Source: Hyphomicrobiaceae bacterium | GTDB taxonomy: Bacteria > Pseudomonadota > Alphaproteobacteria > Rhizobiales > Hyphomicrobiaceae | Assembly: GCA_021775735.1 (NCBI GenBank) | Contig: JAJFHG010000041.1 | Coordinates: forward strand, 62,001 to 126,000 | DNA: 64,000 nt | Direction of reading: 5' to 3' | Shown here: piece by piece, positions 1 to 64,000 of the stretch | How positions within the stretch are numbered: position 1 is the stretch's first letter | Layout: every line of letters starts with the position of its first letter | The notes under the pieces: generated by a model | Databases searched by the model: none | Seen by the model: the letters and a program-made list of their open reading frames with translations, nothing else | What the model was told of the DNA's origin: nothing | Made by a program: the position numbers and the translations under genes

Positions 1-809
1 TTATTACGTTTGAAGGCGCATTCCATGGCCGCACGCTGGCGACGCTCTCTGCGGCGGGAAATCCAAAGCACCTCGACGGCTTTGGACCGGAGATGCCGGG
101 CTTCGACCATGTGCCGTTTGGTGATGTTGCAGCCGTTGAAGCGGCACTCACGGATGAAACCGCAGCCATCATGGTCGAACCTGTACAAGGTGAAGGCGGC
201 GTTCGCGTTTTGCCCTCAGACGTCCTCACCAAACTCAGAGAGCTGTGCGACGACAATGGCGTATTGCTGATCCTTGATGAAGTGCAAACCGGTGTTGGAC
301 GGACCGGCCATTTGTTTGCCCATCAGGCAAGCGATGTATGGCCCGATATCATGGCAGTTGCTAAAGGTCTTGGTGGCGGTTTTCCGATCGGCGCCGTGCT
401 GGCAACAAACGAAGCCGCCAAGGGCATGACGGCGGGCACGCATGGCTCAACCTTTGGCGGCAATCCACTTGCCACGGCTGTTGCCGGCACCGTACTCGAT
501 ATTGTCTCCGCGCCCGACTTCCTGCAATCGGTCAAGGACAAGGCGCTACGTTTTAAACAAGGCCTTGCTGCATTAAAGGATACCCACCCGACGCTCGTAG
601 AAGACGTGCGCGGGACAGGCCTCCTGCTGGGTCTAAAACTGACATGCGAACCAGCAGACCTTGTCAAAGCCGCACTCAACGAACACCTACTCCTGGTGGG
701 TGCTGCTGACAATACTGTACGCATTCTTCCGCCATTGAATGTTGAAGATGGCGATATATCAGAAGCGCTTTCCCGTTTGGATCGAGCTTTGAAAAGCCTA
801 TCTACCTAA
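1..809 (+). CDS. argD: Acetylornithine aminotransferase, 5' truncated by the window edge
   Basis: Class III PLP aminotransferase that makes N-acetylornithine from N-acetylglutamate semialdehyde and glutamate in arginine synthesis; it may also serve as the succinyl-DAP aminotransferase of lysine synthesis. The frame is open from base 3, so the true start lies outside the window. The visible part begins with the substrate-loop motif ITFEGAFHGRTLATLS. It continues with ILDEVQTGVGRTG (the Asp that binds the PLP pyridine nitrogen) and then AVAKGLGGGFPIGAV, where the Lys codon at 363-365 is the Schiff-base lysine. Roughly 268 residues are present, about two thirds of a normal ArgD. argF follows after 42 bp on the same strand, the usual Rhizobiales argD-argF-hslO order. 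An ornithine or GABA aminotransferase is a weaker alternative given that context. Confidence 0.93.
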   Translation, partial: ITFEGAFHGRTLATLSAAGNPKHLDGFGPEMPGFDHVPFGDVAAVEAALTDETAAIMVEPVQGEGGVRVLPSDVLTKLRELCDDNGVLLILDEVQTGVGRTGHLFAHQASDVWPDIMAVAKGLGGGFPIGAVLATNEAAKGMTAGTHGSTFGGNPLATAVAGTVLDIVSAPDFLQSVKDKALRFKQGLAALKDTHPTLVEDVRGTGLLLGLKLTCEPADLVKAALNEHLLLVGAADNTVRILPPLNVEDGDISEALSRLDRALKSLST

Positions 810-851
810 TTCCACAAAGATCCCTTTAACTTTGGAGCTGGGCCGAAACCC

Positions 852-1778
852 ATGGCCAAGAACATGAGACATTTTTTAGACCTTGATCAGATTTCTGCAT
901 CTGACCTACGCGCGATTATTGATGCTGGCCATGCCATGAAAAAGGCAGGCAAGCGTACGCCCAAGTCTTTGCTGCCCGACGGTATTGAAGATGATGTGTT
1001 GGTCATGATTTTTGAAAAACCATCCACGCGAACACGCGTTTCTTTCGACGTCGCGATGCGCCAGTTGGGTGGGCAATCTATCATGCTCAACAACACTGAT
1101 CTGCAGTTGGGCCGTGGTGAGAGTATTGCCGACACCGCGCGCGTGCTATCACGCTACATCGATGCAATCATGATCCGCGCCGACGCGCATCAAACCCTGG
1201 TTGATCTGGCCAAATGGGCAACTGTGCCCGTGATCAATGGTCTGACGGATGACACACACCCATGTCAGATTATGGCCGACGTGATGACGTTTGAACAACA
1301 CCTAGGTCCAATCAAAGGTAAAACCGTTGCCTGGATTGGCGATGGCAACAATGTTGCCGCATCCTGGATCCACGCCGCCCAACGATTTGGCTTTAAATTA
1401 CGCCTCGCCTGTCCTGAAGAGCTCATGCCCGATAGCAAATTTCTCAAATGGGCGAAGGACAACAATGCGGACGTGCGGGTTTCAACTGACCCCGTCAAAG
1501 AAGCAGCCGGAGCCCATTGCATCGTCACGGATACCTGGGTCTCGATGGGCCAGAAGGATGCCGATCGACGCAAACAGATTTTAGACCCATTCCGTGTTGA
1601 TGAAGCGTTGATGGCAAAAGCTGATCCCAAAGCAATCTTCATGCACTGCTTGCCCGCCTATCGCGGCAACGAGGTGACCGAAGCCGTGCTCGAAGGCCCG
1701 CAATCGGTTATTTTCGATGAAGCGGAAAACCGCCTGCACGCAGAAAAAGCAATTCTTGCATGGTGCCTTGGAAGCTAA
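852..1778 (+). CDS. argF: Ornithine carbamoyltransferase
   Basis: Cytoplasmic enzyme joining ornithine and carbamoyl phosphate to give citrulline. At 308 residues it has normal length and every family signature: the carbamoyl-phosphate loop STRTR at residues 58-62, HPCQ at 136-139, and [13 protein letters not shown] near residue 268. The carbamoyl-phosphate domain is N-terminal and the ornithine domain C-terminal. The start ATG has a GGAG about 12 bases upstream. It sits 42 bp after argD and 4 bp before hslO, so the three genes are very probably co-transcribed. Nothing is unusual. Confidence 0.97.
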
Positions 1779-1782
1779 ATTG

Positions 1783-2775
1783 ATGACAGATGCACATGCC
1801 GGTGACAAAGACACCCTTGAGATCACGGATGATCTTGTGCTGCGCTTTCGCACTGTAAACTCCAATGTCACGGGCCGTGTCGTACGCCTTGGTCCTGCAC
1901 TGGATACAATCCTAAATCGTCACAACTATCCGCCCAAGGTCACTGAAGCCCTTGGTCAATCTTTAGCGCTTGTTGCCATGCTTGGGACATCATTAAAGGG
2001 CGACGCTGGCATTCTGACCCTGCAAGCCAAAAGCGATGGTCAAATTTCACTCCTGGTTGCCGACTATGCGTCCTCAGGCTCAGTGCGCGGCTATGCAACG
2101 TTCAGCGATGACAACGAGGCCGAGAGTACCAACACACCCGTGCTTGGTGACGGCAGCCTTGCATTGACCATTGATCCCGGGCCAGAATTTGATCGCTACC
2201 AAGGCGTTGTTGCTTTGGAAGGTCAATCACTCACCGAGGCTGCACACACCTACTTTCGCCAGTCGGAGCAATTGCCAACATTCGTTCGCCTCGCGGTTGC
2301 CCACCACTACGATGCGGAAGCAGAAAGCGAAGAGCAAAAATGGACCTGGCGCGCTGGTGGATTGATGATCCAGCACCTGTCGCGCGAGGGGGGTGTTTCG
2401 CGTGATCTTGCCAGCGGCAAAGAAGATGAAGAACCACCTGCCCTTGGTGAAGATGACGAAGACTGGCAACGTGCGCTCCACCTTGCCATGACGGTGGAAG
2501 ACCATGAGCTTCTGGATCCAGGCCTGGCACCTGATCGTTTGCTCTATCGCCTGTTTCATGAAGAGGGTGTCGTCGCGTTTCCCGCGGAAAGTGTACGCGA
2601 TGATTGCCGCTGTTCGCGCCAACGCGTGCACAATCTGTTGCGTACGATTGGCGGGTCTGATCTCGACGACATGACGGATGACTCCGGCAAAGTCACGGTC
2701 ACGTGTGAATTTTGCAGTACCAAATATGCGTTTGACCCTACGGAATTTTCAGAACCCTCTGGCAATCCACACTGA
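1783..2775 (+). CDS. hslO: Hsp33 redox-regulated chaperone
   Basis: Cytoplasmic holdase that is switched on by oxidative unfolding of a C-terminal zinc site. The frame is open further upstream into argF, but I choose ATG 1783, four bases after the argF stop, with GGAAG inside the end of argF as ribosome site; this gives 330 residues. The zinc ligands are visible as C275-x-C277 and C308-x-x-C311, the Hsp33 CxC...CxxC pattern, separated by about 30 residues. The core matches the family (DILRHNYP-like segment near residue 40, HLSREGG near residue 200). An acidic linker of about 15 residues (EDEEPPALGEDDED) precedes the redox domain. Translational coupling with argF is likely. Confidence 0.95.
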   Translation: MTDAHAGDKDTLEITDDLVLRFRTVNSNVTGRVVRLGPALDTILNRHNYPPKVTEALGQSLALVAMLGTSLKGDAGILTLQAKSDGQISLLVADYASSGSVRGYATFSDDNEAESTNTPVLGDGSLALTIDPGPEFDRYQGVVALEGQSLTEAAHTYFRQSEQLPTFVRLAVAHHYDAEAESEEQKWTWRAGGLMIQHLSREGGVSRDLASGKEDEEPPALGEDDEDWQRALHLAMTVEDHELLDPGLAPDRLLYRLFHEEGVVAFPAESVRDDCRCSRQRVHNLLRTIGGSDLDDMTDDSGKVTVTCEFCSTKYAFDPTEFSEPSGNPH

Positions 2776-2805
2776 AGCGTCACCCCGCCCAACGGAGGGC
2801 ACAAC

Positions 2806-3534
2806 ATGTCTGCTCTGTTTGAAGAATTGGACTATCAGGTCACTGATCTTGGTGCGATTAGCCTGAGACGACGGCGAAGCACACAGCACAACACGGACAT
2901 TTACGAAGTAAAACTCGACGACGCGTTCCTGATGTCGAGCTTATTTACCGCGTCGGAGATTGCGCTTGCTGAACTGGGTTTGAAGGCCTGCCACGGCAAC
3001 ACGCTTGATATCATCGTTGGTGGTCTCGGCCTTGGCTACACGGCAGGGGCTGTACTTCAAGATAAGCGTGTATCGTCTCTCACCATCGTTGAAGCGTTAC
3101 AGCCGGTGATTGACTGGCACACCAATAAACTCGTGCCGCTCGATCCACCGTTGGTGGATGATCCGCGCTGCCACTTTGCACACGGCGATTTTTTTGCCCT
3201 TGCGGCATCGAACAACGGATTTGATCCAGAAAATTCGCCACACCGTTACGATGCAATCCTGGTTGATATCGACCACACACCGGACATGCTGTTGTCTGCC
3301 AACAACGCATCATTTTATCAGCCGGAGGGCTTGAGACAACTCTGTCGGCACCTCAAACCCGGTGGCGTATTTGGGTTATGGTCCAACCTTCCCGCCGAGC
3401 CTGCGTTCACAGCACGCCTGGATACTATCTTCGCCAAAGCCTGGGCTGAAAACGTCACCTTTCACAATCCAATCCAGGGTCGTGACATCAGCCAGGCTGT
3501 GTATTTGGCGCAAACCGATGACGCAGCAGCGTAA
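2806..3534 (+). CDS. Spermidine synthase-like SAM-dependent methyltransferase fold protein
   Basis: A 242-residue Rossmann-fold protein with the nucleotide-binding motif IIVGGLGLGYTAGA at residues 69-82, followed by an acidic residue at the end of strand 2 (VEALQP) and the ILVDIDHTPD segment near residue 150. This pattern resembles spermidine synthase-like proteins (COG0421-type) rather than small-molecule O-methyltransferases. The catalytic Asp-bearing loop of true aminopropyltransferases is not obvious to me, so I do not assign polyamine synthesis. GGAGGG about 8 bases before the ATG is a strong ribosome site. It lies 30 bp after hslO and 9 bp before the next methyltransferase, in an apparent five-gene run beginning at argD. 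The substrate is unknown. Confidence 0.8.
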   Translation: MSALFEELDYQVTDLGAISLRRRRSTQHNTDIYEVKLDDAFLMSSLFTASEIALAELGLKACHGNTLDIIVGGLGLGYTAGAVLQDKRVSSLTIVEALQPVIDWHTNKLVPLDPPLVDDPRCHFAHGDFFALAASNNGFDPENSPHRYDAILVDIDHTPDMLLSANNASFYQPEGLRQLCRHLKPGGVFGLWSNLPAEPAFTARLDTIFAKAWAENVTFHNPIQGRDISQAVYLAQTDDAAA

Positions 3535-3543
3535 GTAGAGATT

Positions 3544-4203
3544 ATGGGTCAAACCGTTCCCACACCAACGCCTCCCTGTCCGCTTTGTCATAACCCGCAA
3601 CCGCACCATCTGCTCGCTGTTGATGGGAGAGACTACTGGGCTTGCCAGATATGTGCAGCGCGTTTTCTAGATCCACGCGACCACCCAACGCCAGCCCAGG
3701 AACGCAATCACTATTACCTGCACGAAAACGATCCCAATGATCCAGCGTATCGTGCCTTCCTGTCCAAGCTGGCAAAGCCCCTGCTCGAAAAACTTTCACC
3801 GGGACAAAAAGCACTCGACTACGGCGCCGGGCCTGGACCCGCGTTGGCAGCGATGATGCGCGAAGCAGGACACGACGTGACAATTTATGATCCCATTTTT
3901 GCCGATAACAAATCGGCACTTGTTGGACCCTATGACGTCATAACCTGCACCGAGACCGCTGAACACTTCCACAACCCCGCTGGCGAATTCGCCCGCCTTG
4001 ACCGTCTGCTTCGCCCCGGTGGTCTCTTGGCCGTGATGACATGCTTTCAAACCGACGATGATAAGTTTTCGAGTTGGCACTACCGAAAAGATCCAACGCA
4101 TGCCGTGTTCTATCGAGAACAAACATTTCATTACATTGCAGATCAATACGGCTGGACGCTCGAGATCCCAGTAAAAGATGTTGCATTGATGCAGAAGACT
4201 TAA
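3544..4203 (+). CDS. Class I SAM-dependent methyltransferase with N-terminal zinc ribbon
   Basis: This 219-residue protein has an N-terminal zinc knuckle: C12-x2-C15 and C34-x2-C37 in CPLCHNP and WACQICAAR. A Methyltransf_23-type domain follows, with motif I LDYGAGPGPALAAM at about residues 89-102 and VITCTETAEHFHNP near residue 135. Zinc-ribbon methyltransferases of this layout include enzymes acting on sugars, lipids and tRNA, so the substrate cannot be read off. It follows the spermidine synthase-like gene by 9 bp. The stop codon lies inside a 13-bp direct repeat (4189-4201 and 4204-4216), so the frame continues in phase beyond the stop; the end at QKT still looks natural for the family. 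It faces the argE-like gene. Confidence 0.82.
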   Translation: MGQTVPTPTPPCPLCHNPQPHHLLAVDGRDYWACQICAARFLDPRDHPTPAQERNHYYLHENDPNDPAYRAFLSKLAKPLLEKLSPGQKALDYGAGPGPALAAMMREAGHDVTIYDPIFADNKSALVGPYDVITCTETAEHFHNPAGEFARLDRLLRPGGLLAVMTCFQTDDDKFSSWHYRKDPTHAVFYREQTFHYIADQYGWTLEIPVKDVALMQKT

Positions 4204-4216
4204 ATGCAGAAGACTT
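4189..4216. repeat. 13-bp direct repeat spanning a stop codon
   Basis: ATGCAGAAGACTT occurs at 4189-4201 and again at 4204-4216, with a 15-base period. The first copy holds the last codons of the methyltransferase gene and its stop begins with the last T of that copy. The second copy is in the same frame and would restore an open frame if one unit were lost. The pattern fits a slippage duplication. Confidence 0.75.
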
Positions 4217-4273
4217 GGGCGCGGCTTTTACAGTCAGACGGTATGAACGGTTTTAAATGTGCAAATGGAACCG

Positions 4274-5437
4274 TTAATTCGACCGAGCCCAAACAGCCAG
4301 ACGTTCTAAAAATCGATCACATGCTGCAAGTTGGTCTTCGGCCAACCATTCGTTGGCCGTATGTGCCTGGGCAATATCACCTGGCCCGCATACGACACTC
4401 GCCACACCTACTTCCTGAAACAGGCCCGCTTCGGTCGCATATGAAACAGCAAATGTATCGTTTTGTTCCGCCAGCTTAAGTACGAGCGGGATGATGTCGC
4501 TTGTCTGATCGGCTGCAAACGCAGGCACATCATTGACGCGCTCAATACGAATTTCAGATTCTGGTGCAACAGACTTCATCTCAGGCAAGCACGTATCTTC
4601 AGCAAATGCGCGTAGTCGCGCCTCAATTTCATCTGGGTCGAGCTCTGGCGTCGCGCGCACATCAAACCCGAAACTGCAGGCCTCAGGGACAATATTACTC
4701 GCGTTGCCACCTTGTATTTCTGTGACCTGCAGCGTGGCATAGCCTGGCTCAAAACGCTCATTGGCATGTGTTGATTTCAGTTCTTGTTCAATCCTGGACA
4801 GTTCACCAATCAGAGTGCCTGCCGTTGTAATCGCATTGACACCCAAATGAGCCATGCTTGAGTGCGCGGGACGGCCCTTGACGTCCACCTGCCAGCGTAC
4901 CGGACCCTTGTGCGCATCAACAACACGCATGGATGTCGGCTCACCAATGATTGCACCGCGTGGGCGGATCAATTGATGACCGAATTCCGCCAGCATCGGG
5001 CGTACCCCCGTGCACCCAGTCTCTTCATCGTAAGAAAATACAATATGGAGCGGGGTTGTAAGGCTCTTTGTCGTCACCTTCGGCACCAGCGCCAAAACGG
5101 ATGCCAAAAACCCTTTCATGTCACACGCGCCACGTCCGTAAAGTCGCCCCTCTGCCTTGCACAAGGTAAACGGATCGCTTGCCCAATCTTGACCTTTGAC
5201 GGGCACCACGTCCGTGTGTCCTGAAAGCGCAATGCCTGATGTGTCAGATGGGCCAAGCGTTGCAAACAAGCTTGCCTTGGCCCCGTCGTTGGTTTGAACG
5301 AGCGTTGAGGAAACACCATGACGGGTCAGATAGTCTTCAACAAAAGCGATCAAGCTCATGTTGGATTTGTGGCTGGTCGTGTCAAATCCAACCAAGCGTG
5401 CCAGAAGGTCTTGTGATGAAAGAACCTCACCGGACAT
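4274..5437 (-). CDS. argE: Acetylornithine deacetylase (M20 family)
   Basis: M20 zinc peptidase-family enzyme, 387 residues, predicted to hydrolyse N-acetylornithine to ornithine and acetate. Zinc-site motifs are intact: SGHTDVVPV (H74, D76), GRGACDMKGF (D106 as bridging ligand) and YDEETGCTG (E138 catalytic, E139 ligand). The specificity is inferred from similarity to ArgE of Rhizobiales and the nearby argD/argF. A related N-acyl-amino-acid deacylase is possible. The gene is convergent with the methyltransferase gene and lies 47 bp downstream of apaG on the same strand. A second M20 enzyme, DapE, is at 10890-12062; the two are distinct paralogues, not a duplication. Confidence 0.85.
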   Translation of the reverse strand: MSGEVLSSQDLLARLVGFDTTSHKSNMSLIAFVEDYLTRHGVSSTLVQTNDGAKASLFATLGPSDTSGIALSGHTDVVPVKGQDWASDPFTLCKAEGRLYGRGACDMKGFLASVLALVPKVTTKSLTTPLHIVFSYDEETGCTGVRPMLAEFGHQLIRPRGAIIGEPTSMRVVDAHKGPVRWQVDVKGRPAHSSMAHLGVNAITTAGTLIGELSRIEQELKSTHANERFEPGYATLQVTEIQGGNASNIVPEACSFGFDVRATPELDPDEIEARLRAFAEDTCLPEMKSVAPESEIRIERVNDVPAFAADQTSDIIPLVLKLAEQNDTFAVSYATEAGLFQEVGVASVVCGPGDIAQAHTANEWLAEDQLAACDRFLERLAVWARSN

Positions 5438-5484
5438 AACGCTACCAACCTCAATTTTATTAGAAAAAGTCGCGATGCGTCATG

Positions 5485-5925
5485 TTAGTTAACGCTTTTG
5501 GCGACGAACGGGCTATCGAGTGAGAATGGCGGGATCTCAACGTCAAACAGTTTGCCAGCTTCATCAACCAATTGATAGCTGCCAACCATGATGCCGGATG
5601 CCGTCGATAGCGGGCACCCTGATGTGTAGCTAAATGACTGCCCAGACTCGATCGTTGGTGTTTGACCAACAACGCCAGATCCGCGGACCTCCTCGGTGTG
5701 GCCTATCGCGTCGGTAATCTGCCAAATGCGGGATTTCAGCTGTACCGGCGTATCTCGCTCGTTGGAAATCTCCACCGTATAGGTCCAGAAGTAATAGGCT
5801 TCATCCGGCTCTGATTGCTCTTCATCATATTCGGGAAGGACACGCACGCGAACACCAGCCGTGAGGGCTTCATACGGCAGAAGATCGTCCAAAGCTTCGG
5901 TTTCGATGTCTTCAAACTGGGTCAT
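5485..5925 (-). CDS. apaG: ApaG domain protein
   Basis: A 146-residue ApaG protein (DUF525), a fibronectin type III-like beta sandwich. The family signature is clear: VLPEYDEEQSEP...YFWTYTVEISNERDTPVQLKSR, then WQITDAIGHTEEVRGSGVVGQTP and the GCPLSTASGIMVGSYQLVDE segment. E. coli ApaG was linked to Co2+ and Mg2+ phenotypes and to Ap4A turnover, but its biochemical role is unsettled, so I give no reaction. About 20 residues of acidic N-terminal extension precede the domain. It is 20 bp downstream of metZ on the same strand and probably shares its transcript. apaG next to metZ is a common Rhizobiales arrangement. Confidence 0.94.
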   Translation of the reverse strand: MTQFEDIETEALDDLLPYEALTAGVRVRVLPEYDEEQSEPDEAYYFWTYTVEISNERDTPVQLKSRIWQITDAIGHTEEVRGSGVVGQTPTIESGQSFSYTSGCPLSTASGIMVGSYQLVDEAGKLFDVEIPPFSLDSPFVAKSVN

Positions 5926-5945
5926 AGTGCTTTTATAGCCTAACT

Positions 5946-7154
5946 TTAGCGGACTGCGGCAAGAGCCACATCCAAATCAGCCTTAAGATCTTCCACTGCC
6001 TCGAGCCCGACTGAGAGCCGTACTAGGCCATCAGAAATGCCAAGCTCGGCGCGGGCTGCTGGCTTGACCTTAGAATGGGTTGTCGTAGCTGGGTGGGTGA
6101 CGAGACTTTTCACATCGCCCAAATTATTTGAAATACGGATAATGCGCAGTGCGTTTTGGAAGCGAAATGCTTCGTCCTTGCCGCCATCAATCTCAACCGC
6201 GAGCACCTGACCGCCACCCTTCATCTGTTTGCGCACCAGATCAGCTTGCGGATGGTCTGGCCGACCACAGTAAATTACTTTTTTCACAACCGCCTTGCCT
6301 GCCAGATAGTCCGCAATCTTGGCCGCAGACTCGCACTGTGCCTTAACGCGGACTGGCAATGTCTCCAATCCTTTCAACATCACCCAGGCATTGAACGGAC
6401 TGATCGACGGGCCCGACTGACGGATGTAGTCCTGCAAATAGTCAGTTACAAATTTACTATCAGCAAGCACGATGCCACCTAAGCAGCGGCCCTGACCATC
6501 AATATGTTTGGTTGCTGAATAAACAACAATGTCAGCCCCGTGCTGCAGTGGCTTTTGCAACATTGGTGTTGCAAACACATTATCAACGATAACCTTGATG
6601 TCGCGTTCTTTAGCAATCTTTGAAACAGCCGCGATATCAACCAAATCAAGCGTTGGGTTGGCGGGCGTTTCAAAGAAGAAGGCTTTTGTATTGTCCTGAA
6701 TTGCATCTTTCCAGGCATCCAAATCACGGCCATCGATTAGCGTGGATTGAATTCCATAGCGCGGACAAAGTTCATCGATGACATAGCGACATGAACCAAA
6801 CATAGCGCGTGCCGCCACAACATGATCACCCGCTTTTAAAAATGAAATCAGCGATGCGGTAACGGCAGCCATACCCGTTGCAACCGCGCGTGCCGCATCA
6901 GCCCCCTCAAACAAGCGCATGCGTTCTTCGAACATCGAAACGGTGGGATTGCCAAATCGGCTGTACTGGTAGCCGTCATCCTCACCCTTAAAACGCGCTT
7001 CCGCTTGGGCGCTGTCGTCATACACAAAGCCCTGGGTCAGAAACAGCGCCTCAGATGTCTCGCCAAATTGCGAGCGCAACGTCCCACCGTGAACCAATTG
7101 CGTTTCAGGATGCCAGGATTCCGGATTCGACGGTTGCGAAACCTTTGTCGACAT
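5946..7154 (-). CDS. metZ: O-succinylhomoserine sulfhydrylase
   Basis: PLP enzyme of the Cys/Met metabolism family, 402 residues. It makes homocysteine directly from O-succinylhomoserine and sulfide. Visible features are YSRFGNPT near residue 65, ATGMAAVTASL for phosphate binding, ETPANPTLDLVDI, the PLP Asp in VDNVFATP, and the Schiff-base lysine K216 in VYSATKHIDGQG. The family cannot fully separate succinyl- from acetyl-homoserine users by eye. The SAM-II riboswitch about 120 bases upstream, typical of alphaproteobacterial metA/metX/metZ, strongly supports a methionine role. apaG follows after 20 bp. Confidence 0.93.
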   Translation of the reverse strand: MSTKVSQPSNPESWHPETQLVHGGTLRSQFGETSEALFLTQGFVYDDSAQAEARFKGEDDGYQYSRFGNPTVSMFEERMRLFEGADAARAVATGMAAVTASLISFLKAGDHVVAARAMFGSCRYVIDELCPRYGIQSTLIDGRDLDAWKDAIQDNTKAFFFETPANPTLDLVDIAAVSKIAKERDIKVIVDNVFATPMLQKPLQHGADIVVYSATKHIDGQGRCLGGIVLADSKFVTDYLQDYIRQSGPSISPFNAWVMLKGLETLPVRVKAQCESAAKIADYLAGKAVVKKVIYCGRPDHPQADLVRKQMKGGGQVLAVEIDGGKDEAFRFQNALRIIRISNNLGDVKSLVTHPATTTHSKVKPAARAELGISDGLVRLSVGLEAVEDLKADLDVALAAVR

Positions 7155-7272
7155 GAATGCGCTCCTACAGTTCTGCCAGCCTCTCCGACAGCATGACCCA
7201 AGTAAGGCCCAAAAACCTGTTGTCGAGATGTCGCATCAACAAACGTAAAGACCGGCAACAGGAAGCGCGCGC

Positions 7273-7327
7273 GGCCTTTTAGCGAGTTAATTTCACGTGG
7301 CTGCAAGCCGGCCGGCCAAATCACCAC
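7273..7327 (-). ncRNA. SAM-II riboswitch in the metZ leader
   Basis: Read on the minus strand, the metZ leader contains the SAM-II (metA motif) core in order: GTGGTGATTTGG, then GGCTTGCAGCCACGTGAAA, then a short spacer and CTCGCTAAAAGGCC. These are the conserved blocks GGTGATTTG, GCTTGCAGCCACGTnAAA and GCTAAA of the alphaproteobacterial H-type pseudoknot aptamer. The element ends about 118 bases before the metZ start. In this class, S-adenosylmethionine binding lowers expression of methionine-synthesis genes, apparently by occluding the ribosome site or by termination. I saw no clear terminator hairpin between it and metZ. Confidence 0.9.
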
Positions 7328-7420
7328 AAAACAACTTGGCGGGGATTAGCCCTTTCAACCTCTTGGCGTCAAGTGTCGGGTAGGCTAGAGCGGTTAAATT
7401 AACGGAGATTGCTGACATCC

Positions 7421-8548
7421 ATGGCTGAACATCAAGACTTGAGCCCAGAGGCGCCGCTTGGCAGCGCGGTTGAGGAGGGCATATTGCCAGCCCAGGCAAT
7501 CCGCGTTCTGATTTCGTCTGGCGCGCTCAAATTGGCCGAACCCTTGGGCGAAGCGCAATTGCAGCCCGCCAGTATTGATTTGAGGTTGGGGACACGCGCG
7601 TATCGCGTCCGCGCCAGCTTCCTGCCCGGACCCAATGTCAAAATTTCAGACAAGATTGACGATCTTGTCCTGCACGAAGTCGATCTCACGCAAGGCGCTG
7701 TCTTGGAGACCGGCTGCGTTTATATCGTACCGCTTTTGGAAAGCGTCAACTTGCCGGAACGGATTTCAGGCGCCACCAACCCCAAAAGCTCAACCGGACG
7801 CCTCGATGTGTTCACGCGCGTCATTGCAGATGGCGTCTCAGCATTCGACCAGGTGCCGTTCGGTTATACCGGTCCGCTCTATGCAGAGATTTGTCCGCAA
7901 ACATTTCCAATCATTGTACGCACTGGCTCCAAGCTGACGCAGCTTCGTTTGCGCATAGGAGATCCACGCGAAGATGATGCGGGTCTCCAAAAACTTCAAG
8001 ACGAGCACACGCTCGTTTCAGGGCACACAACGGACATCGAAGATGGCATCGCGTTGTCGGTTGATCTCGTCGGCAACGATGAGGGGCTGATTGGCTATCG
8101 CGCGAAGCGTCACACAGGCGCTGTTGACGTGGATGTGTCTGGTGCGTGCGATACTCTTGACTATTGGGAGCCTATTTTTGCGCGCGGTAAACACCGCCTG
8201 ATCCTAGACCCTGATCAATTCTACATCCTTGCGTCAAAGGAAGCTGTTCATATTCCACCGTCTCATGCCGCCGAGATGGTTCCGTTTAATCCGCTGGTCG
8301 GTGAATTTCGTGTCCACTATGCGGGCTTTATGGATCCGGGCTTTGGACACGTCGAAGCGGGCGGCAGCGGCGCCCGTGTCGTCCTTGAAGTCCGTTCGCA
8401 TAAAGTGCCCTTTATACTGGAAGATGGCCAAATTGTCGGTCGCCTTGTTTATGAGCGTCTGATTGAGACACCAGAGACGCTTTATGGCCAAGGTCTTGGC
8501 TCAAATTATCAGGCCCAGGGCCTCAAACTCTCCAAACATTTTCGCTAA
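7421..8548 (+). CDS. dcd: 2'-deoxycytidine 5'-triphosphate deaminase
   Basis: A 375-residue member of the long alphaproteobacterial dCTP deaminase family, which converts dCTP to dUTP for thymidylate synthesis. It looks like two trimeric dUTPase-like beta-domains in tandem: the first carries LQPASIDLRLG near residue 45 and NPKSSTGRLDVFTR near residue 120, and the second ends in the ILEDGQIVGRLVYERL segment. I use ATG 7421 rather than the in-frame TTG 7409, because ACGGAG at 7402-7407 abuts the TTG and would leave no spacer. It is divergent from metZ, with the metZ riboswitch between them. Confidence 0.9.
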   Translation: MAEHQDLSPEAPLGSAVEEGILPAQAIRVLISSGALKLAEPLGEAQLQPASIDLRLGTRAYRVRASFLPGPNVKISDKIDDLVLHEVDLTQGAVLETGCVYIVPLLESVNLPERISGATNPKSSTGRLDVFTRVIADGVSAFDQVPFGYTGPLYAEICPQTFPIIVRTGSKLTQLRLRIGDPREDDAGLQKLQDEHTLVSGHTTDIEDGIALSVDLVGNDEGLIGYRAKRHTGAVDVDVSGACDTLDYWEPIFARGKHRLILDPDQFYILASKEAVHIPPSHAAEMVPFNPLVGEFRVHYAGFMDPGFGHVEAGGSGARVVLEVRSHKVPFILEDGQIVGRLVYERLIETPETLYGQGLGSNYQAQGLKLSKHFR

Positions 8549-8738
8549 TGACCCGCGACCCTGATCCAATACCGGGTCGAGACTGCATCTACCTTGTTTT
8601 GGCCCTTAATTCCGTCTGCCGATTTGAAACCCACGAGGCAGATGGAGCGTAACTTCCTGTGCGGACGCCCCGCATATCACGCTCATAAGCGAGCCAGGGG
8701 CCTTGCAACAGAACAAGGGGGCGAGGGATCACCAGGAC

Positions 8739-9872
8739 ATGCTAATTGCACTGATTGTCGTTGTTACAATTTTTCTTGCTTATGCCAACGGCGCCAATGA
8801 CAACTTCAAAGGCGTCGCAACACTTTATGGTGATGGCACATTAAGCTATCGCCAGGCGCTATCGTTGGCGACGTTGATGCAGATCCTTGGTTCAATGGCT
8901 TCGGTGATCTTTGCAGCAGCCTTGGTCAAAGCGTTTTCCGGCAAAGGTCTGGTTGCACCCGACATCTCTGCATCAAAAGAATTTTTGATTGCAATTGGGT
9001 TTGGCGGCGCGCTCACCGTGATGCTTGCAACCATGATCGGATTTCCAATTTCAACAACCCACGCTTTAACGGGTGCCTTGGCTGGAACGGCATTCCTTGC
9101 CAATGGCTTTGCAATTGATCTCAGCGTGATCGGTAAAAGTTTTTTTCTCCCCCTGCTCCTGAGCCCCGTACTGGCACTCGCCACGGCTGGTCCACTTTAT
9201 CTTGCCGCCCGCTGGTTTTTTGGAAGATTAAATCTCACCTCGGAAAGTTGCATCTGTATTGGCGCACCTCAGCCTGCTCCGGCCTTGCAACCGGCTGTTG
9301 GCCCTATCTCAACAGTCTCAAGCCCCACGGGTCGTCGGCTGTTTCGGGTTGCCAGCATGGAGGCCTGCCGTCGTGAGGATTTTAACACCGGCATGGTGAT
9401 GATCCCGTCACAAAAAATCCTTACCACTTTGCATCTTATCAGCGCCTGTGCGCTTTGCTTTGCGCGCGGCTTGAACGATACGCCCAAGATTGTCGGCATT
9501 ATTTTTGCCGCCAATGCATTTAGCATCGAGGTGTCTTTGTCTGCGATTGCGCTAGCGATGGCCGCTGGGGGGTTGATTCATGCGCGCAAAGTTGCCGAAC
9601 GGATCAGTAAAAAAGTAACGCCGCTCAATGAACCACAAGCCCTGATTGCGAACCTCGTTTCATCTCTTTATGTCATAGGTGCCAGTCGCCTCGGACTCCC
9701 CGTCTCCACAACCCACATATCGGTCAGCGCTATCTCTGCCGTTGGTCTGGCCAATCAATCCGCAAATCTCACGGTTATCCGGGACATTCTTTTGTCCTGG
9801 CTGTTGACGCTACCCACCGCGGCCATATTTGGTATGGTCACCTACACAGTATTCCAATCCTTCGGAGCTTAA
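8739..9872 (+). CDS. pit: PiT-family inorganic phosphate transporter
   Basis: Inner-membrane phosphate permease, 377 residues from ATG 8739. Both PiT repeat signatures are present: ANGANDNFKGVATL at the N terminus and ARGLNDTPKIVGI in the second half, with STTHALTGA and STTHISVSA as matching inner motifs. About ten hydrophobic segments surround a soluble loop near residues 170-235. I choose ATG 8739 because the protein then begins with a transmembrane helix, as is normal; the open frame extends to a TTG at 8703. The arsM-like gene starts 7 bp after the stop, so they should be one transcript. PiT carriers also admit arsenate, which fits the neighbour. Confidence 0.9.
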   Translation: MLIALIVVVTIFLAYANGANDNFKGVATLYGDGTLSYRQALSLATLMQILGSMASVIFAAALVKAFSGKGLVAPDISASKEFLIAIGFGGALTVMLATMIGFPISTTHALTGALAGTAFLANGFAIDLSVIGKSFFLPLLLSPVLALATAGPLYLAARWFFGRLNLTSESCICIGAPQPAPALQPAVGPISTVSSPTGRRLFRVASMEACRREDFNTGMVMIPSQKILTTLHLISACALCFARGLNDTPKIVGIIFAANAFSIEVSLSAIALAMAAGGLIHARKVAERISKKVTPLNEPQALIANLVSSLYVIGASRLGLPVSTTHISVSAISAVGLANQSANLTVIRDILLSWLLTLPTAAIFGMVTYTVFQSFGA

Positions 9873-9879
9873 TCTTCAG

Positions 9880-10851
9880 ATGACGCAGTATCATAAAGTC
9901 ACGCACGACGTTTACAAAGAAGCGGCAGAAAGCCCACAGGAAGGCCTGTGCTGCACAACGACTCCGATTTGGCAGTTGCCTGGGCTCGACATTCCCTCAC
10001 GCATGCTGGAAATGAATTATGGCTGTGGCTCAACAGTCAACCCACGTGACTTAGTCGACAACCCTACGATCCTTTACGTTGGCGTTGGCGGCGGCATGGA
10101 GGTTTTGCAGTTTTCCTATTTCAGCCGCAAGGCGGGTGGCGTTATCGGTCTTGATGTTGTCGATGAAATGCTCACCGCATGTGATGAAAATCTCAAAAAA
10201 GCTGAACAAACCAATGCGTGGTTTCAAAGAGACTTTGTCGATCTTCGCAAGGGTGATGCGCTGAACTTACCGCTTGAAGATAATTCCGTTGATGTTGCCG
10301 CACAAAATTGTCTGTTTAACATCTTCCATGATGATGAACTTAAGCAGGCATTGTCCGAGATGTACCGTGTCCTCAAACCACGTGGGAAGCTGGTGTTATC
10401 AGATCCGGTTTGTGAAGATGATATGCCTGAGAACGTCCGCAAAGATGGTCGCTTGCGGGCGCTATGCCTGACAGGCGCTATCCCGCTGCATGATTACATC
10501 AAACGACTGACAGACCTCGGCTTTGGGACAATCGAAGTGCGCGCCAAACGGCCTTATCGCCTGCTGACACCCGGCCACTACGACGTCAACGACTTGATAG
10601 CGATTGAAAGCGTTGAAATCTGCGCCATTAAAGACCCGATGCCAGCCGATGGCCCATGCGTGTTCACCGGCCGCACCGCCATCTACTACGGCAAGAACTC
10701 CTTGTTTGATGACGGCAAGGGGCACACGTTGGCGCTCAATCAACCATTGGCTGTTTGCGACAAGACCGCCAAAGCTTTACTCGACCTCGGCCGTGACGAT
10801 CTCTTCGTCTCCGACTCGACCTTCTTCTATGACGGCGGTGGTTGCTGCTAA
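9880..10851 (+). CDS. arsM: ArsM-type arsenite methyltransferase
   Basis: A 323-residue SAM methyltransferase resembling the ArsM group associated with arsenosugar synthesis. Motif I is ILYVGVGGGMEVLQ (residues 64-77). The three arsenic-binding cysteines of ArsM enzymes can be placed: C49 in NYGCGS, C144 in AQNCLFN and C196 in ALCLTGAIP. Additional pairs are C24-C25 near the N terminus and C322-C323 at the extreme C terminus (FYDGGGCC), the latter seen in arsenic proteins. I choose ATG 9880 with CGGAGC as ribosome site; an upstream in-frame start would overlap pit. It should methylate As(III) in the cytoplasm. No ArsS, ArsR or ArsB is visible nearby. Confidence 0.85.
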   Translation: MTQYHKVTHDVYKEAAESPQEGLCCTTTPIWQLPGLDIPSRMLEMNYGCGSTVNPRDLVDNPTILYVGVGGGMEVLQFSYFSRKAGGVIGLDVVDEMLTACDENLKKAEQTNAWFQRDFVDLRKGDALNLPLEDNSVDVAAQNCLFNIFHDDELKQALSEMYRVLKPRGKLVLSDPVCEDDMPENVRKDGRLRALCLTGAIPLHDYIKRLTDLGFGTIEVRAKRPYRLLTPGHYDVNDLIAIESVEICAIKDPMPADGPCVFTGRTAIYYGKNSLFDDGKGHTLALNQPLAVCDKTAKALLDLGRDDLFVSDSTFFYDGGGCC

Positions 10852-10889
10852 ACGTTCTTGATACCTTGGCGCATCGGCGGCTAAACCAG

Positions 10890-12062
10890 CTAACTGGCTG
10901 CCTTAAAGTATGACGCGATGAACCTTTGGTAGACCTTGGTCAATTGCTCAAGGTCATTGAGGTCCGTGTGCTCATCCACCATATGAATGGTTTGATTGAC
11001 AAGACCAAACTCAATCACCGGGCACAGGTCTTTGATGAAGCGCGCATCCGAGGTGCCGCCACTCGTTGTGAGGGCAGGTGTCTTACCTGTCACTTCAGAC
11101 ACTGCCGAAACCATCGTGTCAACGAGCGGACCGGGCTTGGTCAAGAACACCTCACCGGTCCCAGCGAATGACAGATCGTAAGATACATCGCGTCCATGAC
11201 AAGCAGCTTCACACTGCAAACGCACCCAATTAGACATGGTCTCGCGATCCCAAAGGTCATTGTAGCGAATGTTGAATGTTGCTGTTGCCGAACCCGGAAT
11301 GACATTTGAAGCTGTATTGGGTCCGTCGAGCACCGTGATTTCCAAATTCGAACGCTGGAAATCAGCCGTGCCATCATCAATTCTCTCGCCAGCTAGCCGG
11401 TTCAATATATGAACCAGTTTCGGAACAGGGTTATCAGCCTTGGCAGGATAAGCGGCATGACCTTGTCTCCCCGCAACCGTAAGCGTGCACGTCAGCGACC
11501 CACGACGTCCAATTTTAATTTCATCGCCAAGTGTATTGGGGTTTGACGGCTCGCCAACAACACACGCGTCCAGCGTTTCATTACGGTCCTTCAACCAATC
11601 GAGTACTTTTGCGGTACCGTTGATGGCGTCACCTTCTTCATCACCGGTAATGAGCAACGAGATGGATCCAGAAAGCGCACCGCCTTCTGCCCGTTGTTGG
11701 CGCATGGCGGCTGCGATGAAGGCTGCAACACCTCCCTTCATGTCAACGGCACCACGGCCATAAAGCTTGCCATTGCGAATGGTGGGTTCAAATGGTGGTG
11801 ACGTCCACGCAGCCACTTCGCCTGGCGGCACAACATCAGTATGGCCTGCAAAACAAAGATTGGGAGCCGTTGTACCAAGTCGGGCATACAGGTTTTCAAC
11901 GTCTGCGGTACCAGCCTCAGAAAACGTCATGCGGTGGCATGTAAAGCCAGCAGGCTTAAGCACATCGTGCACCAACTGCAAGGCGCCACCTTCGTTGGGT
12001 GTCACGCTTTCACAGCGAATGAGTGCTTCGGTAAGTTGAATGGGATTTGTTGGATCAAGCAT
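10890..12062 (-). CDS. dapE: Succinyl-diaminopimelate desuccinylase
   Basis: M20 zinc enzyme, 390 residues. It hydrolyses N-succinyl-LL-diaminopimelate in the succinylase branch of lysine and peptidoglycan precursor synthesis. Motifs are LCFAGHTDVVPPGEV (H74, D76), LYGRGAVDMKGGVAAF (D107), LLITGDEEGDAINGT (catalytic and ligand Glu) and STSGGTSDARF near the C terminus, which is characteristic of DapE. Its start overlaps the DUF805 gene by 8 bp (ATGCTTGA), so translation is probably coupled. dapD lies 1.4 kb upstream on the same strand with two membrane-protein genes between. Confidence 0.95.
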   Translation of the reverse strand: MLDPTNPIQLTEALIRCESVTPNEGGALQLVHDVLKPAGFTCHRMTFSEAGTADVENLYARLGTTAPNLCFAGHTDVVPPGEVAAWTSPPFEPTIRNGKLYGRGAVDMKGGVAAFIAAAMRQQRAEGGALSGSISLLITGDEEGDAINGTAKVLDWLKDRNETLDACVVGEPSNPNTLGDEIKIGRRGSLTCTLTVAGRQGHAAYPAKADNPVPKLVHILNRLAGERIDDGTADFQRSNLEITVLDGPNTASNVIPGSATATFNIRYNDLWDRETMSNWVRLQCEAACHGRDVSYDLSFAGTGEVFLTKPGPLVDTMVSAVSEVTGKTPALTTSGGTSDARFIKDLCPVIEFGLVNQTIHMVDEHTDLNDLEQLTKVYQRFIASYFKAAS

Positions 12063-12510
12063 CTAGATCTGGGCCATATTTGTTGGCACCTTCGTTGCCG
12101 GGGAAAAAGCCCAGTTGGAATAAGAACCAAACACCGGCTGTACCAGCAAAAGCTGTAATCCATGTTGACCATTGCGCAATGTCGCGCACCATGGGGCTGT
12201 CGCCGAAAAAATAGAGCAGCGCTGCGACAGCCGCGGGCAAATAGAATGCAGCGGCATAAACGCCAGACCGTCCGCGATCATGCAGACGCTTGGTCATCAA
12301 GGCCGCAACACCGATGAGCAGCAGTAAACTCCAACCGAGCCCCGCAAGGCCAAGCTGATTCACCAGTGACAATGCGTTTTGAAACGGATTGTCGGAAAGT
12401 ACAGTACCGATCGAAAATGGACTGATAGCGGCCAGCAAAATGATGCCAAACCAAAAGCTGCCACGACCAATGCGGCCTTTGAAGCTGCCAAACAAGCGAA
12501 ATGGGTTCAT
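12055..12510 (-). CDS. DUF805 membrane protein
   Basis: A 151-residue inner-membrane protein of the DUF805 family. The start at 12510 gives the family N terminus FRLFGSFKGRIGRGSFWFG, an amphipathic lead into the first helix. The frame is open further upstream, but that part overlaps the gene at 12608 and looks non-coding. Four hydrophobic helices can be seen, with the conserved loop LMTKRLHDRGRSGVYA between helices 2 and 3, and the C-terminal GNEGANKYGPD motif. The function of DUF805 proteins is unknown. It overlaps dapE by 8 bp. Confidence 0.9.
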   Translation of the reverse strand: MNPFRLFGSFKGRIGRGSFWFGIILLAAISPFSIGTVLSDNPFQNALSLVNQLGLAGLGWSLLLLIGVAALMTKRLHDRGRSGVYAAAFYLPAAVAALLYFFGDSPMVRDIAQWSTWITAFAGTAGVWFLFQLGFFPGNEGANKYGPDLDA

Positions 12511-12607
12511 GTGTGTCTGTCCTATGGGAATGATTCCGCGATCATAAAGGACTTTTGCCGCCCTTTGAACCAGTGACCAACACCGGCAGGTCTCAACCCG
12601 TCCATTG

Positions 12608-13411
12608 TCAAGCGTTGGATGAGGGCTCTTTGATCTCCCGGGCTTGGGGAAGGCTCGATGATGAAACCACAGGCCCTGGCGCTGGTGTCGGTTGTGCGCG
12701 CGCCTCCAGACGGTGGACCAGCTCAATCTTCTGCCAGATCTTGGCTGACATATTCGTCGTTACCTGGCCGAGATCACTGGCTGTTTCGACGACCACGCCA
12801 TCGCCGCTGCCTTGAGCATAAAGCGCTGCGACCTTACCTGAGAGAGACAGCATTTCTGAGCAGTAATCCAAATAACGGGTCAATTCATGCGGGGTCATTG
12901 TTCGCAGAGGGGAGGCTGGCGTGTCTCCATCACCTTTTTCGCCAAAGCTGACGAATGACTTGGCACTGGGGTCCTTGGTCAACTGGTGCATATCAATGAC
13001 ATGAATAATCGAGCGCAATTCATGCAAATCTTCAAGTGCCGTCTGGCGTCGATGACGCGCCTCCAACCCCCAAAGGAAAATGGCGATGGCACCCATCAGA
13101 ATTACGATGTTGAAGGCCGAGTCAATGCCCTCCAAAACGCCGAACAAATTGTCGATCGAATTTTTGTATTCAATAATCGAGCCTACATAGACCAGGGACA
13201 ACAGGCCGAGACCCATCAAAGTCGTACTCAGAACGCGCAACTTATAGTCTGGTTCGCTGATCGCTTTAACGCGCGCTTCGCTTTCTTGCGCGACCGCTAA
13301 CAGCTCGCCGCAGACGACACCAAGTCCGCGGTCAGGAAACCGCTCATCAATACGCCGTTTTAGCTTAACAATCGTCGCAATAATCTTGTCGGGATTGAGA
13401 GTGCGGTACAC
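12608..13411 (-). CDS. Uncharacterised membrane protein with two helices and coiled regions
   Basis: I do not recognise this 267-residue protein. Residues 1-58 are charged and probably helical. Two transmembrane helices follow near residues 61-81 and 97-115, separated by a short acidic loop. A long hydrophilic part then contains an E/R-rich helix (GLEARHRRQTALEDLHELRSI), a glycine and aspartate-rich patch and a proline/serine-rich tail. There is no signal peptide and no catalytic motif I can name. The start has GGAGG about 6 bases upstream. It lies 97 bp upstream of the DUF805 gene on the same strand. A scaffolding or sensory membrane role is possible but unsupported. Confidence 0.7.
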   Translation of the reverse strand: MYRTLNPDKIIATIVKLKRRIDERFPDRGLGVVCGELLAVAQESEARVKAISEPDYKLRVLSTTLMGLGLLSLVYVGSIIEYKNSIDNLFGVLEGIDSAFNIVILMGAIAIFLWGLEARHRRQTALEDLHELRSIIHVIDMHQLTKDPSAKSFVSFGEKGDGDTPASPLRTMTPHELTRYLDYCSEMLSLSGKVAALYAQGSGDGVVVETASDLGQVTTNMSAKIWQKIELVHRLEARAQPTPAPGPVVSSSSLPQAREIKEPSSNA

Positions 13412-13504
13412 ACGAACCTCCTAACACAGTCATTGCAAAAATAGTCCAGACCTTGGTACTCAGCACAGATCGGAACGAGGGCGCACTAATAAGCACACAC
13501 CCAC

Positions 13505-14347
13505 CTAATCACGTAGCAATTCGTTAATCGATGTCTTTGAGCGTGTTTTTTCATCAACGCGTTTGACGATCACAGCGCAATAAAGGTTTGGACCGGGGCT
13601 ACCATCCGGCAACGGCTTTCCTGGAAGCGCGCCCGATACCACGACTGAGTACGGTGGTACATGGCCCATAAAGACTTCACCTGTTGCACGATCAATAATT
13701 TTCGTTGACGCGCCAAGATAAACACCCATCGACAGCACTGAGCCTTCACAAACACGAACGCCTTCAGCCACTTCAGCACGCGCTCCAATAAAACAATTGT
13801 CTTCAATGATAACCGGACCAGCTTGCAACGGCTCCAACACGCCACCAATGCCTGCGCCACCTGATAAGTGCACGTTCTTACCAATTTGCGCACAGGACCC
13901 AACTGTGGCCCACGTATCCACCATGGTGCCGCTGTCAACAAAGGCACCGAGATTAACAAACGACGGCATCAACACGACACCCGGTGCGATGTGTGCCGAA
14001 TGGCGGACAATGCACCCAGGCACCGCCCGAAAACCAGCTTTTTTGAATTCTGCTTCACCCATCCCAGAAAATTTGGACGGCACCTTATCCCACCATGAAG
14101 CACCACCTGGCGCACCTGAGATCGGCGACATGTCGTTCAACCGAAATGACAGCAGAACGGCTTTCTTCAGCCATTGATTGACCACCCAACCATCGTCGCG
14201 TTTTTCAGCAACACGTACCGTACCAGAATCAAGTGCGTTCAGCGCCGCATTGACCGCATCGCGAACCTCACCTGTCGTCTCTAAAGATATAGACTCACGA
14301 TTGTCCCAAGCCTGTTCGATTTGTTTTTGCAATTCGGCGTAGGACAT
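13505..14347 (-). CDS. dapD: 2,3,4,5-tetrahydropyridine-2,6-dicarboxylate N-succinyltransferase
   Basis: A 280-residue left-handed beta-helix acyltransferase transferring succinyl from succinyl-CoA to tetrahydrodipicolinate. Hexapeptide repeats run from about residue 100 ([23 protein letters not shown], shown here only as the family hallmark region) to residue 220. Family-specific motifs are [20 protein letters not shown], then [16 protein letters not shown] and [18 protein letters not shown] sits about 9 bases before the ATG. Length and order are normal. With dapE and lysA in the window it covers much of the lysine branch. Confidence 0.96.
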
Positions 14348-14451
14348 AGAGAAAATTCCTTGCGTAGTGATCTAAACGGGATTTGCAGCGTTCATGGCTG
14401 GAGATGCAGAGTGTGTCAACGCTCTGGAAAAAATTCAACGGGCACAAGAAC

Positions 14452-15108
14452 CTAGTTGGATTGAGCCAGTGCCCGCTTTATGAGCGCAATTGCTGCTGGG
14501 CTGTCCCATTCGGCAGGTCCCACTAGTCTGCCAACCTCCCGGCCCTGAGTGTCAATCAAAACCGTCGCCGGCAGGCCAACCACGTTCAACCTGGCGCCCG
14601 CCTTCACGGTCGGATCAATATAGAGCTTCAAGTTGCCACTCTTGGTATCATCCAAAAAGGCCTGAGCTGCGTTGCGACCTTTGCGATCAAGTGCCAACGC
14701 CACAACTTCAAACTTATCCGAGCCAAGCTGGCTTTGCAGGCGGTCCAGCGACGGCATCTCGGCTTTGCAGGGCGCACACCACGTTGCCCACAGATTAAGA
14801 AGAATTGTCTTGCCGCGAAAATCGGCGAGCGATTTGCTTTTCCCATTGCCATCTTCAAAAGTGACCTTTGCAAGCGGGGCAGGTGGCGACTTTTCGACAA
14901 ATCCGGCCAGGTCTCCACCCAGATCCGCCTTGTAATCTTTACCGTCTGGTGCCTGAGTTTGCGTTTTTGCCGTCTTGTCTTGCCGTGCGCCGTTGTCAGA
15001 CCCCCCAAGCGTGACGTATACCGCCGCAAACCCAATCAGCGCTGACAGCCCAAGGATGCCAAGTGCCATAAGCAAAGAGGGCCGTTCTGAGGGGGTGTCT
15101 TCTGACAT
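14452..15108 (-). CDS. TlpA-like membrane-anchored thioredoxin
   Basis: A 218-residue thiol-disulfide protein anchored by an N-terminal helix at about residues 12-34, with the thioredoxin domain facing the periplasm. The redox site is LWATWCAPCKAEMPS with C111 and C114, the TlpA/ResA type WCxPC. A cis-Pro site follows in NVVGLPATVLID. TlpA homologues keep copper-site or cytochrome thiols reduced for respiratory oxidase assembly. The SCO/SenC protein at 48891 is a possible functional partner, but the genes are far apart. It is divergent from argH. Confidence 0.88.
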   Translation of the reverse strand: MSEDTPSERPSLLMALGILGLSALIGFAAVYVTLGGSDNGARQDKTAKTQTQAPDGKDYKADLGGDLAGFVEKSPPAPLAKVTFEDGNGKSKSLADFRGKTILLNLWATWCAPCKAEMPSLDRLQSQLGSDKFEVVALALDRKGRNAAQAFLDDTKSGNLKLYIDPTVKAGARLNVVGLPATVLIDTQGREVGRLVGPAEWDSPAAIALIKRALAQSN

Positions 15109-15173
15109 GGGTTCAACCTTGACCTTTTGAATTTATATGCGCTGAGACCAGCGCGATGACCGGAGCACACCTT

Positions 15174-16583
15174 GTGACTAAGAAATCCGCCAACAAAATG
15201 TGGGGCGGGCGGTTTTCCGCCTCCCCTGCCGACGTTATGGAGGAGATAAATGCCTCCATCGATTTCGACAAGGTGCTGAGCCCACAAGATATCCGCGGCT
15301 CGAAAGCGCATGCGGCAATGCTGGCTCAACAAGGCATCATTACGAAAAGCGATGCCCGGGAGATCACGAAAGGTCTCGACAAGGTTGCAGAGGAAATTGC
15401 CGCTGGAAAATTCAAATATTCACGGGCCCTTGAAGATGTTCACATGAACATCGAAAACCGGCTGCGTGAACTGATTGGTCCGGCCGCGGGAAGATTGCAT
15501 ACAGCCCGGTCGCGCAACGATCAGGTGGCCACAGATTTCCGGCTCTATGTGCGCGATAAGATCGACGGCTTTGCTGGTGCGCTGTTGGCCTTGCAGCAGG
15601 CGTTGGTGGAAAAAGCTGAGGCGCATGCGGACACGGTCATGCCGGGCTTTACCCATTTGCAGCCCGCGCAACCCGTTACATTCGGCCATCACTTGTTGGC
15701 TTACGTTGAAATGTTTGGTCGCGACAGAAGCCGGTTTGGCGATGCGCGCGCACGGTTAAACGAATCGCCCCTGGGTTCAGCGGCACTGGCGGGCACCTCG
15801 TTTCCAATTGATCGCAAGCAAACAGCTGTAGCCCTAGACTTTGATCGGCCTATGGCCAATTCGCTTGATGGCGTGTCAGACCGCGACTTCATCTTGGAAA
15901 CACTGGCAACGGCATCGATTTGCGCCATGCATCTGTCACGGTTGGCCGAAGAGCTCGTCATCTGGTCAACACCGCAATTTGGCTTCATTGTTTTATCCGA
16001 TCGGTTTTCGACCGGCTCATCAATCATGCCGCAAAAGCGCAACCCGGATGCTGCCGAGCTTACGCGCGCCAAAATTGGACGTATTGCGGGGGCCTTCCAA
16101 AGCCTGTTGATGGTGATGAAGGGGCTGCCGCTCGCCTACTCCAAAGACATGCAGGAAGACAAGGAAGTCGCCTTTGATGCCCTCGCGCACATGCACACCG
16201 CCCTTGCCGCGATGACCGGAATGATTTCCGATCTGGAACCCGTGCCTGAGACCATGCGGGCAGCCGCAGGCCGCGGCTATTCCACAGCCACAGATCTTGC
16301 CGATTGGCTGGTCAGAGAGCTGAAACTCCCGTTTCGAGACGCCCACCACGTCACCGGGCAGATTGTGAAAATGGCCGAGGATCAGGGCCTGGAGCTGGAA
16401 AAGCTTCCTTTGGCAGAAATGCAAAAAGCCGAGCCGAAGATCACAAAAGCCGTATTTACGGTGCTCAGCGTCGAGAATTCGGTCAAAAGCCGCAAAAGCT
16501 TTGGGGGAACCGCGCCACAGAATGTGCGTAAAATGGCCCGGGCATGGTTGAAGCGGTTGGAAAAAGACCTCGAGAAGGTCTAA
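15174..16583 (+). CDS. argH: Argininosuccinate lyase
   Basis: Fumarase/aspartase superfamily enzyme splitting argininosuccinate into arginine and fumarate. The N terminus [12 protein letters not shown] and the superfamily signature [12 protein letters not shown] (about residue 285) with catalytic Ser are diagnostic; [14 protein letters not shown] and [14 protein letters not shown] are the other substrate loops. I favour GTG 15174 because CGGAGC lies about 8 bases upstream, giving 469 residues. ATG 15156 is in frame and would add six residues without a clear ribosome site. The lipoprotein gene and lysA follow on the same strand. Confidence 0.95.
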
Positions 16584-16660
16584 AACCCGTACCATACTGC
16601 GGTTCGGCCTCGATGAGGGGCGGAGCCAACACGAACGCACTTTTGGAGTGGCGCAGACTG

Positions 16661-16861
16661 ATGTCCAGCCCGTGGAAAACACTAGCCCTTGTTGGCCTGT
16701 TGACGCTGACCGTAGCCGCCTGCGGCGTGCGCGGCTCGCTGGATGCACCTCAAGATGGCGCAATCGACAACGTCGAAGGGTCGCCGCAACGTGATGCAGA
16801 TGGCAACGTGGTCGCGGATAAAAGCCACGACTCCTTTGTTCTTGATGGCCTGATACGCTAA
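16661..16861 (+). CDS. lptM: LptM-type small lipoprotein
   Basis: A 66-residue lipoprotein with a signal peptide (SPWKTLALVGLLTLTVAAC) and a lipobox VAAC, followed by GVRGSLDAP. This resembles the YifL/LptM family, which has a conserved C-G-x-x-G-x-L/P start after the lipidated Cys and often sits directly before lysA. In E. coli LptM helps mature the LptD lipopolysaccharide translocon. I use ATG 16661; the longer open frame starts inside argH. TTGGAG is about 12 bases upstream. It is 77 bp after argH and 55 bp before lysA, the standard argH-lptM-lysA order. Assignment to LptM rests on this context and the short N terminus. Confidence 0.75.
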   Translation: MSSPWKTLALVGLLTLTVAACGVRGSLDAPQDGAIDNVEGSPQRDADGNVVADKSHDSFVLDGLIR

Positions 16862-16916
16862 GGGGTTGGGCTATCTGTGAGCCCTTTCACCCACGCTTCC
16901 CACAAGACACCGCTTC

Positions 16917-18185
16917 ATGCACCACTTCTCCTACAAGAACGGCACACTACATGCCGAAGACGTAAGCCTTGTTACCTTGGCTGAAAAATTTGGCACGCCG
17001 TTCTATTGCTACTCCACCGCCACGCTCGAGCGCCACTATCAGGTCCTCGCAGATGCGTTTGGCGAATTGGATGCGTTGATCTGCTTTGCCGTGAAGGCAA
17101 ACTCCAACCAAGCTGTACTCGCCACCATGGCGCAAATGGGCTCAGGCATGGATGTGGTGTCAGAAGGCGAGTTACGCCGCGCGCGCGCTGCTGGCGTCAG
17201 CGCCGACAAAATAATCTTCGCAGGTGTTGGAAAAACCCGCGATGAAATAGCATTTGCTCTCAAAGAAAACATTCTTGGCTTTAATGTTGAAAGCGAACCG
17301 GAGCTTCATGCATTAAGCGATATTGCGTCAAGCCTTGGCGTAACCGCAAACGTTGCATTGCGAGTCAACCCGGATGTTGACGCCAAGACTCATGAAAAGA
17401 TTTCAACTGGTAAAGCGGAAAATAAGTTCGGCATACCGTTTGAGCGCGCACGCGAACTTTACGCCGCCGCACGCGATCTGCCTGGCATTGAAGCAACCGG
17501 CATTCACATGCACATTGGCAGCCAGATTACGGACCTTGATCCATTCCGCCATGCCTTCAAGCTCATGCGCGAGTTGGTCTTGGCATTGCGTCTTGATGGT
17601 CATGTCCTGCATCACCTGGATATCGGAGGTGGTTTGGGTGTGCCCTATCGTGGAGCGATTGATGAGCCGCCTGCGCCAACAGAGTACGCAAAAGTTGTCA
17701 GCGAGGCGTTTGGCGATCTTGGTCTCAAAATCGTGCTGGAACCAGGCCGAATGATTGCAGGCAATGCCGGCGTCTTAGTCTCGCGCACGCTATTTTCAAA
17801 GCGCGAAGGCAAACGAACGTTCACCATCGTGGATGGCGCAATGAACGACTTGTTGCGGCCCACTCTGTATGAAGCCCACCATGACATTTGGCCGGTGCAA
17901 GAACGTGCATCAGACGCGCCCCTGATCGAGCAGGATTTGGTGGGACCCGTCTGCGAAACCGGTGATTATCTCGCCCGCGGTCGTGCCCTGCCGTCTTTAG
18001 CGGCGGGCGATCTTTTTGCGGTTATGACCGCTGGGGCTTATGGCGCGGTCATGGCCTCAACCTATAACTCGCGGCCCTTGGTGCCAGAAATACTCGTCAA
18101 GGGTTCAAGTTACGCCGTGGTCCGCCCAAGGCAAAGTTATGAACAGCTACTTGACCTTGACCAGCTCCCGCCCTGGCTCAGTTAG
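16917..18185 (+). CDS. lysA: Diaminopimelate decarboxylase
   Basis: Fold-type III PLP enzyme of 422 residues that decarboxylates meso-diaminopimelate to L-lysine, the last step of lysine synthesis. The PLP lysine is K60 in CFAVKANSNQAVL. Other motifs are HMHIGSQITDL, DIGGGLGVPY (phosphate binding), VLEPGRMIAGNAG and GPVCETGDYLARG with the active-site Cys. Length is standard. It is third in the argH-lptM-lysA run, and the TIGR02302 gene follows after 186 bp. Confidence 0.96.
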   Translation: MHHFSYKNGTLHAEDVSLVTLAEKFGTPFYCYSTATLERHYQVLADAFGELDALICFAVKANSNQAVLATMAQMGSGMDVVSEGELRRARAAGVSADKIIFAGVGKTRDEIAFALKENILGFNVESEPELHALSDIASSLGVTANVALRVNPDVDAKTHEKISTGKAENKFGIPFERARELYAAARDLPGIEATGIHMHIGSQITDLDPFRHAFKLMRELVLALRLDGHVLHHLDIGGGLGVPYRGAIDEPPAPTEYAKVVSEAFGDLGLKIVLEPGRMIAGNAGVLVSRTLFSKREGKRTFTIVDGAMNDLLRPTLYEAHHDIWPVQERASDAPLIEQDLVGPVCETGDYLARGRALPSLAAGDLFAVMTAGAYGAVMASTYNSRPLVPEILVKGSSYAVVRPRQSYEQLLDLDQLPPWLS

Positions 18186-18371
18186 CCCAGCGCCCACCCC
18201 AATGCCCATTTCAACCCATATTTTCCCGCTTTATGGCCAGACCGTAAGGTGACGAACCTGCACCTCAGGTGCTAAGTTTTTGCCGTAAACGAAATCAAAT
18301 CGCACGCCTTAAATCAGAGTTGATTTTAAGTGTTTTGGTCTGGGCAAACGGCAGAGTAGGGAATCTGGCCA

Positions 18372-21107
18372 ATGGCCGAACGTGAAACATCGCACAATAC
18401 ACGCGCAAACCGATCTCTTGAACGCACGTTCGAGCGCAAAGTGTGGCGCACCAAATTATCATTGATCTTTGAACAAGTGTGGCGACGCGCGTGGGTGCTG
18501 TTGTTTATCGCTGGGCTGTTCACCTTGGTATCTCTGCTTGGCGTCTGGCAACACCTGCCTCCACTTGTGCATAAAATTGTTCTAGCGGGTTTTGCGATTG
18601 CGGGCCTGGTTGCTGGGCTTGGTTTGTTCGTGATCCGCTGGCCAACACGCTCCGACGCCATCCGACGTATCGAGCGGGTGTCCAACATTCCGCACAGACC
18701 TGCATCTTCATACGAAGACACACTCACCACTGTGACAGACGACCCCGAAACGCAGGCATTGTGGAAAGCTCATCGCAACCGCCTTGCAGCCTTGTTTCAA
18801 CGGCTGCGGGTTGGCAAACCTCGTCCGCGCATTGATCGTTATGATCCCTTCGCTCTGCGTGCGCTAATGATTCTCCTGATTGCGACTGGCCTTTGCTTTG
18901 TTGGCATAAACTCATTCGATCGCATCAAGACTGCGTTTCAATTTTCCGGCACAACAAATCTTGCAAGCGTCCGCCTTGATGCCTGGGTCTCGCCGCCAAC
19001 ATACACCGCACGGCCACCGGTCATGTTATCTGACGGTGCCGTGCCACTGGCACAAACAGACAAAGCCGGAGCGGAAGCACAACTTACACCTGTGACAGTG
19101 CCGAGTGACTCAACATTGGTGGTCCGCGTTAACGGGCTTGGCGCAACCAAGGCAAAAGTCACAACCTTCTCCAGCGAAAGCTTTGAGGATGAGAGTAAAG
19201 CCAAGGTCATAACGCCTGAAAAATCTCTTACAGGTGGCGATGTTCAAGAATTCCGCAGCAAGATCTCTGAAGAGACCATGGTCCGCGTTGCAACTGAGAC
19301 GGGTCAACTTGGACGCTGGTACATCTCCGTCATCCCGGATGCGCTCCCAACCATAAAACTGGTTGAAAAGCCTGTGCGCACACAGCGTGGCTCGATGAAG
19401 CTTGCTTATGAAGTAAAGGATGACTACGGCCTTGCAAGCGCCGTCGCCCACTTCGAGGATGCCGAACCGGTGGCAAAGCCACCGAGAATGGACCGACGTC
19501 ACCAACGACCGGCCCTGAAGCCATACAGCAAAAAACGTCAACCAATGGAAATGACGTTGCCCCTGCCGGGCCCCAAAAATAGTGAGGGCAAAACACAGAC
19601 CTATCTTGATTTTGCGCCAACGCCGTGGGCTGGTCGTCGTGTCATCATGAGTTTAAAGGCCAAGGACGTGGCGGGCCAAACCGGTGTCAGTCCGGGCATT
19701 GAGATTGTTCTGCCAGAACGAAAATTTACAAAACCCCTGGCACAGGCTGTTATTGAACAGCGCCGTAAGTTGTTCGACACCCCAAATACGCGCCGTCGCG
19801 AAGTGGCGTATGCGCTCAACGCGCTGACAACAGATCCGCAAGAGTTTTTTGAAGACACCCGCGTCTATCTCAATTTGCGCGCTGTGTTCCATCGCCTCCA
19901 CCGCAGTGGTGCACCGGGCGACATCAAACAGTCTATTGACCAACTCTGGCATACAGCACTGCGCATTGAGGACGGTGATCTCTCCGAGGCTGAACGGCGC
20001 CTGCGTGATGCACAGGATAAATTAGCCAAAGCGCTCGAAGAGGGGGCATCTGAAGAAGAAATTAAAAAATTGATGCAGGAATTGCGTCAAGCGATGAACG
20101 ATTTCATGAACCAGATGGCTAAAGAAAACCAAAACCAGCGCGATTTCACCCAAGGCAACGACCAGAATAACCAGTCGATTAGCCAAAAAGACATCGATGA
20201 AATGATGCGCAACATTGAAGAGATGGCAAAAAACGGAGCCCGTGAACAAGCAAAAAATATGCTGTCGCAAATGCGCGACATGATGGAACGCATGCAGCGC
20301 GGCAACCAATCCAATCAAAAGCAAGCGCGCCAGCAGCAGCAGCAAATGAAGGCGATCCGCAAGCTTGGTGGTATGGTTGGCAAACAACAAAAGCTGATGG
20401 ACGATACATTTACAAAGCAGCATCGCGGCGAAGGAAAGACGCCCGGCCAGCGTGCAGGCCAACAAAGAGCACCCGGGCAAATTGGCCCGCAAGGACAGCA
20501 GGGCCAGCCACGCAATGGGCGTTCAAATCAACAAGGCATGGGGCTTGGCCAGCAGCAAGGTCAATTTGGCCAGAGACAACGGGGTCAACGCGGGCAAGGC
20601 GGCCAGGATCCGCAACAAGGCCAACCTGGTGGCCAACAGCCTACAGCGCAAGAACTTGCTGCCCGCCAGCGCCAGTTACGCGATCAATTGGAAGCGCTTC
20701 AGAGAAAACTATCTGAACAAGGCATCGGCCAACCCCAACAGTTGGAAAATGCACGACAAGCCATGGAGAATGCCGAGCAAGCGCTGAACAATCAGAACTT
20801 GTCACGTGCAACAGAAGAGCAAGCCCGGGCTCTATCCAACATGCAGCAAGGCGCTCGCTCAATGGCGCAGGACATGATGAACAACTCGCCACAACGGTTT
20901 GGTGACAACGGTCAAGAGCGGCGCGATCCTCTTGGACGACCACAACGTTCTTCTGGCCCTGAGCTTGGAACGTCCGTCAAAGTGCCTCAAGAAATTGAAC
21001 TACAAAGGGCACGCGAAATCATTGAGGAGTTGAGGCGCCGGCGCGGCGAAGTCACACGACCGACGATGGAACTCGACTATCTCGACCGCTTATTGAGACG
21101 GTTTTAG
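18372..21107 (+). CDS. TIGR02302 family large membrane protein
   Basis: A 911-residue protein typical of alphaproteobacteria, found after lysA in many Rhizobiales and annotated TIGR02302 (DUF4175). Hydrophobic helices are seen at about residues 39-59, 67-88 and 158-178. A periplasmic beta-rich region follows (about 200-460), then a helical region and a long Q/G/N/R-rich low-complexity stretch between roughly residues 570 and 830, with repeated GQQ, QQGQ and MxxMQ units. It ends in a conserved charged segment, EIELQRAREIIEELRRRRGE. The function is not known. The glutamine-rich part could mediate self-association or envelope binding, which is inference. No enzyme motif is visible. Confidence 0.9.
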   Translation: MAERETSHNTRANRSLERTFERKVWRTKLSLIFEQVWRRAWVLLFIAGLFTLVSLLGVWQHLPPLVHKIVLAGFAIAGLVAGLGLFVIRWPTRSDAIRRIERVSNIPHRPASSYEDTLTTVTDDPETQALWKAHRNRLAALFQRLRVGKPRPRIDRYDPFALRALMILLIATGLCFVGINSFDRIKTAFQFSGTTNLASVRLDAWVSPPTYTARPPVMLSDGAVPLAQTDKAGAEAQLTPVTVPSDSTLVVRVNGLGATKAKVTTFSSESFEDESKAKVITPEKSLTGGDVQEFRSKISEETMVRVATETGQLGRWYISVIPDALPTIKLVEKPVRTQRGSMKLAYEVKDDYGLASAVAHFEDAEPVAKPPRMDRRHQRPALKPYSKKRQPMEMTLPLPGPKNSEGKTQTYLDFAPTPWAGRRVIMSLKAKDVAGQTGVSPGIEIVLPERKFTKPLAQAVIEQRRKLFDTPNTRRREVAYALNALTTDPQEFFEDTRVYLNLRAVFHRLHRSGAPGDIKQSIDQLWHTALRIEDGDLSEAERRLRDAQDKLAKALEEGASEEEIKKLMQELRQAMNDFMNQMAKENQNQRDFTQGNDQNNQSISQKDIDEMMRNIEEMAKNGAREQAKNMLSQMRDMMERMQRGNQSNQKQARQQQQQMKAIRKLGGMVGKQQKLMDDTFTKQHRGEGKTPGQRAGQQRAPGQIGPQGQQGQPRNGRSNQQGMGLGQQQGQFGQRQRGQRGQGGQDPQQGQPGGQQPTAQELAARQRQLRDQLEALQRKLSEQGIGQPQQLENARQAMENAEQALNNQNLSRATEEQARALSNMQQGARSMAQDMMNNSPQRFGDNGQERRDPLGRPQRSSGPELGTSVKVPQEIELQRAREIIEELRRRRGEVTRPTMELDYLDRLLRRF

Positions 21108-21125
21108 TCCAGGGTTGTACGTGGA

Positions 21126-22118
21126 CTAATGCGCTGCTGCCGCCGGTATTGGAACAATACGAACGCCCAAACCACCAACCACTTGATGGCTGGCAAACGT
21201 CGTTGTCAAACGCCCTGCTGGCGGTGCTTTACCCTGCCACCAATTTTGAGCCTGGGCCCACAAATCAGAAAACAAATACGTACCGTTGCGCTCGGAAAGT
21301 GGCATGTCGTAGGGCGCAAATGAAAACTTGTATTCCAGAAAATACGACGTACGCGCAAAGCGAAACTCGAGCCCCACCAGTCCCTGCGCCACGGGACCAG
21401 TATATTGATACTCATAGGTGCGCTTTTTGTTGCCGGCGAAATGAACTTCCGAGTGTGGCAGGGATACACCCGCGCCGAGACCAAAGTAGGGGTGCATGCG
21501 CAGCCCCCAAGACGGAAGGCGCAACAGGCCATTGAGCGTCAACATGTTGTGGCCGTGCGAGGCCTCAAGCTTTTGGAAGACCTCCTTGATTTTTTTACCC
21601 TGCGGTGTGGGTTTGCCATCCATAATACCCTCAAGGTCAAGCGTCTGGCCCCGCTCTGCAATCGCCTTGGAATGCGTGAAGTCCACCATCCAGCCGGTCC
21701 GCGCCGCCTTACCCCACTGCGCGATGCGCACACCATAGTAGATAGGATTATCAAATGGCTCGCCAATCCACTCGACATCTCGTGCAGTAAAGTCGTGCTT
21801 TCCTGGTGCTTTGATCGTTACGTCACTTGGATAGGTATAGGGCACACCGGTGTAGGCTGAAAAAATGACCTCGCCCGTTTTTGCCAAATTAAAATCCGTT
21901 GCAAATCCAGGTCGGGTTTTCCCATCTCCAGCATCGGTCAATTCATCTTGAAGCGCATCATCTGGCTGCGCCAAAGCAACAAAACCAGCAGCACAAACAA
22001 TCAAAGCAAGCATGCCTTCAACCCTGCGCCAGCGCGACGCTGAAGACGTTACAACACCGCGCCTGTTTCCCCAGGATGGCCAAGAAAATCGGGCAGGTTG
22101 TGTAATAAAGGTTGTCAT
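21126..22118 (-). CDS. Outer-membrane beta-barrel, lipid A oxidase-like
   Basis: A 330-residue protein with an N-terminal signal region (hydrophobic stretch near residues 36-50, ending ALAQPDD). The rest has alternating amphipathic beta strands with aromatic ends. The segments DVEWIGEPFDNPIYYGVRIAQW, here abbreviated to the two motifs VEWIGEPFDNP and YYGVR, plus GWMVDFTHSKA, HGHNMLTLNGLLRLP and YFGLGAGVSLPHSEV resemble the Rhizobium LpxQ lipid A oxidase group, which oxidises the proximal glucosamine of lipid A to aminogluconate. I remember this similarity rather than having tested it. A generic OmpA/opacity-type porin fold is the fallback. It is convergent with the TIGR02302 gene, 18 bp apart. 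Confidence 0.65.
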   Translation of the reverse strand: MTTFITQPARFSWPSWGNRRGVVTSSASRWRRVEGMLALIVCAAGFVALAQPDDALQDELTDAGDGKTRPGFATDFNLAKTGEVIFSAYTGVPYTYPSDVTIKAPGKHDFTARDVEWIGEPFDNPIYYGVRIAQWGKAARTGWMVDFTHSKAIAERGQTLDLEGIMDGKPTPQGKKIKEVFQKLEASHGHNMLTLNGLLRLPSWGLRMHPYFGLGAGVSLPHSEVHFAGNKKRTYEYQYTGPVAQGLVGLEFRFARTSYFLEYKFSFAPYDMPLSERNGTYLFSDLWAQAQNWWQGKAPPAGRLTTTFASHQVVGGLGVRIVPIPAAAAH

Positions 22119-22160
22119 AGGTCTGCTTGTTCCTGTGTGTTCGACGTTAGATGCATAAGC

Positions 22161-23267
22161 TTAAGATGTGCGACTGAGATGCTCGAGCATGCGATTAATG
22201 ACTTTGAGTTGGGCCCCTTCCCGGGTCAAGAAGTTGTCGCCCGTATAGCCCCACCAATCCCAGCAAGCTTGTGCGTTACCTGGCCCGCTTCTGACTTGTG
22301 GGAATAAAACAATCAAGCGATTGGTGTCTGCCCAACGATCAAATCCACTGCCTTCTATGAAGGCGTTACCAACCTGAGCTCTATTTTGCCCACACCCGTG
22401 AAATGCAATGTGAACCCGACAACCAACATCCGACTGACAGCTTGTTGGAATGTACGCGATGCCACTATCGCCTAAGCCGTGGTGAGCAACTCCATCGGTA
22501 AATGGTTTTTGATCAAATGAAATGTAACGTCCTGTTGGCGAAGAGGACCGTGACTGCAGGGCACCGTAAATATGCGCCAACAAGTCTCCTGCCTGATCGT
22601 AATCACAATCAACGACATACGGTTTGGCAGACAGCTGACACGACCCGCCTTCGTTTTCCGTTACAAAGGCATGGCCTGCTGGATATTGTGCAACGCGCTT
22701 GATGTTGGTCTGAGGCAGTCCAAGCTTGAGGTAGAATCTCTCCGCTGCGCGCACAATGGCTGGAACAACGGTTCTGTCTTGTTGACCAGAGAACAAATAA
22801 ACTTTGTCACTTTGAACAAAAGACAACGGATCAATCTTGTTGCCTTCAGCGATCAGTTCAGCTTGGCGTGCCAACACCTTGACATTGGGAACACCCCAAA
22901 TGGCATAGAGGTTCAGCATGCAGCCGCTGACAGCCTTTGATAGATTCAGCATCTGGCGACCAAAACCAAATGAAAAAGCGGAAAATGCGCTTCGCGCGCA
23001 CCCATAAGGTCCACCGGCAATAATCGCGGCCCCAGCAACCTTTTTTCCATAGGCGATTTGAAACTGCCCCGCCATGTAGGCACCCGAAGAGATTCCGGAC
23101 ACGGATACACCGGTCTTAGCCGCTCCAAGTTTTGGAAGTGGTTGAGTTTCAGCGCGCACCGCATGTCCATTTAGCGTCAGGACGTGGAAAAACAGCACCG
23201 CAAAAAGCACTGCGCTAAAGACTGAGTTGTCGTGCAAACGATGATGCCGAATTTGCGGGTATGACAT
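22161..23267 (-). CDS. Secreted short-chain polyhydroxyalkanoate depolymerase-like esterase
   Basis: A 368-residue alpha/beta hydrolase of the PHB depolymerase (LpqC-like, catalytic type 2) group. An N-terminal hydrophobic signal (VFSAVLFAVLFFHVLTL) and an ALA-like cleavage area near HAVRAET predict export. The lipase box is SGISSGAYMAGQ with Ser in GISSG, and later blocks are SGQQDRTVVP, AHHGLGDSGIAYIP and HIAFHGCGQNRAQVGN, all typical of this family. The frame extends to a TTG at 23282; I use ATG 23267. The substrate could be PHB or another ester. With the intracellular depolymerase at 49773 it implies both external and internal polyester use. Confidence 0.82.
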   Translation of the reverse strand: MSYPQIRHHRLHDNSVFSAVLFAVLFFHVLTLNGHAVRAETQPLPKLGAAKTGVSVSGISSGAYMAGQFQIAYGKKVAGAAIIAGGPYGCARSAFSAFSFGFGRQMLNLSKAVSGCMLNLYAIWGVPNVKVLARQAELIAEGNKIDPLSFVQSDKVYLFSGQQDRTVVPAIVRAAERFYLKLGLPQTNIKRVAQYPAGHAFVTENEGGSCQLSAKPYVVDCDYDQAGDLLAHIYGALQSRSSSPTGRYISFDQKPFTDGVAHHGLGDSGIAYIPTSCQSDVGCRVHIAFHGCGQNRAQVGNAFIEGSGFDRWADTNRLIVLFPQVRSGPGNAQACWDWWGYTGDNFLTREGAQLKVINRMLEHLSRTS

Positions 23268-23355
23268 GAGCGCGGTATCCAATGACGTGTTCGCTTTTGG
23301 ACGTTCTGTACCGCAAATAGAGGCTTGTTGTACCGGGTTGATTTGCCGCTGTCGT

Positions 23356-25539
23356 TTACTTCAGGCGGACATGCACCCGCGCCGCTTGGCCTGATGCATC
23401 AATCACCGATACATTTACGAATCCATTGCCCTCCGGTGTCCAAAAGGCTGTGCGCCGATGTGCCGTAGAGTCGATAGGCTTGCCATTGACAAGCCACGTT
23501 AGCGGCAACGCCCCACCTCTGGCTTTTAGGACCAATGGTTCACCGGCGCGGTCTGCAACATCTAATTCTGATCTATCAGGTGGGAATGAAATCTCTACCG
23601 TTTGCACATCAAACGGACCCGGTGCCTGCGCAACGTGATCGCTGCGAAATCTTTTGAGAGGTGGTGGCAGATCAGCGCCCGTCGCATTGAGTGCGCCACG
23701 CGGTCGTTTTTGCAGGGGCGCTGCTTTGGCGCGCAGGCGCGTGAATGCATCAAACAATATCGGAGCCGCCGCCGTCCGTCCGATCAGTCCAGGCGTTGAC
23801 GTTGCATCAGGACGACCGACCCAAACTGCAACTGTAAAATCGCCGTCGTAGCCAACCGCCCAAGCGTCCCGATAGCCGTACGATGTTCCCGTCTTGTAGG
23901 CGATACGACCTGACTTAACGTTTTTGGGAACAGGTGCATCTCGCAAAATATCCGTCACATACCAGCTCGCGATAGGAGATAACATGGTTGTCTTTTTTGC
24001 TCTGCGCGTATTGCTTTGGGCTGCAGGCGAGTGCACACGGGCATCCGTGTCCTTGCGCCACCTTATGGAAATCGGTTGCCCGCCGCGCGCAAGCGCTGAA
24101 TACATGGACACCAAATCCACCATCCGCATCCCAATGCCACCAAGGGCCACTGCAAGTGAAGGCTTTGCACGGTCTGGCAGCTCAGTCATGATATTGAACG
24201 CTTTTAGACGCTCAACAAACTTTACTGGCCCTACCTCATTGAGCATCTTTACAGCGGGTACATTAAGCGATTGCCCGAGCGCTTCGCGGATGGAAACCGC
24301 ACCATGAAAGCGATCATCGAAGTTTTCAGGGCTGTAGTTGCCAAAACGAACGCGGCGGTCTTCGATGAGCGTTTCAGGATGAGCGAGACCAGCTTCAAAC
24401 CCAAGACCATAGATAATGGGTTTCAATGTTGAACCAGGCGACCGCACAGCTTGCACCATATCAATACTACCTTTGCGTGCACCATCCAGATAATCGGATG
24501 CACCGACATAGGCCACCACGTTGCCGGTTTTGTTTTCAACTGCCAGCAAAGCTGAGGACAGCTTATCGCCCATCAGGCGCGTTTGTTCACGAAGCAAGGT
24601 CTGCAACGCCTGCTGTTTAGCGCGCAGCAGCGTCGTCTGGTGCCGCTGTCGTGAAGAAAAGCGCGCCACCTCTTGTTCTGCCAAGTGTGGTGCCAACAAC
24701 GGAAACGCTTTGCGACCGACGGGAACCGGCTCCAGTTTGGCACGGTCAGCTTCGGCTTTGGAAATCACACCAACTGCCAGCGCAACATCAAGCACACGAT
24801 TGCGCGCGCGCTTTGCACGCTCTGGACGACGGTCGGGCCTGCGGCTTTCCGGAGATTGTGGCAGGGCCACAAGGAGGGCTGCCTGACCCAACGATAGATG
24901 CTTGGGTTCTTTGCCAAAGTAGGCAAGTGCTGCAGCACGCACCCCTTCAATATTGCCGCCAAACGGGGCTAAGCGCAGATAAAGGTTGAGGATATCTCGC
25001 TTTGAGAGCCGCTCCTCAAGCTGCAACGCGCGGACAACCTGGCGCAATTTGCGCGCCAAGGATCGCTCATGTCGACGCTCAACCAATCGCGCCGCCTGCA
25101 TGGTTAGCGTCGACGCGCCTGACACGAGGCGACCATGTTTGATGGTTTGCAACACCGCGCGCAGCACAGCACGCGCATCAACGCCTGGATGGTTATAGAA
25201 ACGCCGATCTTCAAAGGCGAAGAGCAATGAGAGGTAGCGCGGATCAACATCATCCACGGTCACCGGCAAACGCCAACGCCCCTCTTCTGTTGTGAATGCG
25301 CGCAGGAGTTTTGCATTACGATCCACAACCACTTTGGAGAGGTCGTTGCTTTCTGTCAGGTCGATTGGGCCAAGCTGGCTCTTGCCAACATGCAGCCCTG
25401 CCAGTGCACCAAGCGCAAAGCCAACACCTGCGAGGACAACCATTGACAGATAACGCAATGTGCGTTTGCGCAACGACCCGCAGTCGTGTGCAAGACGATT
25501 GAACCATCGCAGCGTTGATTTGGCGCTGTTGGGTGTCAT
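23356..25539 (-). CDS. pbpC: Penicillin-binding protein 1C
   Basis: Bifunctional class A PBP of about 727 residues. A membrane helix lies near residues 26-51. It is followed by a GT51 transglycosylase domain (FAFEDRRFYNHPGVDARA with the catalytic Glu, GASTLTMQAARL) and a transpeptidase domain (SPGSTLKPIIYGLG with catalytic Ser, SLNVPAVKML, KTGTSYGYRDAW). A C-terminal BiPBP_C-type beta domain ends the protein. ATG 25539 is chosen because AGGG at the yfhM stop serves as ribosome site; the in-frame TTG 25566 would overlap yfhM. The pairing with an alpha-2-macroglobulin gene is conserved from E. coli (yfhM-pbpC) and suggests wall repair linked to protease defence. Confidence 0.95.
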   Translation of the reverse strand: MTPNSAKSTLRWFNRLAHDCGSLRKRTLRYLSMVVLAGVGFALGALAGLHVGKSQLGPIDLTESNDLSKVVVDRNAKLLRAFTTEEGRWRLPVTVDDVDPRYLSLLFAFEDRRFYNHPGVDARAVLRAVLQTIKHGRLVSGASTLTMQAARLVERRHERSLARKLRQVVRALQLEERLSKRDILNLYLRLAPFGGNIEGVRAAALAYFGKEPKHLSLGQAALLVALPQSPESRRPDRRPERAKRARNRVLDVALAVGVISKAEADRAKLEPVPVGRKAFPLLAPHLAEQEVARFSSRQRHQTTLLRAKQQALQTLLREQTRLMGDKLSSALLAVENKTGNVVAYVGASDYLDGARKGSIDMVQAVRSPGSTLKPIIYGLGFEAGLAHPETLIEDRRVRFGNYSPENFDDRFHGAVSIREALGQSLNVPAVKMLNEVGPVKFVERLKAFNIMTELPDRAKPSLAVALGGIGMRMVDLVSMYSALARGGQPISIRWRKDTDARVHSPAAQSNTRRAKKTTMLSPIASWYVTDILRDAPVPKNVKSGRIAYKTGTSYGYRDAWAVGYDGDFTVAVWVGRPDATSTPGLIGRTAAAPILFDAFTRLRAKAAPLQKRPRGALNATGADLPPPLKRFRSDHVAQAPGPFDVQTVEISFPPDRSELDVADRAGEPLVLKARGGALPLTWLVNGKPIDSTAHRRTAFWTPEGNGFVNVSVIDASGQAARVHVRLK

Positions 25540-25549
25540 TGCGGTGACC

Positions 25550-28500
25550 CTAATTGCCAGTTTCAACAGTTAAAGTTCCTGCCGCGGTACGTGCATACCG
25601 CTCAGGGCGATACATGTCTTCGACCGACGCTGCCGGGTGCACAAATTCTCCCGGCGTCACCGCACGTACAATATACGCGACAGATACCGAGGCGACAGGT
25701 GCTTGCTCAGCGACACCTTCATTCGTACCATTTGCTTGCTGGCGCGTCCGTTTTGGCAGGTTGGCGAGATTGAAGGCAGCCACCAAACGATCATCGCGGA
25801 AGGCGGTGTGGTTGGGCCGCAAAGGCGTCTTGAACCAGTTCAGGCTTTGTACATCACCACCATCCACCAGCTTTGGGTTTTCGATCTGGAGGCCTGCGGG
25901 CAAACGATCCGCCAAGAGTATGTTTCCATTGGCTTCATCGCTGTCAATTTTGACCACAACCACGAGACGGTCGTTCTGTTTGACTGTGCTGATGCCACCC
26001 GACGCACTCGCCATATCAAGCTTTTCACCATCAAGCGTGTAATAACTACGCTCAATTTTAAGACCCTTCTCTGCTGCAGGCTGCGGATCCAACGATGCAC
26101 CGATCACAGAGACAACAGCGTCAACACGCTCTGGCCCATTGTTGGCAATGACAACATCACGCGACAGATCTGATGCCTTCATCACACGCTGCAACGTACC
26201 TTTCACCGGCGCACCATCTATGGCGATTTTCGCCGACTTGATCTCATCTGACAACGCATGTGCGGCAAGCAGCAACCAAGCCTGTTCCTGTGTTGAGGTA
26301 TGCGTGCGCGTTTGATAGGCCGTCGCAATCACGTCCATCAAATCTGGTGTTGAAATTTGCGCGCTACGCGATTCTGCTGCAAGCGTGAGAAGGGCAGCAC
26401 CATCACGTAACGACGAACCATAGTCCCGTCGCACTTGCGCTGGTGACGCACTATCGAAGGACGCTTTTGCTGAGGTGAACGCCTGGCCAGCCCGCTTTAC
26501 ATCACCCATCATCGCAAGCGCGGCACCAATTTGAGCGCGCGCCAACGGTGTTGCAAATCGATCAATGCGGGCATCTGCATAATAGCGCAACTCGCCGATC
26601 GGCGCACGCGCATTACGTGCAAGTACGTACAGCGCATAAGCTCGTGACTCACCACCTTTTTTGAAGTCAGATGCATTAACAACAAAGTTCTGCAATCGAT
26701 CCAAAGCCAACGCAAAGCCAGTTTGTTTGACTTTAAATCCCTGCTCTTTGGCGCGGGTCATGAAGTCCATGATGTAACCGGTCAGCCATAAATCAGCACT
26801 CCCCGGACCCCACACGCCGAACGAACCGGATGCATTTTGCATCTCAAAGACACGGTCAATCGCTTTTTGAATACGTGCTTTGAGTTGCTTGTCTTTGATC
26901 AGTCCGAGATCACCCGACAAACTGTTAACGTACAGCAACGGCAAGGCGCGTGAGATTGTTTGCTCCGCACAGCCATACGGATAACGATCAAGAGCGGTGA
27001 GAAGGGCTGGAACATCCAGACGTGCGGTCGGCCCAACACTGACATTTACCGTCGTCTCACTGGAAATCATATCCTTGACGAGGTCGCCACCAAGCGTCAG
27101 CGTGCCGCCGTTACCAGCAACGCTACTCACCGTCGTGCGCTTAATGTCTTGCGATGGAGGTTTGACATCGAATGTCAATTCACGCGCAACATCAATTCCA
27201 TTTGGCCCTTGCACGCGCACTGTATAGGTGTGGAGACCAACATCCTTCGGCGCAACCGTGAAGGCTTCCAGAACACGTTGTTGGATTGCAAGTTTCAGGT
27301 CGCGCTTTTCAAGCTCCGAGGCAGAGATCACGGGAACTGCGAGTGGGTCACCGGCAACATTTACCGCCATCGTGTAGGCGCCGTCTGGGCCTTCGACGTT
27401 ATGAATACTCATCTGGACGGTGGCTTTATCACCGAGCGTTAAGAAACGCGGACCCGATGCCGTTAATGCAATCGCATCGCGAACAATCACGTTTTGGCTG
27501 GCACTTCCGAGCTTGTCTCGTGTCCAAGCTACCGCCATCAGACGTACAGTTCCATTAAAGTCGGGCAGCTTGAACGACACCTTGGCTTTGCCATCAGCTC
27601 CAACAGACACGATGCCAGAGTAGTAAGCGATTGTTCTTTCGACAGGCGGTGCGCCTGCGGTGTTCATGGCAGAGCCCGCATCACCGCCGGAGCGAATCAC
27701 GCCACGTTCGGCACGCATGCCATCAATCAAACGACCATAGAGGTCACGAATTTCCATCGCCAGACGCCGCTGCGCATAGAAGTGGGCTTCAGGCTGAGGT
27801 GACTTAAAGCCGGTGACATTCAAAATACCAACATCAACTGCAGCAACCGTGACATAGGCTTTCTCGCCCGACGTCAAACCAGAAATTTCAACCGGCACAT
27901 CAAGTGTTGTCGCGGATTTTATCTTCGCCGGGGCCGACAGAGCCACATTCAATGTGCGCGGTTTTTGGTCGACACTCAGCCACTTGATTCCGACAGACCG
28001 ACTAGGCATCCGCTTGGTGCTTTCGTCCATCGCACGATACAACATCGCCGTTGCATACGCGCCGGGACCCCAGTCTGCACCGACCACAAGATTGATCTCA
28101 TTGTCACCTTTAACAACCGAGACTTGCTTCATCGTGTGTAAACCACCACCGATCACAGCGACCAAAGCGTTGCCGGCATGACGCGAGGCAATTCTCAGCT
28201 TTGCCGTATCGCCAACACTGTAGCTTTCCTTATCAAGTGCCACATCAAGAAGTTCAGGGCTGTCAGATGTGTCACCGGACGTGTACCAACCCGCATTGAA
28301 CAGCAGATTGCTAGCCATTTGACGCTTGTCAGCCGAGGTTACGGTGAGGCGATAGCGACCGTAACGAACTGGCATTGAAATTTTACCTGGGTTGTCCGCC
28401 GCCACATCAAGTGTGCCATCTGAGACTTTACGAGTGATGGTTTGCGGTTCATACATCCACTGGCCATTGGCGTTGTACCATTGCCAGCTGGTTTCAAGTT

Positions 28501-30892
28501 TAAACAGCTCCCAACGCACACCGGCTTCCGCCTTGGCTGTGTTGGTCGCGTCAACCACAACAACATTTACTTCTGCGTTGCTATTCTCAGGCAACCCGCT
28601 TGTTTCAAACAGCGGCTTTAATCCTATGCGCGGTGTTCCTGGATCAACCGGCAGCACGGTCGCGCGTTCGATGGTGCGCCCACCAGGTTCGCGCAGACGC
28701 AACAACACCTTGGCTTCAAGGGGGCGCGCGGTTTTTGGAATTTTCGGCAGCGTTATGCGCGCTTTGGCCGATCCATCGGCACCCGTTTTTGACAAACCAT
28801 CAAGCGATTTGCGCACCTGGGTGATCGGCTCATCAACGAGACCGAACTGATATCCGGAAAACCCGTCAAGCCCTGTCTGGGATGGCCGAACAATCACTTC
28901 ACCTTCCATGCTAAGGCCAGCAGCAGGAGGCCCATAGAGATAACGACCTGCTACATTGATGTCTTGCGTACCACCAGGCGCGAGCCGCGCTTTCCCGGAG
29001 TCTAAAGTCAACTCAAGGCGTTCTGGCTGAAAATCTTCGACCAGGAATGAAGCTTGTGCGATTGGTTTTGCTTTTGGATCAACATACAGCTTAACGCGCC
29101 ATGTGCCGGTCATCGCAGCATCACTCAACCAAAGCGCATGTGTGCGCCCACCAAGGGCTTCATCAGATAAACTGACACGCTGATGCTCGACGCCGTCAGG
29201 GCGTGAGATTGCAAGAGTAACTGGAAGCGAGGCTGCAATACCTGTGGCATCGCGCACCAATGCTGTCACGTTCATCTCCTCGCCGGGACGATAAACACCG
29301 CGCTCAGTGTATAAATAGCCATCAATAGGTCCTGGAGCGGTGCGGCCCTTAACACCACGATCAGACAGATCAAACGCATTGGCGCGTAAATCGAGGAATG
29401 CATATTCCCCGTTTGTATTTTGCGCCACCAGGATCGCTGGTTCCAAACCACCTTCGCCACGCGTCAAGCGATCTTCAAAATGTACATAGCCATTTTCATT
29501 CGTTTTTGCGGTGCCAAGCACTTCGTTGTTACGCGCAACAAGTTTTACATCGACAGCATTTTGCGTGGCTGCGCTCGCCAAGGAGCGAACAAACGCATGA
29601 ACGCCATCGTGACCGGAAAATGCCGTCAGTCCCAAATCAGAAACGATAAACCATTGCGTCGGCAGAGTGCGCCAGCGCTCTTGTGGACGCCCACTGGGTG
29701 CAGCCGTCATTACATAAGCACCGGGCTTCAGCGTGCCCAGCACATCAGCCACTGGAAACGCTGTCGTCACTTCGCGGTTTAGTTTCGACACAACCGCCAT
29801 CTTGCCGCTATAAATCTTGGAACCGGTTTTGTTCTTCAGTTGGTCAAGGTCATATCCAGATAGCTGGCGGTTAAGACTTCCGCTTTCCATTTGCGATGAC
29901 AAGCTGCGATCACCAATGCGATAGACGTTTACGTCGACAGACTCGGTGTTGACGCTGACAAGCGGAATGCCCTGTTGACCACGTGCTGGCAGGACGTAGG
30001 CTTTGCCTGTGAAATTCGCAAACGGTTTACGGTCTGGTACATAAATCGCCAGATCGAGATTTTTTGGCAGAACTTCGCCAATGTCAGCAGGAAGCCCAGC
30101 GCGCACCTGAATCTGATAGCGTTCACCGTGGCTCACTGCGCCAAAGCACAGTTGTTTCTTTTCAGCGGATAAAGCTTCCGGGTCCTTGCCATTGATTGCA
30201 ACATACTTTGAAAAGTCTTCAACCGAGCGCGACAACAGCTCGGAGAAACGGAGACATATGCGCGGTTCTGCAACATCACTTTCCGTTGCATAGTCCATCA
30301 TGCGAAAGCCGTGTTGCGCACGTAGCTCCTCAAAGGACTTGCGGACATCACCATCTTCAACATAGATGAGTGAGGTTTTCAGTGCCTCGATAGCAGGTCG
30401 CCAATAGGAGCGGCGTTGCAAAGCTTGGGAGAGAACGTGCAACGCAACCGCTTTGTCATTATCTTTAAAGGCAAGATGATAAGCGCGGTAGGCCGCACCG
30501 CTGGCATTAACCGGCAAATCATAACGCTCAGAGGTGTTTGATGGGTCTGGCTTGATAGCCAAAAGTGCTTGTGCGAGACCGAGCCAGTTGGCCGGGTTTC
30601 TATCTTCGTTCACGACAGCTGAAGCAAAGCCGCGCGATGCCGCGCGGGGATCAGAGCTTAAAACGCGGGTGGCACGAATTCTTAAAACACCTGGGCGTGC
30701 TGACCCCGGCTTCCAATGTTTTTTGATAAACGCTTCGTAGCGTGTGGCATCTTTTTCAATACCGCGATGAATGAACTTCGCGGGCTCTGCCAGCGCCGCC
30801 AGGGTAAACAGAACCAAGACAGTGAAACCCAGAACCAAGCGCACAGCCTGGGTGATCAAAAGTGGGGGTCTCAAAACCTGAATGTCGGACAT
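25550..30892 (-). CDS. yfhM: Bacterial alpha-2-macroglobulin family protein
   Basis: Giant periplasmic protease-trap protein, about 1780 residues, longer than E. coli YfhM. N-terminal helix LVLGFTVLVLFTLAALAEPA is a signal sequence or anchor; there is no lipobox Cys, unlike the E. coli lipoprotein. MG-type beta domains follow (the TERGVYRPGEEMNV motif near the MG1/MG3 region is typical). The thioester is present as YGCAEQTISRALP, Cys at about residue 1308 (codon near 26969-26971), with CAEQ instead of CGEQ or CLEQ. ATG 30892 has AGGAAG about 7 bases upstream and is preferred over TTG 30907. The stop is 10 bp before pbpC. Confidence 0.95.
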   Translation of the reverse strand: MSDIQVLRPPLLITQAVRLVLGFTVLVLFTLAALAEPAKFIHRGIEKDATRYEAFIKKHWKPGSARPGVLRIRATRVLSSDPRAASRGFASAVVNEDRNPANWLGLAQALLAIKPDPSNTSERYDLPVNASGAAYRAYHLAFKDNDKAVALHVLSQALQRRSYWRPAIEALKTSLIYVEDGDVRKSFEELRAQHGFRMMDYATESDVAEPRICLRFSELLSRSVEDFSKYVAINGKDPEALSAEKKQLCFGAVSHGERYQIQVRAGLPADIGEVLPKNLDLAIYVPDRKPFANFTGKAYVLPARGQQGIPLVSVNTESVDVNVYRIGDRSLSSQMESGSLNRQLSGYDLDQLKNKTGSKIYSGKMAVVSKLNREVTTAFPVADVLGTLKPGAYVMTAAPSGRPQERWRTLPTQWFIVSDLGLTAFSGHDGVHAFVRSLASAATQNAVDVKLVARNNEVLGTAKTNENGYVHFEDRLTRGEGGLEPAILVAQNTNGEYAFLDLRANAFDLSDRGVKGRTAPGPIDGYLYTERGVYRPGEEMNVTALVRDATGIAASLPVTLAISRPDGVEHQRVSLSDEALGGRTHALWLSDAAMTGTWRVKLYVDPKAKPIAQASFLVEDFQPERLELTLDSGKARLAPGGTQDINVAGRYLYGPPAAGLSMEGEVIVRPSQTGLDGFSGYQFGLVDEPITQVRKSLDGLSKTGADGSAKARITLPKIPKTARPLEAKVLLRLREPGGRTIERATVLPVDPGTPRIGLKPLFETSGLPENSNAEVNVVVVDATNTAKAEAGVRWELFKLETSWQWYNANGQWMYEPQTITRKVSDGTLDVAADNPGKISMPVRYGRYRLTVTSADKRQMASNLLFNAGWYTSGDTSDSPELLDVALDKESYSVGDTAKLRIASRHAGNALVAVIGGGLHTMKQVSVVKGDNEINLVVGADWGPGAYATAMLYRAMDESTKRMPSRSVGIKWLSVDQKPRTLNVALSAPAKIKSATTLDVPVEISGLTSGEKAYVTVAAVDVGILNVTGFKSPQPEAHFYAQRRLAMEIRDLYGRLIDGMRAERGVIRSGGDAGSAMNTAGAPPVERTIAYYSGIVSVGADGKAKVSFKLPDFNGTVRLMAVAWTRDKLGSASQNVIVRDAIALTASGPRFLTLGDKATVQMSIHNVEGPDGAYTMAVNVAGDPLAVPVISASELEKRDLKLAIQQRVLEAFTVAPKDVGLHTYTVRVQGPNGIDVARELTFDVKPPSQDIKRTTVSSVAGNGGTLTLGGDLVKDMISSETTVNVSVGPTARLDVPALLTALDRYPYGCAEQTISRALPLLYVNSLSGDLGLIKDKQLKARIQKAIDRVFEMQNASGSFGVWGPGSADLWLTGYIMDFMTRAKEQGFKVKQTGFALALDRLQNFVVNASDFKKGGESRAYALYVLARNARAPIGELRYYADARIDRFATPLARAQIGAALAMMGDVKRAGQAFTSAKASFDSASPAQVRRDYGSSLRDGAALLTLAAESRSAQISTPDLMDVIATAYQTRTHTSTQEQAWLLLAAHALSDEIKSAKIAIDGAPVKGTLQRVMKASDLSRDVVIANNGPERVDAVVSVIGASLDPQPAAEKGLKIERSYYTLDGEKLDMASASGGISTVKQNDRLVVVVKIDSDEANGNILLADRLPAGLQIENPKLVDGGDVQSLNWFKTPLRPNHTAFRDDRLVAAFNLANLPKRTRQQANGTNEGVAEQAPVASVSVAYIVRAVTPGEFVHPAASVEDMYRPERYARTAAGTLTVETGN

Positions 30893-31255
30893 TGGGGGCT
30901 TCCTCAAAATAGGGGCACTAAAAATGGGTCATCACTGGCAAAGTTGGGTCGCCTGAGACGGGCGCATGGTTCATCGGCGCGGACATAGTGTAGGCGTAGC
31001 GATATGGGGATCTGAAGACCATCAGACTCCAATGACAAAACATTGACGATAAGCGGCGCGTTATCGCTAGATACCGGGGAATGCGGCTATTTTGCCAAGG
31101 CTAAGATTATGAGCAGGTGTGTGCTGCGGTGCACACGGTCTCTCGGTTCATAAATCATCCTATGAATGCACAACGAAAAACCCGCCTGGCATGTGGCCAG
31201 ACGGGCATAAAATTTGGCAATGATTGGGGCTCTACGGCGTAGAGATAAAGCCGAC
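30893..31255. other. Intergenic region between yfhM and a hypothetical gene
   Basis: No convincing coding frame. The part next to 31256 holds a rho-independent terminator for the upstream minus-strand gene (31174-31205). The remainder must contain the minus-strand promoter of yfhM, but I cannot pick out a clear -35/-10 pair. Short open frames here lack ribosome sites and recognisable composition. Confidence 0.6.
31174..31205 (-). terminator. Rho-independent terminator after the 31256-31885 gene
   Basis: On the minus strand CCCGTCTGGC, a 5-base loop and GCCAGGCGGG form a 10-bp stem with one G-U pair, followed by TTTTTCG. It begins about 50 bases after the stop of the hypothetical gene and would separate it from yfhM. 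Confidence 0.75.
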
Positions 31256-31885
31256 CTAGTGGCGTGTTGTTGGGGCCCGCAAACTGACATCGTCAAGCGG
31301 CGACATTGCAGCGGACGTTGCGAGCAGCTCTTGGTCAGAAATAACAGTCCGTGCTTGACCCTGAGCCGTTGACAACCATGCCGATTTCACTGGCCGCGCA
31401 CCATTCCAAAGATGTTCAAATGCAGACAGGGCGCTGGCATTGGTAAACGTGCAGTTGCTGCTATAACGCTCATAGGCATCACTTTGTGCAGGGTCACGAC
31501 GCATGCAATCGCCAATCCAAGATGACTGATTATCAAGCAGCAGGACTTCATGAGCATCGAGCAAGCGCTGATCTTGAACCTGGCGAACATTATTGAGGTC
31601 TGAAGGTTCCTTCTGGCGCTTTGACGCGGAGCCACGTGCACCAAGAGTTGCAAATACCGCATAAATTGAAATGCCAAGAGCTGCAAGGTCATCAGAAAGC
31701 TCTGCAACCGCACGGGCAACGGGACTATCTGGCGAGCGGGCAATAAGGCAATATGTGCGGGTCGCACCTTCCACGGCTGGCACTTTGCGGCGCGCTTCAA
31801 TATCTTGCGCAATAAATGCACGAAGGACAGATTGTTTGTCCTCTTTCTTAATCACATGCATTGCCGAAGTCGCCGTTTCACTCAT
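31256..31885 (-). CDS. Hypothetical protein
   Basis: I do not recognise this 209-residue soluble protein. It has AGAGGA about 8 bases before the ATG. A possible Rossmann-like alternation runs from about residue 42 (RTYCLIARSPDSP) to residue 85 (LGISIYAVFATLG), followed by a charged linker and LLDAHEVLLLDNQSSWIGDCMRRDP. That last phrase and the FTNASALSAFEHLWNGARPV segment resemble a phosphatidylserine synthase/phospholipase D-like substrate region only vaguely, so no function is claimed. Two cysteines (WIGDCM, SSNCTF) lie about 17 residues apart. It is 141 bp downstream of the 905-residue membrane protein on the same strand and may be co-transcribed with it; a terminator follows it. Confidence 0.7.
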   Translation of the reverse strand: MSETATSAMHVIKKEDKQSVLRAFIAQDIEARRKVPAVEGATRTYCLIARSPDSPVARAVAELSDDLAALGISIYAVFATLGARGSASKRQKEPSDLNNVRQVQDQRLLDAHEVLLLDNQSSWIGDCMRRDPAQSDAYERYSSNCTFTNASALSAFEHLWNGARPVKSAWLSTAQGQARTVISDQELLATSAAMSPLDDVSLRAPTTRH

Positions 31886-32026
31886 CTGTCAGGTCCTCTT
31901 TTTTTGCTGGCTCTAGAATACGCGACGATAGAAAAGGCCAAGTTTCGAAAAGGAGTATCGCCCGACTGTGTTAAGTAACCCTTTCTGACTGGCCTATTTC
32001 CTGACATTTTTTTCCGGCTCATGACT

Positions 32027-34744
32027 TTAAACATCTGTATGCGCTGCAAATCGGCTGGCGAGACGCGAAACCTCTTCTCCATCATGCAGCTCAACACCTT
32101 GTTCTCCCGCGTTATTTTTACCTTCATCAGACTGGTATGGGAGTGCAATTACCGGTGTTTCACTGACAACAGGAACTGACAATTCAGCGTCCGAATTTGC
32201 AGCGAATTGCGCATCATCTGTGCCGTTTAACTCTTCCTTCGCCGCTTGCAACGCCTTGCGCATCAAACCTGCAACACCCTTCGGCAATGTTGCTTCGGTG
32301 ACAGGCACAGAAAATGTTGCGGTATCTCTCGTCACAACCACATCAACCTGGCCTTCGGTTAACTCTGTGTTAACGGAAACTGGCGCGGTCAACGTTGCTT
32401 CTGTTGTTGGCATTGTTGCCAGAGACGTTGGCTCGTCCCGCCCTGCTGGTACAACATCTGAAACAGCTTCAAACCGGTTCGCTGACGGCACGTGGATTTC
32501 GGTCGCCGCGACTGCATCAGCCTCTTGTGTCAACACATACTTACGCGGTGCCACGTCATCCAATAATTCCTGGCTTGGCGGCGTCACCGTCACATCTGCT
32601 TCCGTTGCATCCGCGGGAAGGGTGTCATCAAATTCAGGAAACTCACTAACATCAGCATCGTTCACGTGCATGGCATAGGGACCAAATTTGGCTTCATGCT
32701 GTGCGGTGACGTCTGCCGTCGTTGGCCGCGTCTGCGTCTGCCAAGACGCGTTTACGCCCGGGCTCGGAGCCGTTGGCTGGGCAGCCGTATGAACCGGTGC
32801 ACGGTCGTCATCACGGTGGCGTTGGCGCGGTGCGCCGCTCACAAAATTATAGGCTGCGGTTTGAGTGGTATCGTATGGTGTCGAGGACAAGATATCCGCC
32901 GCCGGTGGTTCAGTGGCAGCAAACGGTGCAAAGCTATCGACACCCTTGCCGGATGAACTCGTTGCAAACAGGTCTTCTTCCAGCTGCTCACGACGACGCT
33001 TGGTCTCAGCGCGGCGCGCGGCCCCCATCACCGCGCCCAGAATAATGTCTGACCAGGCACCATCGCGGAACTTATAGACACGGAACGCCTCACAGCCTGC
33101 AAACTTGCTGCCCTGTCGGGCCAACCGTTTCTGGATAGCGCGCGTATTAAGCAGCAATGGATTATAAACACGTCTAAAGATGCGTTCTTTTTCAAAACTA
33201 GTGAACAGGTTAGCGAGCAAGTGGGCTTCATTCTGAAGCTCTTGGGCTTGTTCGGTGCCGTAGTTTTCACTCAGTGGCGCACGCGAATGACCACGGAACG
33301 GCGCATCGAGCGGTACTGCAACATAGTAATCGCCGTTTTGATCAAACACGACATGACGGAAGATTTCAAAGTTATCGCGCACTTGTGGATCGCGATGAAT
33401 ATCCTTAAAGCGCGACAGAATTTCAATCACCGGACCGCGTTCTGCAGCACGCATTTTCGGCACGAGATTTTCAATACGATTGGTAACCCGGCCCATTGAA
33501 ACCAGCAGCAGACAAAGATCCACAAACAGGGCTATGGAAAGCGGCACGTAGTCACGATTTGACAACCCCGCCGTTTCCATTTCGAGTTTTGCGCGGTCGG
33601 TTCTGCTCACAGCCTGGCGAATGGCTTTTTGCTGAAGTTCGCGTAATTCATCTGCCGAAGGTGGCAATTTAAACGTCAACGCACCCTGTATCGTCGCCGT
33701 CAAACGGCGAAAGGCCTCAATGGTTGCTTCCGAGCCTTCAACAACAGCGATCTTTGGCTTGTCGAGTGTCGGCAATTGATCCAGCGCACGCACTGCACCA
33801 CGCAATGCTTGCTGAAGTTGCGCGTCAGGACAGGAGAACGTTCGCCCACCGGCTAGTTTAAAGACGGTTTTGTCTGCACGCACCGCCAAATCCGCGCGCA
33901 ATTGCTGTAGCTGGGGATCGGTCCGAAAGGCGTTAAAACCAGTGACCGTAAGGTCAAGCTTGCGGCCAAGCGCGCGCATAAACTCATTTCGCGTGCCTGA
34001 CTTAGGATCGATAATCGATTGGTCCTTCTTGGCAATTTTCACGAGATCGCCATCGAGCGCTTTCATATCTCGTTTAATCGCACCAACACGACCTGCAACA
34101 AATTCAGATGAAAACGTAAATTTGGCCGCATCCTCAGCCCGCATCTTGCGTCTTGGGCCATCGCCTGGGCGGCTGTTTGGGCATGACGTGCCTTTGGTCC
34201 GCTCAAGTTCTGACTTCTTCTGAGAGACATCAGCCAACTGCGTCAGCGTTGCCTGCAATTGTTCAAGGCGCGTTGAAGCACCATTGAGAGAGCTTTGCAC
34301 TTGTCCGACAGCCGACTCAGCAGAACGCGAAGCTTCGGTCCGACTTTCCAAAACCTTCCAATAGAAGCCAAAGCCAAAACCAACCGAGATCAGCGTCAAA
34401 AATAGATAACCACCAACGTAGGCCAGTTTAATTGCGCCAGCATGCGGCTTGAACATCTGGTCGAGCAACCAGACGATCATCACCATCAACATGGCGACGG
34501 AAAATCCAATAACGACTTTGTGGGCGAAGGGAAGTGACCCTAGGTTGGCCTGGATCAGCTCCAGCATACCAATATAGGTCGCGACCCACGACAAAGCGCC
34601 GAGACCAACAACCAGAATATACTTTTTAATATCCCGTCCGGTCTGTGGATCTTGGTGCCAGTCATCATCCTCTGGCGCGAAATCGAGTTTCAGAGATCTC
34701 GGGTCAAATCGGTTTCGGTTACGCGGCTGCGACGCATACGCCAT
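32027..34744 (-). CDS. Large uncharacterised four-helix membrane protein
   Basis: I do not recognise this 905-residue protein. Three transmembrane helices lie at about residues 42-62, 75-95 and 105-128, followed by an extracytoplasmic-looking region (130-398) with coiled-coil potential (SSLNGASTRLEQLQATLTQL) and two cysteines, C188 and C305. A fourth helix spans 399-418. The long cytoplasmic tail contains a structured part to about residue 590 (VYNPLLLNTRAIQKRLARQG; DIILGAVMGAARRAETKRR) and then an acidic, Thr/Pro-rich disordered tail with many DxTE and VTV repeats. The layout recalls DUF4407-type proteins but I cannot confirm a match. It is followed by the 209-residue hypothetical gene and is divergent from ppk2. 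Confidence 0.8.
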   Translation of the reverse strand: MAYASQPRNRNRFDPRSLKLDFAPEDDDWHQDPQTGRDIKKYILVVGLGALSWVATYIGMLELIQANLGSLPFAHKVVIGFSVAMLMVMIVWLLDQMFKPHAGAIKLAYVGGYLFLTLISVGFGFGFYWKVLESRTEASRSAESAVGQVQSSLNGASTRLEQLQATLTQLADVSQKKSELERTKGTSCPNSRPGDGPRRKMRAEDAAKFTFSSEFVAGRVGAIKRDMKALDGDLVKIAKKDQSIIDPKSGTRNEFMRALGRKLDLTVTGFNAFRTDPQLQQLRADLAVRADKTVFKLAGGRTFSCPDAQLQQALRGAVRALDQLPTLDKPKIAVVEGSEATIEAFRRLTATIQGALTFKLPPSADELRELQQKAIRQAVSRTDRAKLEMETAGLSNRDYVPLSIALFVDLCLLLVSMGRVTNRIENLVPKMRAAERGPVIEILSRFKDIHRDPQVRDNFEIFRHVVFDQNGDYYVAVPLDAPFRGHSRAPLSENYGTEQAQELQNEAHLLANLFTSFEKERIFRRVYNPLLLNTRAIQKRLARQGSKFAGCEAFRVYKFRDGAWSDIILGAVMGAARRAETKRRREQLEEDLFATSSSGKGVDSFAPFAATEPPAADILSSTPYDTTQTAAYNFVSGAPRQRHRDDDRAPVHTAAQPTAPSPGVNASWQTQTRPTTADVTAQHEAKFGPYAMHVNDADVSEFPEFDDTLPADATEADVTVTPPSQELLDDVAPRKYVLTQEADAVAATEIHVPSANRFEAVSDVVPAGRDEPTSLATMPTTEATLTAPVSVNTELTEGQVDVVVTRDTATFSVPVTEATLPKGVAGLMRKALQAAKEELNGTDDAQFAANSDAELSVPVVSETPVIALPYQSDEGKNNAGEQGVELHDGEEVSRLASRFAAHTDV

Positions 34745-35169
34745 GGGGTGTGCCTATCAAACTCGTTTACGCCCAAACGCCGTCGCCACACCGGTGCGCT
34801 TGAAATCTCAAGCCCCCATGCAACGCCCAACACCGGGTCAGCAAACATCTGTTGCCTCAAATGTCCCATCAGCCCCCCAAGGCCTTCATGATCCATCATC
34901 CGATCTATTGGGTGTTTTTGACCGGAGTACGGCGGTTAAGTGTCGGTGAAAAGCGCGTTCGTTTTTCCACAGAGTACACGCACATCGTTGGGTCCAGACG
35001 GGCCTGAAGTGGCCGGGCCGATCCGAGCCATGACAACCGTTGAGGTGGCTTAACCAGCAACCCTGAAACCATACAAAGTTGGGTGTTGCGGCTCAATGAG
35101 GCTAAGATTTGAGTCTCACCCTGCGTTTGCGAGCGCAAATGCGACGACATAGAGGCGGAATGACACCAA
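34745..35169. other. Divergent intergenic region upstream of ppk2
   Basis: About 425 bp without a convincing gene. It must hold divergent promoters for the membrane protein (minus) and ppk2 (plus). A GTGGCCGGGCC segment around 35015 is GC-rich without a clean hairpin. No known riboswitch or repeat is visible. Confidence 0.55.
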
Positions 35170-36063
35170 ATGGCCGACGATACCGAACGCGAAGCACAGC
35201 AAAAATCCAAAGACAAGAACACGTCTGATCCGCTCGCCAATTTCGACATTCATGAACCTAAATTACCCGATGTGATCAAAGACGCAGCCCTGAGCTCAGG
35301 TCGCTTTCCCTATAAAAAACGGATCAAAAAAAATCTCTATGAACAACGCTTGCTGGAGCTGCAACATGAACTTGTAAAGTTGCAAACAGACGTTCAGAAA
35401 ACAGGCAAACGAATTGTTGCCCTGTATGAGGGTCGCGACTCTGCGGGTAAGGGTGGCTGCATATCGCGCACATTGCGGTATATCAATCCGCGCCATGCGC
35501 GCTCTGTTGCGCTGTCCAAGCCGACCGAAACTGAACAAGGCCAATGGTATTTTCAACGATATGCCGCCCACCTGCCAACAGACGGCGATGTCGTGTTGTT
35601 CGATCGGTCTTGGTACAATCGCGCCGGTGTTGAGCGGGTGATGGGCTTTTGCACCGAAGCACAACTGGCCAACTTCCTGCGAGAGGTTGCAGATTATGAA
35701 GCGCTGTTGGTGCGCGATGGCATTCACTTCTTTAAATTTTACCTGACGATTGGTCGTGAAATGCAGCTAAAGCGGTTCCATGAGCGCCGTCACAACCCAC
35801 TGAAGCACTGGAAGCTCAGCCCCATCGACATCAAAGCGATGTCAAAATGGGATGACTATACTGAAGCTGAAAACGATATGTTCCGGTTCTCTCACACAGC
35901 AACCAGCCCGTGGACCATCATTCACGCTAATGACCAACGTCGTGCCCGATTGGAATCCATAAAATCAATTTTGTCAGCAATCGACTACGACGGCAAAGAC
36001 CCAGACGTTATTGGCGAAATTGACTCACAAATCGTCTCAAACGGGCCCCGGCAAGATAGCTGA
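35170..36063 (+). CDS. ppk2: Polyphosphate kinase 2 family protein
   Basis: A 297-residue PPK2, a P-loop kinase that moves phosphate between polyphosphate and nucleoside di- or triphosphates. Walker A is ALYEGRDSAGKGGCISR at residues 84-100. Walker B and lid region is VVLFDRSWYNRAGVERVMGF near residues 147-166, followed by FKFYLTIGREMQLKRFHERR. It is a single-domain PPK2 of class I-like layout with an N-terminal extension of about 60 residues. Nucleotide preference (ADP or GDP) cannot be read by eye. Cys follows the two glycines of the P-loop where Thr or Ala is more usual. The end overlaps the convergent channel gene by 27 bp. Confidence 0.92.
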   Translation: MADDTEREAQQKSKDKNTSDPLANFDIHEPKLPDVIKDAALSSGRFPYKKRIKKNLYEQRLLELQHELVKLQTDVQKTGKRIVALYEGRDSAGKGGCISRTLRYINPRHARSVALSKPTETEQGQWYFQRYAAHLPTDGDVVLFDRSWYNRAGVERVMGFCTEAQLANFLREVADYEALLVRDGIHFFKFYLTIGREMQLKRFHERRHNPLKHWKLSPIDIKAMSKWDDYTEAENDMFRFSHTATSPWTIIHANDQRRARLESIKSILSAIDYDGKDPDVIGEIDSQIVSNGPRQDS

Positions 36064-38295
36064 GGCCGTGCCATAGGGCCAGACCACACTCCAGATCCGT
36101 TGCAAGGTGATTGGGTTCGCTGCGGAAATCAGAATGTAAGCAATCATTCCCATCGCAAAAATGGGAACTAGATAGATCTGCACAAAATTTACAATCCTAA
36201 TGCCATTGGTTGAGCCAACAAGCGTCTGATTTACCTCCAACACGGAAAGCGTAATCATGACCGTGATTGAGGCGTAGGCCATGACAAAGATGATATCGGA
36301 CAACGTCGCTTTGTCTGATGCAGGCTGATTGAGCGCCAGATAAAGCGCAATCGCAGACAATAGCGCGGTCACCTGAATACCCATCACCGCTTCAAAACGT
36401 GCAGTTGGAATGAAATGCGCCACGTAGGCAACAATCATAATAAAGGCAAGGGGCACAATCACGCGCAGCAAATAATCAATCACGTGACGATGCATGACCC
36501 AAGTGTAGTTGAAATTATAATAGGGCAGAACCTTCTCGCCCCCCGCAGCGCTTTCAATTGAGCGAATGATCAACTCATTGGTGCCGACGTAGTGGGAATG
36601 CATTTTCCAACCATCGACCTGAAATGTGTCAGCTCGGATCTCATCAGCGGGCGGCTGAAGGAAAAAGGCGGCATCCATTGTTGCTGGCTGGAAGGAAATC
36701 GAGAATATCTGTTCATCAAATGGATATTTCCTGAGATCTGGATCAAAACGAAACCGACCCACGACCTTATAGATGCGTGAAACCAGATCATCGTCTCCCG
36801 AAGACGTCTCTTCATAGACACGCCGGACATTGATCATCGGTTGCGCAGAATCAGAACTCCACATCGCATTTGTAAATTCGATAGCGCTAATTGGAATCTG
36901 CTTATTAGCCCGCAGCGTGAAAAAGAACTCTGCATCAAAGCTACGGTCGTTGCTATCGACGTGGGAAATCGACACCATATCAAGATGCACATAAAGCACT
37001 GGCACCGCTTTCACAGCGTCGCCACGGCGCAGATACTGCTGGGGTGCTAAAATAGACTTGGCGCGGGCATCCGGCCGCCACACGAGCAATGAGTGTTCAC
37101 CCGAAGCCTGCGCATCCGTAAACGTCCAGTCTTGCGCCCAACCCCGCCACACCCGCCGTCCTTTGCGAAGCTTGGCAAGTTCATCGACTATGTAGTCTGC
37201 CATGCGTTCAGGGTTAGGAGATGGACTGTCTTCAGCAAGCTCTGCCAACATCGCAACCAGATCAGCATAGCGCGCGCCGTAGCCAACAGCGTATGGAGAA
37301 TAAGTGCGCACTGCAGGCATGCGATCCGGACTGCGCATCAATTGTTCCAAACGTTCGTTGTTGAGATTGGCAATGCCGCCTTCCGCGATTTCATAAAACG
37401 AACCAAGGTAGCGCTTGCCGCCACCTGTTGGATGCGACACAACTCCATTGATCGAACCAAGGGCAATAAATACTGGAATTTTAATGTCTGATTTTGCCAG
37501 CCTGTCCAACACCTGAGAACCGCGGCGCGACCCTACTGACAAAAACAAAATATCAGCGTTCTTGGTTTTAATCTCACCAATCATACGGTCTATTTCAGCT
37601 TCACTATCCTCGATTTCCCCTTCAATCCAAGATGCAGCCACCATCGGAACCTTGGCATCGGGTCTAGCTAAATGATCATGAAATGCCTTGGTATAGAGAT
37701 CATTCTTGAGGCCTATGAATGCCAAGCGTTGAAACTTGCCGCTCGCAAAGGACACAAACACATCTTCTTCATCGCTGACTGCGCGCGTGAGTGTGTAGAT
37801 GTTGCGATGCTTGGCAAACAAATTTTCAACCGACAATTCAGAGATCAACGCTTTACCAGATGCTCCCACGGTGTCCATCACCTCTGAGCCACGGGTTGAA
37901 TTCCAAATGCCAACCATGGCAAGCAATCGAGGATCTGTCAGCGCTTCATCAACGTTGGCAATTGTTTTTTTGACATCTGTTTTATCGTCAAAAAAACGAA
38001 TGTTGAGTTTGCGACCCTTGACTCCGCCTTGAGTATTGATCATCTCCGCCCGACGGCGAACAAAGTCTTGGATCGCAAAGACTTCCTCTGGTCCGTTTTC
38101 TTTCTTCGATGAACTGATGTGAACGGCGATTGTATACCCGGGCTCTGTCGCAGGCGCGTTTTCAGCCAACGCCGGCAGGCCCGCACCAACAAAACCCACA
38201 AACACCGCAAACAAAAACAGGCGGCACATTATGTCGTGCTTGCACGAACGAACAAGAAAGCGCGCAGGATCCATATTTAAGTCAGCAATCGTCAC
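36037..38295 (-). CDS. Periplasmic binding protein fused to a pentameric ligand-gated ion channel
   Basis: A 752-residue fusion. Residues 24-45 form a signal peptide (RLFLFAVFVGFVGAGLPALA). Residues 52-420 look like a LivJ-type type-1 periplasmic binding domain (YTIAVHISSSKKENG; MINTQGGVKGRKLNIRFFDD; MVGIWNSTRGSEVM; RLAFIGLKND). Residues 430-600 fit the pLGIC ligand domain, with the prokaryotic equivalent of the Cys-loop at FDPDLRKYPFDEQ (residues 517-529) and no disulfide cysteines. Helices M1 about 604-628 (with Pro615), M2 about 633-656, M3 664-688 and M4 699-725 follow. ELIC carries a matching FRLFPFDRQQF segment. GTG 38295 has GAGGG upstream; ATG 38229 at the signal peptide is possible. 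Likely a ligand-gated inner-membrane channel. Confidence 0.85.
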   Translation of the reverse strand: MTIADLNMDPARFLVRSCKHDIMCRLFLFAVFVGFVGAGLPALAENAPATEPGYTIAVHISSSKKENGPEEVFAIQDFVRRRAEMINTQGGVKGRKLNIRFFDDKTDVKKTIANVDEALTDPRLLAMVGIWNSTRGSEVMDTVGASGKALISELSVENLFAKHRNIYTLTRAVSDEEDVFVSFASGKFQRLAFIGLKNDLYTKAFHDHLARPDAKVPMVAASWIEGEIEDSEAEIDRMIGEIKTKNADILFLSVGSRRGSQVLDRLAKSDIKIPVFIALGSINGVVSHPTGGGKRYLGSFYEIAEGGIANLNNERLEQLMRSPDRMPAVRTYSPYAVGYGARYADLVAMLAELAEDSPSPNPERMADYIVDELAKLRKGRRVWRGWAQDWTFTDAQASGEHSLLVWRPDARAKSILAPQQYLRRGDAVKAVPVLYVHLDMVSISHVDSNDRSFDAEFFFTLRANKQIPISAIEFTNAMWSSDSAQPMINVRRVYEETSSGDDDLVSRIYKVVGRFRFDPDLRKYPFDEQIFSISFQPATMDAAFFLQPPADEIRADTFQVDGWKMHSHYVGTNELIIRSIESAAGGEKVLPYYNFNYTWVMHRHVIDYLLRVIVPLAFIMIVAYVAHFIPTARFEAVMGIQVTALLSAIALYLALNQPASDKATLSDIIFVMAYASITVMITLSVLEVNQTLVGSTNGIRIVNFVQIYLVPIFAMGMIAYILISAANPITLQRIWSVVWPYGTASAILPGPV

Positions 38296-38534
38296 GTCCC
38301 AAAAGCCCTCAAAAACGCGTCTCAGTGTCGTCTCCGGGCCTCACTCTGCCAGTATTCCCAGACCATGACGAGGCCTTGAAAAGCACATGAAACGAGCAAT
38401 TGCCGCAGTCAATTAATTCGATTCCTATTTTGTGCGGTTTGATCTAGGGTCCGCCCACAATTTCTGGGTTGACGCGCTGGCAAAAAGCGCCTGATTTAGA
38501 AAACCAAACGACTGTGAATAAATGGGAGACACAG

Positions 38535-39137
38535 ATGTCGAAACTGCTGTCCGGCCGTTGGCTTGCCATCCTCGTACTGACGGTTGCCGCCGTACTTGCT
38601 GCAACTTACATTGGCGACCAACGACTGCATCTTGCGACTGCTGCTTTATCAGCTTTGATCTTTGCGGTGATGGGACTGAGAGATAATGCGCAACTGACGG
38701 CGTCCGGCGCATCACAGCACGCAATCGGGGCATCATCAGCACAACACATGGGTTTGGTCTGGATATGGGGTGCTGCAATCCTTGGACTGTCCTACACACT
38801 GTTGCTGACACCCTGGCGGGAGTGGCTTCACTTCTTTGCCGCCTTTGCCGTTGTTGGGTTGCTGTGTCTGCTTTTTGCCTCAGCACTTGAGCGTGATGCC
38901 GCCAACAACAGTGACGACCAGACCATGCTCAAACTGGGTCGCCTACTGACCATTGGCCAAGTCCTTGGCATGCTTGCCATGCTGATTGGAATTTCAATTG
39001 ACCCGGACAAAAGTATTCTGACAAAAATACGACCTGATTGGGCAGCCAATATCGTGTTTGTGTTTGGTGGACTGGCTCTGCTTGCAATCAGCGCTCACGC
39101 CCTTTGGCAACAACGAGGCGTTGAGAAATCAGGTTAA
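38535..39137 (+). CDS. Uncharacterised membrane protein, paralogue A
   Basis: A 200-residue protein with about five transmembrane helices: residues 8-25, 33-47, 70-92, 96-114, 135-151 and 170-188 are candidates. ATG 38535 with GGGAGA about 6 bases upstream is used; a longer frame starts at 38469 without support. The segment MGLVWIWGAAILGLSYTLLL and the C-terminal IRPDWAANIVFVFGG are shared in pattern with the next gene, GLVYTWGAAAMFAVYSL and VKSDWAANEVFLWGG. The two genes are therefore tandem paralogues. The function is unknown. Confidence 0.8.
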   Translation: MSKLLSGRWLAILVLTVAAVLAATYIGDQRLHLATAALSALIFAVMGLRDNAQLTASGASQHAIGASSAQHMGLVWIWGAAILGLSYTLLLTPWREWLHFFAAFAVVGLLCLLFASALERDAANNSDDQTMLKLGRLLTIGQVLGMLAMLIGISIDPDKSILTKIRPDWAANIVFVFGGLALLAISAHALWQQRGVEKSG

Positions 39138-39170
39138 CACTCTTCAATGGTGGACCCTATATGATTTCAA

Positions 39171-39212
39171 CTCGGGATCTTGTTCACATAACTCCGAGTC
39201 TTGTTCACATAA
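39171..39212 (+). repeat. Two tandem 21-bp repeats
   Basis: Bases 39171-39191 and 39192-39212 agree at 18 of 21 positions and share a perfect TCTTGTTCACATAA core (39178-39191 and 39199-39212). The 10-base core CTTGTTCACA recurs at 39282-39291. A 21-bp period equals two helical turns, which suits stacked operator sites, but the pattern could also be the end of a lost IS21-like element. Confidence 0.7.
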
Positions 39213-39311
39213 AGTTTTAGTCGCACCCTGTCTGAATTGTTGTACTCTCATCTCACTGTCCAAGAGGGATGACAGGATCGACTTGTTCACAGCTCTGCTT
39301 GGAAACCATAT

Positions 39312-39926
39312 ATGTCACTCACGCCTCTCGTTCCATTTCTTGCGGTAGGGCTGATTTTGTCGGTCACCGGAATGGTGCATGGCGCCGGGCGCGGGGACGC
39401 ACAATTTACAGCACTTTGTGCGATCAGTTTTATTTCAATCGTTGTCGCAGCAGCACTTTTGATAAACGCAAATGCATGGCGCAAATCCAATGCTTCTGAA
39501 AAAGCGGCTGCAACTGCATCAGCGGTACGCCGTAACGCGCGCCTTGCTGGCCTGGTATACACATGGGGAGCCGCCGCCATGTTCGCCGTCTATTCCTTGT
39601 CTGACCTAAGTTGGCGTCATTCCTGGCAATACGGACTTGGTATGGCGATCATAGGCATTGGTATTTTTATCTTTGTCTATCGGCTTGGAAACGCACAACC
39701 GAGCCGATTGCCATCCCTCTCCCTGACTATTCTGCACGGCGTTGCAGCGATCGGAGGCCTGACATACCTCATTGGCGCTGGAAAATTGCAAACAGTGAAG
39801 TCAGATTGGGCCGCAAACGAGGTCTTTCTGTGGGGCGGCATTGGCATTGTTGTCCTATGCGTTTTATCTTTGATCACGCATCTGATGCACAATCGTTCAC
39901 GAACAGAAGCGGCAACGGCGTCTTAA
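39312..39926 (+). CDS. Uncharacterised membrane protein, paralogue B
   Basis: A 204-residue membrane protein with about six hydrophobic segments, including residues 5-23, 32-51, 79-95, 103-121, 135-150 and 170-190. It shares the WGAA and DWAAN...WGG blocks with the gene at 38535, so it is a diverged tandem copy. The ribosome site is weak (TTGGAA). Its stop overlaps the mutM stop by three bases on the opposite strand. The tandem repeats at 39171-39212 lie in its leader. No function can be given. Confidence 0.78.
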   Translation: MSLTPLVPFLAVGLILSVTGMVHGAGRGDAQFTALCAISFISIVVAAALLINANAWRKSNASEKAAATASAVRRNARLAGLVYTWGAAAMFAVYSLSDLSWRHSWQYGLGMAIIGIGIFIFVYRLGNAQPSRLPSLSLTILHGVAAIGGLTYLIGAGKLQTVKSDWAANEVFLWGGIGIVVLCVLSLITHLMHNRSRTEAATAS

Positions 39927-40810
39927 CGTTGGCAGCGCCCGCAGTGAAATGTTGAGCGCCCTTGGTGGACACTCCGCTTGACCAAGCCATCACAACCTTT
40001 CCGTCCGCAAACCTCGCCAGCACGGCCATATACGGCAAATGTCTCTTGAAAGCTCCCGCTGGCACCGCTTGGATCACGATAATTACGCAGCGTTGATCCA
40101 CCAAGCGCAACAGCTTTTTGCAGAACCTCACGAATAGCGATCACTAAGCGCTCTGCACGCGCTGTTGGATTTCCCAACCGGTCTGACAAACACGCCGCGG
40201 CTCTGTTGGGCGACAGCCCCGCATGATGCAACGCTTCGCAGACATAGATATTACCAAGCCCAGCAACAATGCGCTGATCCATTAAAAATGATTTGAGAGA
40301 ACTGCGCCGCGCGGACGCTTTTGCAGACAGGTAGATTGCCGACAGTTCATTACCAAGCGGTTCAACGCCGAGGTGGCGGAAAAGCGCGTGATCGTCGAGC
40401 ATATTTTCAGGAACAAGCAACATGAAACCAAAACGGCGTGGGTCGTTGTAGGTAATCGTGGCGCCGCTCGACATATGAAACACCACATGGTCATGCTTCG
40501 TGTTTGCGCCGCTATCGTAGATGTAATCACCAAGCGTATCTGCGGATTTGGACCGAGGCTGGTGGACGAGAAATCGTCCGCTCATACCAAGATGCATGAC
40601 CAGACACTCTCCTGTTGAAAGACCCGCCAGAAGATATTTGGCCCGTCGCCTCAGAGTGGCAACTTCGGCGCCAACAAGACGCGCCTTGAAATCGCGGCCA
40701 AAAGGAAACCGTAGGTTTGCGCGCCGCTGTTCAACGGTGCGAAAGGTTGCTCCGATCATCTGAGGCGCCAACCCCTGGCACACGGTTTCTACTTCTGGCA
40801 ATTCAGGCAT
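39923..40810 (-). CDS. mutM: Formamidopyrimidine-DNA glycosylase
   Basis: Base-excision repair glycosylase/AP lyase for 8-oxoguanine and formamidopyrimidines, 295 residues. The start is fixed at 40810 because the enzyme needs Pro directly after the initiator Met, and the protein then begins MPELPEVETVCQG with catalytic P2 and E3. The frame extends upstream to 40882. The C-terminal zinc finger is complete: CGRKGCDG and FHCGRCQR supply four cysteines. In many Rhizobiales mutM sits next to rpsT-dnaA; here it is 20 kb away. It is convergent with paralogue B, overlapping by a few bases. Confidence 0.96.
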   Translation of the reverse strand: MPELPEVETVCQGLAPQMIGATFRTVEQRRANLRFPFGRDFKARLVGAEVATLRRRAKYLLAGLSTGECLVMHLGMSGRFLVHQPRSKSADTLGDYIYDSGANTKHDHVVFHMSSGATITYNDPRRFGFMLLVPENMLDDHALFRHLGVEPLGNELSAIYLSAKASARRSSLKSFLMDQRIVAGLGNIYVCEALHHAGLSPNRAAACLSDRLGNPTARAERLVIAIREVLQKAVALGGSTLRNYRDPSGASGSFQETFAVYGRAGEVCGRKGCDGLVKRSVHQGRSTFHCGRCQR

Positions 40811-41327
40811 TGGCTCAGAGCCCGTTGACATCCGCTCGGACCGACAGTCGGCCAGCCCGCTCCTTACCAGATTTTTCCCCAAATGTGGGGGTGAGCTTGT
40901 TTCAATTTTGGGCGACCAGCGAACATCGGTGGGCGACGCGCTACCCTACCGGGTCATTTACCGGCCACCCCGTATAAAATGCCGCAAAATCATTGCTGAG
41001 AAAGCTCTGTCACACCTCGACACCGCTTCCTCCTTTCGTCTAAAAGGAGTGCCAAGGCGCTAGGTTTGTACCCCGTTTCCGGGGCCTAAATGTCAAAGCA
41101 CCGAGGAAGACTTTCCTTCTCTATGGACGTTGGGCAATTCGAATGACGCGGCAGATCAGGTGAGAGTTTGCCGTTGTCATTGAGAAGAAAAATTGAGGCG
41201 GACAAAAAGACCCTTACGACCCCCAAAAATGGCACCATCGCTATCTGGGATATGGGTTGACCAACGTTTTGCATTCAAATGAGCTCAGCACCAAGAAATT
41301 GATCATAGAAAGAGCATCGTAAAGCTG
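40811..41327. other. Long leader upstream of the formate dehydrogenase operon
   Basis: 517 bp without a convincing gene between mutM and the formate dehydrogenase genes. It includes CCCCG-TTTC-CGGGG at about 41071-41084, a small hairpin with no T-tract on either side, so I do not call it a terminator. It must contain divergent promoters for mutM and the dehydrogenase. No known metal or molybdenum-cofactor riboswitch could be recognised. Confidence 0.55.
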
Positions 41328-43043
41328 ATGTCCAAACGAGACACGCCGAAGGCAAAACCAGACGGCCGCTCCATTCACCCTGGATCAGGACGACGCAAAG
41401 CGCCTGCTTTTGCCAAAGGGCGCCAGATCAAACCAGGTGAATTGGATGCCGTGATCGCCATCATTGGCGAGGGACCTTATGAGCGCCCGCTGCTCATTGA
41501 ATATTTGCACCTCATTCAAGACAAAGAAGGCTGCTTGTCGGCTGCCAACATGCAATCGCTTGGTGAGCTTTTAAAAATTCCAATGGCAGAAGTTTACGAA
41601 GTCGCGACCTTCTACGCTCATTTTGATGTCGTACTGGACGGTGAAACTCCGCCCCCCAAAGTCACGGTGCGTGTATGTGAAAGCTTGTCGTGCATGATGG
41701 CGGGCGCTGAAAAACTCATTGCGGATCTTGATGGCACGGACATGAAAAATGTCCGTGTTGTGCGCGTGCCGTGCATTGGTGCCTGTGATGTGGCGCCAGC
41801 GGCCGAGGTTGGGCACCGCCACGTCCCCAAGGCAACTACAAAAAAGCTGAAGGACCTGGTTAAAAAAGGCGCAGTGAAAACCAAAGTACCTGATTACCAG
41901 GACTTTGATGGTTATCGCAAAGATGGCGGGTACACAGTCCTTGAAGCGTGCCTCAAGGGGGAGCGCTCGATCGAAGATGTGATCGCCACGCTATCAGACG
42001 GCGGCTTGCGCGGGCTTGGTGGTGCAGGCTTTCCAACTGGGCGCAAGTGGGGGTTTGTACGTGCCGAAGCTGGGCCGCGATTGATGGCGGTCAACGGCGA
42101 TGAAGGCGAGCCTGGCACTTTCAAAGACCGCTATTATCTTGAAACCAAGCCGCATCAGTTCTTGGAAGGTATGTTGATTGCCGCCTGGGCGGTCGAAGCG
42201 GAAGAAGTCTTCATTTACATCCGCGATGAATACCCAGCCGTGCGCAAAATTCTGCTCTCTGAAATCAAAAAGATTAAAAAATCGGGTCTTGCGAAACACA
42301 CCAAGTTGAGTTTACGCCGTGGCGCGGGCGCTTATATCTGCGGCGAAGAAAGCGCGATGATCGAATCCATCGAAGGCAAGCGCGGGCTACCGCGTCATAG
42401 ACCACCTTATGTGGCTCAAGTCGGCATCTTTGATCGCCCAACGCTCGTAAACAACATTGAAACGCTTTATTGGGTTCCTGAAATCATCACCAAGGGAGCA
42501 CAATGGTTTGCAGACCTCGGCGAAGGTAAAGCCACGGGGCTGAGATCGTTTTCGGTCTCAGGGCATGTCAAAAAACCAGGCGTGATTTTGGCCCCCGCAG
42601 GCATGACAGCTAACGGCTTGATCAAGCTGGCTGGTGGCATGAAAGATGGTCACAAATTCAAAGGATATCTGCCCGGTGGCGCCAGCGGCGGCATCTTGCC
42701 AGCATCAAAAGCGGACCTGCCGCTCGACTTTGGTACGTTAGAAAAATACGGCTGCTTTGTTGGCGCTCATGCCGTCGTGGTCCTCTCCGATCAAGACGAC
42801 ATGAAAGCTGTCGCGCTAAATTTGATGAAGTTTTTTGAAGATGAAAGCTGCGGACAGTGTACACCATGTCGTAACGGTACAGAAAAAGCAGTTAAGCTGA
42901 TGTCGGACAAAGTGTGGGATGAAACACTCCTTGATGATCTTGCAATCGTCATGAGAGACGCATCAATCTGTGGTCTGGGGCAAGCGGCCTCAAATCCTCT
43001 GACGTCGGTGATTAAGTTCTTCCCCGATGATCTAAAATCGTAA
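41328..43043 (+). CDS. NAD-dependent formate dehydrogenase beta subunit (NuoE-NuoF fusion)
   Basis: A 571-residue fusion matching the beta subunit of Methylobacterium FDH1. The N-terminal half is a thioredoxin-like [2Fe-2S] domain with C117, C122, C149 and C153. The NuoF-like half begins GGLRGLGGAGFPTGRKWGF (residues 225-243) for NADH/FMN and has the FMN loop RGAGAYICGEESAMIESIEG (331-350). A [4Fe-4S] site is built from C508, C511, C514 and C548 (CGQCTPC...SICG). It passes electrons from formate to NAD+ in the cytoplasm. The alpha subunit follows 63 bp downstream. Bidirectional hydrogenase and complex I modules are alternatives excluded by the alpha subunit. Confidence 0.93.
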   Translation: MSKRDTPKAKPDGRSIHPGSGRRKAPAFAKGRQIKPGELDAVIAIIGEGPYERPLLIEYLHLIQDKEGCLSAANMQSLGELLKIPMAEVYEVATFYAHFDVVLDGETPPPKVTVRVCESLSCMMAGAEKLIADLDGTDMKNVRVVRVPCIGACDVAPAAEVGHRHVPKATTKKLKDLVKKGAVKTKVPDYQDFDGYRKDGGYTVLEACLKGERSIEDVIATLSDGGLRGLGGAGFPTGRKWGFVRAEAGPRLMAVNGDEGEPGTFKDRYYLETKPHQFLEGMLIAAWAVEAEEVFIYIRDEYPAVRKILLSEIKKIKKSGLAKHTKLSLRRGAGAYICGEESAMIESIEGKRGLPRHRPPYVAQVGIFDRPTLVNNIETLYWVPEIITKGAQWFADLGEGKATGLRSFSVSGHVKKPGVILAPAGMTANGLIKLAGGMKDGHKFKGYLPGGASGGILPASKADLPLDFGTLEKYGCFVGAHAVVVLSDQDDMKAVALNLMKFFEDESCGQCTPCRNGTEKAVKLMSDKVWDETLLDDLAIVMRDASICGLGQAASNPLTSVIKFFPDDLKS

Positions 43044-43106
43044 CGGTTAAGTGATGCGGGAACGAGACGTAGCCCATCGCCACTAGCTCCAAATTGAGAG
43101 AACTCC

Positions 43107-45890
43107 ATGGCTGGCAAGATCAAGTTTGAACTCGATGGCAAGACTGTCGAAGCCAACGCAGACGAAACCATCTGGCAGGTGGCGCAGCGCGAAGGCACCA
43201 AGATCCCGCATTTGTGCTGGCTGCCAGAACCAGACTATCGCGCTGATGGCAACTGCCGCGCGTGCATGGTCGAAATTGAAGGCGAGCGCGTGCTTGCTGC
43301 CTCTTGCCAACGCAAGGTCTCCGACGGCCTTAAAGTCAAAACCGCCAGCGAACGCGCTAAAAAATCGCGCGAACTGGTTTTTGAACTTTTGATAGCTGAC
43401 CAGCCAAAAAAAGAAACGTCTCACGATCCCAAATCTAAGTTTTGGAACTGGGTCGATGACATGGGGATCGCCACAACCAGCCGGTATCCTCAAAGTGATC
43501 AACCAGCAATGGACGTGTCGCACCCAGCCATCTCGGTCAACCTGGATGCCTGCATCAACTGTGGTCTGTGCGTCAGAGCATGCCGTGAGGTGCAACACAA
43601 CGACGTTATAGGCATGGCATATCGTGGTCACGGCTCTAAAGTTATTTTCGACTTTGACCAGGACATGGGCGCATCCACATGTGTTGCGTGTGGTGAATGT
43701 GTCCAGGCGTGCCCGACCGGCGCATTGATGGAATCAAGCCTCCTCGACACTACGACGGGTGAGCGCGTCAACTACGAAGAAAAATCTGTCGATACCTTGT
43801 GCCCATATTGTGGTGTTGGCTGCCAAACCACAGCCCACGTCAAAGACAACAAAATCCTTTACGTTGATGGTCGCGATGGTCCATCCAATCGCAATCGATT
43901 GTGTGTAAAAGGGCGCTTTGGCTTCGACTATATTCATCATGAAGATCGTCTGACCAAACCGCTGATCCGTCGTGACGATGCACCCAAACGGGGTGATTTA
44001 CAGGTCACCCCAGAAAGCCCGGGAGAAATCTTCCGCGAAGCGAGCTGGGAAGAAGCGCTCGAGGTTGCAACAGGCGGCCTCAAAACCATTATTGATCGCG
44101 ATGGCGGACAAGCTCTTGCCGGATTTGGCTCCGCCAAATGCTCCAATGAAGAAGCCTATCTTTTCCAAAAACTTATTCGACAAGGCTTTGGTACAAATAA
44201 CGTCGACCATTGCACGCGTCTTTGCCATGCCTCGTCCGTTGCCGCCCTCATGGAAGGGCTGAACTCGGGCGCTGTTACAGCACCATTCATGGCTGCCAAG
44301 GACGCCGATTGCATTATTGTGATTGGTGCCCGACCGTCAGAAAACCATCCGGTTGCTGCAACATTCCTGCGTGAAGCGGCAAAACGCGGCGCGGATCTTA
44401 TCATCATCGACCCGCGTGGACGCTTCCAGGGCACACAACGCTACGCCACCCATGCTTTGCAGTTCAAGGCCGGGACCGACGTCGCACTCTTAAACGCTAT
44501 GTTGCACACGATCATTGATGAAAACCTTTATGACAAACAATATGTGCAGGCCAATACAGAGGGTTTTGAACAACTCAAAAAGAAGGTCAAGGATTACCCG
44601 CCTGAAAAGATGGAAGCAATTTGCGGCATCAAGGCTGAAAAAATCCGCGATGTGGCGCGCATATACGCAAAAGCAAACGCCTCTCTCATCTTCTGGGGCA
44701 TGGGTATCAGCCAACATGTCCATGGCACCGATAATTCACGGTGCTTGATTGCGCTAGCTCTTTCAACCGGTCACATCGGCCGTCCTGGCACCGGACTGCA
44801 TCCCCTTCGTGGACAAAACAATGTGCAAGGCGCATCTGATGCCGGGCTAATTCCAATGGTCTATCCCGATTACATCTCAGTCGAGGACAAAACGACCCGT
44901 GATTTCTATGAGGAATTGTGGGGCCGTAAACTTGACGCCAAACCAGGGCTTACTGTTGTTGAAATTATAAAAGCTATTCACGCTGGCTCGATCAAGGGCA
45001 TGTATGTTCAGGGCGAAAACCCAGCCATGTCAGACCCTGACGCGGCCCATGCGCGTGAAGCGCTGGCAAAACTCGAACACCTCGTCGTTCAAGACATCTT
45101 CTTAACGGAGACCGCCTGGCACGCCGATGTCGTGTTGCCAGCTTCTGCTCACGCAGAAAAATGGGGCACGTTTACCAATACCAATCGACAGGTTCAGATG
45201 GCACGACCAGTGCTCGACCCACCAGGAGATGCGCGCCAAGACTGGCAGCTGATCAAAGACATTGCCAATGGCATTGGGTTGGATTGGACCTATACCCACC
45301 CAAGTGACGTGTTCAATGAAATGGCGAAGTGCATGCCTTCGCTTAATAACATCACATGGGATCGCGTTGATCGCGAGCATTCGGTTACCTATCCGTGCGA
45401 TTCACCGGATCAACCTGGCAATGAAATTATCTTTGGTGATGGGTTCCCAACCAAATCGGGGCGCGCGCGTATTGTGCCCGCCGATGTATCACCACCCGCT
45501 GAAGTGCCGGATGAAGAATTCCCATTGATCCTAACGACGGGCCGCCTACTCGAGCACTGGCATACTGGTTCCATGTCCCGGCGCGCCAATAGTCTGGATG
45601 ACCTTGAGCCAGAAGCGATCGTCTCGGTCAATCGCCGCGATGTAGAACGGTTTAAGCTCAAGCCCGGCGAGTTCGTGCGCGTTGTGACACGTCGTGGTGA
45701 GATTACATTGAAGGTCCGTCAGGACCGCGAAGTTGCCGAAGGTATGATCTTCATTCCATTCTGCTTTGCAGAAGCAGCAGCCAATATTCTGACCAACCCT
45801 CAACTTGATCCGATGGGCAAAATTCCTGAATTTAAATTCTGCGCAGCACGCCTGGAGCCCCAAGACAGCCATGCCGTTGCCGCTGAATAA
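43107..45890 (+). CDS. NAD-dependent formate dehydrogenase alpha subunit, Mo/W-bis-MGD type
   Basis: A 927-residue catalytic subunit. N-terminal [2Fe-2S] ferredoxin domain: C37, C50, C53, C67. Two [4Fe-4S] clusters of ferredoxin type: CINCGLCVRAC (149-159) and CVACGECVQAC (192-202). The bis-MGD domain starts with LCPYCGVGC (C232, C235, C239, plus C266). The metal ligand is C373 in NNVDHCTRLCHASS, aligned to the Sec of E. coli FdhF, so this is a Cys enzyme, with His374 beside it. M. extorquens FDH1, the likely orthologue, uses tungsten; metal identity here is inferred. It forms the last step of C1 oxidation. No fdhD or cofactor gene follows. Confidence 0.95.
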   Translation: MAGKIKFELDGKTVEANADETIWQVAQREGTKIPHLCWLPEPDYRADGNCRACMVEIEGERVLAASCQRKVSDGLKVKTASERAKKSRELVFELLIADQPKKETSHDPKSKFWNWVDDMGIATTSRYPQSDQPAMDVSHPAISVNLDACINCGLCVRACREVQHNDVIGMAYRGHGSKVIFDFDQDMGASTCVACGECVQACPTGALMESSLLDTTTGERVNYEEKSVDTLCPYCGVGCQTTAHVKDNKILYVDGRDGPSNRNRLCVKGRFGFDYIHHEDRLTKPLIRRDDAPKRGDLQVTPESPGEIFREASWEEALEVATGGLKTIIDRDGGQALAGFGSAKCSNEEAYLFQKLIRQGFGTNNVDHCTRLCHASSVAALMEGLNSGAVTAPFMAAKDADCIIVIGARPSENHPVAATFLREAAKRGADLIIIDPRGRFQGTQRYATHALQFKAGTDVALLNAMLHTIIDENLYDKQYVQANTEGFEQLKKKVKDYPPEKMEAICGIKAEKIRDVARIYAKANASLIFWGMGISQHVHGTDNSRCLIALALSTGHIGRPGTGLHPLRGQNNVQGASDAGLIPMVYPDYISVEDKTTRDFYEELWGRKLDAKPGLTVVEIIKAIHAGSIKGMYVQGENPAMSDPDAAHAREALAKLEHLVVQDIFLTETAWHADVVLPASAHAEKWGTFTNTNRQVQMARPVLDPPGDARQDWQLIKDIANGIGLDWTYTHPSDVFNEMAKCMPSLNNITWDRVDREHSVTYPCDSPDQPGNEIIFGDGFPTKSGRARIVPADVSPPAEVPDEEFPLILTTGRLLEHWHTGSMSRRANSLDDLEPEAIVSVNRRDVERFKLKPGEFVRVVTRRGEITLKVRQDREVAEGMIFIPFCFAEAAANILTNPQLDPMGKIPEFKFCAARLEPQDSHAVAAE

Positions 45891-45975
45891 TTTGGCCATG
45901 ATGGTGGGCTAAAGCAATGCCAATGCTGTAAAAGGTGGTCTTCATCCTGACCCGCCAGGCCAAAACCATCCTTAA

Positions 45976-46515
45976 ATGGGCTTGCCCATGAAGACACAAA
46001 ATCCACTCGGGACAAACATCCCTGACGCCGCAAACGACATCGTTGATGGCCGTCAATCTGACACCGCGCTGGAATTGCAGCGCGGTGTGGTCCGTGTTTT
46101 GGCACAGCACGCGCTATCCAGTGTTTGTGAATTACCGCTGCCAAATGGACGCCGTGCAGACATCGTTGCGATCACAGAAAAAGGTGATATTTGGATTGTC
46201 GAAATCAAATCCAGCGTGGCGGACTTTCAGTCCGATCAAAAATGGCCGGATTACAGTGCCTATTGCGATGCGCTGTTTTTTGCCGTTAAACCAGACTTTC
46301 CGATCAATATTCTCCCCGCCAAGACAGGGCTGATTGTAGCCGACAACTATGGTGGTGAACTGATCCGCAAACCAGACATTGATCGCCTCACACCAGCGCG
46401 GCGCAAGACCATAACACTACGCTTTGCCCACGCTGCCGCGCGTCGACTTTCGGACGCCACCGAACCAAGCCTCAGACGCAAGGTCTGGCAAGGACGACGC
46501 GAACCGCCCAGCTAA
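45976..46515 (+). CDS. mmcB: MmcB family DNA repair protein
   Basis: A 179-residue protein of the PD-(D/E)XK-like MmcB family, named in Caulobacter for mitomycin C response. Visible blocks are CELPLPNGRRADIVAI with the family's acidic residue, IWIVEIKSSVADFQSDQKW (E-x-K core of the nuclease fold), and CDALFFAVKPDFP. The nuclease activity is predicted from the fold and not proven here. ATG 45976 and ATG 45988 are both in frame; I keep the first. It lies 85 bp after the formate dehydrogenase on the same strand but is functionally unrelated. Confidence 0.9.
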   Translation: MGLPMKTQNPLGTNIPDAANDIVDGRQSDTALELQRGVVRVLAQHALSSVCELPLPNGRRADIVAITEKGDIWIVEIKSSVADFQSDQKWPDYSAYCDALFFAVKPDFPINILPAKTGLIVADNYGGELIRKPDIDRLTPARRKTITLRFAHAAARRLSDATEPSLRRKVWQGRREPPS

Positions 46516-46667
46516 GGCCGTTGTATAAGGTTGAAAAGAGCACCCGGGCGACCGCCGCAAGACAGGTCACGCGGACAAAATTGAAGCGAAGGCTAACGCA
46601 ATTAGTCCCCTTGCGTTTAGGCTCACTCATGTTGTCACGCGCTCAGATCACATATGCGCCGCACATT

Positions 46668-47231
46668 TTACTTTGGCGCACGCTTTGCGAGAATCCGTTG
46701 CAGTGTTCTGCGGTGCATATTCAGCCTACGGGCCGTCTCAGAAACGTTACGATTGCACAACTCGTAAACACGTTGAATGTGTTCCCAGCGCACACGGTCT
46801 GCCGACATTGGATTTTCTGGCGGTGGTGCTTTTGTATTTGGCGGAGCTAAAAGAGCATCCGTGACATCATCTGCATCCGCAGGTTTTGGCAGATAATCAA
46901 TCGCACCGAGTTTGACGGCTGACACAGCGGTTGCGATATTGCCGTAGCCAGTGAGCACAATGACGCGCGAGTCTGCGCGTGAACGCGTTAACTCAGCTAA
47001 CACATCAAGGCCATTACCATCTTCCAAGCGCATGTCCACAACGGCAAATGCCGGTGGCTGTTGGCGGATCAAATCAATGCCCTCGGAAACTGAGTGGGCA
47101 CTACGCACCTCAAATCCGCGTTGCTCCATGGCACGCGACAAACGTTGCAAAAAGGGGCGGTCGTCATCAACGATAATCAGGGACCGATCTTCGGGCAATT
47201 CGTCTGGTTGAAATGACAGGTCTTCCGTCAC
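46668..47231 (-). CDS. regA: RegA/ActR/PrrA-type response regulator
   Basis: A 187-residue response regulator. The receiver domain has SLIIVDDDRPFL (acidic pocket), the phosphorylation site D66 in FAVVDMRLEDG, and the conserved Lys in YLPKPAD. A proline-rich linker leads to a Fis-type helix-turn-helix (VCELCNRNVSETARRLNMHRRTL, abbreviated to its core ETARRLNMHRR), typical of the RegA/ActR/PrrA family. GTG 47231 follows GGAGAG by 7 bases, so I prefer it to ATG 47294. The partner kinase follows upstream at 47327 on the same strand. Targets in other alphaproteobacteria include respiratory, carbon and nitrogen fixation genes. Confidence 0.94.
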   Translation of the reverse strand: MTEDLSFQPDELPEDRSLIIVDDDRPFLQRLSRAMEQRGFEVRSAHSVSEGIDLIRQQPPAFAVVDMRLEDGNGLDVLAELTRSRADSRVIVLTGYGNIATAVSAVKLGAIDYLPKPADADDVTDALLAPPNTKAPPPENPMSADRVRWEHIQRVYELCNRNVSETARRLNMHRRTLQRILAKRAPK

Positions 47232-47326
47232 GATACATCTCTCCTTCAGTGAAGGCGCGAGTATAGAACCCTGAGGCGGCGTTCGCCTAGTCAAGATTTG
47301 GCAAAAACACTAAGAATTTTAAAGCT

Positions 47327-48766
47327 CTAGGTCCGTTTGTCGGTTAACACAGCAAGACTTTGAGCAAATCTGGAAAAGCTCGTCTCGCGCTTAGATTCAA
47401 AAGCGCGCCGGGGCCAAATTATACGTACCCGAGCGCCAGTATTTGGTTGTGCCCTGTTTTCAAAGCTTAATCTTGCCCCGGATCGCTCAAGCAAGGTCTT
47501 CGCGATGAAGAAGCCAAGACCCAAACCACCAGTTTTTTTACCATGCTGGTGCTTGCCTGCGTCCGGTCTGGAGGTCACATAAGGCTCGCCCAAAATCTCG
47601 ATAATCTCAGGGCGAAAGCCCGGGCCATCGTCGACAACTTGTAGCTCCACCTCATTTTCATCCCAACTGGCCGTCACATCAACTTTGGATTTAGCGAAGT
47701 CAGTGGCATTTTCTATAATATTGCCGAGGCCATAAAGAACACCGGGGCGGCGAACGCCAAGCGGCTCACTGACACCCTCGCCTTTTGCTGACGGGCGGGC
47801 TGCGGCTGACACAACTATGGAAATCACACCATTCTTGTAGGGCGCAACACCCTCTGACAAAAGGGCCTGCACCGTGAACGAGCCATGCAGGGGATCTTCA
47901 TCTTCCGGCGAGCGTTGGGTTAGTTTTTGCAGAATTTCCCGACACCGCTGCGCCTGCGTACGCAGCAACGTAATATCTTCATGATGGGCACTGTCCTTCG
48001 AGATACCCCGTTCTAGCTCTTTGGTTACCAGAACGATGGTTGAAAGCGGCGTACCAAGCTCATGCGCTGCTGCAGCGGCCAACCCATCTAAGGCGTGCAA
48101 CTTTTGCTCCCGCGCCAACACAAGCTCTGTAGTCGCAAGCGCTGTTGACATTTGAGACGTTTCTTTCGTGATACGCCAAGCATAAATAGCTAGAAAAGCC
48201 ATACACGCCGTTACGGCAGCAAAGTAGCCCAGCTTGTAAAGGAACGGCAAAGTTGGTGCCTGACTGGCGCCCCAAGGCAGGGGCATTGCGAAGAATATCA
48301 AGACCATCGTGACCAGCAACGCCAAGCCACCTAGAAAAAGAGTATTGCGCAATGTCAGTGTCGCGGCAGAAACCGTTACCGGTGCAACCAGCAACATGGC
48401 AAATGGGTTATCAACGCCACCCGTTAGATACAGCAACGCACCCAGTTGCAGCACGTCATATATCAGCAAGCCAATCGCAAACGTATTCGATAACCGGAAC
48501 CGCGCGGGAAAACGAATAGACAGATAGATGTTCAGCCACGCCGACATTGCAATGAGCAATAACGCCGGCCCGATGGGCATATCAAAGCCAAGACCCAGGG
48601 TAACGATAGCAACAGCGAGGCTTTGTCCGATGACAGCAAGCCACCTAATTCGCACGATGGTGCCAAGCTTCAGTCGGCTTTTTGACGCTGCAATTCGGTT
48701 TGACTGAGATCCTGCATTGGATGGCATAGTGACGCGATACCTCGATAGCCTCGCTCTATTCATCAT
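47327..48766 (-). CDS. regB: RegB/ActS/PrrB-type redox sensor kinase
   Basis: A 479-residue membrane histidine kinase with about six helices between residues 42 and 200. The quinone-sensing heptapeptide GGVDNPF is at residues 116-122, the phosphorylated histidine is H235 in AHELGTP, and the redox cysteine is C275 in QAQRCREILQKL. The ATPase domain has NIIENATDFAKS (N box) and DDGPGF plus GGLGLGFFIAKTL. It phosphorylates the RegA partner in response to the redox state of the quinone pool. The gene is 95 bp upstream of regA and divergent from the SCO protein at 48891. Confidence 0.94.
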   Translation of the reverse strand: MMNRARLSRYRVTMPSNAGSQSNRIAASKSRLKLGTIVRIRWLAVIGQSLAVAIVTLGLGFDMPIGPALLLIAMSAWLNIYLSIRFPARFRLSNTFAIGLLIYDVLQLGALLYLTGGVDNPFAMLLVAPVTVSAATLTLRNTLFLGGLALLVTMVLIFFAMPLPWGASQAPTLPFLYKLGYFAAVTACMAFLAIYAWRITKETSQMSTALATTELVLAREQKLHALDGLAAAAAHELGTPLSTIVLVTKELERGISKDSAHHEDITLLRTQAQRCREILQKLTQRSPEDEDPLHGSFTVQALLSEGVAPYKNGVISIVVSAAARPSAKGEGVSEPLGVRRPGVLYGLGNIIENATDFAKSKVDVTASWDENEVELQVVDDGPGFRPEIIEILGEPYVTSRPDAGKHQHGKKTGGLGLGFFIAKTLLERSGARLSFENRAQPNTGARVRIIWPRRAFESKRETSFSRFAQSLAVLTDKRT

Positions 48767-48890
48767 GACGGGCTAATGATGAGCTTGCTGGCTCGTAGCG
48801 GACGTTGCATACCATGCCGGATGGGGATGCAAAAGATATGTACCTCCAAAATCTTCATTACCTGCACAAAGATCTCAGAAAGGTTACGAC

Positions 48891-49502
48891 ATGCGCCCTA
48901 GATTAATTTTGTTAGTTGTACTTGGCGCAATCGCCGGCGGGTTTGCTGCTTTGCTTTTCATGAATTCTATCGGCTCGTTTGTCTCACCGGCTGGGCAACA
49001 AAATACAACAGGCAAAGCACTGATCGGTGGCCCCTTCTCTTTGGTTAATCATGAAGGCAAGCGCGTAACCGACAAAGATTTTCACGGCAAAAAAATGCTG
49101 ATCTATTTTGGCTTCACGCATTGCCCAGACATTTGCCCCGGTAGCTTGCAAGTTATTTCAGCCGCGCTCGATACGTTGGGCTCTGCGGCAGATAATGTTA
49201 CGCCGGTTTTTATTACGGTTGACCCAGAACGCGACACGCCAAAGTTATTGGCCGATTATGTTGCCAGCTTCCATCCACGTTTGGTCGGCTTGACCGGCAA
49301 CAAGGAAGAAGTCGATACCGTCGTCAAAAAAACATTCCGCGTTTACGCCAAAAAGGTCAAAGACTCCAACCAGCCCAACAGCTACACGATGGATCACGCC
49401 TCGCTGATTTATCTGATGGATGAAAACGGGAAGTTTGTTCACTACTTCGGCCACCCAACATCCGCCGATAAGCTTGTTGAGCAGTTACGCCCATATCTAT
49501 GA
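48891..49502 (+). CDS. senC: SCO1/SenC/PrrC family copper chaperone
   Basis: A 203-residue SCO protein, needed for CuA insertion in cytochrome oxidase and often linked to RegB/RegA. An N-terminal membrane helix (residues 5-24) anchors a thioredoxin-like domain facing the periplasm. The copper site is FGFTHCPDICPGSLQ (C78, C82) with H167-area TMDHASLIYLMD. AAAGG precedes the ATG. In Rhodobacter the order is prrB-prrC-prrA; here the SCO gene is divergent from regB, which suggests shared control over the 124-bp intergenic region. Confidence 0.93.
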   Translation: MRPRLILLVVLGAIAGGFAALLFMNSIGSFVSPAGQQNTTGKALIGGPFSLVNHEGKRVTDKDFHGKKMLIYFGFTHCPDICPGSLQVISAALDTLGSAADNVTPVFITVDPERDTPKLLADYVASFHPRLVGLTGNKEEVDTVVKKTFRVYAKKVKDSNQPNSYTMDHASLIYLMDENGKFVHYFGHPTSADKLVEQLRPYL

Positions 49503-49772
49503 TGCGGTGCGCACTTTTGCGCTGCAGCATTATGTGGCCAATGGGAGACCCCTACGCTGCCAAAGTTTTACACCAACAATCTACCAGCAGAGATGCTTAG
49601 GTAGATGGTGCGAATCGGTACATGGTCCCGTCGTCAACAAAGACTCGCAAGTTATGCCCATTATGCACTGATTTTTTGCAGGCGCACGGCCGCAGAAAAT
49701 TTAGCGCGTGCAACAATACCACGCGCAAATCAGTTAAGCGTTGATCTTCATGATCAAAGGGAGCCGTCGATC

Positions 49773-51314
49773 TTGCTTTATCAATGGTATGAACTAGGTC
49801 ACGCTGCTGTGCGCCCTGCGCGCGCTGCAGCAGGCACATATCACACCCTTCTCACGCATCCGTTTAACCCGCTTGCACATTCGCAATTGGGGCAACATGC
49901 AGCCGCAGTCTGCGAAGTTTTTGAACGCACAACCCGGCGTTACGAGAAACCAGAATTTGGCATTTCAGAAATTGAAATCGATGGTGAGCAAGTCGCGGTG
50001 ACAGAAAACGTCGTCTGGCAAAAACCATTTTGTCGGCTCATACATTTCCAACGTGATCTGCCACAAAGCGCTACCGACAGGGACCCACGCGTGCTTCTCG
50101 TCGCGCCAATGTCTGGACACTTTGCGACGCTGTTGCGCGGGACTGTAGAAACGCTACTGCCCAATCACGATGTCTATATTACCGATTGGGTGGATGCACG
50201 CAGCGTACCCATGCAAGACGGCAGCTTCGATCTGGATGATTATATCGATTACATCATCGACATCATGCATCACCTCAATGGTGATGCACACCTGATTGGC
50301 GTCTGCCAACCTTCAGTGCCAGTTTTGGCTGCTGTCGCCAACCTGGAGGCTGACAATGATCCAGATGTGCCATGGAGCATGACGCTCATTGGTGGGCCTA
50401 TTGACACCAGGATCAACCCGACAGCCGTCAACAAAGTTGCAGAAAAGCGCACGCTTGACTGGTTCCGCAATACCGTCATCTCGCACGTGCCTTGGCCATT
50501 GCCGGGTACTGGACGCCCGGTTTACCCCGGCTTTACTCAACTTTCTGGATTCATGTCGATGAATTTAGATCGCCATACCCGGGCCCATCATGAGTTTTTC
50601 GATCATCTCGTCGAGGGTGATGGCGATTCAGCGGAGAAACATCGCACATTTTATGATGAATACTTGGCCGTGATGGATCTCACTGCCGAATTCTATCTGC
50701 AAACAATCGACACCGTTTTCATCCGCCACGCATTACCGCAAGGTGAGATGCATCATCGCGGCAAAATTGTTGACCCAAGCAAAATTCAGCGCGTCGCCCT
50801 GATGACAATCGAAGGCGAGAAGGACGACATCACTGGTATTGGCCAATGCAGTGCCGCCCATAGCCTATGCCCTAATCTGCCAGCGCGCAGCCAACACGCA
50901 TATGTAGCACCAGGCGTTGGTCACTATGGCTTGTTCAACGGCACAAAATTCCGCACCAACATTGCCCCGCGCATTGCTCAGTTTGTACGCAGTCACGATC
51001 CGAAATGGGATGAGTCGAGCTGGGCTTTGCTCAAAAAGTTCAAAAGGCAAAAAACGTCGGCGAAGACTGAAGCCCTGACACCTGCAAATGACACCGAAAG
51101 GCTGGCAAGCAACGAAACTGGGGGAAGCCGCAGTACGTCTGCCACGCCAGCAACAAAAGAGTTTGTTGATGATACGCCCCTGCAGACCGTCATGAAGTTG
51201 TGGCATATCTCAAATGACACAATGTTCAAAAGCGCCATGCGGATGTACACGCAAACATCTTCAACCCCTGGCGTACAGAAAAAAACAAAGATAAAGAAAG
51301 TCAGCCGCACGTGA
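49773..51314 (+). CDS. phaZ: Intracellular polyhydroxyalkanoate depolymerase
   Basis: A 513-residue alpha/beta hydrolase fold PHA depolymerase. TTG 49773 gives the family N terminus LYQWYELGHAAVRPARAA and has AAGGGAG about 8 bases upstream; an upstream frame to 49605 lacks that support. The catalytic nucleophile is C178 in LIGVCQPSVPVLAA, the Cys-type lipase box of PhaZ1. Later motifs include LTLIGGPIDTRINPTAVN-type and FMSMNLDRH near residue 260 and the VGHYGLFNG histidine. A C-terminal tail of about 90 residues beyond the usual length is Thr/Ser/Lys-rich and may be disordered. It degrades stored polyester granules. Confidence 0.9.
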   Translation: MLYQWYELGHAAVRPARAAAGTYHTLLTHPFNPLAHSQLGQHAAAVCEVFERTTRRYEKPEFGISEIEIDGEQVAVTENVVWQKPFCRLIHFQRDLPQSATDRDPRVLLVAPMSGHFATLLRGTVETLLPNHDVYITDWVDARSVPMQDGSFDLDDYIDYIIDIMHHLNGDAHLIGVCQPSVPVLAAVANLEADNDPDVPWSMTLIGGPIDTRINPTAVNKVAEKRTLDWFRNTVISHVPWPLPGTGRPVYPGFTQLSGFMSMNLDRHTRAHHEFFDHLVEGDGDSAEKHRTFYDEYLAVMDLTAEFYLQTIDTVFIRHALPQGEMHHRGKIVDPSKIQRVALMTIEGEKDDITGIGQCSAAHSLCPNLPARSQHAYVAPGVGHYGLFNGTKFRTNIAPRIAQFVRSHDPKWDESSWALLKKFKRQKTSAKTEALTPANDTERLASNETGGSRSTSATPATKEFVDDTPLQTVMKLWHISNDTMFKSAMRMYTQTSSTPGVQKKTKIKKVSRT

Positions 51315-52114
51315 TCACGACCGAACCCCTTGTTTCATTGTTCTCTGCCCGGCCCAAGACCGAGCAAGATCTTGTTGCAAGTGACTTGGATGCCATCGCG
51401 GCCCACTTTCAATCCACGCAAAATGCCAGTCTTGAGTTACGCCGCCATCCACGCGCACGTAATCTGACGCTCAGAGTAAACGCTGCGACCCGCAAAATCG
51501 TAGCGACTATTCCCAAACGCGCCAGCCGCCGAGAAGCAGCTGGATTGATCCTTGCCCATTACGCCTGGATTACAGAACGCCTTTTGAAAGCGCCTCAAGT
51601 GATGGCGTTCATTGATGGCACAGAGATTCCCTTTCGCGGCAGGCCACATCGCATCTGCTTCCGCGCACAAACACGTGGACGTGGTGTTGTTGCACAAATC
51701 GAGGGAGAGACTGGATCTGAGCTCCACGTTGCGGGCAGACCCGAGTATTGCCCGCGCCGATTGAAGGATTGGCTTGTACGGACAGCGAAAACAGATCTCG
51801 AAGAACGCACGAAGCGTCACGCATCGACACTTGGTGTTACTTATCGTCGGATAAGTGTGCGCGACCAATCAAGTCGCTGGGGCTCGTGCTCTTCGACGGG
51901 AACGCTTTCGTTTTCTTGGCGCCTTATCCTGGCGCCGCCGGAGATTCTCGATTATGTGGCCGCCCACGAAGTCGCCCACCTCAAAGAGATGAATCACAGC
52001 CCGGCATTTTGGAGTATCGTGTCAGAGCTTTGCCCGGACTTTAAAGCTGCCGAACACTGGTTGACCAACGAGGGACCAGACCTGCATCGCTATTGCCCAA
52101 CACATTTGATGTGA
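51311..52114 (+). CDS. YgjP/SprT-like metallopeptidase (M48-like, DUF45)
   Basis: A 267-residue protein with the zinc protease motif HEVAHLKEMNHSPAFW (HExxH) near residue 225, and the family blocks RWGSCSSTGTLSFSWRLILAPPEILDYV. The start GTG 51311 overlaps the depolymerase stop by 4 bases, so translation is probably coupled. Substrates of this group are not known. The N-terminal part carries RRHPRARNLTLRV, the usual YgjP-type lead. Co-translation with phaZ does not by itself imply a shared role. Confidence 0.88.
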   Translation: MITTEPLVSLFSARPKTEQDLVASDLDAIAAHFQSTQNASLELRRHPRARNLTLRVNAATRKIVATIPKRASRREAAGLILAHYAWITERLLKAPQVMAFIDGTEIPFRGRPHRICFRAQTRGRGVVAQIEGETGSELHVAGRPEYCPRRLKDWLVRTAKTDLEERTKRHASTLGVTYRRISVRDQSSRWGSCSSTGTLSFSWRLILAPPEILDYVAAHEVAHLKEMNHSPAFWSIVSELCPDFKAAEHWLTNEGPDLHRYCPTHLM

Positions 52115-52164
52115 TCAAACATCAAACGGCACACACACCTTCAAGTTTTGAACGCGCGTGCCCG

Positions 52165-52464
52165 TTATCTCGACAAGACACTGTATATGTAGGCGCCAAG
52201 ACCCATGGTGAGCGCAATCGCAACACGCGCGGCGATCACAAACGCCATGAACAGCAATTGCCGCTCTTCTAACAAGAGTTCTAGCCAGATATTGTAATGA
52301 GGGGCCAACCCGCGCGATGTAATGAACATCTTTAACTGACGCGCCCAACCGAGCATGTCAGACAATAGCTCGGGATTGTTGTAGCCGACAAACGCCAACA
52401 AAATGGCACCAAGGATCAACGAGAAGAAGATGGTACCCGTCGCGAGAAGTAGTCTTATCAACAT
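52165..52464 (-). CDS. Small two-helix membrane protein
   Basis: A 99-residue protein of unknown function with two hydrophobic helices, at about residues 5-25 and 70-95, separated by a hydrophilic segment (LLSDMLGWARQLKMFITSRG). GGAG about 8 bases before the ATG supports it. It lies between the metallopeptidase and gyrB. I recognise no family. Confidence 0.7.
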   Translation of the reverse strand: MLIRLLLATGTIFFSLILGAILLAFVGYNNPELLSDMLGWARQLKMFITSRGLAPHYNIWLELLLEERQLLFMAFVIAARVAIALTMGLGAYIYSVLSR

Positions 52465-52556
52465 GATCGGCTCCGTTCCCCCGGCTTAACACACACCGCC
52501 CAATAGTGGCTTAGGTGCACTATAGCATGCCAGCTTAAACGGGCTTTGGCGTTAGA

Positions 52557-55106
<2,550 letters not shown>

Positions 55107-55160
55107 TCATCTTTAGTATCAATGAGTTACTGCGTCGTCACAGAGGCACTGTCTTGATGC

Positions 55161-56438
55161 CTATTGCGGACCGATTTTGCCCTCATAAACATGCCGAATT
55201 TGCACCTCAGGACCAAGGCCTGAAAACGCTGCTTCATCGGTCCCCGTCATCCAGGCTTGCGCGTTAAGCGCACGGATTTCAGCAAACAACGCACCACGGC
55301 GATCACTATCCAGGTGTGCCGCGACCTCATCCAACAACAACACAGGCGCCAGGCCGTCACGGCGCTGGCGCACCAATTCGGCATGAGCCAGAACCAAACC
55401 GAGCAACAATGACTTTTGTTCTCCCGTTGAAGACAACCGTGCAGCCATACTTTTTGGCCCATGACCAACCAAGAAGTCACTTCGATGCGGCCCATCAAGC
55501 GCGCGTCCGGCAGCTTGATCCCTGCCACGCGACGCCTTCAATCGCTCCAAATATTGATCTTCAACATCAACGGCAGGCTGGCTTGCCAAATCAGCCTCCA
55601 ATTGTCCACCCAGGCCCACATCAGCCCACGGAAACGGAGACGTTGGATCGCGATCTCGGCGCGCACCAATGACAGTGCGAAGAGCTGCGACCGCTTCTGA
55701 TCGCGCAGCAGCCAGAGCAACGCCAGTCTGTGCCATAATCTGCTCCAACCCGGTCAAAACATGGGGGTCTTCAACCCGGTCAGATAACATCCGATTACGT
55801 TGTTGCATGGCACGTTCAAAACGGTTGAGGGTCGTGCGGTGTCCGCTATCAAAACAAAGTACCAGCTGATCAAGAAAGCGGCGACGTTCGGAAGCGGGAC
55901 CGGCAAACAACCCATCCATCGCTGGTGTCAACCAGATCATGTCGAGATATTCTGCTAGCACGCCGGAACTGACACGCGAGTCGCCATCAATGCGCACAAT
56001 GCGTTGCGCACGCTCACCTTGACCTCGTTCTCCTTTATTGGCGCTGGCACGCATGCCAGTGCCAATGGTAACGGGGCCAACAGCACTATGAACGCGCCCA
56101 GATACGGACCAGGCGCCATCTGAATGTGCGGCAGCTAAATCAGATGAATGTGCCCGGCGCAGGCCGCGCCCTGGCGAAAACAGAGACAACGCCTCAAGAA
56201 AATTGGTTTTTCCTGCCCCGTTCTGGCCGAGCAAAACAATTGGCTCTGGACCAACCTCAAGGCTCGCTTCACTGTAATTGCGATAGTGAAACAGCGTAAC
56301 TTTTTCGAGCCAAAAGCGCGGCTCGCGTTTTGGGTGCTCGATCTTATCGTCAGCCGACTTTTCGTCTTCTTGAGAAGGTTCAGCCCCGCCACGGCGAGAC
56401 ACATGCAGATCAGGGTTCTTTGCCGAGTGCGCCGTCAC
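55161..56438 (-). CDS. recF: DNA replication/repair protein RecF
   Basis: A 425-residue SMC-like ATPase that loads RecA at gaps. Walker A is LLGQNGAGKTNFLEAL at about residue 68-83. It is followed by FSPGRGLRRAH, and the signature with GEQKSLLLGLVLAHAEL and Walker B LLLDEVAAHLD come near the end. About 40 charged N-terminal residues precede the usual start of the fold (WLEKVTLFHYRNY), longer than E. coli RecF, so the start may be further in but no internal ATG with a site was found. dnaN lies 81 bp upstream on the same strand. Confidence 0.95.
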   Translation of the reverse strand: MTAHSAKNPDLHVSRRGGAEPSQEDEKSADDKIEHPKREPRFWLEKVTLFHYRNYSEASLEVGPEPIVLLGQNGAGKTNFLEALSLFSPGRGLRRAHSSDLAAAHSDGAWSVSGRVHSAVGPVTIGTGMRASANKGERGQGERAQRIVRIDGDSRVSSGVLAEYLDMIWLTPAMDGLFAGPASERRRFLDQLVLCFDSGHRTTLNRFERAMQQRNRMLSDRVEDPHVLTGLEQIMAQTGVALAAARSEAVAALRTVIGARRDRDPTSPFPWADVGLGGQLEADLASQPAVDVEDQYLERLKASRGRDQAAGRALDGPHRSDFLVGHGPKSMAARLSSTGEQKSLLLGLVLAHAELVRQRRDGLAPVLLLDEVAAHLDSDRRGALFAEIRALNAQAWMTGTDEAAFSGLGPEVQIRHVYEGKIGPQ

Positions 56439-56519
56439 GATGATTGCCTCTTAGCGAGCAAAGCAGTTGGGTGCGCATGCGCCCACTGCTTCGATCCCAG
56501 GTTGTGATATGCTGACCTG

Positions 56520-57638
56520 CTAGACCCGCATCGGCATCAAGACATAAAGCGCGGCTTCATCACCTGCGTCACGGATCATCGTTGGTGACCCTGGATCTGC
56601 CAGGAAGAAGTGGGCTTCCTCGCCTTCCATCTGACCTGCGATGTCCAGCAGATATCGAGCGTTAAAGCCGATTTCCAGCGCCTCAGAATCGTAGTCAACG
56701 GCAATTTCTTCCGTTGCGCTACCACCTTCGGGATTGTTCACAGACAACACCAGCTTTTCTGGCGCGATGTTGAGTTTCACAGCGCGGCCACGTTCACTGG
56801 CAATGGTCGAGACGCGATCAACAGCAGATGTGAAACTAGCTTTTTCAAGAACCAGTTCCTTATCATTATTTTGCGGAATAACGCGTGCGTAATCCGGGAA
56901 CGTACCATCGATGAGCTTGGACACTAAGGTCACGCTGCCGGCGACGAACCTGACTTTGGAGTCATTCACCGAAACCGAAACGTTGCCCGAACTTGCTTCT
57001 AACAAGCGATGCAGTTCATGCACGGTCTTGCGTGGTACGATCACCCCCGGCATACCATCGGCGCCCTTAGGCAAGTCAAGTTCGACCTGAGCCAAGCGGT
57101 GGCCATCGGTTGCAACAGCACGTAGCATTTTCTTTTTAGCTTCACCCGCGACGTGCAGATAGATACCGTTAAGATAATAGCGTGTCTCTTCGGTTGAGAT
57201 GGCGAACCGTGTCTTGTCGAGCAAACGCCGTAGGTCATTGGCTTTGAGTTCAAACGTTGTGCCAAGATCACCGGCCGCTAAGTCTGGGAAATCTTCAGGC
57301 GGCAAAGCTTGCAGCGCAAAAATGGATTGACCCGAAGTGATCGTCACTCGGTCCTTTTCCCCATCACGCTTGATTTCAACCTGCGATCCATCAGGCAACT
57401 TGCGCACAATGTCATGCAGCACGTGTGCTGGAACCGTGATGGCACCAGAAGCGCTGACGTCAGCCGCTGCCTCTTCCATCACTTCCCGTTCCAGGTCGGT
57501 CGCTTTGAACTCCAGTTTTTTGCCCGACGCTTTCAACAAGACATTCGACAAAATAGGAATGGTCGTCCGACGTTCTACCACGCTGGTGACATGACCCAGC
57601 GCTCTGAGTAATTCACCGCGTTCAATCACAAGCCGCAT
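56520..57638 (-). CDS. dnaN: DNA polymerase III sliding clamp (beta subunit)
   Basis: A 372-residue three-domain beta clamp. N-terminal MRLVIERGELLRALGHVTSVVERR, shown here by its motif ELLRALGHVTSVVERR, and C-terminal PTMIRDAGDEAALYVLMPMRV end (M/PMR) are diagnostic; SRLLDGxFPDY appears as SKLIDGTFPDY near residue 240. It tethers polymerase III to DNA. It is 451 bp downstream of dnaA and upstream of recF, the standard dnaA-dnaN-recF-gyrB order. Confidence 0.98.
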   Translation of the reverse strand: MRLVIERGELLRALGHVTSVVERRTTIPILSNVLLKASGKKLEFKATDLEREVMEEAAADVSASGAITVPAHVLHDIVRKLPDGSQVEIKRDGEKDRVTITSGQSIFALQALPPEDFPDLAAGDLGTTFELKANDLRRLLDKTRFAISTEETRYYLNGIYLHVAGEAKKKMLRAVATDGHRLAQVELDLPKGADGMPGVIVPRKTVHELHRLLEASSGNVSVSVNDSKVRFVAGSVTLVSKLIDGTFPDYARVIPQNNDKELVLEKASFTSAVDRVSTIASERGRAVKLNIAPEKLVLSVNNPEGGSATEEIAVDYDSEALEIGFNARYLLDIAGQMEGEEAHFFLADPGSPTMIRDAGDEAALYVLMPMRV

Positions 57639-58089
57639 TAGTCGCCTCGGCGGGTTAGAATTCTAAATATCAAGCGACACCGCGACCCTGACCGCTAAGG
57701 CCCCGTCATCATGACTGGAAGGGAAGAGACTCGCTCAAGAGACCGGCACTTTGACCTGATTGGCCGCTGTTTTTCAAGGGTCGGACCAACACCGGGTCCG
57801 CTAAGCCATAGGAAAACGGGCGTTTGCTACAGTCCAATAATAGACAACCAGCCCAATAATGCCATTTACCGCCCCAAAACGGCAATTCAAAGCGCAAACT
57901 TACAACAAGGGGAATAAATGAAACCTGGAGCAGCAACTGAACTGCACCAGGCATTTTTGCTGAGAGGGTGGTCCACGCCAAAGGCCCAGAGAGGGCGGTG
58001 AGAGGCATCTCAATCCGGCTGATGTGCCTCCCGAGTGCTCCCACCGAGATCTAAGGACTAAAAAACCCTCAACCCAAGCCATAATAAGC
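57639..58089. other. Intergenic region between dnaA and dnaN
   Basis: 451 bp without a gene. It holds a hairpin at 57924-57951 (CCTGGAGCAG/CTGCACCAGG with one mismatch, 8-base loop) with a T-run on the plus-strand side. On the minus strand it would lie between dnaA and dnaN and may be a weak terminator or attenuator. Some AT-rich stretches occur (57820-57925). No clear DnaA box is seen. Confidence 0.5.
57924..57951 (-). terminator. Possible hairpin terminator after dnaA
   Basis: Arms CCTGGTGCAG and CTGCTCCAGG (minus strand) form a 10-bp stem with one mismatch and an 8-base loop. The minus-strand tail TTTCATTT is only partly T-rich, so the call is tentative. Confidence 0.35.
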
Positions 58090-59703
58090 TTAGTGGCTGA
58101 GAATCTTCTTCAACTCATCAATCTCATCACGCAGACGCACATTGTCGCCAAGCAGGCCCTCAATCTTGCGGATAGCGTGCAACACCGTGGTGTGATCGCG
58201 GTTGCCAAACCGGCGACCAATTTCCGGCAACGATCGCTGTGTCAATTGCTTGGCTAGATACATGCCAATTTGGCGAGGCCAAACCACTGAACGGTGGCGG
58301 CGCTGAGAGAGCAGATCGCTTTTTGAAACCCCATAGTGACGCGAGATAATGCGCAGGATGTCTTCGATTTTAATGCGTCGCGGTTCAATGCCCTGCACCA
58401 AATCACGGATCACCGTCTCTGCGATGTCGAGCGTAATTGGTGTACGCATATATTGCCAGGTTGCATAAAGGCGGGTGACAGCGCCTTCCAACTCGCGCCC
58501 GCTTTCCGTCAACTTATTGGCGAGCAGATCTAAAATTTCCGGCGCAAGACTAAAGGTGGAATCGATTGCTTTCTTGTCAGCAATACGAGCTTCCAGAACC
58601 TGAATACGCAGCTGATAATCGAAATTACCGATCTCAGCGACGAGACCACGCTGCAATCTTGACCGCATACGTTCGTTGAGATGCTCGATCTGACCGGGTG
58701 CCCTTGCCGAAGCCACAACAATCTGGCGACCACCGTCAAGCAGTGTATTGACGATATGATCGAACTCTTCTTCGGTTTTTTCACCGTGCATGAATTCCAG
58801 ATCGTCAATCAGCAGCACGTTGATCGAGCGGAACTTTTCCTTAAATGCCATTGGATCTTGGCTGCGTAGTGCTTCAACGAACTGATAGCGGAACCGCTCC
58901 GCAGTAAGATAAAGAACCTGGGCTTGAGGGATACTCCGTTTCACTTCCCACGCCACAGCATGCAACAAGTGCGTTTTTCCAAGACCAACGGAAGAGTGAA
59001 TATAAAGCGGATTGAAGCCTGGGTTGTTGTTCATCACAGTCTCGGCGACCTGTGTGGCACCTGCGTGTGCCAGCCTGTTTGCCGGACCAACAACAAAACT
59101 ATCAAAAGTATAGCGCGGATCCAAAGGTGAGCCTTCAAAGCCACCAACTTGCGTGCGCGCTGCTGGATTAAAGCCGGGCAATACCGCGCCTGATAAACCG
59201 GTTTGAGGCTGCTGGCGCGCGTCAAAACCTGATGCGTGCTGCGCATCTGGCGTTCCAGCTTGCTGCTTGGCGACAAGTTCTGGTGCCTGATCACCGTGGC
59301 GTATACCACCACCTGGCTGACGCAAAATCACGTTGACGCGTTCTGCAGTCTTAAACTCGGACTGACAGCACGTCAGAAGATCATCGCTGTAGTGCGACTT
59401 GATCCAGTTGCAAAGGAATTTAACTGGCACAGAAACGGTTACAGTCTTGCCATCGAAGTCATCAAATTCAAGCGCATTAAACCAGCTCATGTAGATGTCT
59501 TCACCCAGACGCGCCCGCAGCATTGCCCGCACTTTGCTGCCCTGGCCTTCTTTCGTGGACTTTGGCGCAGATTTCGCCGTTGCAGCCTTACCTGTGGCTT
59601 GACCCGCCGTTTGCCCCGCTGTGGTGCCTGACGTTACCTTGCCCGGTGCCTTGATTGCATCGTCGACCGAGACATTTGTCTTCTGAAGCGTTTGCATTTT
59701 CAT
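58090..59703 (-). CDS. dnaA: Chromosomal replication initiator DnaA
   Basis: A 537-residue AAA+ initiator. Walker A is SVGLGKTHLLHA and Walker B is INVLLIDDLEF. The VLYLTAERFRYQFVEAL region and sensor motifs follow. Domain IV has the DnaA box-binding signature region (HYGVSKSDLLSQRRHRS and GNRDHTTVLHAIRKIEG). N-terminal domain I is preceded by a long low-complexity T/A/G/K-rich extension of about 50 residues. It is 119 bp from the rhodanese gene upstream. dnaA, dnaN, recF and gyrB form a minus-strand cluster. Confidence 0.98.
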   Translation of the reverse strand: MKMQTLQKTNVSVDDAIKAPGKVTSGTTAGQTAGQATGKAATAKSAPKSTKEGQGSKVRAMLRARLGEDIYMSWFNALEFDDFDGKTVTVSVPVKFLCNWIKSHYSDDLLTCCQSEFKTAERVNVILRQPGGGIRHGDQAPELVAKQQAGTPDAQHASGFDARQQPQTGLSGAVLPGFNPAARTQVGGFEGSPLDPRYTFDSFVVGPANRLAHAGATQVAETVMNNNPGFNPLYIHSSVGLGKTHLLHAVAWEVKRSIPQAQVLYLTAERFRYQFVEALRSQDPMAFKEKFRSINVLLIDDLEFMHGEKTEEEFDHIVNTLLDGGRQIVVASARAPGQIEHLNERMRSRLQRGLVAEIGNFDYQLRIQVLEARIADKKAIDSTFSLAPEILDLLANKLTESGRELEGAVTRLYATWQYMRTPITLDIAETVIRDLVQGIEPRRIKIEDILRIISRHYGVSKSDLLSQRRHRSVVWPRQIGMYLAKQLTQRSLPEIGRRFGNRDHTTVLHAIRKIEGLLGDNVRLRDEIDELKKILSH

Positions 59704-59823
59704 TTACCCCACACTCGTTTGCTTCACTGTTGTTGTTTGGTTTGAGACCCCATCAACCGCTCCCCGAGCCCCCTCAGCGAGCCGTCATATGGCCTCAAAC
59801 AATCTTCATTCACGCATACCGTT

Positions 59824-60267
59824 TCATCCTTGTTGCCAGGGCAGACCAGCAGCTTTCCAACCACCGACGTTGCCCCGATGTCTATCGGCATCAAGTTCGC
59901 CCTCGAACCCCTCTGCCACGTTAAAACAACTGCGGTAGCCCGCAGCCGAACTCAGTTCTGCAGCCGTGCGGCTACGTCCACCCGAGCGGCAAATGAAGAA
60001 CAGGTCGCTGCCCTCATTCGCGCCAAGGCGCTGTAATTCTGCGGTAAGCCGATCTGCGAACGCCGCATTGATTTGGCTGTCCGGAAACGTCTGCCATTCG
60101 ATAGTCAGAACCGGTTTGCCGATTGTGGACAGATCCGGCAGTCCAACAAACGTCCACTCTGAACGCGAGCGCACATCAATCAGCACTGAACCTGGATCCG
60201 ACTGGAGCCTTTTCCACACATCGGAAACGGATACATCTTTCACGCGAACTTCGCGCTCAACTGTCAC
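59824..60267 (-). CDS. Rhodanese-like domain protein
   Basis: A 147-residue single-domain rhodanese (sulfurtransferase) fold. The predicted active-site loop is ICRSGGRSRTAAELS with Cys, near residue 92. The VLIDVRSRSEW strand and the C-terminal GWKAAGLPW end are typical. It could move sulfane sulfur or act as a phosphatase-like regulator; substrate unknown. GTG 60267 follows a G-rich site. It separates the origin-like region from dnaA. Confidence 0.9.
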   Translation of the reverse strand: MTVEREVRVKDVSVSDVWKRLQSDPGSVLIDVRSRSEWTFVGLPDLSTIGKPVLTIEWQTFPDSQINAAFADRLTAELQRLGANEGSDLFFICRSGGRSRTAAELSSAAGYRSCFNVAEGFEGELDADRHRGNVGGWKAAGLPWQQG

Positions 60268-60807
60268 GCTTTACACCCCCGCTCATCTTCACCGCACCAC
60301 CCCGGCAACAGCAAAAATGCTTGCCCAAGCGTCGCAGCAAAAAATGTGAACATCGACTAACATCACCGGGCATTGAGCCTGGTGAAGACGCACATACTAC
60401 GCACTTGGATACTGAATTCAGGCCATCAGACAATTACGCGACCTGACAAAGCCGACTGACACTTGAAAAGTATATTCCCGCATTTCCACAGCATCTGGCT
60501 TGGTCAAATTCTTAACGATTAATTAACGGTTTGGTCAAGGCCCGGCAGGGTGCGTGAAACGTGCACGAACGAGGCAACTTAGGGTTGGTTTTCCCCAAGC
60601 GACATCGTGTCATTCATCCACAGGTCTGTTGAGAATCTCATTGAGTCTTCAGCAGAATTTCAACTACTGAACGTAGTGCAAATTCGAAAAAAATAGGCGG
60701 CAAGAACTTCTCGTAAAAGTTTCATTTTTGACTTGAAGATTCTGCTAGTTGCGAGTCGGCAAAGTTAAGAAGAATGCGAGCTTCGCCTACTCAAGTCCTT
60801 GCGATTC
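60210..60807. promoter_or_regulatory. Candidate replication-origin or dnaA control region
   Basis: The 645-bp gap between the rhodanese gene and rpsT, plus the start of the rhodanese gene, holds a CtrA-like site (60512-60527), near-consensus DnaA boxes TTTTCCACA (60210-60218), TCATCCACA (60614-60622) and a weaker ATTTCCACA (60482-60490), and five GANTC sites within about 175 bp (60633, 60643, 60738, 60753 and 60803). AT-rich runs occur at 60660-60735. Alphaproteobacterial origins and dnaA promoters carry these elements, but none of the boxes is perfect and the region is not proven to be the origin. Confidence 0.5.
60512..60527. promoter_or_regulatory. CtrA-like binding site
   Basis: TTAACGATTAATTAAC matches TTAA-N7-TTAAC, the consensus of the cell-cycle regulator CtrA in alphaproteobacteria. 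It lies in the candidate origin/dnaA control region, as CtrA sites do in Caulobacter. Confidence 0.6.
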
Positions 60808-60840
60808 AACAATATCATTGCATTGCAACATTGACGCAGA

Positions 60841-60887
60841 AATAAAAAGGGGCCGGTGTGTTGTGGCGAACACAACACACCGGCCCC
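60841..60887 (-). terminator. Strong rho-independent terminator of rpsT
   Basis: Minus strand: GGGGCCGGTGTGTTGTG pairs perfectly over 17 bp (60887-60871 with 60865-60849) around a 5-base loop TTCGC, followed by TTTTTATT. It starts about 25 bases after the rpsT stop. The length and perfect pairing make it unusually strong. Confidence 0.92.
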
Positions 60888-60912
60888 AAGTGCACCTGAA
60901 TTGAAAAAAAAT

Positions 60913-61176
60913 TTATCCGAGCGCCTTAACACGGGCAGCAAGGCGAGAAATTTTCCGGCTCGCAGATTTGCGATGGATGATGCCGCGTTGTCCAATGCGC
61001 GCGATCAACGGTTCAGCGGCTGAGAATGCTTCGCGTGCCGCAGCCGAATCGCCGCTCGCAACAGCTTCTTCAACACTGCGAATGGATGAGCGCATTTCTG
61101 TGCGGCGATCTTTATTCACCGCAGTACGGCGAAGGATCTTACGAACTGCCTTCTTTGCCGAGGAAGTATTGGCCAT
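60913..61176 (-). CDS. rpsT: 30S ribosomal protein S20
   Basis: An 87-residue protein binding 16S rRNA. The N terminus [17 protein letters not shown], the middle [18 protein letters not shown] and the C-terminal [22 protein letters not shown] are standard for S20. AAGGGA precedes the ATG by about 8 bases. A strong terminator follows. In Rhizobiales rpsT is usually next to dnaA, as here with only the rhodanese gene between. Confidence 0.97.
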
Positions 61177-61513
61177 AGTTGTGGTCCCTTATGTAAACAC
61201 CTAACAATCACAGGCTGTATAGGCACCGACGGAATGGGCACCTTGGCGAGGCGCTACGGCATTCGATGGGCACGTTGTGATTGAAACACGTGAACCGCCC
61301 GGAACTGGGTCCCGAGCGGCATCATTGGGCCGTTGTATAAGGCGATGGGGGTCAAGGGTCAACGCCGGATCAGCACCAATCGATGGGTCAGAGCGCCGCT
61401 CCAGGGGGGAAGGTGGCTCTGCTCGGCCCTTCTGACCAATCGTATTCAGCCACCGCTGGGCAAATTTATCGAATGCCCATCCCGCCGGGGGTGTTGGCCA
61501 AAACGGGCTCCGG
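61177..61513. other. Intergenic region upstream of rpsT
   Basis: 337 bp without a supported gene. It must contain the rpsT promoter. Several GC-rich short palindromes (for example around 61330-61380) exist but no T-tract terminator for the thioredoxin-like gene is evident. No tRNA or small RNA could be recognised. Confidence 0.5.
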
Positions 61514-62065
61514 CTAAACCCGCCATTTGATTGAGCAACCCAGCGATGGGGTCTGCTTCTCAGGCCCCTTACCTGTCTCTGCGACTTGTTTCATGGCTTC
61601 AAAAAGCTCGCGACGGGCATTTTCAGGTGCAGGATTGCGACCACTGGCATCAATCCGTCCGCGATACTGCAGTTCGAGATCAGCATTAAATCCAAAAAAA
61701 TCCGGCGTACACACCGCATCATAGGTGCGTGCGACCTGCTGGCTGGCATCATGCAGATAATGGAAAGGAAATCTGCGTTCGGTTGCCAACGCGGCCATCG
61801 CCTCGAAAGAGTCTTCAGGATAAGCATCCTCATCATTGGAACAGATGGCAACAACGCCAACGCCAAGATCCGCGAGATCACGAGCATCGCGCTCAATGCG
61901 ATCCAAAATTGCCTGGACATATGGGCAATGATTACAAATGAACATCACCAGCATGCCGTTGGGGCCCTTCAGTTCACCCAGCGCATAGCTATTGCCGTCC
62001 GTGGCTGGCAAAGAAAAGTCAGGCGCCAACCAGCCAAAGTCACAAATCGGAGTGGTCTCTGCCAT
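61514..62065 (-). CDS. Thioredoxin-fold redoxin family protein
   Basis: A 183-residue protein of the AhpC/redoxin-like group with FSLPATDGNSYALGEL near the start and MLVMFICNHCPYVQAI with a CxxC (CNHC) near residue 47-50. The C terminus carries the conserved TPSLGCSIKW motif with another Cys. It is probably cytoplasmic; reaction unknown (a peroxidase or thiol reductase are options). ATG 62065 with GGAGAGG 7 bases upstream is used instead of the earlier ATG 62095. It faces the same direction as the EamA transporter upstream. Confidence 0.85.
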   Translation of the reverse strand: MAETTPICDFGWLAPDFSLPATDGNSYALGELKGPNGMLVMFICNHCPYVQAILDRIERDARDLADLGVGVVAICSNDEDAYPEDSFEAMAALATERRFPFHYLHDASQQVARTYDAVCTPDFFGFNADLELQYRGRIDASGRNPAPENARRELFEAMKQVAETGKGPEKQTPSLGCSIKWRV

Positions 62066-62106
62066 ATCAATCCTCTCCATGCGCGTTTTAAGCAAACCAG
62101 TTCCGT

Positions 62107-63066
62107 CTAGCCCTGGGGCGGCACCGAAGCACTGCTTTGTGGCGCCTTATGGAGTTTGGCCTCTCGGTGCGTGATGTAAACCGCCGCTGCAAAAATAAGT
62201 GTGGCTCCAAGCCAAGTCGGTCCATCAATCATTTCGCCAAATGCCAAATATCCGATCAAAACCGAAAATGGTAGCCGAGAAAACTTAAATGTCATGACGA
62301 GTGAGGCTTCAGCGACGGTATAGCCGCGCACCAAGGTGACGTGGCCAAGAACCGCGACAAGTCCGAGCGCTGCCATCGCCAACCAGATTTCAGGCGTTGG
62401 CGTTTTCCAAACGAAGATCGCAGGGATCAAGGCCAGCGGCACCATGCACAGATTGGTAATAAACACGATACGGTCAGCATCATCACGACCCGTCATCTTT
62501 TTCACAAGCGGGCCGATAAGACCGATCGCCATTGCTGAGATGAGCGCAAACGTTTGGCCAACACCAAATACGGTTGTACCCGGCCGCAATATGATCGCGG
62601 CGCCCACAATCCCGACGCAAAGAGCTAACCATCGTCTGGCATGCACCCGTTCACCGAGCAGAAGAATAGCAAAGAACGTCCCAAAGATAGGCGACAGGAA
62701 GCTGATCGCAGTTACTTCGCCTACGGTGATCAATTCCAGGGCATGAAACATTGCTAACATTGAAATGTAGCTAATCACCACCCGTGTGCCGTAGAGCCGA
62801 AACTGGTCTGTACGCACCAATGATGTGCCGCGAATAAACAACAGCGGTGACATCCACAGCACTGAAAACACAGTACGCAGGAACAAAATTTGAAACGGAT
62901 CGAAGCCCTGTTTGGTGATGTAGCGCACCAAACCGGCAATGGCGGCGAGAAACAACATCGACAATGTGACCCAGAGAAAGGCTTCAATCGGATGCTTATG
63001 TTTTCCCGATACACCATCAGATGCGCTAAACTCGGGGGATTGAGAGTGCTGGTCGGCAAGCGACAT
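62107..63066 (-). CDS. DMT/EamA family transporter
   Basis: A 319-residue permease of the drug/metabolite transporter superfamily. Ten hydrophobic helices in two EamA repeats can be seen, the first starting at about residue 27. Motifs include FDPFQILFLRTVFSVLW, GEVTAISFLSPIFGTFFAILLLGERVHARRW and FSVLIGYLAFGEMIDGPTWLG. The N terminus is hydrophilic. Substrate unknown; the family exports amino acids, metabolites or drugs. Confidence 0.9.
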   Translation of the reverse strand: MSLADQHSQSPEFSASDGVSGKHKHPIEAFLWVTLSMLFLAAIAGLVRYITKQGFDPFQILFLRTVFSVLWMSPLLFIRGTSLVRTDQFRLYGTRVVISYISMLAMFHALELITVGEVTAISFLSPIFGTFFAILLLGERVHARRWLALCVGIVGAAIILRPGTTVFGVGQTFALISAMAIGLIGPLVKKMTGRDDADRIVFITNLCMVPLALIPAIFVWKTPTPEIWLAMAALGLVAVLGHVTLVRGYTVAEASLVMTFKFSRLPFSVLIGYLAFGEMIDGPTWLGATLIFAAAVYITHREAKLHKAPQSSASVPPQG

Positions 63067-63226
63067 TGAAGGGCCTAACGGTGGGACTTACGAGATTTTC
63101 TGTTACCCCGTTATCGACCAATCCTTACTCAAATTGCAAAGTTTATCAGACAGCGTCAGCGCGCGTGGATGCACGTGCGTGTTCGCACATCAAAGCGGGC
63201 CGTTTGGAGTTTAGGCCGTTTGGGGC

Positions 63227-64000
63227 TTAGGAGGAGGGCATATCATGCAAACGCACAGCCATGACCGTTGCGTTGTCTTGATGTGGGTCACGCACCGCTT
63301 CAACTGCACGAATAAGAGCATCACAGACCGAGCGTGCACCATCTGACCCATAAGCGGTTACGATACGTTCGATTTCAGGCGGCTCGAGCGTTTGCAAACC
63401 ATCACTTGCAAGAATGATATAATCGCCCTTTTCAATCTTAAGCGGGTTGCGCGACACATCAACCAACTCGATTTCATCGCCCGTAATGGCAGAGCGCAGC
63501 ATGTGTCGACGTGGATCACGTTTGGCTTCTTCTTCGCTGATGCTACCAGCAGCAGCGAGGCGATCCAGTTCTGGCGCCAACGAATGGTCTTCATTGAGTA
63601 ACGCGATTTCGCCGCCGCGAAACAACATCAATGGACTGTCACCAACACTGACCCACTCAACACCATCGGGGCTAAACACTGCGCCAATCATTGTTGATCC
63701 CATACCATCAAGCATCGGGTCATCATCGGTTACTTGCCGAACCGCATCATTGGCCATCCGTAACGACGCAACCAGCCGTTCACGTACATTGCCTTTCAAG
63801 TTCGAAAAACTTTGCAAGAAACTCGTGCACACCGTTTTGGATGCCGTCGCACCACCGGTATGTCCACCCATGCCATCTGCCAGAACAGCAACCAGGTCTG
63901 GAGCACCGTTGCTGGTCTCACCAGCGCCGGTTTGGACGGATTTGCCGTCGTCTTGAGCTGACGCAGACATGCCAACAGGGGCCAGAGATGCGATCTCTGA
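63227..64000 (-). CDS. PP2C-type protein serine/threonine phosphatase, 5' end beyond the window
   Basis: PPM-family phosphatase. The metal-binding motif DLVAVLADGMGGHTGG is near the visible start, followed by GSTMIGAVFSPDGVEWVSVGDSPLML and the late motifs IILASDGLQTLEP and DNATVMAVRLHD. The frame stays open from ATG 63970 through the edge of the window at 64000, and the usual N-terminal R-x-x-(N/Q)ED metal motif is missing from the visible part, so the gene very probably starts outside the window. Such proteins often pair with serine/threonine kinases and forkhead-associated domains, possibly in type VI secretion or stress clusters; none is visible here. Confidence 0.85.
   Translation of the reverse strand, partial: SEIASLAPVGMSASAQDDGKSVQTGAGETSNGAPDLVAVLADGMGGHTGGATASKTVCTSFLQSFSNLKGNVRERLVASLRMANDAVRQVTDDDPMLDGMGSTMIGAVFSPDGVEWVSVGDSPLMLFRGGEIALLNEDHSLAPELDRLAAAGSISEEEAKRDPRRHMLRSAITGDEIELVDVSRNPLKIEKGDYIILASDGLQTLEPPEIERIVTAYGSDGARSVCDALIRAVEAVRDPHQDNATVMAVRLHDMPSS

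Follow-up and report, generated by a model that had tools for sequence, protein, structure and literature searches.

Can one bacterial polypeptide carry both a periplasmic solute-binding domain and a pentameric ligand-gated ion channel (pLGIC), and what might such a protein do? The question is raised by a gene in a 64,000-nucleotide stretch of a Hyphomicrobiaceae genome (the window), whose product a preliminary description took for a type-1 periplasmic binding domain (PBP) joined to a pLGIC core.

Gene structure and domain order

A single 752-residue frame is indeed present, and Pfam matches together with phmmer and profile matches to PDB sequences identify within it a PBP followed by a complete pLGIC core (Table 1). 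The frame lies on the minus strand, which the preliminary description had not given; the plus-strand frame is riddled with stops. The first codon is GTG, though translation may instead begin at the ATG of residue 8 or of residue 23. The probable signal peptide has an ALA-like cleavage motif, judged by eye.

Table 1. Features of the fusion gene, in window coordinates.
Feature	Position	Strand	Residues	Basis or remark
Whole fusion gene	36037..38295	minus	752 codons plus stop	GTG start at 38295
Probable signal peptide, MCRLFLFAVFVGFVGAGLPALAE	38161..38229	minus	23-45	hydropathy peak 2.28 at residues 26-44
Type-1 periplasmic binding domain	37066..38136	minus	about 54-410	Pfam, predicted fold, Foldseek
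pLGIC-type extracellular (ligand-binding) domain (ECD)	36475..37023	minus	about 425-607	profile alignment, hhalign
Pro-loop YPFDEQ	36709..36726	minus	524-529	
M1	36406..36474	minus	about 608-630	hydropathy, low-confidence model
M2 pore helix	36325..36393	minus	635-657	GLIC alignment, conservation
M3	36220..36303	minus	about 665-692	hydropathy, low-confidence model
M4	36118..36207	minus	about 697-726	hydropathy, low-confidence model

This architecture is not new. PBP-I/ART-LGIC fusions were reported in Bradyrhizobium japonicum and Magnetospirillum magnetotacticum by Tasneem et al. 2004 (PMC549065) and PBP-channel fusions are mentioned in a review (PMC9221113), in keeping with the remark in the preliminary description that surveys record related fusions. 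The 2004 fusions and the window protein share an N-terminal type-1 PBP, a pLGIC ECD and a four-helix transmembrane domain (TMD) in one alphaproteobacterial chain, a likeness drawn from the described domain order. DeCLIC, too, is a pLGIC whose periplasmic N-terminal part is large, and according to a 2025 paper (PMC12664993) no other pLGIC has an N-terminal domain that is even partly characterised. Unlike the window PBP, this part of DeCLIC folds into beta-rich jelly-roll lobes (PMC9897478).

The periplasmic binding domain

Residues 80-394 match Peripla_BP_6 (E 4.6e-12, 46.7 bits against a cut-off of 31.7), so that the profile search of the N-terminal half gave the result anticipated, and 14 of 15 family members match the same model at E<=1. 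By phmmer against the PDB, residues 82-366 match 4mlc and residues 67-272 match 2liv. We predicted structures from an alignment of four rows, the window protein and L001-L003. The resulting models (mean pLDDT 54.6 over the whole protein) are good for the PBP only, with block pLDDT of 56-91 over residues 51-300 and 60-90 over residues 331-370, and low confidence over residues 301-330 and after 376. The best Foldseek matches of the predicted domain are 3hut, 1usg, 1z15 and 4q6w, with LIVBP/LBP among the structures matched. The domain thus shares fold and Pfam family with LivJ/LIVBP and other type-1 solute-binding proteins; unlike LivJ/LIVBP, it is joined to a channel instead of pairing with an ABC transporter.

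The contacts of LIVBP with its amino-acid ligand, which we take to be Ser79, Thr102 and Asp121, are largely replaced. In a distant sequence alignment of 30 members, the Ser79 position holds Ser in 24, the Thr102 position holds Thr in one and Val in 22, and the Asp121 position holds Asp in none. By these three contacts the family would fall outside the amino-acid-binding HAAT/LIVBP subgroup, and the earlier guess of an amino-acid ligand is weakened because they are largely lost. A non-amino-acid small solute (a carboxylate, an amide or similar) is the more likely ligand over a classical branched-chain amino acid. Columns beside the contacts are conserved (S155 in 27/30, R135 in 27/29). The lost contacts could also mean that ligand binding by the PBP has been lost.

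The channel half

A phmmer search of the PDB aligns residues 502-684 with DES-2 (E 6.5e-6), residues 508-681 with an ELIC-GLIC chimera (E 7.4e-5) and residues 499-681 with GLIC (E about 0.004, 18.9 bits). The second-best PDB match of a 14-sequence profile of this half is 6v4a (1.8e-7), which is DeCLIC (PMC9897478); the profile also matches the ELIC-GLIC chimera and GLIC over ECD and TMD, and the GLIC profile alignment of the ECD begins at an early strand. TIGR00860 matches the channel at E 3.8e-6, though far below the model cut-off. In Pfam, no Neur_chan model is listed for the window protein at E<=10 (HMMER filters discard the majority of matches weaker than about E 0.1), and neither Neur_chan_LBD nor Neur_chan_memb matches any of 15 members at E<=1. 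A Neur_chan_memb search gave no match in the window's own genome but none in the control genomes either, and so is uninformative. Since the fusion L091 and the stand-alone channel L088 likewise score under the Neur_chan cut-off, the miss is probably a limit of the models. The expectation that the C-terminal half would match pLGIC profiles therefore held for PDB sequences, for our profiles and, below cut-off, for TIGR00860, and failed for the Neur_chan models.

Other traits of this half are as the preliminary description had them: the YPFDEQ signature loop, and M1-M4 as four C-terminal hydrophobic regions, with M2 aligned to GLIC and TALLSAIALYLALNQ (residues 643-657) inside it. The ligand domain is free of disulfide cysteines, no Cys occurring after residue 46, and a Cys pair at the Pro-loop was found in none of the 30 members, which sets them apart from animal-type Cys-loop receptors. 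The invariant proline of the Pro-loop is a trait of the pLGIC/Pro-loop receptor superfamily (PMC4795631). Judged by its homologous ECD and TMD with four predicted transmembrane helices, the channel half belongs to this superfamily. It resembles GLIC and ELIC in its ECD, Pro-loop and pre-M1 Arg, and GLIC in the acidic M2 -2' position; GLIC and ELIC differ in having no PBP, and the relation is distant. Modelled alone, the channel half is poor (mean pLDDT 47.7). The best 50 of 1405 Foldseek matches to this model are all pLGICs, with TM about 0.2, which is weak support. As the AlphaFold models of this half are poor, no domain arrangement is claimed.

Conservation and relatives

We counted conservation in a set of 30 members that includes the window protein, some of them cut by contig ends (L087, for example, before the TMD); L003 (on the same contig as L072), both L086 entries (a split copy), L007 (partial) and stand-alone channels were excluded. 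All 30 keep the PBP-ECD order in one frame, and a second copy of the fusion, a paralogue, is present in the window's genome. P525, F526, D527, Q529 and W563 are kept in 30/30 members and R603 in 29/29. P525, D527, Q529, W563 and R603 are interface residues, and the ECD-TMD coupling motif set, YPFDxQ plus the pre-M1 Arg, is intact. In M2, with primed numbers that we take to follow GLIC, E635 (-2') occurs in 27 of the 29 members that reach the helix (the other two have D or N), and T643 (6'), L646 (9') and A650 (13') occur in all 29. Nineteen of 28 invariant columns fall inside the ECD (15-row alignment, one row without a TMD). Substitutions in the family look purifying: pN is 0.138 and pS 0.759 over the PBP part between the window protein and L001, and omega is 0.196 between L002 and L003.

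Among 60 relatives, 26 of the 27 channel-profile matches with E<1e-60 sit in frames of 625-997 amino acids; the remaining one is a frame of 346 amino acids near a second ORF from the same cluster. An intact channel without a PBP was seen nowhere among the strong relatives. Of 31 gene neighbourhoods, at most 4 share any one neighbouring cluster (crude ORF calls, several neighbourhoods cut by contig ends), and with no conserved operon partner seen, the single protein may be a complete sensor-effector. A search of viral contigs gave no relative, and a plasmid search with P0001 gave no PBP-pLGIC relative. Counts across the class or phylum are minimum values (each search scored no more than two, or in some cases five, candidates per genome).

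The PBP-pLGICs found comprise the near subfamily of the window protein and a far set (L091, L092, L104, L106 and L107), whose PBPs score 79-169 bits on Peripla_BP_6 compared with 46.7 for the window protein. The two match over ECD and TMD by hhalign (window subfamily against other PBP-pLGIC fusions, E 4.7e-28). Larger trees, one set without L087 and the other without L084, separate near and far fusions, with long-branch warnings and a LIVBP fragment that filled only 44% of columns; reduced trees, one without LIVBP and one without L032, place them on one side with weak support. Two independent fusion events, as suggested by the larger trees, were not upheld with fewer rows, and we dropped the idea.

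A model for the fusion and its rivals

The sequences show both domains in this order, intact coupling motifs and a pLGIC-like M2, and nearly all of the strong relatives seen carry the fusion. On balance we favor a ligand-gated cation pLGIC of the inner membrane, probably homopentameric, with a clamshell PBP on each periplasmic ECD. A periplasmic small molecule would close the PBP, whose rigid-body change would travel through the ECD (by a twist and the Pro-loop/M2-M3 contact) to the pore. The ECD movement would then open or tune a cation pore lined by the -2' Glu ring, and the resulting cation flux or depolarisation would be the signal. Cation selectivity would come, by analogy with GLIC, from this single residue ring. 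In ionotropic and metabotropic glutamate receptors, which Tasneem et al. 2004 also name, a clamshell likewise precedes the channel or receptor part; the parallel is one of analogy only, the pore not being homologous. Two alternative PBP roles, ligand concentration for an ECD site or an aid to assembly, might apply, and we counted them against the model.

Tasneem et al. 2004 (PMC549065) proposed that the PBP concentrates ligand, and in this form it would only capture solute for a classical inter-subunit site in the ECD, which would itself gate. Speaking for it are a complete, highly conserved ECD and distant stand-alone channels of the superfamily in the same taxonomic order. However, no intact PBP-less channel was seen among the strong relatives, the PBP-ECD pair is also found on a non-pLGIC pore (below), and in the GLIC alignment, read by eye, the window protein has neither the Trp of the LSLSWKD strand nor the WIP motif of GLIC, so we consider this proposal unlikely, if still credible. 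Rather more doubtful is a PBP that no longer binds ligand and whose role is in structure, assembly or the docking of proteins, as has been suggested for flexible N-terminal domains, that of DeCLIC among them. The loss of the amino-acid contacts would fit such a role, as would DeCLIC, whose N-terminal domain affects gating kinetics and may meet periplasmic partners (PMC9897478, PMC12664993); the retained Ser79 equivalent, the conserved S155 and R135 columns and a pN far under pS in the PBP part argue against it.

A chemoreceptor feeding flagellar chemotaxis through ion flux, a published suggestion for bacterial ART-LGICs (PMC549065), is very improbable here. At least one MCPsignal match occurs in 10 of 24 fusion carriers tested (of 28 then known, G579, G580, G594 and G603 being left out; 39 genomes in total), but 14 have none, and the domain is not clearly commoner in carriers than in same-family non-carriers (4/15, one below cut-off). 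The window's genome (96.7% complete) has no MCPsignal, CheW or Flagellin_N match, whereas the control searches found them in 7, 7 and 4 of 14 genomes, respectively. The chemotaxis suggestion is weak here because the host has no such match; unless the genes lie in the portion that the assembly lacks, this host contradicts it. Finally, a fusion created by sequencing or assembly error from two genes is refuted, as the 30 members, from many assemblies, keep the unchanged order in a single frame, pN is far below a mostly saturated pS, and the genome holds a paralogue of the fusion.

The window subfamily, which offers some 30 diverse sequences and includes a pair from one genome, lets a direct test be made of whether solute binding to a clamshell opens a pLGIC pore. 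If it does, the favored model would provide a bacterial parallel to the layered glutamate-receptor design.

A possible sensor pair on an MscS pore

Outside the window, we found Azospirillum proteins in which an MscS pore carries a PBP together with a pLGIC-type ECD whose Pro-loop has decayed (nine plasmid records, of which three were inspected, two by Pfam). A search of open-licence PMC papers found nothing on such a PBP-ECD-MscS chimera. The decayed Pro-loop is the element that normally contacts the pLGIC pore. An MscS pore is what would be expected if the PBP-ECD pair were a self-contained sensor, and we give even odds that a PBP with a Cys-loop-type ECD forms a portable cassette for sensing periplasmic ligands, used on two unrelated pores, the pLGIC TMD and MscS. 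These chimeras would widen the question to the coupling of one sensor fold to different pores. In known MscS the pore is seven-fold, and the pLGIC-type sensor fold is five-fold. If the cassette reading is true, there are natural MscS channels that are ligand-gated and bear Cys-loop-like ECDs, and in them a sensor of five-fold symmetry has to work on a pore of the seven-fold kind.

The fusion frame and its two halves

A single open frame of 752 codons fills the minus-strand span of the reported fusion gene, and the plus-strand frame there is stop-ridden. The frame opens with GTG, and the true start may be the ATG at residue 8 or 23. Residues 26-44 are hydrophobic and precede ALAE, so that the N-terminus resembles a signal peptide. 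The preliminary description had proposed a periplasmic binding domain (PBP) ahead of a pentameric ligand-gated ion channel (pLGIC), and both halves were recovered. Peripla_BP_6, the only Pfam family above its cut-off, matched residues 80-394 (E 4.6e-12; 46.7 bits, cut-off 31.7), residues 67-366 matched leucine-type binding proteins in PDB, and Foldseek matches to the PBP model were LIVBP, LBP and kin. Residues 499-699 matched acetylcholine-receptor-type and ELIC/GLIC PDB chains (best E 6.5e-6; GLIC about 0.004). A 14-sequence profile of the channel half reached DeCLIC (6v4a) at 1.8e-7 and aligned GLIC from an early strand of the extracellular domain (ECD) through M4; for a channel model of poor quality, the 50 Foldseek matches listed were all pLGICs.

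That surveys had noted related fusions, as the preliminary description stated, is borne out by passages of Tasneem et al. 2004 (PMC549065) and of a 2022 review restating the architecture (PMC9221113). The architecture has been in print since 2004, and the window protein is therefore an addition to a known kind, a well-supported further example with a putative function. A passage of a 2025 paper names DeCLIC as the only pLGIC with a partially characterised N-terminal domain (PMC12664993).

Coordinates of the fusion gene, its neighbours and related loci
Location	Strand	Feature
Window 36037-38295	-	PBP-pLGIC fusion
Window 37066-38136		Span of the Cys comparison
Window 38535-39137	+	Small membrane protein
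Window 39312-39926	+	Small membrane protein
Window 32027-34744	-	905 aa
Window 31256-31885	-	209 aa
L034:8172-10481		Own-genome PBP-pLGIC (G000:C35)
L045:6430-8690		Tandem stand-alone pLGIC genes (G140)
L091:3820-6180		Distant PBP-pLGIC fusion
L092:4128-6389		Distant PBP-pLGIC fusion
L104:1399-3789		Distant PBP-pLGIC fusion
L106:1489-3642		Distant PBP-pLGIC fusion
L107:253-2382		Distant PBP-pLGIC fusion
L110:3953-7021		PBP-ECD-MscS (Azospirillum sp. B510)
L111:3611-6931		PBP-ECD-MscS
L112:3722-6925		PBP-ECD-MscS
L110:7018-9650		ABC/HlyD genes (B510, annotation)
L111:599-3663		ABC/HlyD genes (A. brasilense, frames by eye)

Relatives and selection

The concern that two genes had been joined by error was refuted by single-frame relatives, an apparently purifying pN/pS and a same-genome paralogue. 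The genome_contigs search yielded three relatives (54-75% identity, one labelled Hyphomicrobium sp.). Of 199 genomes of the order, 52 had a match of some kind at E<=0.001; 11 frames besides the window's, paralogue counted, reached E<=1e-70, and the remaining genomes had weaker matches only, mostly covering one half. The channel profile matched in 24 of the 60 nearest genomes. Of its 29 matches, 27 are strong (E<1e-60): 26 sit in frames of 625-997 aa, and one (G606:C136, 346 aa) has a second frame of its cluster, 342 aa long, close by and is apparently a split copy. The weak pair are channels that stand alone. The window fusion protein (P0001) matched none of 384 further genomes sampled across the class at E<=1e-20, a lower bound because no more than two candidates were scored in each; over the same genomes the channel profile added one distant fusion, a 754-aa frame (G476).

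The fusion gene looks to be under purifying selection: pN is 0.149 and pS 0.764 (saturated) against L001, which is the same sequence as L087 and comes from a genome of the window's genus, and omega is 0.196 between L002 and L003, whose genome belongs to the window's family. The paralogue, a 786-aa frame 34% identical on a different contig, may form a receptor of its own or assemble with the window protein as a subunit. It carries a Cys pair and an insertion missing from the window copy. Across 30 members this pair (column 67 and the insertion after window residue 323) is near all-or-none: both Cys occur in 23 members and neither in six, window protein included, and one member, its frame truncated by the contig start, has the insertion Cys alone. 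Loss of a periplasmic disulfide would explain the pattern.

Pore, binding cleft and proposed function

Among the same 30 members the coupling set is intact, with P525, F526, D527, Q529 and W563 in 30/30 and R603 in 29/29. In M2, with primed numbering transferred from GLIC, −2′ is Glu in 27/29, 6′ Thr, 9′ Leu and 13′ Ala are each found in 29/29, and 16′ is Leu in 27/29; by analogy with GLIC, the pore is predicted to pass cations and to have a hydrophobic gate. The suggestion of an amino-acid ligand is weak. The equivalent of LIVBP Ser79 is mostly kept (Ser in 24/30), but that of Thr102 is Val in 22 members and Thr in one, and that of Asp121 is Gln in 17, Val in 10 and Asp in none (n = 30); R135 (27/29) and S155 (27/30) are conserved in their place. 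A ligand other than a classical amino acid is a lead, not proof, because the LIVBP alignment is distant. On the best reading, the window protein is probably a homopentameric cation channel gated by a periplasmic solute, in which the clamshell PBP would drive or tune the ECD.

That such bacterial fusions serve as chemotaxis receptors is a published idea (a passage of Tasneem et al. 2004, PMC549065), but it fits this host poorly: its 96.7% complete assembly has no MCPsignal, CheW or Flagellin_N match, whereas the searches did find matches among control genomes. Over 39 genomes, MCPsignal was found in 10/24 carriers tested (of 28 known) versus 4/15 non-carriers, where one match falls below the cut-off. 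Three further Peripla_BP_6 frames in the host genome are too short (435-461 aa) to be PBP-pLGIC fusions.

A convergent PPK2 gene shares the 27 bases at its 3′ end with the fusion gene. Across 31 neighbourhoods (two on the same contig, several short), four is the highest number in which any one neighbouring gene cluster occurs, and it therefore seems that the protein needs no fixed operon partner to act. Just upstream, on the opposite strand, two adjoining small membrane-protein genes share a C-terminal xxDWAANxVFxxGG by eye and look like tandem paralogues. Neither these nor the 905-aa and 209-aa frames had a Pfam match at E<=0.01.

Distant fusions and an MscS chimera

Farther fusions are L091 and L092 and, elsewhere in the phylum, L104, L106 and L107; their channel halves align with the window subfamily over 287 columns (hhalign, E 4.7e-28). 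In larger trees the window subfamily is separate (100/100 for both channel and PBP), and L091/L092 group with other channels, while their PBPs group with LIVBP (97/91). When the trees were reduced, the near and far fusions fell on the same side, though support was not strong (84/88, 83/67). The −2′ Glu is absent from L091 and L092, where M2 alignment is uncertain, and the selectivity of their pores may be different. Two tandem stand-alone pLGIC genes (L045), possibly a heteromeric pair, occur in another genome of this order.

When L091 was searched against plasmids by tblastn, Azospirillum matches spanned PBP and ECD and stopped short of the pLGIC membrane part. The B510 protein (AZL_RS21910), whose annotation reads ABC transporter substrate-binding protein, has Peripla_BP_6 at 45-399 and MS_channel_2nd at 835-900, and A. 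brasilense Sp7 has the same domain order; the Pfam search covered two of the three proteins (L110, L111) and shows the MscS domain in both. The L091 ECD, taken by itself, matches the intervening segment (77 and 92 bits), and the L091 transmembrane domain has no significant match in these proteins. By hhalign the segment aligns with far-fusion ECDs over 184 columns (E 1e-25) and more weakly with the window subfamily (probability 80%, E 1.3e-5, 104 columns). The Pro-loop reads AYGTH, PPYGSQ or PPYGSH in three aligned proteins (B510, A. brasilense Sp7, A. oryzae) and, judged by these residues, is decayed. The B510 protein matches 385 plasmid records, nine at >=80% coverage, all Azospirillum, B510 itself counted. 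We found no report of this chimera in the open-licence literature; it is the part unexpected to a specialist. Secretion-type ABC and HlyD-family genes adjoin the chimera gene, in one record on its downstream side, in the other on its upstream side.
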